Source: Dermatophagoides farinae
Lineage: Eukaryota > Arthropoda > Arachnida > Sarcoptiformes > Pyroglyphidae
Reading direction: 5' to 3'
DNA length: 64,000 nt
Assembly: GCF_024713945.1 (NCBI RefSeq)
Contig: NC_134685.1
Coordinates: forward strand, 744,001 to 808,000
The notes below the pieces were generated by a model. It did no database searches. It was not told the DNA's origin and was given only the letters and a program-made list of their open reading frames with translations. Each line of letters begins with the position of its first letter. Position 1 is the first letter of the stretch. Shown one piece after another: positions 1 through 64,000 of the stretch. A program made the translations under genes and the position numbers.

Positions 1-3000
1 CAGATGAAAAACAAAAATATCTGGACCATACACAAACACACACACACACAGCAGGATATTTTCACATGGCAATAATCATCATCATCATCATCATGATCCC
101 AGAATAATCATCATCACAGAATTTTTTTTCTGGTCAAATGTTATTGACAACATGACCAAAAAAAAAACGAAATTATTATGAGAAAAAAAACACAGAAAAT
201 CCAAAGAAACCAGAAATTTCATTTTTTCTTACTTGTTTGATTGAAAATTACAATTACAATTACAATAAAAATAATCATCCAACCAAACTAATCAAACCGA
301 CCATATCATCATCATTATGTTGATGGTGATAATTTTGTAATTAAATCGAATTTTCCACATAGATAACACACATATACAATGAGAGATCTGGTTCTGTTTA
401 GTTTTTTTTTCTCTCTATATTGGTCAACGAACGATTAGAATACTGCTAAAATGCTGCTGTTGTTACACACACACAAGATTGAATTTCATTATTGGAAATG
501 AAATCTTTATTCATTGCCTGTGTGTGTGTGCCGGGCAATTGGAAAAAAATCGAAAATTTTTCACTTTCACAAATAGATAATATAGATAGATAGATAGATA
601 AATGGGAAATGATATGATCAGATTAAATTTGTTTGATCACATTTTCAATTTGAAGCTTATGCAGACAGAATATTCTTTCACTCTAGGGATCAATTTTTTT
701 TTCTACTGATTCCTTCATATATATAGAATTTATTTTAGTTAATCTTTTTATCGGATTTTTCAACAATAACAACAATTCTGATCAACAATCAATAGATAGA
801 CAGATTGATTGAGATGAATAGAGAATCTGAAACAGAACCAGAACAAAAAAAAAAGATTAATAAAATTTCATCATCATCAATCATTCATTTATATATATAA
901 AAAAAATAGAATAGGCCATCAGGGACCATATAGAAAGATCAGATCCAGAAATAAATGTCAAACACACACACACAGACACACAAACCCTAAGGGGTATCGA
1001 TAAATAAAAGAGACAAAAAAAAACAAATTCCAATCTAATTGCTGGTCAACAACAATCATCCATCGACAAACGGAATATTATTGTCCATCTAAAACATGGA
1101 TGTGGATAAATCTTTATTATGGCAACAGCAGCAACAAAAAAAAGTCAAAGACAAACAAGTAGAGAGAAAAAAAAACATCAAAGAAACACAAAACACACAC
1201 ACACACAAAAGTCGGAATTTTTATACCAGAAAAAGATCTAGATTTGAGAGAAAAAAAAACAAAAATGATTTTCGTGAAATCATTTTGATGATCATGATGA
1301 TCATAACGATGATGATTTGAAATAATACGTGTCATCACGTATTAAAAACACTGTGATGACCACCACCGCAACCAAACCACCAACATGACCAAATTTGTTG
1401 TTTCAAATTGCGGAGAAAAAAAAGAAGGGCAGTCAGCTATATTTTTTTTATGACTTGGATGGATCTATCGATACACGAATATATCCCTACTACTAATGGA
1501 ATTATAAAAAAAACTGGAAAAAAATGCAATAAAAAAACAAGCCGGTCTTTGATTTTCTTTTTTGTTTTCTCTTTGGATTTTATTTCAAACAATAAAAAAT
1601 TGTTCCAAATGGAACAATCATTATGGTTTTTTGTTTTGTTTTTTTTTAAAAAGTGGAGTGAATGGAAAACAGAATAAAAATGAATGAATGCAGAATTTCG
1701 ATTAAAAATTAGGCTTTTAAAATGGAAAATTCTTTTTTTTTCCTGAGACAAAGTTGATGATGATGATGATGATGGAAAACAGAATGTAAAAAGATTATGT
1801 ACAAAAAAAAATTCCAAGAACAACATGAAACACAAGATCAAGAGAAAAAAAAGACATTGTTCCAAATAAAAATAAGACAAAGAAACAAAACAAAAAAAAG
1901 ATGTACAAAAATGAATTAGTAGTGAAAACAAGAATAAAAAAAAACAATAGAAATTGGTGCTTTGTGATTCATTAAGCCGCAAACAAACAATGTGAAACCA
2001 AAGGGAAAGAATTAACATTGCACATTCACACATTCACACAACCAACACCAACACCGAATCTTGGATTCTAATAAATTCTCTCTCCCACACACACATGGAT
2101 TTCGATCCAGAAAAAAAATGAAAATGAAACCCGATTATAATTTTCTGATGATATAACTCATCATCATAGTCACTTACCCCAGCACTACTACTATTAGTGA
2201 AGAGAAAACATTTGAAATGAGACCATCTTTAATCTATAGAAACTAGACTAGACTACTATGAAAGAATGAATGACAAAAAAAAGGAGAAAAAAAAGAAAGA
2301 AACCATGAAATAATGAAAAGAAAAATGAAACATTTCTCTGTTCCACTGTATTTACAATTGTTGTTGTTCCAGAAAAAAAGTCATTTCAAGTTTTTTTTTC
2401 TCTCATTTTGGAACCCACTGTTGATGATGATGATGATGATGGCTGTTGTTGTTGTTGTTGTTATATTGTTGTACAAGAATAAGCTTTTCAGTTAAATTGA
2501 ATTTCAGTCATGTCATCATCATCACCATTTTCAGTAGCATCGTCTTTTTTTTCCATTTCAACAAAAAAAAAATAATGTCAACGTAATGAACAACAACAAC
2601 AACGACGACGACGAAGACGACGATGACAAAAAAAAGTCAACAACAGGCCAAACAAAAGAAAAGGAACCCTACAAGGCAAAATTCCAAAAAAAAAATTCTA
2701 ATTCTTGATTCGAACAAAGAAAAAAAAAATGTGAATGGAAAATTATTGAAAAAAATTGTGAATAATAAAGAAAGTGGAAAAAGAGAGAGAATTTTTTTCA
2801 TATTTTCATTTTCATTTTCTGATCTGATCTGCACAAAACAACAACAACAACAACAATGAATATGCCCCCTTAGAAGAAAATTCTCACTACTACATTATTT
2901 AATTCATAAAATCTCATGAGAAATGAAAATGAAGAAAAAAAAAATGCTACCATATCATGATGCTAATGAGAGCATAGAAGAAGAATATCAATTTCGTTTA

Positions 3001-3901
3001 GGAATTTGTAACCAATGTCACGCGTTACAAAAAAAAAGCTAATAATAAAATAAAAAAAAGTGGAACCAAAAAAAGAAAAGAAGAAAAAAAATCTGAAAAT
3101 TTTAAATTAAAATAATCCTTGAAAGTAATACTACTAATATATACTATAGGATTCTTTGGTTTTTCTTTGGTACCAATATTTACTAATAAATAGGACCTAA
3201 TGCGCTTTTTTTTGCGAAACAAAAACAACAACAACAACAACAATCTCGGAGCGAACGAAAAATGAATGAATGAACAAGAGGAAACAAAAATTAAATTTTT
3301 TTTAAATCTCGTTCCACATAATAAACAAATGGGGAGGGGAAAAAAAAGTTTTTTTCCCAAATAAATCTGAACTTAAAAAGAAAGGCAAGCAGAGAGATAG
3401 AGAGAGAGAGATTGACAGCTCAATTAAAAACGAACCCTGCACACACACACACAAACACAGTCATTGAAAAAAAAATCATTGATCACACACACACACACAC
3501 ACACTCGAAAGAATTTTTTTTCCATTCCACTCTCTCACTACTCGTTTTCCAAGGAGAAAACTTTTTTTTGGGAGTTTAAAATTTTTTTTTTTTTTTTTTT
3601 GGTTAGGTCTACACACCAAGTTTCAAAAATATTTCAACCGCACACACACACACACACTACTACAAACGGTCTAATGAAGTAATAGAGAATAATAAATGTC
3701 ATTATTAAATCTATAACAGGAAAAAAACCGGAAACACAGAATAACCGAATAAAACCGGAAATTTTGAATGAGAATTTTCATTCTACACCCACATTCTATA
3801 CACTATAGATTTTTCCAAACAAAACTATTTTTTTTCCCTCACACACCGGAAAGAAAATAAATGAAAAATTTCTTTAATAAAAATAAATAGAAAAAACTTA
3901 C
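1..3901. other. Repeat-rich non-coding stretch, probable intron
   Basis: I see no convincing coding exon here. Open frames in this stretch are Lys/Phe/His-rich translations of A/T runs and microsatellites. It holds short (CA)n, (ATC)n and (GATA)n tracts, and a (CA)n/poly-T cluster at about 3430-3660. Because the exon at 3902-4469 ends at a good minus-strand splice donor, this stretch is most simply intron of that gene, whose later exons would lie off the left edge. That is inference; small exons could be hidden here. Confidence 0.5.
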
Positions 3902-4469
3902 ATTGATTATGATTTCCTTCACTATTTACGGACCATTTATTCTTGTGACTTTTTTTTGTCAATTTTTCATTCATCATCATCATCGTTGCAGTAGTCGTTG
4001 TAGATGTTGTTGTTGTTGTTGTTGTTGGAACAGTTGTTGTCGATGTCGTTGATGTTGATGTTTTTATATTTTTCATCATCATCATCATCATCGTTGTACC
4101 ATTATGATCATTTTTGTCACCATCACCATCATCACCATCATCATAATAATGATGGGTCAATAAAGTTGTAGTAGTAATAATAGTAGCAGTTGGTTGAATA
4201 TTATTCTCTATAGATGTTGTTGAAATGATGGGCGTTGATATTGTTGTTGTATTATTATCTGATTGAATCGATACTTGATTTACCGTTATAGGTAATGATG
4301 ATGATGATGATGATGGTATCGATTGTATCGATTTATTTTCGATTGTTGTTATATTATTTTGTTGATGATGACCATTTTTTACACTACTATTACTATCAAT
4401 ACTATCAATGTTGATGATGATGATGACGACAAAGATTGAAATGATAAAAATGAGCAAATTTCGTTCCAT
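3902..4469 (-). CDS. Secreted Ser/Thr-rich (mucin-like) protein, first coding exon only
   Basis: This is the first coding exon of a gene I do not recognise. The ATG at 4469 is followed by a hydrophobic segment (MERNLLIFIISIFVVIIIIN) that fits a signal peptide or signal anchor. About 165 residues of low-complexity sequence follow, rich in Ser, Thr and Asn, with many N-x-S/T sequons and Thr-Ser-Thr runs typical of an O-glycosylated stalk. The exon ends after Asn-His-Asn-Gln at a GTAAGT donor (3901 downward). The frame is open a little further but runs into Phe-rich intron sequence and a stop. In-frame codons upstream of this ATG use a non-ATG start, so 4469 is preferred. A secreted or membrane mucin-like protein is inferred from composition only. 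Confidence 0.5.
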
Positions 4470-5767
4470 CTTGATTGTTTGTTTGTTTGTTTCAAATAGA
4501 AAGATTGTGATCAAATCAAATCAAATCATTAAACAAACCATTAAACTGTGTGTCGATCGGATCGAATCTGGAAAAAAATCTGTAAAAAATGAAAATAAAA
4601 TGCAAAAAAAAATTAGAAACAAAAATTTTTTTTTCGCCTTGATAACTCGACATGACATTGTAATTGTATCAAAATGTGTGTGAGTGTGTGTGTGAGAAAA
4701 TCCAAATTAGGTAACACACACACACATTGAGAGAGACAGAGAGAAAAACATTCGAAAAAAAAATGGCAACCTCGTACACCTTTGTTCGTAGGATGGATGA
4801 AAATAATATAGGTGCATATTCAACTCTTTTTTTCTTCCTCAACTTTTTTCATCATCATCATCATCATCATCAAGTTTTGCTGGCAACATATTGAATGTTG
4901 GAAAATGAATTTCATTTTCCAATTTTATTTCTCTGTATAAACAAACAAAAAAAAAAAAAAAAATGGATGGATGGATGCTTACCTCCTCTATTTATATTTT
5001 CTTCAATGGCTTTTTATGGAAATTTTTTTTTGCCAAAAAAAAAAAATTTTTTTCACCATTGCTGATTGAAGATAATGCACATATTTGGAACAAAAACACA
5101 CACACACACAGAGAGAGAAAGTTTTTTCTATTCAACAATAAACAAAATATTTTCCAAGATTATAGATAGCCGTCGCCGTCGTCGTCGTTGTCGTCGATGA
5201 AATGAACACAACAATGGCCAAAAATTTTGAATGAGAAAACTAAAATTTTCTGTTCGTGTCGATTTTCAATTGTTTGATGATCACACACACACAAACGGAT
5301 TTTCATCAAATGAATAATGTTGGAAAATTATTTGTGATCATCATCATCATTCATTCATTGGAGAAAAAAAACCCGACAACAACAACAACAAAAGAAAAAA
5401 CGGCGCGAAAGTCCCGATCAATATAAAATGGGATGATGATGATGATAACCGTTTTACCATTAACAAATGAAACCACGAATATATTTGTTGTCCCGTTCCA
5501 TACACGCGGTCTTCTTGCATACTTTGTCCGCTCACACACACACACACACACCGATATACCACTTACCATTAAAAAAAAAGATTCGATTTGCGCATCTTTT
5601 TTTTATCCATATAAGATAGTGGTATACTTGAAGTGTAAAAGAAAGTAGAAGTGATGTGTAACAAAAAAAAAAAAAAAAAAAAAAAAAGATCAGCAGTCTT
5701 GCGCCATCTTGTATGATAATCGGTTTACTTTTTTTTAAAAAAATTTTTTCAAAACCAAAAAAAAAAT
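4470..5767. other. Non-coding spacer between two minus-strand genes
   Basis: This is the 5' flank of the mucin-like gene and the 3' flank of the Pro/Gln-rich gene. It contains CA microsatellites (about 5097-5110 and 5531-5552), a 23-nt poly-A at about 5661-5687, GTC-repeat sequence at about 5170-5195 and several (ATC)n runs. I see no RNA gene or conserved open frame. Confidence 0.55.
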
Positions 5768-7439
5768 TCATTCCATATCATTATCATCAGGTTTTGAATT
5801 GTTGTTGAATAATTTTTTGAATGAACCAGATAATTTAGCTGACCAATTCTTTGTGGTTGTTGTTTTACATTGTTCTTGTTGTTGTTGTTGTTGTTGTTTT
5901 ATCGGAGATGGTGGTGGTTGTAGTTTTGATTTTTCATAATTCATACATTTTTCCAATGAATGATTGGTCCGTGCCGATGATGGTGATGATGATTTAGATG
6001 TGAACGTGAACGGATTATCATCTGATTTGTAATTAATATTTTTGTTCAAAACATTTGTTCATCATCATTGGTGGCTGCTGTTTTAACATCGATAATGTAC
6101 CATAAGTCATGCCACTAATAACTGGATATCCACCACTATAACCATATATTGGTAATGGATCACGATGTTGATAATGGTGGGTAGAAATAGGTTTTTGCAT
6201 CTCAATTGTTTTCGTTATTGGACAATGAACATCATCATCGACATTATTTGGTGTTTGTGGACCAGATGATTTTGTCATCATCATCAATGGACAATAATAA
6301 TCATTATCTTTATTACCATCGGGCATTTTTATCGGTGGTTTTATCAATTGTTCTTTAAACGGATGATCCGATTGTTTCGATGTCGATTGTGGTGGTGGTG
6401 GTGGTGGTGGTGGTGATGGTGGAATTTTAGCAATTTTTGGCCGTAAAATAATACTTTTTTCATCATCATTATCGACAACATCGTCGACATTTAATTCAAA
6501 TGGTTCGGTCATCATAATGGTTTTTTCCTGCGCCAAAACAATAGATTTTTCTTTTTGTTTTGTTGATTTATTCGATTTTTGCGAATCGATTGTTTCGTCC
6601 ATTTCTGCTGCTGATGCTGTAGCCACTTTCGAACGTCTTTGTCGTCGTAGTCGTCGTATTCGTTCCTGTTGATGATCTTGTGGATTAATTCGATCATTAT
6701 TATTTAATAATTGTTGAATTTTTTGTGCCAATTGTTTCGGCGTTTGATCACGAATATTCTGTGTATCAAAATGATAATTTGGTTTTCGCTGTGAAAATGT
6801 TTCACTCAATGTTGTTGAACGTGTTTTTCCATCCATTTTTTGATTTCGTCGTCGACGACTTTTTGAAGATTCCGATTGTGATCGTCGTCGTCGTCCTTCT
6901 CCTCCTCTTCCTCCTCCTGTTGATGTTGATGTTCGTCGACTTCGTGAATAACTACTTGATTTTTCATCATTATAACTCATATTCGGTTGTTGTTGTTGTT
7001 GTTGTTGATATTTTTGTTGTTTCATTTGCATTTCAGCTGTCAACATTCGTAACATTGATTCATATAATTCAGGTGAACAAAATTCTTTACTTGTTTGTTG
7101 ATAAATATGCTGTTGTGCTGGTGATGGTGGTGGCGTTGGTGGTAATAACGGTGATGGTAAATAAGGATGATAAGGTGAAAATAATGCCGCTGGTGTTTGA
7201 TAAGGATTTGGTGATTGTGTCGTTGCTGGTGCTGGATATCCTTGTATGATTGGATAACCAGAATATCCATAAATCGGTATTGGTTGTTGTGGCATCATCA
7301 TTGATTTTTCCATTCTACTACTTGATGAACATGATGATCGTCGTCGTCCTCTACCACCGCCACCACGATGATTTTGTGGCATCATTATTAATTGATATTC
7401 CGGTTCTTGATTCGGTATTATTGAACATTGACCACCCAT
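5768..7439 (-). CDS. Novel Pro/Gln-rich protein with N-myristoylation signal, one apparent +1 frameshift
   Basis: I do not recognise this protein of about 555 residues. The ATG at 7439 gives MGGQCSII. Gly2 with Ser6 fits the N-myristoyltransferase consensus, and Cys5 could be palmitoylated, so a peripheral membrane protein is inferred. The body is low-complexity: Gly/Arg/Ser-rich, several poly-Gln runs, an Arg-rich RRRRSQSESSKSRRRR stretch at about 180-200, and a poly-Pro run. A motif near the N-terminus (PIPIYGYSGYPIIQG) recurs near the C-terminus (PLPIYGYSGGYPVISG). The first frame stops at 6033. A second frame, shifted +1, continues from about 6056 to the stop at 5768 with protein-like sequence ending KLSGSFKKLFNNNSKPDD. 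Either one base is extra near 6033-6056 or a 31-nt GT-AG segment is removed, which would be unusually short. It lies head-to-head with MDH1. Confidence 0.6.
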
Positions 7440-8267
7440 ATCATAAATATAAAATAACAAACAAAAAAAAAATTATGCCAAATTTTTTGATTTGAATAAT
7501 CATATATCGAACGTTTTTATATATAATCAATCATCATCACCTAATTTTATTGTAGAAAAATTTAATTACATCACGTACTTTATGAACAAAACAACTTTTC
7601 ACTACTACTACCACTACTACTAAAATTGCTACTACGACAATCTGGACGATGATGATGATGATGTTTACATGCATACATCAAAATCTGGTGCATCGATGCG
7701 TTTTGACATTGATAATTTTTTTTTTTTTGCTATTTCATAACATAAAATACAAATGTACTAAAAAAAACAAACCGAACAAAAAAAACGAGTAATCAAAAAC
7801 AAAAAAATTCCATTTAATTTGAATGTGACATTTATGTATGTGTGTACTAAGACGACAACAAAAAAAAAGCAACCATCAAGTTAATTTATATATATCAATA
7901 GACGACAGCTAATCAGGTGATCATTGTCGACTTTTATAATTTCGGTAAATCACGTCTGTTTTTTTTCATGTTTCACATTTTTAATTTAAAGGCGTCACCA
8001 TCATCATCATCATCGTTACTTTATTATCATTGATTTCGATTTGAAAGACAAAAAAAAAATTAAAAAAAAAATTCACATTCGAATTGAACCATATACATCA
8101 TCCCAGTCGTTCGAATTGCATGTTTGTCTGTGACAATTTCAACATTGGTATTTCCAAACCTTGAAAAATTTTTTTTTTTACTATACAAAACAAAACAAAA
8201 AAAAATCATTCGAACTTTTTTTTGTCCAGAATTTTTTTTTCTATTTTCAAACAATTGATAAACAACA
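7440..8267. other. Shared 5' region between the Pro/Gln-rich gene and MDH1
   Basis: About 830 bp separate two divergent start codons. It holds AT-rich sequence with (ATG)n at about 7650-7665 and poly-A/poly-T runs. Nothing here looks coding or like a structural RNA. It presumably contains both promoters, but I could not single out a TATA box. Confidence 0.5.
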
Positions 8268-9341
8268 ATGAGTTCATCACCAGCAGCAGCAGCAGCAGCA
8301 GTTCGTGTTTTAATTACCGGTTTGTTTTGTTTTGTTTTCATTCAAATTATTGGATTGTTAATTTTTTTGTTTTCTTGTTCTTGATGAATTACACAGGTGC
8401 AGCCGGACAAATTGGTTATAGTCTGATACCGATTGTAGCACGTGGCGATGTATTTGGTCGTGAACAATCAATTATTTTACATTTATTGGATATACCGCCA
8501 ATGAAAACCGTATTGGATGGTGTTGTAATGGAGATTAATGATTGTGCATTTCCATTGGTACAATCGGTTGTTGCCACCACTGATGAAGCCGAAGCATTCA
8601 AAGATATTGATGCAGCATTTTTAGTTGGTTCAATGCCACGTCGTGAAGGAATGGAACGTAAAGATTTATTGGCTGCTAATGTAAAAATATTTGCTTCACA
8701 AGGCCGTGCATTAGCTAATCATTCGAAAGCTGATGTTCGTGTATTGGTCGTTGGTAATCCGGCCAATACAAATGCATTGATTGCGGCAAAATTTGCAGCA
8801 CCAAAAATACCATCACGTAATATAACGGCAATGACACGATTAGATCAGAATCGTGCCCAACATCAGCTAGCAGCACGTAATGGTTGTCCAGTTTCACGTA
8901 TTGAACGTGTCATCATTTGGGGTAATCATTCATCCACACAATTCCCGGATATTAGTAATGCTTTAATGGATGGACAACCGATTAAATTCGATGGCCATGA
9001 TGAAAAATTCATACAAACCATACAGAAACGTGGTGCAGCCTGTTATTTCTGCACGCAAATTATCATCAGCAATGTCGGCAGCAAAAGCAGCCGCTGATCA
9101 TATGCATGATTGGTGGAATGGTACAAAAACCTGGGTATCAATGGGCGTCATATCCGATGGTAATCCATATGGTATTGCTGATGGTATAATTTTTAGTTTT
9201 CCTGTTGAATGTCAAGGACGTGAATGGAAAATTGTTCCAAATCTTAGCTGGGATGATGTGGCTAAATCACGAATTCAAACAACAGCTGATGAATTATTGG
9301 CCGAAAAACAAGATGCATTATCCGAAACGGAAAATGCATAA
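8268..9341 (+). CDS. MDH1: Malate dehydrogenase, cytosolic (one apparent extra base)
   Basis: NAD-dependent malate dehydrogenase interconverts malate and oxaloacetate in the cytosol and serves the malate-aspartate shuttle. Two exons, 8268-8319 and 8397-9341, are joined across a 77-nt intron inside the dinucleotide-binding loop ([11 protein letters not shown]). Seen in order: the Rossmann Gly motif, the substrate-loop arginines in [25 protein letters not shown], the Asp/Arg pair in TRLDQNRAQ, and the catalytic histidine in [11 protein letters not shown]. The C-terminal half ([17 protein letters not shown], then DHMHDWW) is typical of the cytosolic branch. The frame breaks after QKRGAA: the T at about 9041 is surplus. 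Dropping it restores the family sequence and gives 331 aa, close to the usual 334. A poly-Ala run follows MSSSP. The gene converges on ZNHIT2, whose stop is 243 bp away. Confidence 0.93.
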
Positions 9342-9548
9342 ATCAATTGTTGTGTCAAAATTGTGAATCATGAAAAAAAATTGTCAAGTAAAAAACAAAA
9401 ACAAACAAACAAAAAAATTAGACCAAAATTTCCATAATATTTCTCTATATATTGTTATTGTTGTTGAACTATTTTTTTTCCAATAATTTTCTTTGTTGAA
9501 CCCACTTTTGATGCATTCAAATTTGTTTCAGTTCCATAATTGTTGATT

Positions 9549-9554
9549 AATAAA
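9549..9554 (+). terminator. Likely poly(A) signal of MDH1
   Basis: AATAAA lies about 208 nt after the MDH1 stop and 30 nt before the convergent ZNHIT2 stop codon, so the MDH1 3' end probably overlaps the ZNHIT2 3' end. Read from sequence only. Confidence 0.45.
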
Positions 9555-9583
9555 AAAATAAAATTCCAACGAGCTATATATCA

Positions 9584-11045
9584 CTATGATGATGATGATG
9601 ATGATGATGAATCATTTTGTTGAATTTCTTGCCACAAACGTTCACGATGAAATACCAATACATCAAGCCAATTTTGTTGTCGAATTTCATTGCACATTGC
9701 GATCGTATAGCTTAGATAGAAACGTAATTTTTGTTGCAATAATTTTGCTTGTTGTTTGTTACAGTGATTTGACTTTTCTTCATTTTCGTGATGATTTTTC
9801 TTCATTTGTAATCGAATATTTCCAATAATACGATAAAGATCATTTAATATCAGTACGATTGCTTTTGGTGATTGATGATTAATTTTATCCGTTGTTGTTT
9901 GTACAAATAATCGACGACCAGGTTTATTCCAATCAATTATGATTTGAAGATCATCAAATAATTGAATGATGGTTGCTTTCCGTTGATTAACATTGATTAA
10001 TGGATCATCATGGTCATCATCATCACGATCGATTGTTAACATTCGTTCGATTAATAACTCGATTGTATCGAATGGTTTTTCCGTTCGAATCGAGACGTTT
10101 GGCTGTAATTCCGGAACGATATGAAAAAGTTTTTCCACAATGGACCATTGCCATAATTTGTGATCATCATCATCGTCGTTGGCTGTACAAACATTCGAAT
10201 TTTCAATTTCACCATTATACAATCGACATAGATAACAATAGGCAAAACATAAAGAAATTATTGAATGTATCAACAATGGTGATGGTGATTTTTGTGATAA
10301 TAATTTTGAAATTGGTTCAATTCCATGATCGTCATTTAAAAGCGATGGATATGGCCGCTGTTTGCTAGCATTTAGAGTATCAACATCTTCAACAATTGCT
10401 TGCCATTCTTGTTGACACCACCATGGTTTCCATTCGGGAATTATTCGATCAAAATATCCAGGATTTGTTTGGACAATTTCAGCAAATTCTTTTCGTTCAG
10501 ATTCTGTTAATCGATCAGTCCAAATGGAATCTAAATCAACATTATCATCCACACAAATGGACAATATACGTTCCATAAATTGATGCATTCTATCATCATC
10601 AATCCAATCCAGATCTATTTCTTCTGTTTCATTCGAATCATTTTCACTAGACGTATTCAATATGTCTACATAATCTTTTGAATACTGATTTCGTCGTAAA
10701 ATATCCATAAATTCTTTGTTATCATCATCAACACGAACATTTTTCAAATGTTCCATAACCATACGTTTATAGAATTGTTCCGAACAATCATGATGAGCCG
10801 GTGATCGAAAACATTCAATCGAACAATATGGTTGATGACATTTGGAACATTCATAATGGCCATTTTGGTTGGAGCAGCTATTGAAACAAAATTTTTTTTT
10901 TTTTTTGAAAAAATTTCATCAACCAAAAAAAATGCCATACTCACAAATGACAACGTCGATTCTTTGATGCAATCAATGTGAAACGTTTCAATCTTTTTGG
11001 CACTGATTTTCGATGGTAAATATTCAGATTAAGATTCGGATTCAT
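9584..11045 (-). CDS. ZNHIT2: Zinc finger HIT domain-containing protein 2
   Basis: ZNHIT2 family protein, a co-factor of the HSP90/R2TP chaperone machinery involved in assembling U5 snRNP (family knowledge). Exons 11045-10945 and 10877-9584 are joined across a 67-nt GTGAGT...TAG intron, giving exactly 464 aa; the human protein is about 400. The intron splits the HIT zinc finger. Its ligands are visible as C32-x2-C35, C44-x2-C47, C52-x3-C56 and H62/H63-C65. Downstream conserved blocks include FAEIVQTNPGYF, EWKPWWCQQEW, SPLLIHSIISLCFAYCYLCR and LYRIIGNIRL, followed by a C-terminal helix with YLSYTIAMCNEIRQ. The protein ends in a poly-Ser run encoded by (TCA)n just before the stop. The N-terminal exon carries basic residues (VPKRLKRF). 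The gene is divergent from SPTLC2. Confidence 0.85.
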
Positions 11046-12077
11046 TGGACAATTATCTTTCAAATCAGATCATGAAAAACAGAAAAAAAAATTCTCAAAA
11101 AAATCAAAATAAAAAAAATCGGCATCATTGTCAACATTGTTCATAAACGGCGTTACGGTTGAAAATTCGAATATTTTTTCGGGTCAAATCAAGAAAATTA
11201 TTGGGTCAAAAAACAACGATAATGATGATGATGATGATGATGATTCCAACAATCATGTGACCATTAGTCCAACAATCCGAATAATAATAACAATGTGTAA
11301 TGGTCGAAAGATTGAAACAAAATGAATGAATTGTCAAGTCATCGATTGGTTTGGTAAAAAAAAAAAAATATGAAATTCTACATATCATAAACATGGAATA
11401 TTTATTCATTTTCATCCGAATTTAGATTACAACAACAACAACCACAACAGCAGCAAAACCATCCCATCCGACCGACATGTGATTGCTGAATCATTTTCTG
11501 GGTTAAACAGCAGAAAAAAAAACAATGAAAGGTTGGTTCTGTTTTTGTTTTAAACAAAATAAAAAAACTTTCCTTGAATTCAATGATTTTCCATTGATCT
11601 TGGAGATTTCATATACAAACATACACACAAAAAAAAGAAAAATTTTTTCAAGAAATTTTCAAGATTTTTTTTTCATCTTTTTTTAAAGTAGAAAAAAAAA
11701 TTGAAGAGGATGTCGCCAAAATGACGCAAAAGAAAGAACGAATTTCGTATATTCATTCATCATTCATCCATATACACAGGTATGCATGTTGTTCACGGTT
11801 ATTATATTCGAATGATTAAGCAGATAATTATTGCTCATGATGATGATGATGATGATAATCATCAACACCATTTTTTTTTACCGATTCGTTCCCAATGTAA
11901 TATTGTGTTTGTAAAAACATTTTGTTTTTTTTCCTCATCATCAATCAAACAAAACAAAACAAAAAGTGCATTCAAAGTTTGATTACAATTGACTTTTGAA
12001 GAATAACACTGAGGAAAAAGTTTCGGTACGGTTGTTTCTAAAGAAAAAAAAAATATAAAAATTTTTCCATCGAAATA
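11046..12077. other. Shared 5' region of ZNHIT2 and SPTLC2
   Basis: About 1.03 kb lies between divergent start codons. It is AT-rich with (GAT)n at about 11220-11240 and 11836-11855 and poly-A/T runs. There is no supported coding exon; the open frames here are microsatellite translations. Promoters for both genes should be here, but no core element stands out. Confidence 0.5.
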
Positions 12078-14603
12078 ATGGTTGCAAGTGATGCTGGATT
12101 CGAAATTTGTTCGGACAATGAACATTTGGATGATGGTCATCATAAAACATCATGTTTTAATCAAAAATTTGATGAAAATTTTCGTACATCAACAATGATG
12201 ACCACAACAACCACAACCACAACGGCAACGGCTGAACAAAAGATTCGATTTGAAAACGGAAATGCCGAGACTTCTACGACAACAATATTACGACAAACAA
12301 ACGATACGATTATTGTTCCAATGAATGATAAATCAAATTCAGTGATTGAAATTCCAAATTCATATTCCGTTAGCTATCATCCGGAATTGTCGCCAGTTTC
12401 ATTATCATCATCATCATCTAATTCATTATTTGAAACATCGTTATTATCATCACCATCATCATCATCATCATTCTTGGATCCTTATTATCCTGTAAATAAT
12501 TATAATCAAAAAAATCATCATTATGATCAAAAATCATATCGGCGATATAAATCCTTACATAAACGAACGATACGACGACGAAAAATAATTCACAATGATG
12601 ATGATGATGATGATGAAATTGAATGCGTAAATCGAACGACAACAAATACCAATGGCAAACAGCAACAACAACAATTTGAAACAAAAATCATTGATTCAAT
12701 ACAAACACGTGATAAATATTATTCTAGTGATCCAAGATCAATGATTGAACCATCGATTGTTATCAGATTTCTATGCTATTTTAGTTATATGATTCTTGTC
12801 ATTTTTGGCTATTTTCGTATGTTTATGGAATGGCTGAATTTAGGTGATTATAACACAATTATTGAACGTAATCGAAAGGTTTGTTTGGTTTATTCTTTAT
12901 ATTGTGATGAAATAATTTGATCAAAAACAATCGATTAATCGAATTTGGATTTTTTTTTTAAACAGGATTATCGTCCATTATACAATAGTTGGCAAGCATT
13001 TTTCACCCGTTATATTTATCGTCGTGTTGCCGATATATTTGCCATACCGATTACGGGAAATCCTGGCGGTATCGTAACAGTTCTTGAACGAGAATCAAAT
13101 GATAGAAATTTTACATTTCAATTGACTGGAAAACAATTTGATTGTATTAATCTTGCATCATATGATTATCTAGGATTTTCTCGTCAAAGTTCATCAGATC
13201 CATCGATTGAACAAGCCATACGTAAATATGGTGTTGGTATTAATGCCATACATGAAATTGGTTGGTGATCATAAAATTTTTAAAAAAAAAATTTATTGAA
13301 ATTTTTTTCAAATACCAAAATCAATAATCAATAAAAAAAAATTTTTTTCTTTCTAAATTATTCTGTTTTTATTGAATTTCTCTTTTTTTATACATAGGAA
13401 TGTTAGATTTACATCGAAAATTGGAACAAAAATTTGCTGAATTTTTACAAGTAGAATCCTGTATAGTATTCGGCATGGGTTTTGCCACCAATTCAACAAA
13501 CATTCCTTCATTGGCCGATAATGATTGTTTAATACTAGCTGATTGTCGTAGCCATGCTTCAGCTAAATCTGGTATCTATTTATCTGGTGCAACATTCGAT
13601 TATTTTAAACATAATGGTAAATATAATATAATAAAATTTTAATGTGGTCCAAGATTATTTTTTTTTTGTTTTTGTTTTGTTTAACCTAACCTTACCTAAC
13701 CTAACCTTACCTACCTAACCTAACCTATAATAATCATAAAAAAATAGATTGTAATGATTTGGAACAAAAAATCTGTAATGCCATTTTGTATGGACATCAT
13801 GGTAAACCGTGGAAAAAGATAATCATCATTGTTGAAGGTGTTTACAGTATGGAAGGAACAATTGTTGATCTACCAAGATTGATTGAATTGAAACAAAAAT
13901 ATAAATGTTATCTTTATGTGGATGAAGCACACAGTATTGGTGCTGTTGGACCAAATGGCCGTGGCATTGTTGATTATTTTGGCTGTGATCCTAAAGATGT
14001 TGATCTTTTGATGGGTACGATGACCAAAAGTTTTGCTGCTGCTGGTGGATATTTAGCCGGTGGTAAACAATTGATTGATCATATTCGACAACATTCATTA
14101 TCCAATTATGCTGGTAGTATATCGGCACCGATTGCACAACAAATAATCAATACATTATCAATATTATTATGTGATCGAAATAATATTATCGATACGGAAG
14201 GTTGGTTTGTTGTTGTTTCGGTAATTTTTTTCAATTTCATAAAAAAATTCAATTTTTCTTCACCTAAGGACAACGACGAATTCAACAATTGTTATCAAAT
14301 ACACATTATATGCGTGATCGTCTTCGAAATTTAGGTTTTGTAATAGCTGGTCATTATGATTCACCAGTAATACCAATAATGATTTATATACCAGCAAAAA
14401 TTGGTTCCGTCGTTAGGATGGCCGTAAAGAATGGTTTGGCATTAGTTTGTGCCGGTTATCCAGCCACATCTTTGACAACAAATCGTATCCGTTTGTGTAT
14501 GACAGCACAACATTCACGTGAAACATTAGATCAAGCCATACGTATTCTAAGCATGATTGGTGATGTTCATCACATTAAATATCAACGTTATGGTGTTCTA
14601 TGA
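12078..14603 (+). CDS. SPTLC2: Serine palmitoyltransferase long-chain base subunit 2
   Basis: Catalytic PLP-dependent subunit of serine palmitoyltransferase, which condenses serine with palmitoyl-CoA at the ER as the first step of sphingolipid synthesis. Five exons: 12078-12878, 12966-13260, 13398-13616, 13748-14200 and 14269-14603, summing to 700 aa. The N-terminal ~210 residues are Ser/Thr/Asp-rich and longer than in human (562 aa total). A membrane segment (IRFLCYFSYMILVIFGYF) precedes the conserved core. Core motifs: DYRPLYNSW, SYDYLGFSR, GMGFATNS, VEGVYSMEG, VDEAHSIGAVGPNGRG, and MTKSFAAAGGY with the PLP Schiff-base lysine at about K532. The usual catalytic-subunit pattern CRSHAS replaces the more common DxxNHAS wording. 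The C-terminus (RIRLCMTAQHSRETLDQA) is intact. Intron 3 holds a TTAGG-like tract. Confidence 0.93.
13681..13728. repeat. Interstitial telomere-like (CCTAA)n tract in SPTLC2 intron 3
   Basis: About 48 bp of CCTAA units interspersed with CCTTA and CCTA variants lies in the 131-nt third intron of SPTLC2. On the other strand this is TTAGG, the usual arthropod telomere unit. It is internal, short and imperfect, so it is not a chromosome end. Confidence 0.8.
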
Positions 14604-14697
14604 TAAAAAAAAATTTAAAATAAAAACAAAAAAACATTTGATAAGTGAATATGACGACAAAGTTCTTTAAAGAGATTCAAAGAGAGTGAAAAAAAAA

Positions 14698-14775
14698 TAT
14701 TCAGAAAATTATCGATCTAATCAAATTGAAATTTCAGATAATGTAGGTAAGGAATCGAAGTATTCATCACTGCTT
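14698..14775 (-). ncRNA. C/D-box snoRNA, copy 1 (28S guide, SNORD34/snR62-like)
   Basis: On the minus strand a C box (GTGATGA, 14770-14764) is followed by a guide, a D' box (CTGA, 14737-14734), a weaker C' (TGATTAG) and a D box (CTGA, 14704-14701), 70 nt from C to D. The guide just before D' reads CCTTACCTACATTAT. Its complement ATAATGTAGGTAAGG matches the conserved 28S/25S segment that continues GGAAGTCGGCAA, recalled from eukaryotic rRNAs. The D+5 rule places 2'-O-methylation on the U of AAUG. That is the site I associate with yeast snR62 and human SNORD34. The terminal stem is only a weak A/U pairing. A paralogue lies 235 bp away. Confidence 0.7.
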
Positions 14776-14813
14776 TTCATTTTGAAGGAAAATTACGCAT
14801 TGAATCCACTTAC

Positions 14814-15058
14814 TTGATCATAATAATTTCCAACCATTGGGCGAGGGGGGAACCTGTGGTGGAAAAAATGAAAAAAAATTAGCAATTTTGAAATCACAGT
14901 AAATCAATAAATTCGAATAATAATCGAAAAAAAATCAGAATAAAATGTTTTCATCAATTAGAAATTTTTCAGATAATGTAGGTAAGGAATCGAAGTATTC
15001 ATCATTGTTTTCTTTTCGAGAAAATTTTAAAAAAATTTTTTGAAAAATTAAACTCACC
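14814..15058 (-). other. Candidate spliced snoRNA host transcript (minus strand)
   Basis: A donor GTGAGT begins at 15057. An acceptor CCACCACAG ends at 14854. A 40-nt exon (14853-14814) is then followed by a second donor GTAAGT at 14813. Each snoRNA would sit in one of the introns. Copy 2's D box lies about 80 nt upstream of the acceptor, the spacing typical of intron-encoded C/D snoRNAs. The 5' exon would cover the CA/AGC repeat above 15058. The final acceptor for copy 1 is uncertain (candidates near 14665 or 14598, the latter overlapping SPTLC2 antisense). A frame is open across the first junction but looks like microsatellite translation, so a non-coding host is my preference. Confidence 0.45.
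14930..15010 (-). ncRNA. C/D-box snoRNA, copy 2 (same 28S guide)
   Basis: On the minus strand: C box ATGATGA (15005-14999), D' CTGA (14972-14969), perfect C' TGATGA (14956-14951) and D CTGA (14938-14935), 71 nt from C to D. The first 38 nt are the same as in copy 1, including the whole guide CCTTACCTACATTAT. The sequence after D' has diverged. That pattern (conserved boxes and guide, drifting remainder) is what a duplicated functional snoRNA should show. Flanking A- and T-rich ends could form a short terminal stem. The predicted target is a uridine in the conserved AAUGUAGGUAAGG segment of large-subunit rRNA. Confidence 0.78.
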
Positions 15059-15081
15059 AATTTGCAAAATGCAAAATAAAT

Positions 15082-15129
15082 CACACGCGCACACACACAC
15101 ACACACACACACACAGCAGCAGCAGCAGC
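15082..15129. repeat. (CA)n / (CAG)n compound microsatellite
   Basis: About 32 bp of CA repeat (starting CACACGCGC) runs straight into five CAG units, between the snoRNA pair and IARS2. On the minus strand it would be transcribed as (CUG)n(UG)n in the first exon of the candidate snoRNA host. Confidence 0.85.
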
Positions 15130-15357
15130 CCAAATGCACGTGGAGGAAATGAATTCGAACGATGATTATGATACAGACGAAAAAAAATGAATTAATCGAT
15201 TGTTCCAATCGATAGTATCCTTATTGCACTTGGATTCGATTTTCAATGCATCTGATTCAAAAAAATAAAAAATAAATTTTTTGATTTGATTGATTAAAAT
15301 GATCACCATTGATCGTGTTTTTTCAAATTTATAATTATTTTGTTTGTTTGTTGTAAA

Positions 15358-18300
15358 ATGTTTACTTACCATACTGAATCATCGATAATCATACGTTTAT
15401 TGTTTCGAATTATTCGAATAAATCATCGTCGATTCGTCTTGTCGTCACAATGTTTGAATAAATCCTATACACAAACATTGAATCTACCGCAAAGTAATTT
15501 TCCCATGAAACATTCACGTAAATTAGAGCTTAATCTTGAACAACAGGTAAGTTTTGTTTACTTAGTGTATTGTCATTTGATCGAAGCAATTTGTTTTTCT
15601 TGTTTCATAGAATGTGAAATTTGAAGATTTATTTGGAATATCGTCACAACAAAGAAAATGTGGAAAATTCCTATTACATGATGGTCCACCATATGCAAAT
15701 GGTGATGCACATTTTGGCCATGCCATCAATCGAGTTCAGTGTTGTATTTTTATTCATTTCTTTTTTTTTGGATTTTGATTGATTTTGTTTGTTTTTCATC
15801 CGGATCATATAGATTCTTAAAGACATAATTAACAAACGAAAATTATTGGAAAATTTTTATGTCGATTTTCGTCCCGGTTGGGATTGTCATGGATTACCGA
15901 TCGAATTGAAAGCGATACCGAATAATTCGGATTCTCGCCGATTAAATCCATTAGAAATTCGTGATCGTGCACGAAGATTAGCTTTCAATGCAATTGATCG
16001 TCAACGGCAAGCATTCAATCAATGGTTTTTATCCGCTAATTGGTCCGGCATTTATCGGACAATGGATTTGGAATATTCTATTCGTGAATTGCATGCATTC
16101 TATGATATGTACCGTAAAGGATTGATATTTCGTGATCGTATGCCGGTTTATTGGTCACCATCCACACGAACAGCATTGGCTGAAGCTGAACTTCAATATC
16201 AAACAGATCATTTATCACGTGCTGCCTTCATACGATATCCAGTGGTTGATCAACATTATGATGCCTTAATTTGGACTACAACACCATGGACATTGTTGGC
16301 CAATGAAGCAATTGCTTTCGGTGAAAGAATGAATTATTGTTTGATTCGTATCGATGGTGATAATAATCAACGACCATTACTAATTGCACGAGAAAATCTT
16401 GTCACCATTCAGGAAATGTTCAAAGATTGCCGCATACAAATTGTTCAAGAATCAATTTCAGAATTTCAAAATTTTCGTTATCAAGATCCAATTAATGGCC
16501 AATGTAAATCATTTTTACCTAGTACATTGGTCACATCATCAAAAGGTACTGGCCTCATTCATATAGCACCGAATCATGGACAAGAAGATTTTAAATTAAT
16601 GAGACAATTTTTCTGTAAACAGCCAAATAGTGATAATAATTATCTGATGAGCAAAGAATCTATTGTCGATGATGATGGAAGATTACGATTACCGAATAAT
16701 GGTGGCCAATCCATATCAATAATCGATGATAATCAAGCATCAAAATATGTTTTACAAAATTTATTACCTAAAGAATGTGTTCTTTATGAACATGATTACC
16801 TGCATAGTTATCCATATGATTGGCGTAGTTCAAAACCTGTCATTATAAAACCATCTGATCAATGGTTTTTGAATATGGATGAACTTCGCGATAAATGTTT
16901 AGCTGCATTATCCGATGTACGTCTTTATCCAGAATTATTACGAAAAGAAATGATAAATCAATTATCAACAAGACCTAATTGGTGTCTATCACGACAACGA
17001 AAATATGGTGTACCAATACCGGTATTTTTCGATCGAAAAACTACCCTTCCCGTTTTGAATGATGAAATTTTTCAAACTTTGATGAAGAAATTCATTCAAG
17101 AAGGTTCATTAGATATTTGGTGGCAACAATCACCATCAGAATTGTTGGCCGAATGTCCAGATCGTTCGTTGGATCTAGTCAACCTGGAAAAAAGTGAAGA
17201 TATTCTTGATATTTGGTTTGATTCTGGTTGTAGTTGGCTTGCCGTTCTTGGTCCAGATGAAATAGCTGATCTTTATCTTGAAGGTGTTGATCAAATACGT
17301 GGTTGGTTTCAATCATCATTGATAACATCGGTTGCTCTTCGTGGCCATGCACCATATCGATCTATTATAATACATGGATTTGCTCTCGATCGTGATGGTT
17401 ATAAAATGAGTAAATCATTGGGAAATGTTATCAATCCAATGGATATTGTCAATGGAAATGCATTTGAATCAAATCAACAACAAACACCAACAAAGAAACG
17501 AAAAAATTCTGGTGATTGTGGTGTCGATGGATTACGTCTTTGGATTGCACGTAATGCCTGTACACATAATGATGTACACGTTGATTTGAAAGAATTTCAA
17601 GATGATATCCTAACCATTTTGAATCGATTTCGTAATACATATCGATTCATTCTTGGTTATCTAACAAAATATTCACCATCAGATCACTCATTTTTAATTG
17701 ATTATAATAAATCATCATCAATCATTACCATTAATTGATCAACATCTTTTATATCAAACATGGATATTTGATCAAAAAGCACGAAAATGTTATAATGAAT
17801 ATCGACTTGGTGATCTTATCGAGATGATGATACATTTTTTTAATTATGAATTTTCAACATTTTACCTATCACGTATTAAGGATCGTCTTTATTGTGATTC
17901 AACCGAATCAATGGATGTTCGATCCATTATGACTGTTTTATATTATGTATATCATACCGTTGGATTTCATATGGCACCGATATTACCACATTTGATTATT
18001 GAATGTCAACAATATTGGCCATTTGTTCATCAAGCTGTGATAGGCAATAATAATAATAATCGAATGATGAAAGAGAATCTAGAACAATCTGAATTATTAT
18101 TGAAACAATTTCAATTTATACAATCAATTATTGCTTGTATAAATGAATGGGCTACATCGAAACATCGTTTAATCGATTTGGATTGCCATCTTTCGATATC
18201 GGCAAATCATCCAAATGTTCGTGAAATGTTTGCTACATTTCAAAGGTTTCAACCTGAATCATCAATTAATGACGGTGGAATGGAATGTCGTTCAGATTTA

Positions 18301-18588
18301 GTTGAATGTCTTCAAGTAGCACGTGTATCTTACGGAATCGATGATAATGATAAATCAACTGTCAATGATCAATATTATCATGGTGAATGTTTAGAATTAC
18401 GTGATAAGATACCATCATCATCAAATACTGCAATTGAATCAAATCACAATGGCTGTCAACTACGAATATATTTAAAACAAACAAAAAATCATCAATGTCC
18501 AAGATGTCGTCGTTTTACTGTCATCAATGTCCATCAAAACAATCTATGTTTACGATGTAATTTTCAAATGTTACATCATCATAATTGA
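15358..18588 (+). CDS. IARS2: Isoleucyl-tRNA synthetase, mitochondrial (one apparent extra base)
   Basis: Class I aminoacyl-tRNA synthetase charging mitochondrial tRNA-Ile. Exons 15358-15546, 15611-15733 and 15813-18588. The N-terminus ([20 protein letters not shown], then more Arg) is basic and lacks acids for the first residues after the start, which suits a mitochondrial presequence. Motifs: HIGH as HFGH (residues 97-100) after [21 protein letters not shown]; editing-domain block [22 protein letters not shown]; and KMSKS near residue 635 ([14 protein letters not shown]). The C-terminal zinc-ribbon-like CPRCRRF...CLRCNF completes the bacterial/mitochondrial-type IleRS. The frame breaks at about 17721, where one A is surplus between TCA repeats. 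Skipping it links YNKSS to LPLIDQH and gives 1028 aa, against about 1012 in human. The second intron begins GTTCAG, a weak donor. Confidence 0.93.
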
Positions 18589-19531
18589 TTGAATTGAAAT
18601 ATAGAAAAATCATCATCGTTTGTTATTCACACTACAAACAGAAAATTTATTTATTTTTTTTTTGTTTTTAATTAATTTCAAGTTATATTCATCATCATCA
18701 TCATCCGATCAATCAATCAATCAATCAAATATATATAAATATCATGTATAAATTACACAGCAAGCGAACAGATAAAGAAAAGTAAAGAAAAGACAGAGGT
18801 GTGTGTATGTGTGTGTGTATGTTACAACAAAAACAACGTCCACATGTAAGGAATGTTTAATTTTTTGTTTATAAAGAAATGAAGAAATGTAGGTATGTAA
18901 AGAAAAAAATTGACGACCAAATTTATGGATCGGCAGTGATACTGTTTTTTTTGTTTGTTTGTTTGTTTAAAAACATATAATTAGAGCATTGATGATGATG
19001 ATGATGATGACGATGTAATTGATAAGGAAATTTTTTTTTTAGATGAATAAAAAAACCGAAGACTAGGTTAAAAGATCATTTGATGAAATAGTATTGTGTG
19101 TGGTGATGTTTTTTTTTTGGTCCAGCCAAAATAATCGATCATGACCAGCTGCTGATGTAGATGGTTTTTTTGTTGTTGTTGTTAAATAAAATGGAAATAA
19201 AATAAATTTTACAATTCTGGGTTTTTTCTTTTTTTAGGAAAATATCCGTGTGTTGTTTGATTTGGAATGTTTTTTTAAACGGGAATTTTATGGGATGTAA
19301 TGATTTTGTTTTTGTTTTGATGTTGTTCCGTGGTGTGATATGCTGGATTTAGATGAATGAAAACAAAACAAACTGAAGAGGGAAAATAATTGATGCTTCT
19401 ACATTCAATGTTGATGATGATTTTTCTCTTTTTTTCATTCTTTCTATATTCATTTTTCGATACCATTATTTTATTTTATTTATTATTATGGTTGAAGACG
19501 TTGATCAATGTTTGGAATGTTTTTGTTTTAT
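18589..19531. other. 3' flanks of IARS2 and Flower (convergent)
   Basis: This holds the untranslated 3' ends of two genes that face each other. The sequence is AT-rich, with (TCAA)n near 18711-18726, (GT)n near 18800-18820 and (ATG)n near 18990-19008. No further gene is visible. Confidence 0.5.
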
Positions 19532-20235
19532 TCAAGGACTAGTCGGTGAATATGGTTGTTGACCGGTACCACCACCGGCTTGAAATCTCATTTCATCTCG
19601 ATTTGCTCTGAAAAAAAAACAACAGAATTTGAGTATTTTTGTTTTCTATCTTGATTATTTTTTTACTTACTTTCGTCCAAGAACAATTTTACCATAAAGG
19701 GCTGCAATGGCACCATTGGCCAAGAAACCAAGTATGAAAAAGAAACCAATACAACCAAATGATAGGCCAACGATGAATGGAATAAGAGCCAAACTAAATA
19801 AATCATTGATGATAAATAAATAATAAATAAATCACCACTAACAATTATACTTACGCTGCATAGAATGCTCCTTTAAACCAATATGGTTTGCCTTCAATAA
19901 ACATACCAATAGGTCGTGCAAAGGCTAAAAATGGTACAAATGATGGTGCTTCAATCGATAATATTATACCAGATGCAACTCTATTTTTTTTATAACGAAA
20001 AAAAAAATAATGCAAATCAAAAAAAAATTGTGTTTATAATGATTTAAAAATAAACTTACAATTGAAGTATACCAGGTACAATACAGCCAATATTGATTGG
20101 ACTAATAGCCGTTATTATGCCACAAATGACTAAAAATATTGCCAATCCTGTTGTTATTTGACTTGACCAGGATTCTACCCACCATGTAGATTGTGGTCCT
20201 TGACCATTTGCATTCGGTGACATTGGATCCATCAT
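19532..20235 (-). CDS. CACFD1: Flower / calcium channel flower homolog
   Basis: Flower-family four-pass membrane protein, known from synaptic-vesicle exo/endocytosis coupling and cell-fitness sensing. It was assembled from four short exons: 20235-20060, 19980-19855, 19793-19671 and 19607-19532, exactly 166 aa. Drosophila Flower is about 194 aa. The introns are 79, 61 and 63 nt. TM1 is TGLAIFLVICGIITAI and TM2 starts INIGCIVPGILQLVASGII. A conserved acidic residue follows in SIEAPSFVPF (about E69), where the family has LEAP and the glutamate proposed to matter for ion passage. KPYWFKGAFYAALALIPFIV and FLANGAIAALYGKIVLGRK follow. The C-terminal tail is short (FQAGGGTGQQPYSPTSP). ATG at 20235 and 20232 are tandem and in frame; I chose the first. 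Family identity rests on motif order, not on a search. Confidence 0.82.
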
Positions 20236-21447
20236 TTTTTTTTATTTATTTATTTGATGATTTATGATGATTAATCGAATATAATAAAATTATTAATTTT
20301 TTCCGAATCAAATCGAAGAAAAAAAAATATCAACAATGACTTTGATAAAAAAAACACTATTTATGGCAGCCAAAAAAATAATAGGGCAGATAGACTGACA
20401 CACAGACACACAAAGCCAATGATGATGATGATGATTAGAAATGATGAATTGTATTGTAAAAAAAAGGCAAACGTCTGTTTTATTGTTGTTGTTGTTGTTG
20501 TTTCTGGTTGGTTGGTTGTAGTTGATGAAAAAATAATCAAAACTAGAGAAAAAAAACGAAGAATCGAATGTGAATTCACATAGAATCGAATCAGATCAAA
20601 TCAATCGATCAATGCCAATAACAAATGAAACAAGATCTGATTGATAATCTTTTTTGTTATGAATTCAATTGATGATGATGATGATGTTATCCAAAGATAA
20701 AAAAATAATACTTTTACCACCACCCACTAACACACACACATACAAATACAGATAAATCAATGACAATGTGTCGATGATGATGATGATGATGATGGAACAC
20801 AGCAGCACATCAGAGATATATGAAACCCAAAACCAAAACCAAAACCAAAACCAAACCAAAAAAAAAGTAGAATACGAACGTTAAATTGTCAAATTTTTCG
20901 GCACAATGGAAAAAAAAATACTTTTACACAAACACAAACGAACAATTGAACACAAGAGATAGAGAGAATGGCCGAGAATAAAATATATAATTTTTTTTTT
21001 TTTTTGGTTATAATGAATTTGGTAGTGGTATTCAATGATGGGTCGATTGTTCTTTGTTGGCAGGAGTAGATAAATGAATGTAGCACGAATTTTAAAATAC
21101 AAATGGGGCTATCAGCTATCTTTTTACCCGTTTGATTTTTCTCATCTTTTTTTTCTCACGCGTTTTCAAATTTGGTAGTGGCATTTTTTTTTTTGTCGAC
21201 TTTACGGGTATATCGAATTTAGTAGTAGTAGTAGTTGTAGTAGTAGTAGTATTGATTGAAAAAAAAGAATGGGTGTTATGTAATTACATTATATACGCCA
21301 TCTAGTGTTGTATACAAATGTAAACAAAAAAAAAAGGAAAATTCGAATGAAAAAAATGAATTTATTTCGAAAAAAAAATTATACAAATGTGTTTTATATA
21401 TAATATGAAAAACTTTTTTTACAGAAAAAAATGATACAAAAAATTAA
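20236..21447. other. Spacer between Flower and the Rab-like gene
   Basis: About 1.2 kb holding the Flower 5' flank and the Rab-like 3' flank. It contains (CCAAAA)n at about 20826-20860, (ATG)n at about 20773-20794, (GTA)n at about 21221-21250 and a CTCF-like motif at 21296. No supported gene is present; short frames are repeat translations. Confidence 0.5.
21296..21309 (-). promoter_or_regulatory. CTCF-like motif, site A
   Basis: The minus strand reads ACACTAGATGGCGT, close to the CTCF core CCASYAGRKGGCR shared by flies and vertebrates. It sits 140 bp beyond the stop of the Rab-like gene. A similar motif in the same orientation lies upstream of that gene at 22660. Motif match by eye only. 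Confidence 0.35.
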
Positions 21448-22164
21448 TTAACCAATACAATGAAAATCTTCATCAGTAATCAATTGTCGTTGTTTGCGAA
21501 TACCAAATGATAGTAATCGTTTCAATGTTTGTTTTGTACGTAGCCGTTTCATTTGTCGTCGTTGTTGTTCACGATTTTCCACCGATTTTGTTATACGATT
21601 CAGGAATAATTGAAAAAATGGTTTCAAATCTTTAGCTGCACTTGAACTATGTACAATATATGAACGTGTTTGATTGTTTGGCAATGATTTAGCAACATAT
21701 TCAGCCAAATTTTCTTCACTCACTTCACGATGATAGATTTTTGAGGTTTTTGCATATGCCAATATGTAAATTGGTTTATCATATTGGGGATTATTTGCCA
21801 AGAATTTTTCGATCCAATATTTCATCTTCAAAAATGATCCAGCAGAATGCAGTGAACAAACACCAACAACAGCTTCGGTATTGTTCCAATAAATCGGTGC
21901 CAAACGTTCATAACGTTCGAAATTGATAACGAAATTCCAGATATCCAAGAATACATGACGATTATGATGACGATACGGTATTGTGTTCAATTGTACACCC
22001 ATAGCCGGTTGTTGTCCAACACGATGACGACCAATTGCACGACAATGTTCATAATTGAAAAAGAAATACAATTTCGATGAATCCGGTAATGAACCAAGAA
22101 GTAAGATTTTCGGATTTTTCGGACAATCCAAATTGGATGAATTTTTCAAATGGAAAATAGCCAT
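21448..22164 (-). CDS. Rab-like protein lacking GTP-binding motifs (pseudo-GTPase)
   Basis: Single-exon protein of 238 aa with the layout of a Rab-type small GTPase but without its nucleotide-binding residues. The first strand and P-loop position read KILLLGSLPDSSKL, where a Rab has GxxxxGKS. The DTAGQE site reads LDIWNFVINFERYERLAPIY: the strand, Trp and the RY-LAP-Y framework survive but the Gly-Gln-Glu is gone. AVVGVCSLHSAGSFLKMKYW corresponds to the Rab IVVYDITNEESF helix. The NKxD position reads LAYAKTSK and the SAK loop VHSSSAAKDL. A basic tail follows and there is no C-terminal prenylation cysteine motif (it ends DEDFHCIG). The intact frame suggests use as a binding protein rather than a switch. 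It could be a retroposed Rab that has diverged. The ATG at 22164 is the first in frame. Confidence 0.6.
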   Translation of the reverse strand: MAIFHLKNSSNLDCPKNPKILLLGSLPDSSKLYFFFNYEHCRAIGRHRVGQQPAMGVQLNTIPYRHHNRHVFLDIWNFVINFERYERLAPIYWNNTEAVVGVCSLHSAGSFLKMKYWIEKFLANNPQYDKPIYILAYAKTSKIYHREVSEENLAEYVAKSLPNNQTRSYIVHSSSAAKDLKPFFQLFLNRITKSVENREQQRRQMKRLRTKQTLKRLLSFGIRKQRQLITDEDFHCIG

Positions 22165-22607
22165 AGTTCGGGAAATCAGCAAAAAAAAAAATTTGTAGAA
22201 AAAAAGCGAAACTGACCACTTGTGAACGATGATACAAACTGACCATAGATCATGGGGTTATATATACACAAAAACCATATGGCCCTTAAAGGCCTAGCAT
22301 GTTTATTGTCCACACACACACACACGCGTAAACACTTGACATGGCCTACATGTGATACGTGACATGACGTGTTACAAGCGATAGCACGTTTTACTTTGTA
22401 TGTATTCATTGCTGGGTACATTTTGTTATTGCGATAAGAAACTGATACACTCTATTACTTGCTATATTGATTGATTGTAATGATAACGAGATTCTTGTTT
22501 CTGCAACTTGTTTTTGCTTATCAAATAAAATTATCGAAAATTTGAATACAAACAAATTTGGCAAGAAAAAAAGTGATCACGATCACGTTGTTTTGTTTTG
22601 TTTTTTT

Positions 22608-22619
22608 AGCGCCAAAAAA
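22608..22619 (-). promoter_or_regulatory. E2F-like motif
   Basis: The minus strand reads TTTTTTGGCGCT, fitting TTTSSCGC. A second, TTTTGGCGCC, lies at 22720-22711. Both are upstream of the Rab-like gene and downstream of H3. Matched by eye. Confidence 0.3.
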
Positions 22620-22659
22620 TACAATGCAGACAACAGAAAACAAAAGCGTAGAATTTAGA

Positions 22660-22675
22660 TCGCCACCTAGCGGCC
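22660..22675 (-). promoter_or_regulatory. CTCF-like motif, site B
   Basis: The minus strand reads GGCCGCTAGGTGGCGA, an excellent match to the CTCF core (CCGCTAGGTGGC). It lies about 500 bp upstream of the Rab-like start, in the same orientation as site A. Confidence 0.45.
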
Positions 22676-22988
22676 ATGAGCATATGAAAACACGTTTTTT
22701 TTCGGATACTGGCGCCAAAATCAATAAATTGATTCTGTTGACGTTTTTTTTCCATGCTTTGCAAATAAAGTGCGGTTTTTTTTTTAATTACAAAACAAAC
22801 CCAAAACCAAAGGTTTTTTTTTATTTACCAGAAAAAAAAGTTATTACCACCACCACCACACCACAAAACAAAGAACAAAAAAAATTTACAAAAAAAGCAA
22901 ATTAAAAAACAAAAAGAAAAAATCAAAATGAGAAATGCTTGTCCCAACCCAAATGTTTTTTTTTTTGACCAACGCTCGAAATTTTTTT

Positions 22989-24269
<1,281 letters not shown>

Positions 24270-24644
24270 ATGGCACCACCAAGTACTGGAAAAGCGGTAA
24301 AAAAATCTGGTAAAGCCCAGAAATCTGTTCGTGTATCGGATAAAAAGAAAAAACATCGCCGCCGTAAAGAATCATTCTCAATCTATATCTATAAAGTATT
24401 GAAACAAGTACATCCAGATACTGGAATATCATCCAAAGCAATGTCTATTATGAATTCATTTGTGAATGATATTTTTGAACGTATAGCTGCTGAAGCATCA
24501 AGATTATCACATTATAATAAACGTACCACAATTACAAGTCGAGAAGTACAGACTGCTGTACGTCTTTTATTGCCTGGTGAATTGGCCAAACATGCTGTAT
24601 CCGAAGGTACAAAAGCTGTAACCAAATATACATCAAGTAAATAA
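24270..24644 (+). CDS. H2B: Histone H2B
   Basis: Core nucleosome histone H2B, 124 aa, intronless. The N-terminal tail is Lys-rich ([12 protein letters not shown], then [12 protein letters not shown]). The histone fold is near-canonical: [56 protein letters not shown]. The C-terminus keeps the conserved ubiquitin-acceptor lysine in AVTKYTSSK. The 3' flank shows no SLBP stem-loop but does have AATAAA at 24876-24881, so a polyadenylated mRNA is likely. It is paired head-to-head with H3 and convergent with IFT81. Confidence 0.95.
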
Positions 24645-25077
24645 GAAACCAAGACAAATCGATATTGATCATCTACGGCTAAATGAATAGGATCTTTGAA
24701 TTTAATTTGATTCCTTTTTTTTGGACCATTTTGTTTAGTTTTTCTTTTTAACTTTCATGAAACACTATTATGTGTGTGTGTGTGGCTATTTAATATTCAT
24801 TATTATCCAATCCTCACTTTTTTTCTCTCATTTGATATATCTAATTACTACTTTTTTTCTTTTGATTAATTAAATAATAAATAAATGCAAATTTTCTCAT
24901 TTTAATCATTAGGTTTCAATGTCTTAAATTTTTTTTTTTTTGTTCGGTTCAAATCAAAATATATTAGAGATGTAAATTCCATTTGTTTTGCTGCTCAAAT
25001 TTTCTATATCCACCCGAAATAGTCATCGTTTGATGGAAATAGTGTGTGTAATTCAATTTCAAATTTCATTTTCCAAA
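24645..25077. other. 3' flanks of H2B and IFT81 (convergent)
   Basis: 433 bp of AT-rich sequence with a short (GT)n at about 24771-24784 and an AATAAA at 24876-24881 suited to H2B. No gene is seen. Confidence 0.55.
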
Positions 25078-27328
25078 CTAATCATCATTTAGAACTAAAT
25101 GATCTTTAATCATTATCATTGCATTGGATTGTTGGTTTTTTTGTTCCAATTTCTGTGCCAATAAACGTGATTTTGTTTCAAGTATTACACGTAGATCACG
25201 CCACATTTCCATTTGTTTTTTATAATATTGTTCTTTTTCTTTCCATTCAATTTCATGTCGGCGAAGATTTTCCTGTAATTTTTGTTCAGAATCAATTTCC
25301 ATTTTTAATTGTTCAATTAATCGATTAGATTTATCCATTCCAAGTAATTCTTTTTGTTCAATTTGTAATGCTAATAATCTGGTTTGAATTTCAAATTGTT
25401 CAGCAATCAAATCATCACGTTCACCAATAAGTCTTTCGAATTCAGATTCACGTCTACTGAGTTCGGCTTCTAAACCAGCTGCAGCTGAATCATATAGACG
25501 TTTTTTCATATCAAATTCAGATTCAGCTTCATTCAATTCTTCTTTCAATATTCTAACCTCTTTGGTTACATCGACCAAAGATGATTTGATTTGTTCTAAT
25601 CGATCCTGAAAATTATCCACTTGTCTATTGATCTCTTCATAATTTAATTGTTCTTTGTCATTATCATCATCGATATTATTATCTTCATCATCATCCAAAG
25701 CATTGAGGGTGGATTCTTTCATTTGAAAATAACCTTCTAATCCAATGGTTTCTTCACTTTCTTGTATCTCTTCCAATGTTTCTTTCTCCTGTTGTCTTAG
25801 TGACCGAAGTTTCGATTGTAATTCATCAATATCACCACTTATACGGCTTAATTCTTCTTTCATTTCATTCATTTCGGTTTCACGACGTGAAATTTTTTCA
25901 ATATATAATTTCAACTATCCATGGGGCAAAGAAACAAAAATTATGAACTGGCCACAGTTAACATATGATTATTTAGAAAAACTTACAGCATCACCACGTA
26001 AAGTTGATTCACCATCTACAGAGAATTTTGCACGTAAATCTTCCAATTCAGCCTGTTGCGTGGCCAATTGATGTTCCAATTGTTCACATTGTTTGATTGC
26101 ATCTTCTTTTTTCTTGGCCACAACCTGTGCATTCTGTCGATAATGTGAAAGTCGATCCTCTTCACTCTGTTTATCTAGTAATTTTTTCTCCACCAATTCA
26201 TTGATTTCATGTGTCAATACTTGTACCTGTGTTACGGTCCGTTGTAATTGTTCAGTAACATCTGAATCGGCATGTTGTTGTGTTTTTTCCATATCACGTA
26301 CCAATAATCGTAAATCGGTCAATTCATTTGGCAATACATCTTTGACCAATTTAGATTTAATATCAATCTCATCTTTATAGCGGTAAAGCATAACTTCTGG
26401 TGATTGTATTGATTCTTGCCAATCTTGAACATTCAATTCATTTAATTCTGTTTGTTGTTGTTCCAAATGTTTTTTAGCCATCACTATTCGTTCTTGTTGT
26501 TCACGTAATTGTCTTTGTAGTTTTTCATTCTCATGTCGTGCCATCACAAAGGCACGGACCGAATCGAATTTAATATTATGCACAGAATTCGAAGTTTCAA
26601 TCATATCCAAATTTACACGACGTTTTACAATGTCTAATTTGTTTTTGATTTGATCTTTTTCCAATTCCATGGTTTTGATATCTTTTTGAAGTTCAATAAT
26701 TGAATCGATAGATTTTTTTTGCATTTCATGTGAACTATGAATTCGTTTGAATTCATCGATTAGATTCAGATATTGTTGATATAATATCATGACATCTTGA
26801 TCACCTTCCACATCAGGTGATAATTCAATTTTGACTAGAAAATGTGCAAGATATGCACGTTTTTTTAGCAACGGTAATCGTCTTAAAAGCCATTCAATAA
26901 TATTGGTCAAAAGATCTTTATCGGCCATTATTAGATTTTTACGAAATTCAACGCTACAACAACGAAATTTGAATTTTTTTTTGTATTCAAATTTTCTGAC
27001 ATTTATATATGATATGATACTCACGGATTACTATGAGATGATGGTGGTGAATATTTAAATATTCGTAATGTATCCAAAATGGTGGCTACAATATCTTCAA
27101 TATTACCAACACGAATGAATGGTAAATTCAACTACATGAAACAACTTTTTAATTATCCATTACAAACTCCAGAAAAAAAACGCATACCTTTGGATCGATA
27201 ACATTGAAAATTTGTATCAAAAGATCAAGACGTTGTTCTTCACGTAGATTATCATATGAAATGAGATTTAAATTCTGATTAAATGGTGGTTGATTTAATT
27301 CATCGATTACAAATTTTATTTGATCCAT
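25078..27328 (-). CDS. IFT81: Intraflagellar transport protein 81
   Basis: IFT-B complex subunit that, with IFT74, binds tubulin cargo during cilium assembly. Four exons: 27328-27188, 27131-27025, 26953-25987 and 25914-25078, exactly 683 aa (human about 676). The N-terminal calponin-homology-like domain starts MDQIKFVIDELNQPPF and contains LISYDNL and KKRAYLAHFLVKIELSP. The rest is coiled coil with family blocks ELDLRLLVRDMEK-like (seen as ELTDLRLLVRDMEK), INELVEKKLL, LSHYRQNAQVVAKKKE and LYDSAAAGLEAELSRRE, ending with MEMWRDLRVILETK. An acidic Asp/Asn insert lies near residue 470. The next coding gene downstream is the convergent H2B. In an animal group with non-flagellate sperm the likely use is sensory cilia (inference). 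Confidence 0.93.
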
Positions 27329-27873
27329 TATGGTTTTCACTAAATTTTATTGTTTTTCAATTTTCGAAAACAAAAAAAAAATTTGAATAAAAAACAGACA
27401 CACACAGACAAACAAAACAATCGAACGCGCGGTTGTCATGGTAATAAAATAGTCCACATATAACGTTTTAGGTTTTGATTCGAATTTTTTTTTTGTTTCT
27501 CACAATTTTCAAGAATTTTAATTTTTTAATAATAATAATAAAATAATCTTTCCATTTGACAATAATGTTTAAAAAAAAATACAATTAAAAATCACTGTGA
27601 TGTGAACATATGATGATGATGATGATTTGTGCACAATAATAATAATAATAAAAACAACAACAACAACAATGATAAAAAAAATTCCTATAAGATTCGAATA
27701 CAATAACAACAACAACAACAACAACAATGATAAAAAGTAAAATAATTGAAATTATTAACCCCTAACGACTAATCAATAATATTACACAAACATTGGATGA
27801 TGTGATGTGTGTGTGGGTGATGATGATGATTATTGCAATAATGAATGAATGAATGAATGATGAACGCTGTTTA
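27329..27873. other. Spacer between myosin V and IFT81
   Basis: 545 bp between the myosin V stop and the IFT81 start on the same strand. Contains (ATG)n, (TAA)n, two (CAA)n tracts and (GAAT)n. No gene is seen; the IFT81 promoter must lie here or in the myosin V 3' end. Confidence 0.55.
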
Positions 27874-30800
27874 TTAAATCTTTTCTAGAAATCTTTCCAA
27901 TCTTTGTAAACTGATTGGTATATCAATCTTTTGTAAATCACAAGTCAAATCTGTAGCTTGTAATGGTGAAATGTTATTGTCAAAATTTTTATCAATAAAT
28001 GGAATGTATAATGGAAATTCACGTGCCGTATTCATCAGATATGATGTTGATGTTTCAGTTTGTGTTGTGCCACCTGTGTGTTTACAGAATACAGAATAAA
28101 ATGAATGAATGAATGAATGAATATTTTGATTCACACAACCACCAATAATACTTACCATCTTTTAATAAACGTTGTTCTTGTAATTCTTTATTAAGATTTT
28201 TAATAAAATTTCTCGATATATGTTCCTCATCCGATGGTGTATACATGTTGATTATTTTGATTATTTGTGGTATACTATAGAATTCAATTGTTTTGGAATT
28301 AGATTTAGAACAAAACAAAAAACTCAACACAAATACACTTACGATAATGATTGTGTTGTGAATACAATCGCTGGTATTTGTTTTTCCGTTTTGGTTGAAA
28401 TCAACAATTTGGTAGCCTGCAATATTGGATCCATTTGTGATTTAACCTCGTCCCAATTCATGATTTTATTTTCACGTAAAAATTGTTCAAACAATGATAC
28501 ATTGTAAATGATTTCAATGGCACGTTCATTTGTACATAAATCTTTACGCATCATTAGATTATTTAAAGCGGTCATTCCAATAAAATAGAAAATCTAAATG
28601 AAAAAAAAATTGATTGTTGTGTGACAAATAATAACAAAAAAAATCACGTGATTTACCTGTTTGAAAAATTGATAGATAAAATGTTCATCTAAACGATGTA
28701 GCCGAAATATTGCCTGCATATTAGATAGCTCTTTAAACAGTGTATGAATTTCACGTTCCGTTGGTGATGGTGGCCCAGAATCTGGATCAGAATTTTCATC
28801 ACGTCTTTTTATAATGGAAATTTCAAGAATTAAAACAAAAAAAAGAAAGACTAGCTTGAAACACTCACTTTTGTCTCAATGACATTCCAGACAATTCTTG
28901 ATGTTCCAATATAGCGGCTACAGTTAATGATAGAATTCTATCTTCAAAAATTTTGATTATTTCTGCAGAAAAAAAAGAATAACGGGAAAAAAATTTAAAC
29001 AAAAAAAAATTCAAAATTCAATTTCAATTATATAACACTTACTAAAATACATATAGACCATTAATTCATTTAGATATTTAATGTATTCAGTTAGATCAAA
29101 ATTTTTCAATGATTGAACATAATCACGATCATAATCAGATTCAATTGCTTCATCTGTTTCATTTGGTTCACAATCGGCATCAATAGTTTGGCCACCATTA
29201 ATAGTTTTTGTTTTTTTTTGTTCTTTATTTTCATCATTAAAACCAGAATCAATATTGTCCATTGTTTTTGTTTGTGAATTTTTTGTTTGTTCAGCATCTT
29301 GTTCGGCCACTTCAAAGTAGTATTCTAATTATTTATAATTACAATGGAATGGAAACAAAAAAAAAAGAATTATTATCCATCAAATTTGCATTTGTTTGTT
29401 TGTTTGTTTGTTCATTTCATTCACCTGAATAGTATTTAATTAAAATGGCAATTTTAAACGTTGTCGATAATAAATGGACTAGAATTTCTGTTTGATTTTT
29501 CGATGCTGCTAATGATGATTTTTTCTTGATCCATGTAATCACATTGAACATAAAATCTTGTGCCTATGAAAAATGAAATTTTTTTTTTTAATGAAGAAAA
29601 AAAAATTCATAACATTCATTCATTTCATTTTAGAAAACAAACCATTTTTTCATAATCAATCTTATCGGCATAACGAACACACATATAGATAATGAATGCA
29701 ATCGTATGTGAATGACATTGACTTGCATAATTCATATTGGTTGGATCAAAGTCTTTTTTTTTGGGGGGGGGGGAGTTGGAATAAATAAAAAAAGTCAAGA
29801 AAAAAAATAAGAAAAAAATACATTTGTAGATCGTTTTTGTTTCGTTTCAAATCAAATGAATAATAAAATTTCGATCCAATCAATGTTAAAAATGAAAATT
29901 TTTATACCATAAAACAGGATTCGATTTATCATTGAACTATCTTTGGCAAAAAATTTAAACATTCCAAGTAAACTTTTCGTCTCATCACAATTATAATCAA
30001 CGTTTGTATTGATAGCTAAATTATTTCCATCCATATTTGAATGACCAGGTACGATTGACGACGACAACAATAGTGGTTTATTTGAATATTTCAAGTATAA
30101 ATTTTGATTACTATTTAGATCAATCAACGAAAAAAAATAAGAAATTAGTTTTCACATGAAATGCATTTTCAATTCAAACTTTGAACTTACTTTAATTTTC
30201 GTATCATTTCATCTTTAATGGCAATTTGTTCATCCAATTTGGCAAATAAATTTTTATATGTAGCGACTAGATCTTCTTGGTGTTTGGCTTTTTGATTCGG
30301 TTCACCATTGAATGTAGTAAGATGATCTTCCATCAATATTACACGTTTAAGATCGGCACGTTCTTTTTTATAACGAACCAATTCATTCTGTAATTCTTCA
30401 AATTGTTCCGATAATAATGATGCAGCAGCGGTTGGAACTTTATCATCAATCGTTTTTGCTATTTGTTCACGTAGTTTTTGATTTTCAATCAACAATTTTT
30501 TCATCTCTTGTTCCAATTCTGTACATTGCATCATGATTGAAATACGATCCAGATTGGAATCAAAATCTTCTTGTCTATCGGATTGCAATGAATTTGTATT
30601 GGTTTCTTCATCGCCATTAAAACGATTCAACAATCGTTGATTGACAGATCGTTGCTGTTCAACTGTTGCTATCTGTTTTCCTTCAAGATCCATATATCTG
30701 GATAGCAGCTGTTGTTTTGATGTTTTCTCCTCTTCACATTGGGCAATCAAAATTCGTCGTTCACGTTCAAATTCTTCACGAAGTTCATGTTCACGTTTTT

Positions 30801-33800
30801 GGATTGCTTCATCAATTTTTTCAATATTATCAGCCATTTGTTTTTTATCATTTAGAGTTTCACGAATTCTTTCTTCCAATTCAGATTTTGTCTCCTCCAA
30901 GCGTAAAACTTTTTGTTCCAATTCTTTATTCACTGTAATCAATTTTTCAATTTGTGATTGATAATTTTGTGCCTGTAAATGATCTTGACGTTGTCGTGTT
31001 TTTATTTCGGTCAATTCCATTCCCATTTGTTCCATTTCATGACGTAAAGTAGTGTAACGACCTTCAGTCAATTTTAATAATCGATTCTCTTCAATCAAAT
31101 CATCAATACGTTCCTGTAAGGTCATAATCTTTTTCTCCAGACCTTTATTGAGATTTGTGACATGTTCAACACTACGTGCTTCGATTCGTAATCGACGATA
31201 TTCTTTTTTGGCCAAAAATCTTCTCACACAAGATTGAGCAATGATAATCTTTTTTCTTGTGTCTCGGTACTGTTTTTGTACCCAATAACCACGCCAATAT
31301 CGTTGTATGGTGATAGCGGCACGATTCTGGCGCATATTTTCATAACGTTTACGTGCCAAATATGCACGTCCTCTAGTTTGTAAAGCCATAATACTTTTTC
31401 GTATAGTTTGATAACGACATTGTTGAACATTTCTTCGCCAATGTTTCTGTATAATGGTGGCCGCTTTAGTTTGACGAAGATGTTGATAATAGCGGCGTGC
31501 AAGCCAACCACGGCCATATTTTTGTATGGCAACCGCAGCTTGTCGTATACGTTGATAACGTTTTCCGTTGTAACCAACCACGAATCATTTTCTGTATAAG
31601 TATGGAACATTCTCTAAGTTTCTGTGATCGTATCCTTTCCAACAGAGCCACCTGACCAGGTCGAAAAAATATTTTTGTCTTACCAAATTGATATGGTTTT
31701 CTTTCCGCTTGTTGTTGCTGTTGTTGTTGCTCTGTAGTTGTTTTTTGTTGTTCATTTGAACTATCACTTAGATTGAAATGCGAATAGATTTTATCCTCTG
31801 TATAAGTGAAATGGAAAAAATTGCAAGTCATTCAAAAAAAATGATGATTCGAATCAACAACAAACTTACCATAAACAATTTTTACGATATCTTCACAAAT
31901 GGCACGAATTTCAACGGCAAAACTAGAACCGGCACGTACTAATTTTCTTGGAGTTGGTTTTGGTACATTTTTTGCATCAGTCGATTTTGTTTTAGTCGGC
32001 GTAGTAATGGCATGACAGCAACCAACACGTAATACACGATAACGATTTGCAAAATCCTGATATGACCATCTTGATGGATAACCATTTGAACTGATACGAA
32101 TGGTTTCCAATACACCACATGCACGTAATTGTTGTACAGCACGTATATTATTAAATTCAAATGCTGCTTTATTGTCATTTGGTTTTATACAACGAACATA
32201 ATGTGGTTCAGTGGAATTAAGAATCTTCATCAATGCTTCCAATGATTCACGGAATTGAAATCCAATTGTTGCTTTGGCTTTCTTTTTCTGTCGTCGTTGA
32301 TCAGATTGTGGCATACTAACACGTATCTTACCACCAGCACCTTTGGTTGATGGTGGTGTTTGTACAATTTTATCATCCATAAATAAACATTCAACAACCG
32401 ATGAACGTTTAAGTAGATCAATCTGTTCTTCCCATATTGTGTCACGATTTTTTTCCAAAAAACCATCAACATTATATGTAACAACATCGGCAAAATGTTC
32501 AATAATAAATGATGTTTGAAAATTAAATTTTGGTTTTTTAAAAACATCGCCAACAGTAATTTGTTTATATAGTTTTGAACACCATGTACGATCATTACCT
32601 TGTGGCATACGACATTCTTCATCTAGTAAACATAAAATACCGATTGGTTTTGATTCAATCAGATCAATTACTGGTTGATTATCGGTGAATGTAATAAATT
32701 GCCAATCAATACCTTCACGTACATATTCATCTTGTTCTAATTTGAATACATGCCAATTAAATTGTTGTTGTAGTACTTCATTAGCATAATTGATACAAAA
32801 TTGTTCAAATGAATTATTTTCAAAATGTTCAAAACCATAAATATCCAATACACCAATGAATTGATATTCTTTCACTATTGATTGTTGTGTTGATATTGGT
32901 CCCAATGATTGATTGATCATCGATACAATCCATAGGAATAATTTTTCATAAATAAATTTCAATAATGCTTCCAAACCATATTGTGCCATTTGTGCATTCA
33001 ATGGTGTTGCAATTATTTCATGGCCACCGGTTTTCAACAGACGACTAGTCAACCATTTCAATGTTGATGATTCATTCAAATCTAATAGACGACAAAATGT
33101 TTGCAATGAATCCAATGATTCACGATTAGCCAATGTACAGCTTTCATCATCATCTTGTTGTCTACGTTGAAACATAATATTACCACCATGCAATATGGCA
33201 GCAATTACAGCGAATAATTTATCACGTTGTTTCGCGCTAAAACCAAGTGTATCTAATGCTTCTAAAAATCTTGTCATATCATCATATGCGGTTGGTTCAT
33301 TTGAACCAAGATAAACAAATTGTCGTTGATCATTCGATAATCCAAGATAATCTAATCGGTTCTGGTTGGCATATGAACATAGCTGATAGAAAATGTGAAA
33401 ATTTCTTTCACCAACACCTTGATAAGTGACACGTGATTTTTCCAATAAATATGTACGCATATTACCGCCCATTATATGACGATTACGACGATCAAACAAT
33501 ATTTGAATGTATTTACCGAATCTCGATGAATTATCATTACGAACGGTTTTTGCATTACCAATTGCTTCCATTATTGGATTCGATGCCAGTACACGTGTTT
33601 CAATATTGGAATCTGAACCAGCTATGGATGCAAAATAACGCATGGCAAATTTTGCCGACACTGTTTTACCTGCACCACTTTCGCCAGACACAATAACCGA
33701 TTGATTAATATTATTACGTTCTAATTTAGTGAATGCATCTTCGGCGACAGCATAAATATGTGGATCCATTTGTGCTAGATTCGCCAGATTCGTATGATAC

Positions 33801-34320
33801 ATTTGTATCGTATCTTCGCCATATATTTCGAGATCAGTAAACGGATTTATGGCAACCAATACAATACCACACCATGTGTAGATTTGTTGATGTTTTAAAA
33901 AACGTATCCTCAAATTATAAAGTACAGATGGTTCATGTAAATACGAAAGACATGTTAAATCATTCGATCCAATCAGTATGTCTGGATTTCTTAATGGTGG
34001 CAGATCTTTTAGTAAATCTTTTATTGTCAATGTTTTTTCTTTGAAATTTTCATCATCCTTATCATCCACATCCGCATCAATTTTATTATCACCATATCCA
34101 CCATCATTACCATAATATGGTATCAATAATAAATGACCAGAATTTTTATCAAAATTTTCTTTTATCTCAGCACAATACCAAACATCGGTTGGATGTTTGA
34201 TCCAAACACGTGTTCCCTTTGTAATATGAACAAAACAAAATTTAAAATTACCCGTTAAATATCAAAACAAAAAATAACACATACCTTTGTATAAAGCTCA
34301 GGATACACGGTTGTTCCCAT
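27874..34320 (-). CDS. MYO5: Unconventional myosin V heavy chain (one apparent extra base)
   Basis: Actin-based processive motor carrying organelles and vesicles. Twelve exons: 34320-34285, 34216-31870, 31797-30191, 30110-29908, 29752-29643, 29563-29425, 29324-29043, 28962-28869, 28804-28657, 28593-28343, 28274-28156 and 28073-27874. They sum to 1844 aa after removing one extra base; human MYO5A is about 1855. The SH3-like start ([18 protein letters not shown]) leads into the motor with P-loop GESGAGKT, switch [11 protein letters not shown] and switch [10 protein letters not shown]. Six IQ motifs follow (the first [11 protein letters not shown]), then coiled coil and the globular DIL-type tail ([35 protein letters not shown]). 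The frame breaks between IQ1 and IQ2 in an A4 run at 31561-31564 (minus strand). A motor-domain insert is Asp-rich. Confidence 0.95.
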
Positions 34321-35910
34321 TTTTTTTAGGATTCGTTTCGTATCAATCAATAAATTGTTTTACACCACCAATAGCAATGTTTTTTGTTGTTGTTGTTGTT
34401 GTTGAATTTAATGTTCGAATTGAATCTGTCAAATAAAATGAAAAATTATTATGAAATCAAACAAACACACACACACACACGCACAAATCATTAGAAAAAA
34501 AACAAAAAAAAATTAGGTCGATTAAAACTAAATCAAATCGACGACCACAACGATTTTTGTTACATAAAACGGATGCTGAAACAAGTAATCAATGAATAGA
34601 AGAAAAAAAATGAAGTGAAAGAGATAAAGCCAACACTCACACACACAAACATCATTTTCAATGAAAAACAAAACAAAAAAAAAATCAAAAATATCGACAT
34701 GGAATTATTTCAGTGGCGCTGACACACACATGTTTGTGTGGGTGTCTTTTTCATCATTATCAAGCGACACAACAACAACAACAACAACAACAAAAACGAA
34801 ATCGTAAAGGAAATTGTTATTCAGACAACTAAAAGAAACAAAAAATGTTTCGTATTCATAATGAGATTATTGTTTGTGTTTTTTTTTTCAATGGATATAA
34901 CAATTAATTATCATTTTTACAATATAAAAGCACAAGAGCAATACAAACACAACACAACGCACGCACGCACACACACTTGAAAAAAAAACAACAAACAGAA
35001 TTTTCATGGATAATAATGTGGTTTTTAGATAATGATGTAATTATGTAAAATAAAAATAGGGTTGCTGATGAAACAATTCGTAAAAGATCAATGGAATGGA
35101 ACAAAACAAAAAAAAACCTTTCTCACACATTGAAATGTCAGTAGAAAGAATTGTTCATGATTCATTGTCAGTTTGTAATGATAAAAAAAATCTGTTTTTT
35201 ACATTTTAAAAAATATGTGTTTGTGAGTGTTGAATTTAATTTCGTCCTATGAATATGTGTGTGTGCGTGTAGCAGTAGCAGTAGCAAATCATCAGGTTTG
35301 CATTTGTTTTTTATTTTCATCATTCATTGATCGAATTTTTTTTTTGTTTTCATGAAAAATCAATTTCGATTACAAATAATGGGAAAAAAATTGGACAATT
35401 AACACCTCTACACACGCACACACACACAATGTTTAATAGGTAGAAACAATAAAAAAAATCACACGCACATTATCATTGATTAATTAATCTACATTTCATC
35501 GATTGATTGATTTCAATTAATCGATAATGTGAATTTTAATCAAGCACATATTGATTTGAGAAAAAAAGCTGAAAATTTGAAAAAAAACATTCTCACCCCA
35601 ATAGCCAAGAGAAAAATTCCAATTTGTAAGAATACAAAAATCTTTGACAACAACAATTTACAACAAAAAAAAACACATGGACGAATGACATAATCATCAT
35701 CATCATAATCGTTGTAGGTTGTCATAAACCAATGGATAGGTTAATGATCTTGATTTTTTTCTTTCTACCATACAACCACTATTATTATCATCATCATCAT
35801 CATTATTTACCATATAAAATACAATGCATTTCTATTTCTATTTGGTTATTACCTTTGAACATCGTTGATGATTATCATTATCGTGTGCATGTGTGTGTGT
35901 GTGGAGGTGA

Positions 35911-35940
35911 ACCCACCTCACCTCACCTAACCTAACCTCA
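35911..35940. repeat. Short CCTCA/CCTAA telomere-like tract
   Basis: About 30 bp of CCTCA and CCTAA units (CACCTCACCTCACCTAACCT and on), resembling the TTAGG-type tract in SPTLC2 but shorter and more degenerate. Confidence 0.5.
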
Positions 35941-38900
35941 CCTCTCACTCAAAATCATCATCATACATTGAATGATTGTTATATCTTCTTCTTTTTTTTG
36001 CGAATGAAATAAAAATCCGTCGTTTTTCATTTTTTTTGTCGATTGTCGTTTGTTTGAATGATAAAGCGATTATTTTTAGCATCCAAAGAAAAAAAAACTG
36101 AATGTTTGTACATTCGATGGTTCAATCTTTATTTATTTATATTCATATATGAAAACCATGAATAAAGACATATATCTCAAATCATCAAATTTCAAGAAAG
36201 AGAACGAAAAAAACGACAACATAAATTTTTTTTTTTGGTTCATTTTTGTTTTCTCGCTGAAAAAAAAATAATTCATTCATTCAGCTAAAAAGGAAATGTA
36301 AGTTATATATGTGATAAACATAGGCAAAACAAAACATGATATTCAAGTTTTGAAGAAAAAAAAAAACAAACACAATGAAATGAATTCTATAGAACGAAAA
36401 AAAAAATTAATAATGATGATGATCATGACTATGGAATTAGTAATTAAAAAATTCATGAAATTCATTTTCTTCAACCATTCTACCTTGAAATAAAAAAAAA
36501 CCGGTCTATTTTTTGAATCAAATTTTTGATAGTTCCATCATTTGTGTGTGGATAATAACACCATCATCATCACACCATCAAGATGTTAGATAATGATGCT
36601 CACGTGATCATTATCATCATTATTCAATCCATGTGTAAATGTCATCAAACATTTGAAAGGATAAAAAACAGACGAAACACCACAGGTGGTTGTTGCTGTT
36701 GCCACCATAATAATTATATAATGATATAGTGAGGTGCCTAAAGGGAGAAAGAAATACAAAAAATTTCCGGAAAAACTGAAAAAAACCATTACGGAAACTA
36801 TATCAAAAAAAAAAAAAAAATTTCTTATCATCATCATCATCATGCAACTATACAGTGAACACCAGTTTTCAAATAAAATCAAATTTTCCATTCGACAAAC
36901 AAAACGATTATAAAATGATATGGATGAATTTTTTCTTTTGAACAAAAAAAAAAAAAAAAAAACAAAACATCCATCCATTCAAATGAATGATTTGGGTGAA
37001 TGAAAAAAAAGCGAAACAAAATGGAATTGAAAGTAGAGAGAAAAAAAAATCATTTCATTTTCAATCGATCAATTATATGGACATTATCATCATCATCATC
37101 CATAATCATTCATTCATTCATTCATTCAAACCATTCTATGGAAAAGAAACTTTCATTTAACACACGCAAACCACAAAAGAGAAAAGAAACAATTTTTTTT
37201 TTGATGAATGAAACATTGAATTTGAAAAACAACAACAACAAAGAACAACATCATCATCATCAAATATGAGAACAAAGGTAAAAATTGGAACAAAAGTTTT
37301 CCACTGAACTTCCGATTTTTCATTTCTATTCTCTATAGCATCAAATTGGACACACGAACACACGCACGCACACACAAAATGGAGATATATTATATAAACG
37401 TGTGTTATAATAGGGCAAATAATCAGAAAAAAATGAAAATTTCTCATTATCTTTCTCAATCAAACGTACACACACACAAGCTACCGTGTATTTATATTTT
37501 GGAGAAATACGAAATGAAAATCAAATCAACATGTGTGTGTGTGTGTGTGTTGAACACTTGGTTTCATTTAAAAAAACCGGTGAAAAAAGAAAGATAAAAT
37601 CCCAGTTTTTTTTCAATTTCAATTGAAAAAAAATTAAATTTCTATTTTTAAACATTTTAGAAAATGGAAAAAAAAAATTTTTTGATCATGATGATGACCA
37701 ATGTTTTTTCATTTCATTTTCTCATCATTGGAATGGCTTCATTTTTTTTTCTTTCGTCATTGAATGGTAAAATTTTTCAATGGCCAAGTAAAACACGAAA
37801 ATAAAAAGGGCAAACAATAACGGAAAATTGAATGGAATTTAAAATTCAATATATATACATGAACCTTGAACCATGATTTAAATGATCAAAATCACAAAAA
37901 ACAAGAAGAAAAATTCATGATTCAAAACAAGTTGTGTGTGTGTGTGTGGACAATAGCAAAAAAAAAAAAAAAAAAAAACAGGTGTATTTATTCATCATGG
38001 ACAAAGAAAAAAAAATGATGTTTTACTTCATGTTGATCGGGATATATTGTGTTGTTTTTTTTTTACTTTTTAATTTTTATTTCAAATCATCAAAATAACA
38101 AAACGTTATCCATGTCTACACAACAACAGCAACAACAAAACATCATCCTCATCACATCATCAATAAACAATTTAAATGAACGAATCTAGGCTATTGTATC
38201 ACATAAATACAATATTTTTCAATCCCAACCTGACCACATTCTCATTAATTAGGTCGCAAAATAAGGTAAAAAAAGCCACCGATCATCACATGAAAGAAAT
38301 GAATGGATTATCTTCATCTCGCGAATGGGCGAAACAAAAAACAATAGGAAGGTGGTGGTGGTGAAATCAGTTTTTTTAAAGAGAAAAAATAACACTAAAT
38401 AAACATCAAGAATAGTCAAAGAAGAAAAAAAATGGAAGGAAAATTATAATAATAATATCGATAGTTGAATATCGATAAAAATCGATTTTTGAATTCGAAA
38501 ACAATGAACTATTGTGACCAAAAAAAAAAAAAAAAAAAAATTGATCCTATTGATTGATATCTAATCATTGCTATGTGAATGTGAATCAACGGACAATAGC
38601 AAAAAAATTAAAAAATCCCGGTCATCATCGATATATAAACAACAATGGTGATAATAATAACCGGAGAGGCCTACCAACACCACCATCAAACAAAATCATC
38701 GACAACAACAAACAAAGTGAATGAATGGTCAGGGATAAAAACCGTATGAATGAATTATCAATGAGAAAAAAAATACCATGAATTTCAATGATGGTCGAAA
38801 AAAAAGAAAGAAAAAAAATGGCCATGCATGATCGGCTACCAACATAAATAAACACGAAAGAAAATATTTTATTCACACACACACACACACATGTAAGCAC

Positions 38901-38967
38901 ATTTAGACATAACCATAAAGATTGATAATGATTATTATTATGTGATAACCATGAAAATACTATTGGA

Positions 38968-38971
<4 letters not shown>

Positions 38972-39016
<45 letters not shown>

Positions 39017-39017
39017 C
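38972..39017. repeat. (CT)n microsatellite
   Basis: About 46 bp of CT dinucleotides with one CTCG interruption, the longest uninterrupted dinucleotide tract in the window. It reads GA on the minus strand, so it could bind a GAGA-type factor upstream of myosin V, but that is speculative. Confidence 0.85.
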
Positions 39018-42000
39018 TCACACAGAAATACCAATGACCCATACATAAATATAAAAACATTCGTATCTGATCATCATTGGAAATGTAAAAAAAAAGACAA
39101 CGAAATGCAAATCTTGGCCTCTCATATTCAAGTTATATCTATGGTTGAATGGATTGCATGCAATGCTCAAATTATTATCATCATCATTATCATCAACATC
39201 ATGAAGATGATCATCATCATCATCATCATCCAAGTTCAGAACAACAAAAAAGACCATCCATTTTTTTCCATCATCAACGATATTATTATGATTATGATGA
39301 TTGTCAAAACACAATTCACAAACTGAAAATATAACGATATAATATATGAATGGTGTAAATGTCATATGGAAATGGTTGTTCATCATGATGAATGGTAAGA
39401 TATTTAAAAAACACAAAGACCTAGGTCAAACACATTCATCAAATATATATCACACTAGATTCATCTGATTATTCTATGAATCATCATCATAATCAACAAT
39501 CAAAAATGATAACATTCCAATGTCTTAATAGCATCATTATTAACATTTGAGGCCATCGTCACTGATGTTAATAATTATAATGATGATAATCACTAGATAT
39601 ATTGCATACATAAATGAAACACAAATATCACTTTAAATAATTGTATAGATAGATAAATGATGAAAGTAAACGTGGTAAATTGATTCAAAAAGAAAAAGAA
39701 AAACTTACCGAAAAAAAAACAATTAAACATCAATGATAATCATCATCATCATGTTCAATAAGATGAGATCATGAAGAAGATGAATTGAAACAAATTTTTT
39801 TTGATTTTCATTATTTTAGTAATTTTCTTTCCACCAAAAAACAAAACAGAAAAAAAAACAGAATCACAGCATCAATGCATAGAAGAATAGAATATAGGCA
39901 AATAACAACAACAAAAGGCCAAATGACAACAAACAAACAAACAAACAAAAATTTTATATTAACTTGACAACCAAACCAACAATCACAAACATTCGATCCA
40001 GAATGGATTGCACATTTTTCACAATGTAAAACACAACATAAACGATCCTAATCAGAATATAAATAAAAAACAGATGAAATGGAACGAATTTTTTTTCTTT
40101 TGGTTCGTTGATTCGTCGTTGGTTTTTGTTTTTGTTGTTGTTATGATGATGATGATGATATGTAATAATGACGACGTGTTTTGATGTCTGTGTGATGATG
40201 ATGATGTTGGTTTTGTTGTATATCATTGGGAGTAGATGTAGGTGGATGACGTATTCTTGAAGGATCCAAAAAAAAAATTTTTTTATTTTATAACGACGCG
40301 CGCATTGTGTGATGAAACATGAAAAAATAAAAAGTTCATTGAAATGAATCAAATGACGTCCAAATGGCCAGACGCACATATGAATGATAGACCTAATCGA
40401 AATGAATGGCATGTATATATATGTGAATGAATGATTGTATTTTTTTTTTTTTTTTTGGTAGTGGCGTTAATGATGGTGGTGGCATATAAATTAGTGTTAC
40501 CGTGTATCCATGTTGTTGTAGTGGCCACTGTAGTAGTAGTGGTAGATTTACCTGGATTTTTTTTTTTAAATAAAAAAATTTATTTGCCATTATAATCAAT
40601 GTGTGTAGATTACCGATACCGATACGAGAGTTTTGTTCTGTTTTGTATAAACGCCCGAAAAAAATTATCCAATGAAGACACGATATATATGCCCATTGAA
40701 TATTTTTTTTTCACAAATTAAAATTTTTCATAAATAAGATTCTATATAGCTGTTGATGATGATCATCATCATCATGATCAACAGGTTGTGTTGACAACAA
40801 CAACAACAAAAAAAAAATCATCATCATCATTAATCACATTGTGTGTCCAATACCTGTTGCTTTGATTGATGATTGTTTTTAAAAACAAAAACAATCGATT
40901 GTTACCACACACACACACACACACACACAGACACAAATCTAAACCAATCCGATCACGATGATATAACTGATGATAAATCATTTGAAAAATGATGACGATG
41001 ACGAAGATGATGATCTGATGATGATTTGATGATTGATTGAAATTTTTTATATTTTTTTTTCATCACATATCAAATGATGATTATTTTTAATTTAAAAAAA
41101 AATGCAAAAATTAAAATAAAAAAAAAATTTCTAATACATTCAATTACGGAAGTATTACGATTTCAATGGATTCGAATGAATCGATTCGAATCTTTCTCTC
41201 TCTTTCACTAGAAATGATTTATTCCACCGATAATAGTAATAAAAATAACATTACAATTGATTTTATGATGATGATAATCGCATCATCATTAATGTTCCAT
41301 ATTTGGAACGATGAAAAAAAAAATTTTTTTTTCTTCTTTTTTCCGATAAAGAGATGCTAAATTTAAAAAAACAAAATCGCTATTTGTTGTGGTGACTGAC
41401 GTATACGGTGGTGGTGGTGGATCCATTCATACATGAGATAAAAATAAACATTCGATTTTTTTTTGCATCTTTTATATCACATTATTAATCTTGTGTGATC
41501 CATATTGATCAATATATTGATCATCATCATCATCATTATTATTATTACTATTCGGCTGACAACGCCCATCAATCATTATGAAATACAACGATTATAATGA
41601 TTATAAAAAAAAATCATATAACAAAAAGCGGAAACAAGAAAATAAACAAAGCCACACCAACAACGTTTGTTTTGTTTAGTTTCGTTTCATTTGGAATGAT
41701 AATGATGATGACGTTGGAATGGTGGTGGTGGTAATTATCATCATCATCACCACAATGTATGGCAACAATTTCCATCCATCCAAGATCCATTATGATAATT
41801 TGCGAATAATGATGGTACATTTAAAAAAAAGATTCGATTCGAATGTGTAAATGATACCTGTGTGTGATTTACGTTTTATGTGAATTTTATTTTTTTTTTT
41901 TATTCAATTTGATTCATCATTGTTTTCGATCAAAACAAAAACAAAAATTCGAATAATAATAAATAAATGAAAAAAAACAACAACAACAAAAAAATGAATA

Positions 42001-42087
42001 AATGAAACAAATAAATGATATGCTGATGCTCTCTCTCTACATATATAGAAATGATGAACGAAAACAAAACAAAACAAAAAATTGAAA

Positions 42088-45000
42088 TTAAAAATCATCA
42101 AGATTTGATACCTCAAATTTTCTTTCCTCTTGTAAATGTTTAGCTTCATTCACCAGCTGTATAATACGTTGTATCATTCGTGGTGAATCACAATAAACAT
42201 AACATGGATTTAAATGTGATGGATATTCAAAATTTTGTTTATGATTATGATGATGATGATGATGAGAATCTTCATGATTAGAATTTCGTCGTAATTTTGT
42301 TGCTGTAGATTGTTGTGTGCCAATACCATCATTATGATAATGTACAGGTGACATACAATTGGACATTGATCTTGTTGGTGGTGTTTGACGAAATTCAATA
42401 AAATGACAAATAATTGCCGTTGTCGATGTTGATGATGATGATTCGTCTACCGCAGTCGTATGATGATGATGATGATTATCCAGTTCCAATTGTGTTCCAA
42501 TCATCGATGTTAAATCTGTACAACAAGATTGTGTTTTCAGAAAATATTCACCATCATTCAACATCATACGATGATGATTACATTCATAAAATGAATCCAA
42601 TAAAAGAATCTGTAGCTGTTGTATTGGACAATTCATTAGAATCAAATCTTGTTGATGACGAAATTCACCATGATGATCATGATTATCATCATCATCCCAT
42701 ACATCTTCTGATGGCAATTGACATTTACGTATTGGTGCATGAAAAAAATACAATCGTTCGGTGGTCAATAAAACAAAATGACGATCTGATAATGGAAATA
42801 CATGAACAAATTGTTCACCATATTCACGTTGGGTACCGAAATCAGTTGTATTATAGAATCGTGATTGCCATTGTGATTGTTGCGATTGATAACGGGTTAG
42901 ACGACCATCGATTGTTAATGTACGTGGTAATCGTACACGTCGTACTTGTCTACCGTTTATACCAAAACATGCTTTACGACTTGAATCACGTACAGCGGTT
43001 GCGGCACCAGATGCAAAATCTAACATTCCAACAGCTGGTTTTGTAAATGTACCCAAAACACCTTTACTCAAACCAGATAAAAAACCAGTGACACCACCAT
43101 GATTAACGATACCATCATAGGTTTGCGTAATCACCGATGTAATACCACCCAATATACCATGTGCTAAACCAAATGCACCGACAACCAAATGTGATCGTTG
43201 ACCACCGATACCACCAGTTTGTTGTTTAATTTTTCTACGTATTTCTTGATGACGATCATCCATTGTAACAAATCCCAATGATTCGGATAAAACCGATGTA
43301 ACTTTAGCCGTAGAATCAGATATTCCATGAGTAACATTCATAATTAATCCACGAATACTACCATCGGAATAGAATTCATTCAATCCTTCGACAAAATTAT
43401 TGATAAAACCAACAGGATTACCAAGGAAATCTACTGTTCCAAGAATTTTTGCCGCTTGACTTCTTAGTTCACTACGATAATGTTCATGTATTGAATCCTG
43501 AAGAAAACGTCTGGTCATCAGACTATAAACCTTATGGAATGGTTTCAATTGTATCAATGCTTCTTCAAAACGAATCAATTTTATGCCGGCTTTCTTTTTC
43601 AATTCATTAAGATAACGGCCAATGGTTGATGTCGAAGTGAATACAGACAATTTAACACGTCGTAATTGAATTAATAAAAATGCAAAAAAATATTGTGCTG
43701 AACGTGATAATGAACTGGAGACAACATTTCCTGATGTATGATATAATAATGATGGATTTGTTGCCGTTGTAGAAGCAGCAGCAGCAGCAATTGCAGCTGA
43801 TGATGATGAACTAATTTCATCCATTTCTGAATCGACTGGATCATATTGAATAAATTCCAATAGTTTCAATAAAACTAATTCTTCAATATTCAACACCAGA
43901 TCATTTATGCTAATTTGTAGACTCTGTGAATAGAGAAAAAAAAATCCAATTAAACATAAAGCATAAAAAAAATCAACATACCTTAAAAACATTAATCTCA
44001 ACATTTGGCAGAAATAATTTATGCAAATTAAACGTGATGGCTGGACGTTCAATAATGATTCGTTGTCCTGCCATTGTTGTAATTGTTGAAATCGATCTTG
44101 ATGGTGATGAAGGCGGCTCCTGATCCGATTGATGCTGCTGCTGATGTTGTGAATCCAAATTTGTCACATATAAGACAACTTCTTTTTCTGAATCCAATAA
44201 TTGATTGTCGACCTAAATGAAAAAAAAAGTCAAACAACAAAAACCAAAAAATAAAAAAATAAAAACAAACCTGAAAATCTTCGACAACACAATTCAAACG
44301 ACATTCAGCTGGATTACAAAGTAATTCTAAAATGATTTTTTTCATAAATAAAAACACAATTTCTTCATTCGTTTTCGATATGATCGATATGCCAATAGAA
44401 TCCACTTGTAGTTGTAATTCTAATTCAGTTTTATTTAACATACGTATTAGGAAACTTTGTTCAGCCATTGTATTCGTCGTGTTGAGTAATTCATTTAATT
44501 GTGATGTACCACCACCACCACCACCATTACTGGTGTTTGAACCATGATCAGAACGATTAAATTGTATTAGATTCAATTGTCGACCATTTGCTGTCAATTG
44601 ATTATCTTTGATTCTCAATACACGGCTTGGACCATCGGCTAATATGGACACGTTTAAAACACCGGATCCTTTACGCATTTTTTGTTTAATCACTGCCTGT
44701 TGTTTTGGTATCGTCGTTTTTGTCATTGATGATTCAGTTGGTCCAATGGCTATAACGGCCATTGTACCAGTTTGAAATAAATCATTTAATCCAGTAGTAG
44801 TCGATGTTGTAGTGGTCAAAACAATTGGTTGAACAAACATATTCCAATATTTTAGACATCGAAGACGGCCATCTTCAGTGAAATACCATGTTTGTGTTGA
44901 TGAACGTTGTTGATTCAATTTACGTACAGCCAATGGTATCGAAACAATATTAGCTGATGTTGATGATGAATTATCCATTTCATCATCCATTACATCTAAT

Positions 45001-48000
45001 ACCATTAAAGTGGATGATAACAATGTTGGAGGAAATCTAACTTCAGCATAACCTAAATCTTGAAATCCAGGTGGTTCAGTAGGCGGTGATGATCCTTCAT
45101 GTATCAAATGATTCAATTGATCTAGACGCCATAATTGACTACGTTTAGCACGTTCTTTACGTCCAAGAAATACTGGTTTAGGTCGATCAGATTCCAATAT
45201 ACCACCACCACCACCACCACCAATAGGAAATGTATCTGACATTGGACTATTCGGTATATCAAAATCTGGTACATCTAAAACAAGCATTTTAGATCCAACA
45301 TCATTTTCAACGAATGATAAATCAGGTCCAGCCATCATCATATACATTAATTGTTCAGCATCATCATCCATATAACCACCGTTATAGCCAAACATTGATC
45401 CACCAACCATTGTTGTTGATGTAAAAGTTTCTTCAAATGCTAAATAATAGAAATTATCATATGTCAATATATTACCGGGTGCAAATGAATTCAGATCATA
45501 TGTTGATGATGAACCACCCGGTGCACAAACAGTCAGATGTGCTGGCTGTGTTGGTTCATCCAATGCATATGGCACTGATGAATTTGGCCTTACAATCGTA
45601 CGATGTTGTGTACAATCAATCTGACAGAATTCAATGGCAACTTGAGAAAAATTTTCCACACGTATCGGTGGTGGTAAACTATTGGCATCGGTGAAAACAA
45701 TAAAATATGTTGCATTTTGTAATAGAATTTCTACACGTATAAAATTCGAACGTCCAGAATCGTCACGAATATTCAGCTGAAAAGATACCGATGGTTCAGA
45801 ACCAACATCAAAACAACCGGACCATAAACAACCGATTAATGATGCTATTCGTACACATAATAATTTTGGCCGATCCGTTGCTGGCCAATGGAATGGCATA
45901 TTTGATTTAGGTAATGCTGATATCATTTGTGATTTTTCCACAACGAAATCATGATGATAACCACCAACACTACTATTACTGCCACTTTGTGAACTTAAAC
46001 GACGACTAAATGAATTTCGGTGACCAGTTTTAATTGGACTTGACATTGATGATGGTGTGAAATGTACATTTGATGATTCCATGAAATTCGACGATTGACC
46101 ACCACCAACAATAACATCTGGATAAATGAAACATTTTTGTGCAAATTCCAGTTTAAAACTAGTTAGATTTTCAATCTGAAATCGTGGTGCAATAGTAACA
46201 ATTTTTGTTTGATTATAACGATCACGTCCTTGACGAATATCGATACCGAATTCATAGATTTTTTCTTGTGGTATACTATCTTCAGGGGAATATTCTGTAA
46301 CCCGTAAACGACGATAAAATGTACCTTTTTCCAAACAGAATAAATTACACCATCTTGGTGACATATTCGGTAACATTCGTCCTAAACGCATTATACAATA
46401 TTGTGATGAATCTGGATTAGCAAAACTAAATAATAATGGTGATATTGATCGTGCACGTTCATGTTCTTCATATTGGCCGGCAGCTTCTTCAATTAGATTC
46501 GTGGCACCACCACCACCACCATCTTGTGCAAATACAAGTGGTAAACCACTACGATTGACAATCCAATATGGTGCATAAATTGTTATTGTCATTGCATTCG
46601 ATGGTTTTGGACAACCATTTTGTACGACAATATGTGCATTCAGTATTAACAATCGATTACGTGCATCATACATATCGATATGGGTTTCAAAATTTTTGAT
46701 AGCACCCGGTTCAATTTGTAATGGACGACAACGTGGAAAATGTTCCATTTGAAATTCAATACTAAATGATTCAAGTGGAGAAATATAATGTACAGAATAA
46801 TCATCACCAGATTTTATTGTTCCAGTCGATGCAGATGATGATGATGACGATAATTCTTGTCCATTTTGACTATTTAAAATTTTAAATCGTAATTCATATG
46901 GCAAACGATTAGCCAATTGTAATGGTGGTAGCAATGTTATCGTATGCGATGGTAATGTAACTAATGGTGATATTTTTGGCGATGGAATCATCATCATCAT
47001 ACCGGCATTATTCAATGTTTGATTTGATTGACGAAAAATATTTCTTGATTCAATCAATGCTCCAATGGAATTTCGTTCGACTAATACGGATACAACATAT
47101 GCTTGTGATTTTGAATATGATCCATGTTGTGTATGAGTGATCGGTGTACAAATCTGTAATGAACAATCTAGTTCACCGAATTTTCGTACATGATTCCAAT
47201 TTATATAAGTAGAACAGGTACCAATACCTAGATCACATGGACGTAATTGAATTCTTGCATATAATAAATCCAATGGTACGGGAAATATTCCTTGTGGTGC
47301 AATCATATACGATGTACGTACATCGGACATTGCTGTATTAACGAATTTCAATTCAACCATTTTCGTTGTACGATTTGTTATCAACAATGATGATCGAACT
47401 GTAATCAATTTGATTGCTGTCGATTGTAATCGAATTTCAAACACCAAAATAGCTGATTGATTTGTGTACCGTTCAGATATAACGTGACGAATAAATGTTC
47501 CTTCACGTTCTATTGACAGTGGAAATGTTTCTTGCCAACCATCAACTTTTATATAGATTTTTAATGGTGAAATTGTTGACGATATTGATGATCGTGGTGG
47601 TAATAAATTTTGTCGATGATGTTTATGGCTTGAATTTTGTTTCAATGCTGATGATGAATGTAATAGATCAACACAATCAAAATAAACAATATGATCGGCT
47701 TGTACATCAAGACTGGGTTTCAAATCACAAGGTGTAATCAAATCGGCTGCTTTCTCTGTGGAGAACATTTTTCTTGAATTCGATAATAACATATGTAGAT
47801 CAGTACCAGTATCATTTTTCAATGCAAACGGTATGAATGGTTGACGATGACGAAATGTACGACGATCCGATGGTAATGACATAAAATTTTCAATATCTTG
47901 TCGCCATTCACGATGAACTTTTTCAATCAAATCCAACAATGTACGTGAAACATTCAGATTAAACATTTTTCTAATTTCAATTTTTATTGCTAATTTTTGT

Positions 48001-51000
48001 CTTGCAACAGGTATACGATTTGTTGATGCAATCGCAGCTGTATTTAACATTGATTTCAAATGACAACGTGGTTCATGATGTTTCCATGAAAAAGCAATCT
48101 GACAATTTTCAATGAATGGTTCCCAACCAGATAAATGTGAATTATAATAATCACAATAAAAATTTGTTTGTGCATGTGCTTCAACAGACCGGGTATAATA
48201 TTGCATCAAACGAAAATCTGTAACACCCAATTCCAATAATGGTAGATCAAGTTGATTACAATCATCAATAATTCGAATGGAACCATTAGCAATTTTTACT
48301 TCAATCACCGATAATATCGATAATAATAAATTCGATGATGATCGAGATCGATTTGGATTTTTCTTTCGTTTTTCTCCATTCAATTTATTACCACTATTAT
48401 CATTATGTAAATTCATTGAAGCTATTGTAGTCATCGTTGCCACATCCGTGGTCGTAGCAGCCGATATTTCCGATGTACATGATTGTGAATGATTATCTGT
48501 ATCGGAATTTTGATTAATTAAATCATCATTTTTTTGTTGTACATCACTTGTTGTTGGACTGGAAAGCATATATGCTGCTTCAATAATATCACCATTTTTT
48601 AATGCTAATGCACGAAGACTATCACGTGGATTGAAACCCAGATCAATCAGATTATTTAATCGACAACGAAATTCTTCGGCATTCAATCCGGAACTAGATA
48701 ATGTAATCTGCTGTAACATTTCCATCATTTCATCATCTTCATCATCATTTTGTTTTGTTATATTGTTCAAAACGGTTTTATTCTGATCTAATGCTGATGG
48801 TGGATGGATCGATGAAGAAACAGGCTGTGGCTGTTGTTCAATCGAAGTCAATGTATTAAGAATATGCCAGAAAACCAATAAATCTGTATATGAGAATCGT
48901 ACATCAATGGTTGAAATTTCAATAGAAAGAACCATTTCTGGTTTTGCTGTAGTAATGTTTTTACTATTTTTATGATGTCGTACACTTTCACCACCAATAA
49001 ACGATGATGAAGATAATTGATCAGGATAAAAATGTTGACGTATAGAAAATTTTTTCGGCAATACTAATGGATCAATACTATTCACTGAACTTATTAGATT
49101 TAATCCATCGACTATATTGACTGAATCTGATGATTTTTTACCAATAGATTTTGATGATACAGCAGTTGAAGTTGTTGTTGTTGTCATTGTTGATGTTGAT
49201 GTTGATGATGATGATGATGATGATGTCATTGAATCATTTAGTGATGAAAAAAGAATTTTACGTTCAAGTACAATTTCAATCACAGTTTTCTGTAGTATCG
49301 GTACACCAAACATATCACAGTAATAAAATTTTTCCACCGGTATATAAAGCTCTGGTTGTGATCGATTCAATCGATCCGATGGATAATGTTTTCGTTGAGC
49401 AAATTTTTCGATATTTTTCACACAATCCAATGAATAAATACTTAGATCACGAATTTCGGCATTATAAGAATTATTCGATGTTGAAGTAGTGGTCGTAGTC
49501 GATGACGAAGAATTTGTTGAATGATTCTGTATTGGCAATGGTGATTGATTAACGGTTATGCCAAATTTTCGTTGTCGTTGCTGTTGTGATGATGGTTTAC
49601 ATACAATCATTTCTTGACGACCAATCGTTCGAATTATATCAGTAGAATGATTATGATTATTCAATAACATATGGCCAAGATGAAATACGACCACTTCATA
49701 ACTGGATGGTGAAATTGGACAAATTATAATCGGTGAACGTATGAAAATGTTCAATTTAAAATTATCCAAAAATGGATTTGCCATTGATTTAGTTTTGGAT
49801 TTAAATTTTGTTTTCTGTCGACCATGTGATTTTGTTTGCATTTTAAATAATGATAATTTCGATGTCGATGATGTTGGTCGCAACAATTGCGAAGAAGAAG
49901 AAAAAGAACTAGATGGTGGTGGTGAACTAGTTGATTGTATATCATTCGATTGTTCAGCTGTTGAATCATCCGCTGTTGTTGTTGTTTCAGGTACAATTCC
50001 ACGTAATACTTCTGTGGTTGCAGCACGTACACGTTCTTTAAATGAACGTGAAAAATATGCTTCCAAAACATCGGTAAAACATTTTCTACATAATGATAAT
50101 TCATACACTAGGATGCTTGAATGTACATAACAAAATGATGCCATTTCAATATTCAAACGTAAAACATTTTCATTCATATGTCTTGATAATGAAAATATTA
50201 ATGCCTTTTCCACTGGAATTGTCGATGATTCTGATGTTCCATCATTATCATCATTGCCATCATCATCATCATTATTATTATTATTATCCGAGTTGATAAT
50301 TTTTCCAATCGATAATACACGACGATGATGATTGACATTATTTGTGGCCGTAATTAGATCCAATAATTCTAATGAATCCATACGTCCATCAATTGATAAC
50401 ATATTGGTACTAAAACGAAATTGCCAACCACAACCAGTCAATGTAGCCGTTGCTATTTTTTGCATTTTCAAATTCGAATGTTGATCATCATCATCATCAG
50501 CTATTATTACTGTTGTAATATCATCTGTACGTAATAATGTTAGATTTAGATTTTGACATTCAAAATTTAAATCCAATTGTAATTGATTCAATTCATTCTG
50601 TGTAAGAAATATAGTTTTCTGTTGTTGTTGTTGTTGTTGTTTTTGATGATAATCAGCTGTTGTTCGAATAAGCTGTTGACCACCACCACCAACACCACCA
50701 CCGCCACGATTATGACAATTACAAGCATATGCATTTGGATTTGTTACATCGACACCAATTTTCATTTGATTAAATTCAAATTCCAATATTAAATTTCCTT
50801 GTTGCTGCTGCTGCTGTGATGATGAAATAAATGTCTGTTCATATGATTGTGATGATGTAAGATTATTGAATGCCATCAATTGAAATGATGAATTATGTAT
50901 TTGAAAATTAAATTGACAATAAATAGCATCACGTGTAAGAAATATATCATCTGTAATTGTTGTTGTCGATAGATTTAATGATGATTGTGATAAATGGCGA

Positions 51001-53003
51001 CGTTTACTTGAATGAAAATCCATTTCTTCTTCTTCATCTTGTTGTTCAGATTTAATATCTTCTGTTGGTGATTCTTGATCTGTTGTTGTTGCTGCTGTTG
51101 TGGAAGCATAATTGTAATAAAGATTTGATAAAACATTATATGGTAAAAACCAATATCCACCACCGGATTGTTGTTGTTCTGTAATGTTCATTTTGTTGTT
51201 ACTACCATTATTCAAATCAGATGGATTCATTTGTCGTTTTAGTATTTGATTTGCACGCCAAAATACAATTTCACGTATTGAACACAATTCATCTAATGTA
51301 AATTCATTTTCAACACGTTCTTTTAGGCAACGTAGATCACGTGAAAATGATTCTGGATAAATTAGATAACAAATGTATGCACGATGATAACCAATAATAT
51401 CACGTACACGTTGTAGAATAAAATGCCAATTAAAACGTTGTCTTCGTTGACGATATTCTTCTAGATTTGCATTGACAGCAAAATGCCACCATGTTTTCGG
51501 TTTAAATTCATAACGAATTGAAATATCATCATCATCATCATCATTCCTCGTCATCTTGTTGTTGTTGTTGATCATTTTCGGATTTCCGTATAGATTGACC
51601 ATGATTAATAATCATTGGTCGCCATTTACGATAACGCCATAGTGTTTTCTGTGTTTGAAATGCTAAACTCCAATCAAATAGATGTTTATATTGAATGGCG
51701 GTCATCATAATTGGTACACGTTCCAATTGTACATCGATAACCGTACGTGGTTGTTTACAAGATTTCAATGACATTTCTGTACAATTTCTTTTCATAAAAC
51801 ATTTTCCATTCACCGGTGCAATCATATAATCATGTTCAGTTGGAATATTTTTATGATTAATATTTCTATCCAATGTTTGTCGCATATGATCGACCATTGT
51901 ATCTAGATCATATTCACCAAACAGTAATGTTTCTGTATCCATATAACAGGCGAATGATTCTAAATCGATTAATTTGAATAGAAAATTTTCATTAACATTT
52001 GATTCTCCTTTATGATTCTGTGTGGTCACAAATTTTGGTTGCCAATTTTCATCTGTTGAACATAACGTAAGACTACGTATAACAATACCGGTGGCAAATG
52101 GACAGCCAGGTATGGTGGAATTATCTTCATAACGTACGTGTATTGATGATATTTTCAGATGAATATTCATCAAAACATTATTTATCAATGATGAACCATA
52201 ATTTAGCCACGATGAATATGATGATGAATAATATGAATGTGGTTCAGCAAGATCATCATCATGTAATGCTTTCCATCGTTGTTCCATCATATCTAATTGT
52301 GATATTTTAAATTCTTGTTGTGAACGATTTTCTTCTTCTTCATTATACTTTGATTTGGATCAATCAAACATTAGAACAGAATTTGTGTAATAATTAATTG
52401 GAAAAAAAACACTTACCGAAAAATTTGTAATCGGCTTGACAATCAAGAATAAATCTTCAATACTAATCACTAATGGTTCAGATGTGAATGAACTCCAGCT
52501 AGGAAATTTTATAGAAATTTTTCCAATGAAACCTTTGTGGATGAACAAAAAAAAATTTGGAGCAATTATAATCGATATATTGAGTAAAAAAATAAAATAA
52601 AAAAAAATTTTAATTGGAAAATATGAGCCAATAGTTGATTAATTACTAACCGTCATTTGCTTCCAATGGTAGACCTAGATATCTGATTAGATCACGTTTC
52701 AATGGAAGATGTTCCAATTCGATTTCGCCTATTGATTTTTTGCAGTTTGTTGATGATGACGATGGAAAATAAATCAAAAATAAAAATAAAAAACATTAAG
52801 GACATGGATAATTAACGTTATCATCATCAGGGAAAAAAAACAAAATCCGAAACAATTTGATTCGAATGTTTTTTTTTTCGAACAACCATCACTATTGGAT
52901 ACATACCATTTTTCAATGACATACGAAGCTGATGTGTATTGACATTGCCAAAATAATCACCAATATAGGTGTTTAGAATCCAGGCTGCAAAACTTTCCAA
53001 CAT
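42088..53003 (-). CDS. VPS13D: VPS13D, bridge-like lipid transfer protein (one apparent extra base)
   Basis: Giant bridge-like lipid-transfer protein acting at membrane contact sites and in mitochondrial and peroxisomal biology. Six exons: 53003-52907, 52728-52651, 52532-52417, 52347-44271 (one 8.08-kb exon), 44212-43982 and 43923-42088. They total 3477 aa after removing one extra base near 51544. The chorein N-terminus is MLESFAAWILNTYIGDYFGN. A UBA domain at about 1305-1350 (NNLIDLGFNPRDSLRALALK) marks the D paralogue. The VAB/SHR-binding region includes RQPFIPFALKN, APYWIVNRSGLPLVF and YEEHERARSISPLLFSF. The C-terminal ATG2-like part has LGTVDFLGNPVGF, VTHGISDSTAKV and FGLAHGILGGITSVIT, then a PH-like tail. 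It is about 900 aa shorter than human (about 4390), and the region after the first ~600 residues appears cut down. Poly-Gln, Ser and Asp runs are frequent. Confidence 0.92.
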
Positions 53004-53994
53004 TTTTTTTTTATTTTATTTCCTCCAATTATTGATTGGTTTGATGATTTTATGGTTTTTTACGTGATTCGAATTTTGTCTTTATCAAACATTGGTCGAT
53101 GATGGGTTTATTTTTATTTTAGATGAAAGATTTCTTTGATTTTTCAATGAATCAAATAAACAATACGTGTCCTACATGCACACATACATACACATACACT
53201 ATACGTGTCATTGTCATGATGAAAAAAAAAGAAAGTCAAACATAAGAATTATGATGATGAACAAACAACCAGAAAAAACAACAAAGAATTCACCTTTATA
53301 GAATATTCAACACACACAAATACAGCTACAGAATATATATTGTGTTTTTCGTTTTTGCCTTGAAGAATCGTTTTGTTGATGTGATCACATCACAAATGAT
53401 GATGATTTACAGGAATGAATGAATGAATGAATGTGATCAAAATACACACATTCAAGTTAATTTTGTTGTTTGAAATTTATTTTTTTTTTATTATTTATAT
53501 ATATCGTTTATAGACCCCCCCAAAGTTTTAGACGAAAACAAAAAAAAAAATTTTTATTGCATCTCAAATTATAACAAAATAAATGATGATGATGATGACA
53601 AAATCAACATGCGCAATTTTTTTTTTCATCGTCACATCCTATATGAACGTGTTCAAATGAGAAAAAATTTTTTTTTTTTGTGTTCACGATTTTTTTTTTG
53701 TTTTTTTCTTTACATATCATTGTCTCCGCATACACACACAGACACGGTTCGAACAATTATTCTTTTTCTTTTTTACGTTTTGATTTTCTAATAATTTCAA
53801 TTTCATTTATTCTTATTTTCAAATTAAGAATTGGATTTATTTATTTTTTTTTTAATTCTGGTAAGTTGAATTTGTTGTTATTGTTGTTGTTGTTGTTGTT
53901 GTAATTTGTGGTTATTTATTTTGATTCAATTTTTTTTTTTTTTTTTGGTTCGTTTTTTGGTTCATTTGTTTGGTAGATATATAGAAAAATTAAA
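53004..53994. other. Shared 5' region of VPS13D and CNOT9
   Basis: About 990 bp between divergent start codons. There is a GTAAGT donor at 53861 and acceptor-like TAG sites at 53974-53976 and 53982-53984, so the CNOT9 leader may contain a ~116-nt intron. (GTT)n lies at about 53874-53901 and a poly-T at about 53931-53946. No separate gene is seen. Confidence 0.5.
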
Positions 53995-55287
53995 ATGTTA
54001 TCATCAATTGTTTCATCATCACAACAATCGAATCAATCGGTTGCAATGATGAATGCTGTTAATGCACATGTATCACAATTATCATTGAATCCTGGTCAAA
54101 ATACTGGCACTGGTGGTGTTCCTGTTTCAACAGTGGTTACATCTAACAATACAACTGGTGTTGCATCATCTGGATCGACACCGGCATCTTCCGGCTTGAA
54201 TACACCATTGACAATAATTCCTACTATTGTTACCGGTGGTAATATACAATCATCAAATGAAACTGATCGTATATTACAATTAATTGGTGATCTACTTAAT
54301 TTTGAAACACGAGAACATGCATTAATGGAATTGTCTCGTAAACGTGAAAATGTTGAAGATTTGGCCGTTCTTTTGTGGAATTCATTTGGTGCCATTGCTG
54401 CACTGTTGCAGGAAATCATTTCCGTTTATCCAACAATTCATCCACCAACATTGAATGCACATCAATCAAATCGTGTTTGTAATGCTCTTGCATTGCTTCA
54501 ATGTGTTGCATCACATTCACAAACACGTGGAGCTTTTCTTCAGGCTAATATTCCGCTATATTTGTATCCATTCCTCAATATGAATACACCATCGAAAACA
54601 CGTCCATTTGAATATCTACGGCTAACATCATTGGGTGTTATCGGTGCATTAGTGAAAACCGATGAAAAAGAGGTGATTAATTTTTTGCTTAAAACTGAAA
54701 TCATACCATTATGTTTACGTATCATGGAATCGGGAACAGAATTATCGAAAACAGTGGCAACATTTATTTTGCAGAAAATTCTTCTGGATGAAACTGGTTT
54801 GAATTACATTTGTCAAACATATGATCGTTTTTCACATGTTGCCATGATTCTTGGTAAAATGGTTTTGGCATTAGCTAAAGATCAATCGGCACGTTTATTG
54901 AAACATGTCATTCGTTGTTATCTTCGTTTATCGGATAATCCACGTGCACGTGAAGCATTACGTCATTGTCTGCCGGATCATCTTAAATCCAATACATTTG
55001 CCAATTGTTTAAATAATGATCGTGGCACAAAAAGTTGGCTACATCAATTATTGAAAAATATTGAAAAAGATCCACAACAACAACAACAACAATCAATGGG
55101 TGGTGGTCCAAATCCTGTAGTTGTTGGTCAATCAGCATCACCAGGAGCCATACAACAAGCTGGAAATAATGCTGCCAATATAATGCTTGCAGCAGCAGCA
55201 GCAGCCGCCGCCGCTGGTGGTGGTGGTAATGTTCCTGTTTCAGCTGGACAAATGATGAACACTCCATCTAAATCGAATAAAATGTAA
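53995..55287 (+). CDS. CNOT9: CCR4-NOT complex subunit 9 (RQCD1/CAF40)
   Basis: Armadillo-repeat subunit of the CCR4-NOT deadenylase that links it to GW182/TNRC6, Bam and other repressors. The coding region is intronless, 430 aa against about 299 in human. The conserved core runs from about residue 84 ([20 protein letters not shown]) through [80 protein letters not shown] and [20 protein letters not shown] to [12 protein letters not shown] near residue 362. Flanking extensions are low-complexity: a Thr/Ser/Gly-rich N-terminus, then C-terminal poly-Gln, a nine-residue Ala run and poly-Gly. An AATAAA at 55493-55498 is a likely poly(A) signal. The core looks essentially invariant for the family. 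Confidence 0.96.
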
Positions 55288-56238
55288 AATTCAACACTCT
55301 CGTTTGTGTGTGGATATATCTTGTTATTCAACACTTCAAGAATTTTTTAAAAAATTCATTTCAATTTGTATATCTGAATCAATTTCATCATTTTTTTTTA
55401 AATTTGTGATCAATTTGTTTTTTTTTAAATATAAACAAAAGTATAAATAATGTAACACAACAGATGAATATAGTTCTTTTTTTTAAAAAATTAATAAAAT
55501 TTAAAAATTTGTAAATTATTCGAATCGATAAATTCATTGAATCGAAACAAATTCTGAATGATGATGGTGATGATGAATTTTGTTTTTCTGATCAATCCAA
55601 ATTGATTTGAAGGAATTTTGATTCGTTTTTTTTTGTTTCGTTCATGTTGGGAAGAAGAAAAAAAAATTTCATTTAATAATGAATATAAATGTCATGAATG
55701 TCAATTTGTTTCAATTCATTCACATTGTAAGAATCAAAAAAATTCTCTCACCTTCTTCAATGAAAATACTTACGTATTGGGCAATAATTTGTTTGACATG
55801 TAGAGAATTACCTGGCTAAGTGAATTATTTATTTTCATTACTACTAAAACTAAAATGAATAAATGTATTTTCCATTTTGGAAATTTTTATTTCATTCGAA
55901 TTGAATTTATTTACATTACCTGATGTTAAACAAATTATAATGTTGATGATGAACATCGTCATACAGTGGACATCATTTATTTTATTCCCATCGGACATTG
56001 GAACACTATTTGACAATATATACATTGATCAAATTAATTTCTTTAATTGAATTTACCAGTGGGTGGAAATTTTTTTTTTTTTTTTTTTTTTTTGTAACAT
56101 TACATGCCATCAAAATTCATGATTAATCGTTGGTCAACAGTAATAAGAAAACATTCGAATTTTTTTTTTGCCCCTTCAAAAATATCGTCATTACCAGTGT
56201 ATGGAAATCGATTATTTTTGATAGACAGGTTTTTTCGA

Positions 56239-56269
<31 letters not shown>

Positions 56270-56780
56270 TAGTGATGGATTATCATTATTTGGTCAAGTA
56301 AACCCAGCAACAGACAGATCTTAGATGTTCTAGAAAAAAAAAGATTCTCCCATATATATGGATCCAAATTGAGACGTCTCCAAAATTGATTAGCTGTGTG
56401 CGTTGTTATATTTTTTGCACCAGAATGAGAAAAATGTTATAATCACCAGTTAGTTAGTTAGTTAGTTAGTTAGTTGTACGGGAATGTGAGAATATTCTCT
56501 TGCGCGATCGTCAACTAAACTCGATCAATGGTTGATCGTTGTTAAAATTGACGCCCATTTTTTTATATTTTATTAAAACGACGATAATAACCGACTACGG
56601 AAATTCAATGGTTCAATTTGGAACAGACAACAAGATAAAAGCAGGAAAATTTTTTCAACATTCGAAATTTTCATTTATCAATCGAATGTGGTCACTTTTT
56701 AACCTGTGTTGACATACAAAGTTAAAATAGAAAATCGAACCATTCATTCGAATTCATTTTAACTTTGATGCTTGAATAGA
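55288..56780. other. Spacer between CNOT9 and neuropeptide F
   Basis: About 1.5 kb containing the CNOT9 3' UTR (AATAAA at 55493-55498) and the NPF 5' flank. It has a 24-nt poly-T at 56070-56093, (GAT)n at about 56241-56268 and a (GTTA)n tract at 56449-56475. A CGATC-rich inverted stretch (GCGATCGTC...TTGATCGTTG) lies near 56504-56540. No gene is supported. Confidence 0.5.
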
Positions 56781-57813
56781 ATGCTATCAAAATTACAAGT
56801 GAATCTTGATGATAATAATAAATATCGTCAAATGGTGATGAATGTAAATCGTAAATATTTTTCATCATTGAATGATTGTACAAAATCTTCATTATCGCCA
56901 TCATCATCAACTGAATTGTCAACAATTTTTTCAACACTATCGACTAAAATGAATAGATTACCGATAACAGCAACAATTAATCGAAATAAAAATAGAATCA
57001 AAGCACCAATGTCCACTTGGTCATTAATGATGGCAACATTGTATTTTTTATTATTATTCTCCTGTACAACATCAACATTATTTTGGCGTTTTGCATTGGC
57101 TAAACCATATGCAGCAATGGAATTTTATCGTCCATATGATCATCGTAGTGCAATGAATACATTGAAAGAATTGGATAAATATTATGAACAAATGGCAAGA
57201 CCAAGGTTTGTTTGTTTGTTTGTTGAATATTTAGTTGGCGATGGTGATCAATGCAAATTATCGGTTTAATTTTTTTTTTGTTTTTTTTTTGAATTAGATT
57301 TGGCAAACGTGGTAGTACAAACAATAATAATAATAATAATAATAATAACAATGGTGATGATAATAATGTTGTGGATCTACAACAACAACTACAATCTAGT
57401 GGTGAAATAATTGAAAATGGACCATATCGTTGGCTATTGATTAATCGTGATCAACCATTGACCAAATTGACAGAGGTAAAGTGATTGATTTATTGTTACG
57501 ATGACTGAATGAATGAGTTGATCACAAACACACACACATACAAAACCATAATTTTCACAGGAATGAATTTTTTTTTCTCAAATTTTTATCAAATGCACGA
57601 TTTTTTTTTTGATGCTTAAATCCATTAAGTAATCATGTACAATTTTCATCATTATCATCTTTTAATCACCATCATCATTATGTGGAACAGAATTATTTAT
57701 TGGAAATTTTAGCCGAAAATCTTGCACGACGTATGGATATAAAACGAAGTAATGAGTCAAAACGATCACAACAACAACAACAGCTATCATCATCATTAGC
57801 AATGCAGAATTAA
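56781..57813 (+). CDS. NPF: Neuropeptide F precursor
   Basis: Precursor of a long neuropeptide F, the arthropod NPY homologue that acts through a GPCR on feeding and related behaviour. Exons 56781-57205, 57298-57475 and 57691-57813, 241 aa from the first ATG. The hydrophobic segment MATLYFLLLFSCTTSTLFW sits at about residues 84-102, so translation more likely starts at 57009 (MSTWSLMM), giving a normal N-terminal signal and 165 aa. Cleavage after FALA would leave a 36-residue peptide, KPYAAMEFYRPYD through YYEQMARPRF, followed by Gly-Lys-Arg for amidation and cleavage. Intron 1 interrupts the Arg codon just before the final Phe, the position I recall as conserved in NPY/NPF genes. The C-terminal propeptide has an Asn run and poly-Gln. 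Confidence 0.88.
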
Positions 57814-60760
57814 AAATTTGTTCAATCATTCTAAGTAGAAAAAAAGGATAAAAATCACAACAACCGAAAACAACTCGGAAATTTCAAAGATCAAAAATCA
57901 TCGAAATTCATCAATGAAATAATCGATACACTTTAAATAGGAAAAAAATCAAAATCAAAATCAAAATGCTTCATAAGAACTTTTCTTCAGAAAAAAAACT
58001 ATCATCATTATCGTTTGCTGGTTTTAAACAGAAAAAAACAAACACTCACTTTTGCACAAAATCATTCACTTTTTTTTGTCAATGTTATTTGTTGTTGTTG
58101 TTGTTGTTAACAGGGTTCTTCACAAAATCATCATCATCATCATCATCATCATAAAACCAAATGAAACTTTTTGTTTTTTGTTGTTGTTGTTAAAAAATAA
58201 TGGTATGTGGTGTTATATTGAAATGGACAAACAACAATTTCAATCAATCAATCAATCAATTATGAGCATTTGCACTAAAAAAATGAAAAATGAATTGACA
58301 ATTATTTTTTTTTTCATGGCTAATTCAAACAGTAATCTTTACAATATAATGATGATTAAAAAAATTTTAAAACATTGTTTGTTTGCCAAACAACAACAAC
58401 AATTTCAATCGATCGATCGATAGTCACATCGATATAATAATACCACCACCATCATCATCATTAATGAATAATCAATCTAAATTTAGATTTTTAATTCTTC
58501 ATTATTTTTCCATATTTTAAAAATAAATTTTTACAAATTCATGTAATGATTTAAAAAAAAAAAAAAACACACACACACACACAAGCACGCATATGACACA
58601 AATTATCTTTCAAAGATAAACAAAATATATAAAAGAATCATCACAATCATTAAAATTATAGAAATCGATAAATTGATCATTTTTTCTCTCTCTCTCTCTA
58701 TTTGTGGAAGCAAAAAAAAAAAAAACAAATTGATTGGCAATAAATTCAAAAAATTTTTTCAAATTGAAATAAAATGAGCTTTGATTGATTAATTTTTTCT
58801 ATTTAAACCCATATGGCTGATTTTTATAAGTGAAATACTTACGTGTGTCTAAATAGACTTTTGCACTGGAAATTTTTTTTTTCATATTGTTAAAACTTTT
58901 ACATTTTCCATTGAGTTAATTCATCATAAAAGTAAAAAAAGAAGAAGAAAATGTAAACTGAATAATTGATAAGTTGTTCATTGTTGTTCATTATTATAAA
59001 GATGTCCACTTTTGGAATTGAAATGGAATTGATCTGTCTTGACGATTATAATAATAATGCAATAATTGATCATTGATTCATTCTTACTAATCTTACATAA
59101 ATCATGTACATTTTTGATGATGACGAATATTTTTGCAATTATCGATAATGATCGATCAATGGACACACACACGTTCCAATTTCAAATGAATCCAATCAAA
59201 TCGATGATGATGGAATATTATTTTTTTTTAAATAAAAAAAAAATCTATTGTCCATTATCTTGATGGACAATCAATCGGATTAAATTTCATGACGATGATG
59301 ATGATGACGATGATGATGATGATGATGATAAAAATAACCATCATTCGAACAAACATAGAATCGTAAACCAAGAATAAGAACACAGAAGAAATGCGAAAAG
59401 AATTTATGCTTGTTGTTGTTGTTGTTGTTGTTTTTCTTTAGTCATATTTATTTATTCATTCATTATCGACATTATTTTGATGAATTTTTGTCCATTATTT
59501 TGATTAGTTTTTTTTCCCCAATTCTTCGTATGTCATTGTCATCCGATTTTATCATTCGACATTTGTTATTCGGTTAAGAATTTAGATTAGAAAAAAAAAC
59601 ATCATCATCATCATCATCTATTTATGATTATAATAAAAACAAACAAAAATCTGTCCATCATCCGGAGTTCAGGAATATTCTCTACATAAAAAAATGGACT
59701 TTGCAATTTTTTTTCTGTCGTTGTTGTTGTTGTTGTTGTGCATATATTTTATCTACAATCAACACAAACAACATACGAGTGGAATATTGGTCATTTGTTT
59801 TTTTTCCCCATTGAATTACAACAACACAAAAGTATAAAATTCTTATCTTTCTTTCTCTTTTATTATCTGCCATCAAACTCTTTTCCGTCGTAATAATAAT
59901 AATAATAATAATAATCAGAATGAATATGATGATGATGACGATGATGAATTTCGAATGAAACTAAAACAAAACAAAACAAAAAAAAAATAAATAAATTTAC
60001 ATACAATTGATGATTTCCTTTGGGAAACAAACAAACAAACATATCTTCCAACAACAAGAACAAAAAACAAATGATGATGATGGTAATGAATCGAAATCGA
60101 ATGTTTGCGTGTGTGTGTGTGTGTCAAAGTTGATCTTCATACAAACGACGAACGTAGGTTGTGAATGTGACGCCGTCAAATAAAAAAAATATATACATTC
60201 GAAATATTTCATTCCATTATTTATCATTATCATTGTGAGATGATAATGTTAGCCAAAAAAAAAAAAAAAGATTTCAGCTTCATCAGTAATCCTTTTTTGT
60301 TGCTCTCATAACCATTCAATACCAAAAGAATTCACATGGGAAATACCTTTGTTCTGTTTTGTCGGTGTGTGTGTGTATGATATTGATTCCAAAAATTTTC
60401 CACTTACAATTCTTTTCCTATTAATTGTTTCTTTTTTTCTTTTCTTCATCATATATTCTTTTTGTTTGTTTTTTTTTTTTTTTTTTTTGATTATTTCATT
60501 CAATGAAATCCATCCATAGTACATAACAAGGTGGATTTTTCAATTTTATTGTTGTGTTGTAGTTGTCGTTTTTTTTTTTTGGTTCTATCTATAGATGTGT
60601 TTCCATCAGAATATTCGCACTTAATTTCATTATATCCTGATCATCATCATCATCATCATCATTGCTAATTATCATTATTTTATTTTTTTTTTGTTCTGAT
60701 GATATATGTGTGTGTATTTGGCAACCATTTCAGCAGAATAAAAAAAACACACATATGTTG

Positions 60761-60791
<31 letters not shown>

Positions 60792-61528
60792 TAATAATAA
60801 ACAAACAAATGAGAACACATGTTAATAATAAAAAAAAAATTCAATCAACAATAATAAATCATTGTCAAGAATATTTTTGTTGTTGTTGTTGTTTTTGTTT
60901 GTGACTGATGAATGACGAAAATATTTTGTCATCATAATTCCATCAATTTATGTTTGATATTTCCCGAATAATAATAAAAAACAAAACAAAAAACCAAACA
61001 TTCAGGAACACAAATATCAATGAATTATAGTAAAAAAAATATATATATTGAATTTACCTGTGATTGATTAGTATATCGATTTAATAAGCAAATTATATTA
61101 CCAATCTATCTATTGTGATGAACAATGTCATCGAATTTGAGCCAATAATTAATCATTGTCATCAAATGAATATGAGGTCATTTCCATACATATATATTGT
61201 GGATACGGAACAAAAAAAAACCGAAACAAAACAAAACAAAAAAAACCTCGCCCACATACGGAAATTTAAATGGTTGACTATCGAGCTTATAATAAATAAA
61301 TATTTATTTATCATCATCATCATCATCATGTTTCCGGCGATGAAATGAATAGTTCAAAAAAAAAAAAAATAAAATAAATATAAAACATAACGAAGACAAA
61401 AAAAAAATTGTTTTTGTCTGCTTGTATACAATAATTGAATTTATACATACATTTTTTTTTATACAAGAAAGAAAAAAACTAATCAATTGAAAATTAACAT
61501 CAAGCAAAAAAAAGAGTATTTTTAAATC
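57814..61528. other. 3.7 kb repeat-rich spacer between NPF and patched
   Basis: Only 3' flanks of two convergent genes are evident. The sequence is a patchwork of (CAA)n, (GTT)n, (ATG)n (for example 59288-59330), (AAT)n at about 59892-59914, (CA)n at about 58567-58582, and poly-T at about 60471-60489. All open frames here are Leu/Phe/Ile/Asn-rich repeat translations. No tRNA-like or snoRNA-like unit was convincing. Confidence 0.5.
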
Positions 61529-64000
61529 TCATCGCCATTGCTGCTGCTGCTGCTGATAATGATGAGGATGATGATGAGGATTGTAATGCAAATTTGTAGA
61601 TTGATTCATTACTGTTGATGACTGTTGTTGTTGATATGTGCTAGCAGTTGTATTTGCATTTCCAATATTTGATTGTGATGGTTGTTGTTGAAATCGTCGA
61701 ACTTGTTGTTGTTGATGATGTGGATGATTGACTGTTACAGATTGTCCTGGATAAAAATGATATTCATGTCCTGTTGTTGTTGTTGTTTGTTGATTATGTG
61801 ATGTATTATGATGATATGATGGTGGTGGCTGTGACATGAAAATTGGTTGATAATGATGATAATTTGCACCTGGAAATGATACCATTGTTGGAACCATTGG
61901 ATGTTGATATTGTGTATGAGGATTTGACATTGATGTCGTCGATGGTGTTGTTGATCCTATTGTTGATGGCGTTGGTGATGGTGTATATGGATGTAATTCA
62001 ATCTGTAATTTTGCTGTTGCCATTACTTTTGTTGTTACAGTTGTTGTTGAAGATGATGCTATCGAATTTGATGATTCACAACGAGAATTATTATCATCTG
62101 TTGACATTGATGGTGATGGACTATCAGTTGTTGTTGTGGATCCAATCTCTGAAGTAGGTGTTGTCGATGTTTTTGGGTTATTATTATTATTTGTAATTGT
62201 TGTTTCGACAACAAATTCCGGATGAACAACGATTGGTTGTGCTGCTGCTGCCGGTTGTATAGTTGCTATATTCGTAGTTGGTTGTGATTGCTGTGATGAT
62301 GATGGTGTGCCCAACGTATGAGGTATAGGTGTTGTTGTCGGTGTTGGTGTTGACTGATATGATGATGGCTCTTCCGATATCGTTGATAAACTTAATTGTG
62401 AATGCATTCTTTGTAATTCTTTACGTTGTTGACGATAACGATTAAATAATGATGATGGTGTACGATTAATTAGTGATGGTGATTTTCTTCCATTTCTACG
62501 ACCTATACCAGCTGTTTCTAGCATTAGTGCTTCTATATATCGATCATTGGATGATGAATGACCACCAATACCACCATTGTTTGAATGATGATGATTATGT
62601 TGATTTATCGATAATGGTGGCCATGGTAATATAATCGGAGATGGTGGTGGTGATGGTGTTGAAATTCGATCTTCATGTTCTAATGATTGTAATTCAGATT
62701 TTGGTCCAATAATTGACAATATAATAGGTAACAATATAAACGAATTGATCGTAATAATCAAAATAGATGCACCAAGTACCATGAAAAAGTATCTATAAGA
62801 TGATAAATTATACAAATGATTATGATTATTAATAAAAAAAACAATCAATGAGGCTATATACCTAATGATAAAATCAAATTCTGAAAATGATAACATTATC
62901 AATCCAAAAAGCGTGGAAACAATTCCATGTAATACTGGATTGGCCATATGTTGCAATGCCATTGACATACGTTGATTGCGATTACCTAAAGCTGTGTTGA
63001 AACTCTGCCCAAAACAACATCGATGAAATTTTGCAACAACAAAACAGAAAAAACACTTACAATCGTAATATGAATCAACGGATTCAGTGATATTCCAATC
63101 GATACAATCAAAATGACAGCTGGTAAAGCACTAAGTTTAATACCGATCCAACCGATAAAACCGAATAGAATCATTACGTTAACGACAAGATGTGCCACAA
63201 TAATCATCGGTGTCCATAGACTACAGGTTAGTATTAATGTAGCGAAAAAAATTCCAATCAAAACAGCCAGTAAAGCTACGATCATATAGAAACGAAGACC
63301 AAGATATTGTTCCCAATATGTGAATGGAATACCGGTAGGAAAATTTGGTAGGCCACGTTCTTCAAAACGTTGACAAACCATACGTACATCCTGGATAGTT
63401 TGAACAATTTCTTCAGTCGATCGAATATTATTCAGATTAAATGGTATCTGTGTAAATATTAATGGTGGTGATTTCGGTATCTTCAATTCAACATCATTTG
63501 TTTCATGAATCCATTGACGTGGTTCAGGTTTAAATGCAGCTTGTGAAGCACCATATGACATAACATCATTTGATACCCATGCCGTTAGGTAATTATAAAA
63601 TGCTTTTGGATTAATAATTCCTTGACTATCAACTAATCGAGCTGAAAGCAACAATGATTTATCCACCGGATTATCTGGCCTTCCAGTTTGAACAAGAAGT
63701 TTATATGCTAAAATTGATTCAGATGTTGCATTTGGATACCAACGTTCACGTGTTATACAGCCACGTTTGCGATCATAATCGAATGCATCTTGTAATTCTT
63801 TTAGCCAATCACGAAACATTGGTAGCCAAAAATCTGGCAGACCACCATCATCATTTTTAATAATAGCACCGATTCTATTGAATGTTTGATGATAATCATA
63901 TAATAAACGTTGACCATTTGGATAATCAAAATTTCCTTTTGTAACAGCAAAAATATTATAATAACTGAAATATTGTCGTCGTAATTCCAAAAAACGATAT
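61529..64000 (-). CDS. ptc: Patched, Hedgehog receptor, C-terminal part (runs off window)
   Basis: Twelve-pass RND-family Hedgehog receptor and sterol transporter; only the C-terminal half is in the window. Exons: >64000-63061, 63004-62862 and 62792-61529, about 782 codons visible. The second extracellular domain has YFSYYNIFAVTKGNFDYPN, YKLLVQTGRPDNPVDKSLL and NYLTAWVSNDVMSYGASQAA. TM7-12 follow, with PFTYWEQYLGLRFYMIVALL and IGWIGIKLSALPAVILIVSI. The tail has EHEDRISTPSPPPSP, LSTISEEPSS, a PPSY ubiquitin-ligase-type motif and the conserved VVHPEFVVETT block, all matching arthropod Patched tails as I recall them. TM10 lacks the acidic residue found in vertebrate Patched. The last intron (62861-62793, 69 nt) is in frame and has no stop. 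The N-terminal exons lie beyond the right edge. Confidence 0.93.

Follow-up and report, generated by a model that had tools for sequence, protein, structure and literature searches.

A tandem pair of putative box C/D snoRNAs for the SNORD34/snR62 site of 28S rRNA in the mite Dermatophagoides farinae

1. Introduction

Between two plus-strand genes of Dermatophagoides farinae, within a 64-kb window (the whole stretch of DNA analysed, 64,000 nucleotides), lies a short direct repeat that raises a simple question: are its two copies small nucleolar RNAs and, if so, what do they guide and how are they produced? A preliminary description had read the repeat, on the minus strand, as part of two box C/D snoRNAs aimed at a conserved segment of large-subunit (LSU) rRNA. 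Overall that interpretation is supported by the analysis reported here, although it missed the intron and host-gene context in which the two units appear to sit. As to the species, a group 7 allergen gene of this genome matches Der f 7 of the PDB at 355.6 bits over 168 aa, against 313.5 bits for Der p 7, which places the genome closer to D. farinae than to D. pteronyssinus, the two species compared; a second, more distant gene of this family scores about 80 bits with either.

2. Two snoRNA-Like Units Built on a Direct Repeat

The repeat occupies positions 14732-14776 and 14967-15011, that is, 45 nt at 96% identity and a spacing of 235 bp, and the 38 bp originally described are the first 38 nt, which are identical between the copies. 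The window has only one other same-strand exact repeat of at least 30 nt, a CT microsatellite. A strict C-D'-D pattern (RTGATGA, 15-30 nt, CTGA, 8-35 nt, CTGA), run over both strands of the window, matched in two places only, which we call units A and B:

14935-15005, minus strand: snoRNA-like unit A, 71 nt from C to D, from the box pattern
14999-15005, minus strand: C box A, ATGATGA
14973-14987, minus strand: guide A, complement of LSU rRNA ATAATGTAGGTAAGG
14969-14972, minus strand: D' box A, CTGA
14951-14957, minus strand: C' box A, TTGATGA, perfect
14935-14938, minus strand: D box A, CTGA
14701-14770, minus strand: snoRNA-like unit B, 70 nt from C to D, from the box pattern
14764-14770, minus strand: C box B, GTGATGA
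14738-14752, minus strand: guide B, same sequence as guide A
14734-14737, minus strand: D' box B, CTGA
14718-14723, minus strand: C' box B, weak, TGATTA against the consensus UGAUGA
14701-14704, minus strand: D box B, CTGA

RUGAUGA and CUGA thus bound a unit of ordinary C/D length in both copies, and the lengths of 70 and 71 nt given earlier are borne out by the minus-strand box positions. Internal D' boxes are found in both units. The earlier statement that each unit has a C' and a D box stands for both D boxes and for the C' box of A, whereas the C' box of B is only a weak one. A mostly A-U terminal stem is predicted in unit A and none in unit B, and neither unit folds better than its shuffled versions (z of -0.23 for A and +1.30 for B).

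The departure of C' from UGAUGA and the lack of a predicted terminal stem in unit B would both fit a situation in which only unit A is functional and unit B is a decaying copy. We regard this as unlikely, in that the C box, the 26-nt stretch from C to D', the D' box and the D box are all intact in B, where the other parts have diverged, and C' boxes of C/D snoRNAs are frequently degenerate.

3. The Shared Guide and Its Predicted rRNA Target

To find the target, genome contigs were searched for a 22-mer that represents the conserved LSU rRNA around it. The 22-mer was found in five contigs (L011 to L015), which are filed under bacterial metagenome-assembled genomes and in all of which Rfam calls eukaryotic LSU rRNA. 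The 13 nt AATGTAGGTAAGG are present in all five by construction of the search; past them, towards D', two more rRNA nucleotides match in L011, L012 and L014, and one in L013 and L015. The duplex was then evaluated at four of the five loci (L012-L015, with L011 left out), where L012 and L014 each give 17 pairs with either guide, directly abutting D' (16 Watson-Crick and 1 G-U), and L013 and L015 each give 16, the first of them 1 nt away from D' (15 Watson-Crick and 1 G-U). Complementarity of at least 10 nt adjoining D' is therefore present in all four loci, at 16-17 pairs and always with the rRNA of other eukaryotes, and it is on such rRNA that the earlier claim of complementarity to a conserved LSU segment holds. 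None of 150 dinucleotide shuffles was as good as the guide duplex for L014, and none of 150 for L015, the best shuffle reaching 13 and 11, respectively, against an observed 16 and 15.

By the D+5 rule, the methylated nucleotide is the one that pairs five nucleotides upstream of D'. Counting in this way leads to the U of AAUG, the same U that had been named before.

The corresponding site in the mite's own 28S rRNA is presumed. In the 62.4-Mb assembly, AATGTAGGTAAGG occurs only within the two snoRNAs, and a 26-mer allowed up to 3 mismatches has no match. An 18S word is found at five places on four contigs, one of which carries two of them. The five rDNA stretches each contain 18S and 5.8S sequences and a run of 5,000 N; 28S sequence is found in three of them, reaching no further than model position 1383 of 3401, and the other two are without a 28S match. 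The target site, judged by where the matches in L011 and L013 end, falls near LSU model position 1900, beyond the readable part of the mite's own 28S.

4. Relation to SNORD34 and snR62

The Rfam SNORD34 model (RF00147) aligns over its full length to both units, with the guide and D' box in the same register. The covariance-model check that had been proposed at the outset therefore comes out well in alignment and register but not in score: the units reach 20.4 and 19.7 bits, short of the 38 bits that Rfam sets as the gathering score of the family. Nothing in the window exceeds any Rfam gathering score, and the snoRNA pair is not among the matches of a window-wide Rfam scan with E up to 5. In a genome-wide search, the SNORD34 model matched seven other places at 20.9-26 bits, units A and B not being among them, and it gives below-cut-off matches in 11 of 14 control genomes. 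Scores of about 20 bits for this model are for these reasons noise; the score of the pair carries no weight, and the register does. Elsewhere in the window, a sub-threshold SNORD24 match at 11807-11885 rests on a GAT microsatellite and is not a snoRNA.

Through this register, the D' guide falls on the same U as those of SNORD34 and snR62 (Um2824 and Um1888). A table row in the accessible part of PMC8817022 gives Um2170 for CD17/32, Um1888 for snR62, Um2824 for U34 and Um1882 for AtU34; we read its columns as Dictyostelium, yeast, human and Arabidopsis. The excerpt of PMC2780460 places Neurospora CD22 (26S-Um1866, 14 nt at D') alongside snR62 and U34. Assignment to the snR62/SNORD34 site is thus supported by the model register, with snR62 and U34 sharing one site in both papers, and as far as these two sources go the methylation site is an old one, served by snR62, U34, AtU34, Dictyostelium CD17/32 and Neurospora CD22.

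Could all of this be chance, a repeat in AT-rich intergenic DNA whose boxes only resemble those of a snoRNA? Both CTGA and TGATGA occur often, and the missing Rfam match above threshold would be expected of such a repeat, but a 16-17 pair rRNA duplex that starts 0-1 nt from D' in both copies, unequalled by the shuffles at each of two loci and in SNORD34 register, makes this scarcely credible. We are confident that these are two C/D snoRNA genes for the SNORD34/snR62 site. To judge from their sequence, the pair are probably ordinary, duplicated, functional C/D snoRNAs that work like SNORD34, even though membership of the Rfam SNORD34 family is not reached by score.

5. The Segments between D' and D

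Since the two copies share a 28S guide yet differ widely between D' and D, one or both D-box guides may have gained targets of their own; the pair would then be subfunctionalised double guides, and their two-intron host gene specific to mites. The searches give this idea little encouragement, and we consider it quite improbable. Neither unit has a supported D-guide target in L014, L015, the mite's own 18S or the readable 5' part of its own 28S. For unit B, the best duplexes in other eukaryotes were 10 in L014 (22 of 150 shuffles as good) and 9 in L015 (72 of 150), and in the mite 7 in its own 18S, where 30 of 40 shuffles did as well, and likewise 7 in the readable 28S (22 of 40).

For unit A, the segment from D' to D forms a 17-pair duplex with the 18S of L014 (14 Watson-Crick and 3 G-U), which none of 150 shuffles equalled. 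We do not accept it as a guide for methylation: its pairs run into the C' box and include a wobble at D+5. The duplex is absent in L015, where the best was 8 and 139 of 150 shuffles were as good. Against the mite's own 18S, the best near D was 7, with 33 of 40 shuffles as good, and the 12 pairs that can be made out by eye lie far from D+5.

6. A Candidate Host Gene in the Intergenic Gap

The neighbour upstream of the units is on the plus strand and ends at 14603; it has an aminotransferase class I/II domain in one exon, and its last 110-aa piece has no Pfam match. The downstream neighbour, also on the plus strand, has its apparent start at 15358 and carries, farther along, class I tRNA synthetase and anticodon-binding domains. 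These domains fit SPTLC2 and IARS2, the names given in the preliminary description, and we call the two genes SPTLC2-like and IARS2-like. By eye, an intron of the SPTLC2-like gene has a run of AACCT/TACCT units at 13683-13726. The arthropod telomere repeat is TTAGG, and this run resembles its opposite strand. Elsewhere in the window, histone genes can be picked out by eye from the list of open reading frames at 22989-24644, H3-like on the minus strand and H2B-like on the plus strand.

On the minus strand of 14604-15360, the 5' splice motif GTRAGT occurs exactly twice, at 15057 and 14813, which is 52 and 43 nt upstream of C boxes A and B, respectively. Over the window as a whole, the motif has a background frequency of 0.42 per kb for the minus strand and 0.08 for the plus strand. 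On the 3' side of each unit a pyrimidine-rich tract is followed by AG (at 14854 and 14665), so that the following arrangement can be drawn:

14854-15057, minus strand: predicted intron 1, GTGAGT...CCACCACAG, 204 nt, containing unit A; motifs observed, splicing predicted
14814-14853, minus strand: predicted exon 2, 40 nt
14665-14813, minus strand: predicted intron 2, GTAAGT...CTCTTTAAAG, 149 nt, containing unit B; motifs observed, splicing predicted

Because the only two GTRAGT motifs of the gap precede the two C boxes, this suggests a three-exon snoRNA host gene, antisense to both neighbours. When the predicted exons are joined, they yield an 89-codon frame, from stop to stop, that is rich in cysteine and valine from a GT microsatellite, and Pfam has no match for it or for two shorter open frames. 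The host gene is probably non-coding, like the Drosophila Uhg genes, to reason by analogy. In Drosophila S2 cells, 95% of the expressed snoRNAs are intronic (PMC13228274, in part).

The units could instead be real C/D snoRNAs transcribed from promoters of their own, as single or dicistronic genes. They do sit in an intergenic gap, Dictyostelium has dicistronic snoRNA units according to the part of PMC8817022 consulted, and neither AATAAA nor ATTAAA, as a poly(A) signal for a host gene, occurs on the minus strand of 13901-14664. Such an origin would, however, leave as coincidence both the position of the two 5' splice motifs, at similar distances before the C boxes, and the pyrimidine-rich tract and AG after each unit; like the decay of unit B, it seems to us an outside chance worth keeping in mind, and release from introns remains the preferred reading.

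7. Divergence between the Copies

The C core, the guide and the D' box are identical between the copies, and the remainder has diverged. The introns align around the whole unit, with similarity that is weak outside the stretch from C through the guide to D': on the 5' side 29 of 300 mononucleotide shuffles were as good, and over the part between D' and the 3' splice site 10 of 300 were. The alignment makes it likely that the copies arose by duplication, with C, guide and D' conserved since then.

Also identical in A and B are the 11 nt that separate C from the 15-nt guide, and the two of them that adjoin the guide can pair with rRNA. The nine directly after the C boxes (14755-14763 and 14990-14998) lie outside the rRNA duplex and are without a known partner. 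That they are shared could be due to gene conversion or to additional contacts.

8. Proposed Pathway and Significance

Taken as a whole, the locus would encode two paralogous C/D snoRNAs, one from each of two consecutive introns. Their host would be a small minus-strand gene, probably non-coding, that lies between the SPTLC2-like and IARS2-like genes of the plus strand. Following splicing, debranching and trimming, each snoRNA would assemble with the usual C/D proteins; the guide adjoining D' would pair with 28S rRNA at AUAAUGUAGGUAAGG, and fibrillarin would 2'-O-methylate the U of AAUG, which corresponds to Um2824 in human and Um1888 in yeast. We hold this full account, of two working paralogues released from introns and guiding 28S methylation, to be likely, with less assurance than the identity of the two genes, because it needs both intron release and two working copies, each of which has a rival of some small weight, and because the readable part of the mite's own 28S stops short of the site.

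With this pair, a rRNA methylation site of great age gains a likely guide from a mite; among the matches listed in a literature search, no paper was evidently on mite snoRNAs. It also indicates that the Rfam SNORD34 threshold misses short AT-rich arthropod copies like these, and it offers, as an intron pair, a simple test case for snoRNA redundancy. In other respects the pair would serve ordinary housekeeping.

9. Comparison with Known Systems

The preliminary description places human SNORD34 in introns of RPL13A, which the part of PMC8629011 covered here does not bear out. The mite units share with SNORD34/U34 (RF00147) the C/D architecture, a guide adjoining D' and the register, and so the same predicted target U; they differ in being sub-threshold, in their number (two) and in having a separate predicted host gene. 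Yeast snR62 can be set beside them by site only, its rRNA site being that of U34 in the accessible parts of PMC8817022 and PMC2780460. Like the Drosophila Uhg-type hosts, in which snoRNAs lie in introns and many are clustered in loci such as Uhg1-Uhg8 (PMC13228274, in part), the mite gene would carry its snoRNAs in introns, but it has only two predicted introns and one repeated guide. Neurospora CD22 likewise uses a D' guide, of 14 nt, for the snR62/U34 site, and, in contrast to the mite units with no supported D guide, it has a second guide, for 18S, at D (PMC2780460, in part). Finally, the deployment of two snoRNAs for one site has a parallel in Dictyostelium, where the same portion of PMC8817022 lists both CD17 and CD32 for it.
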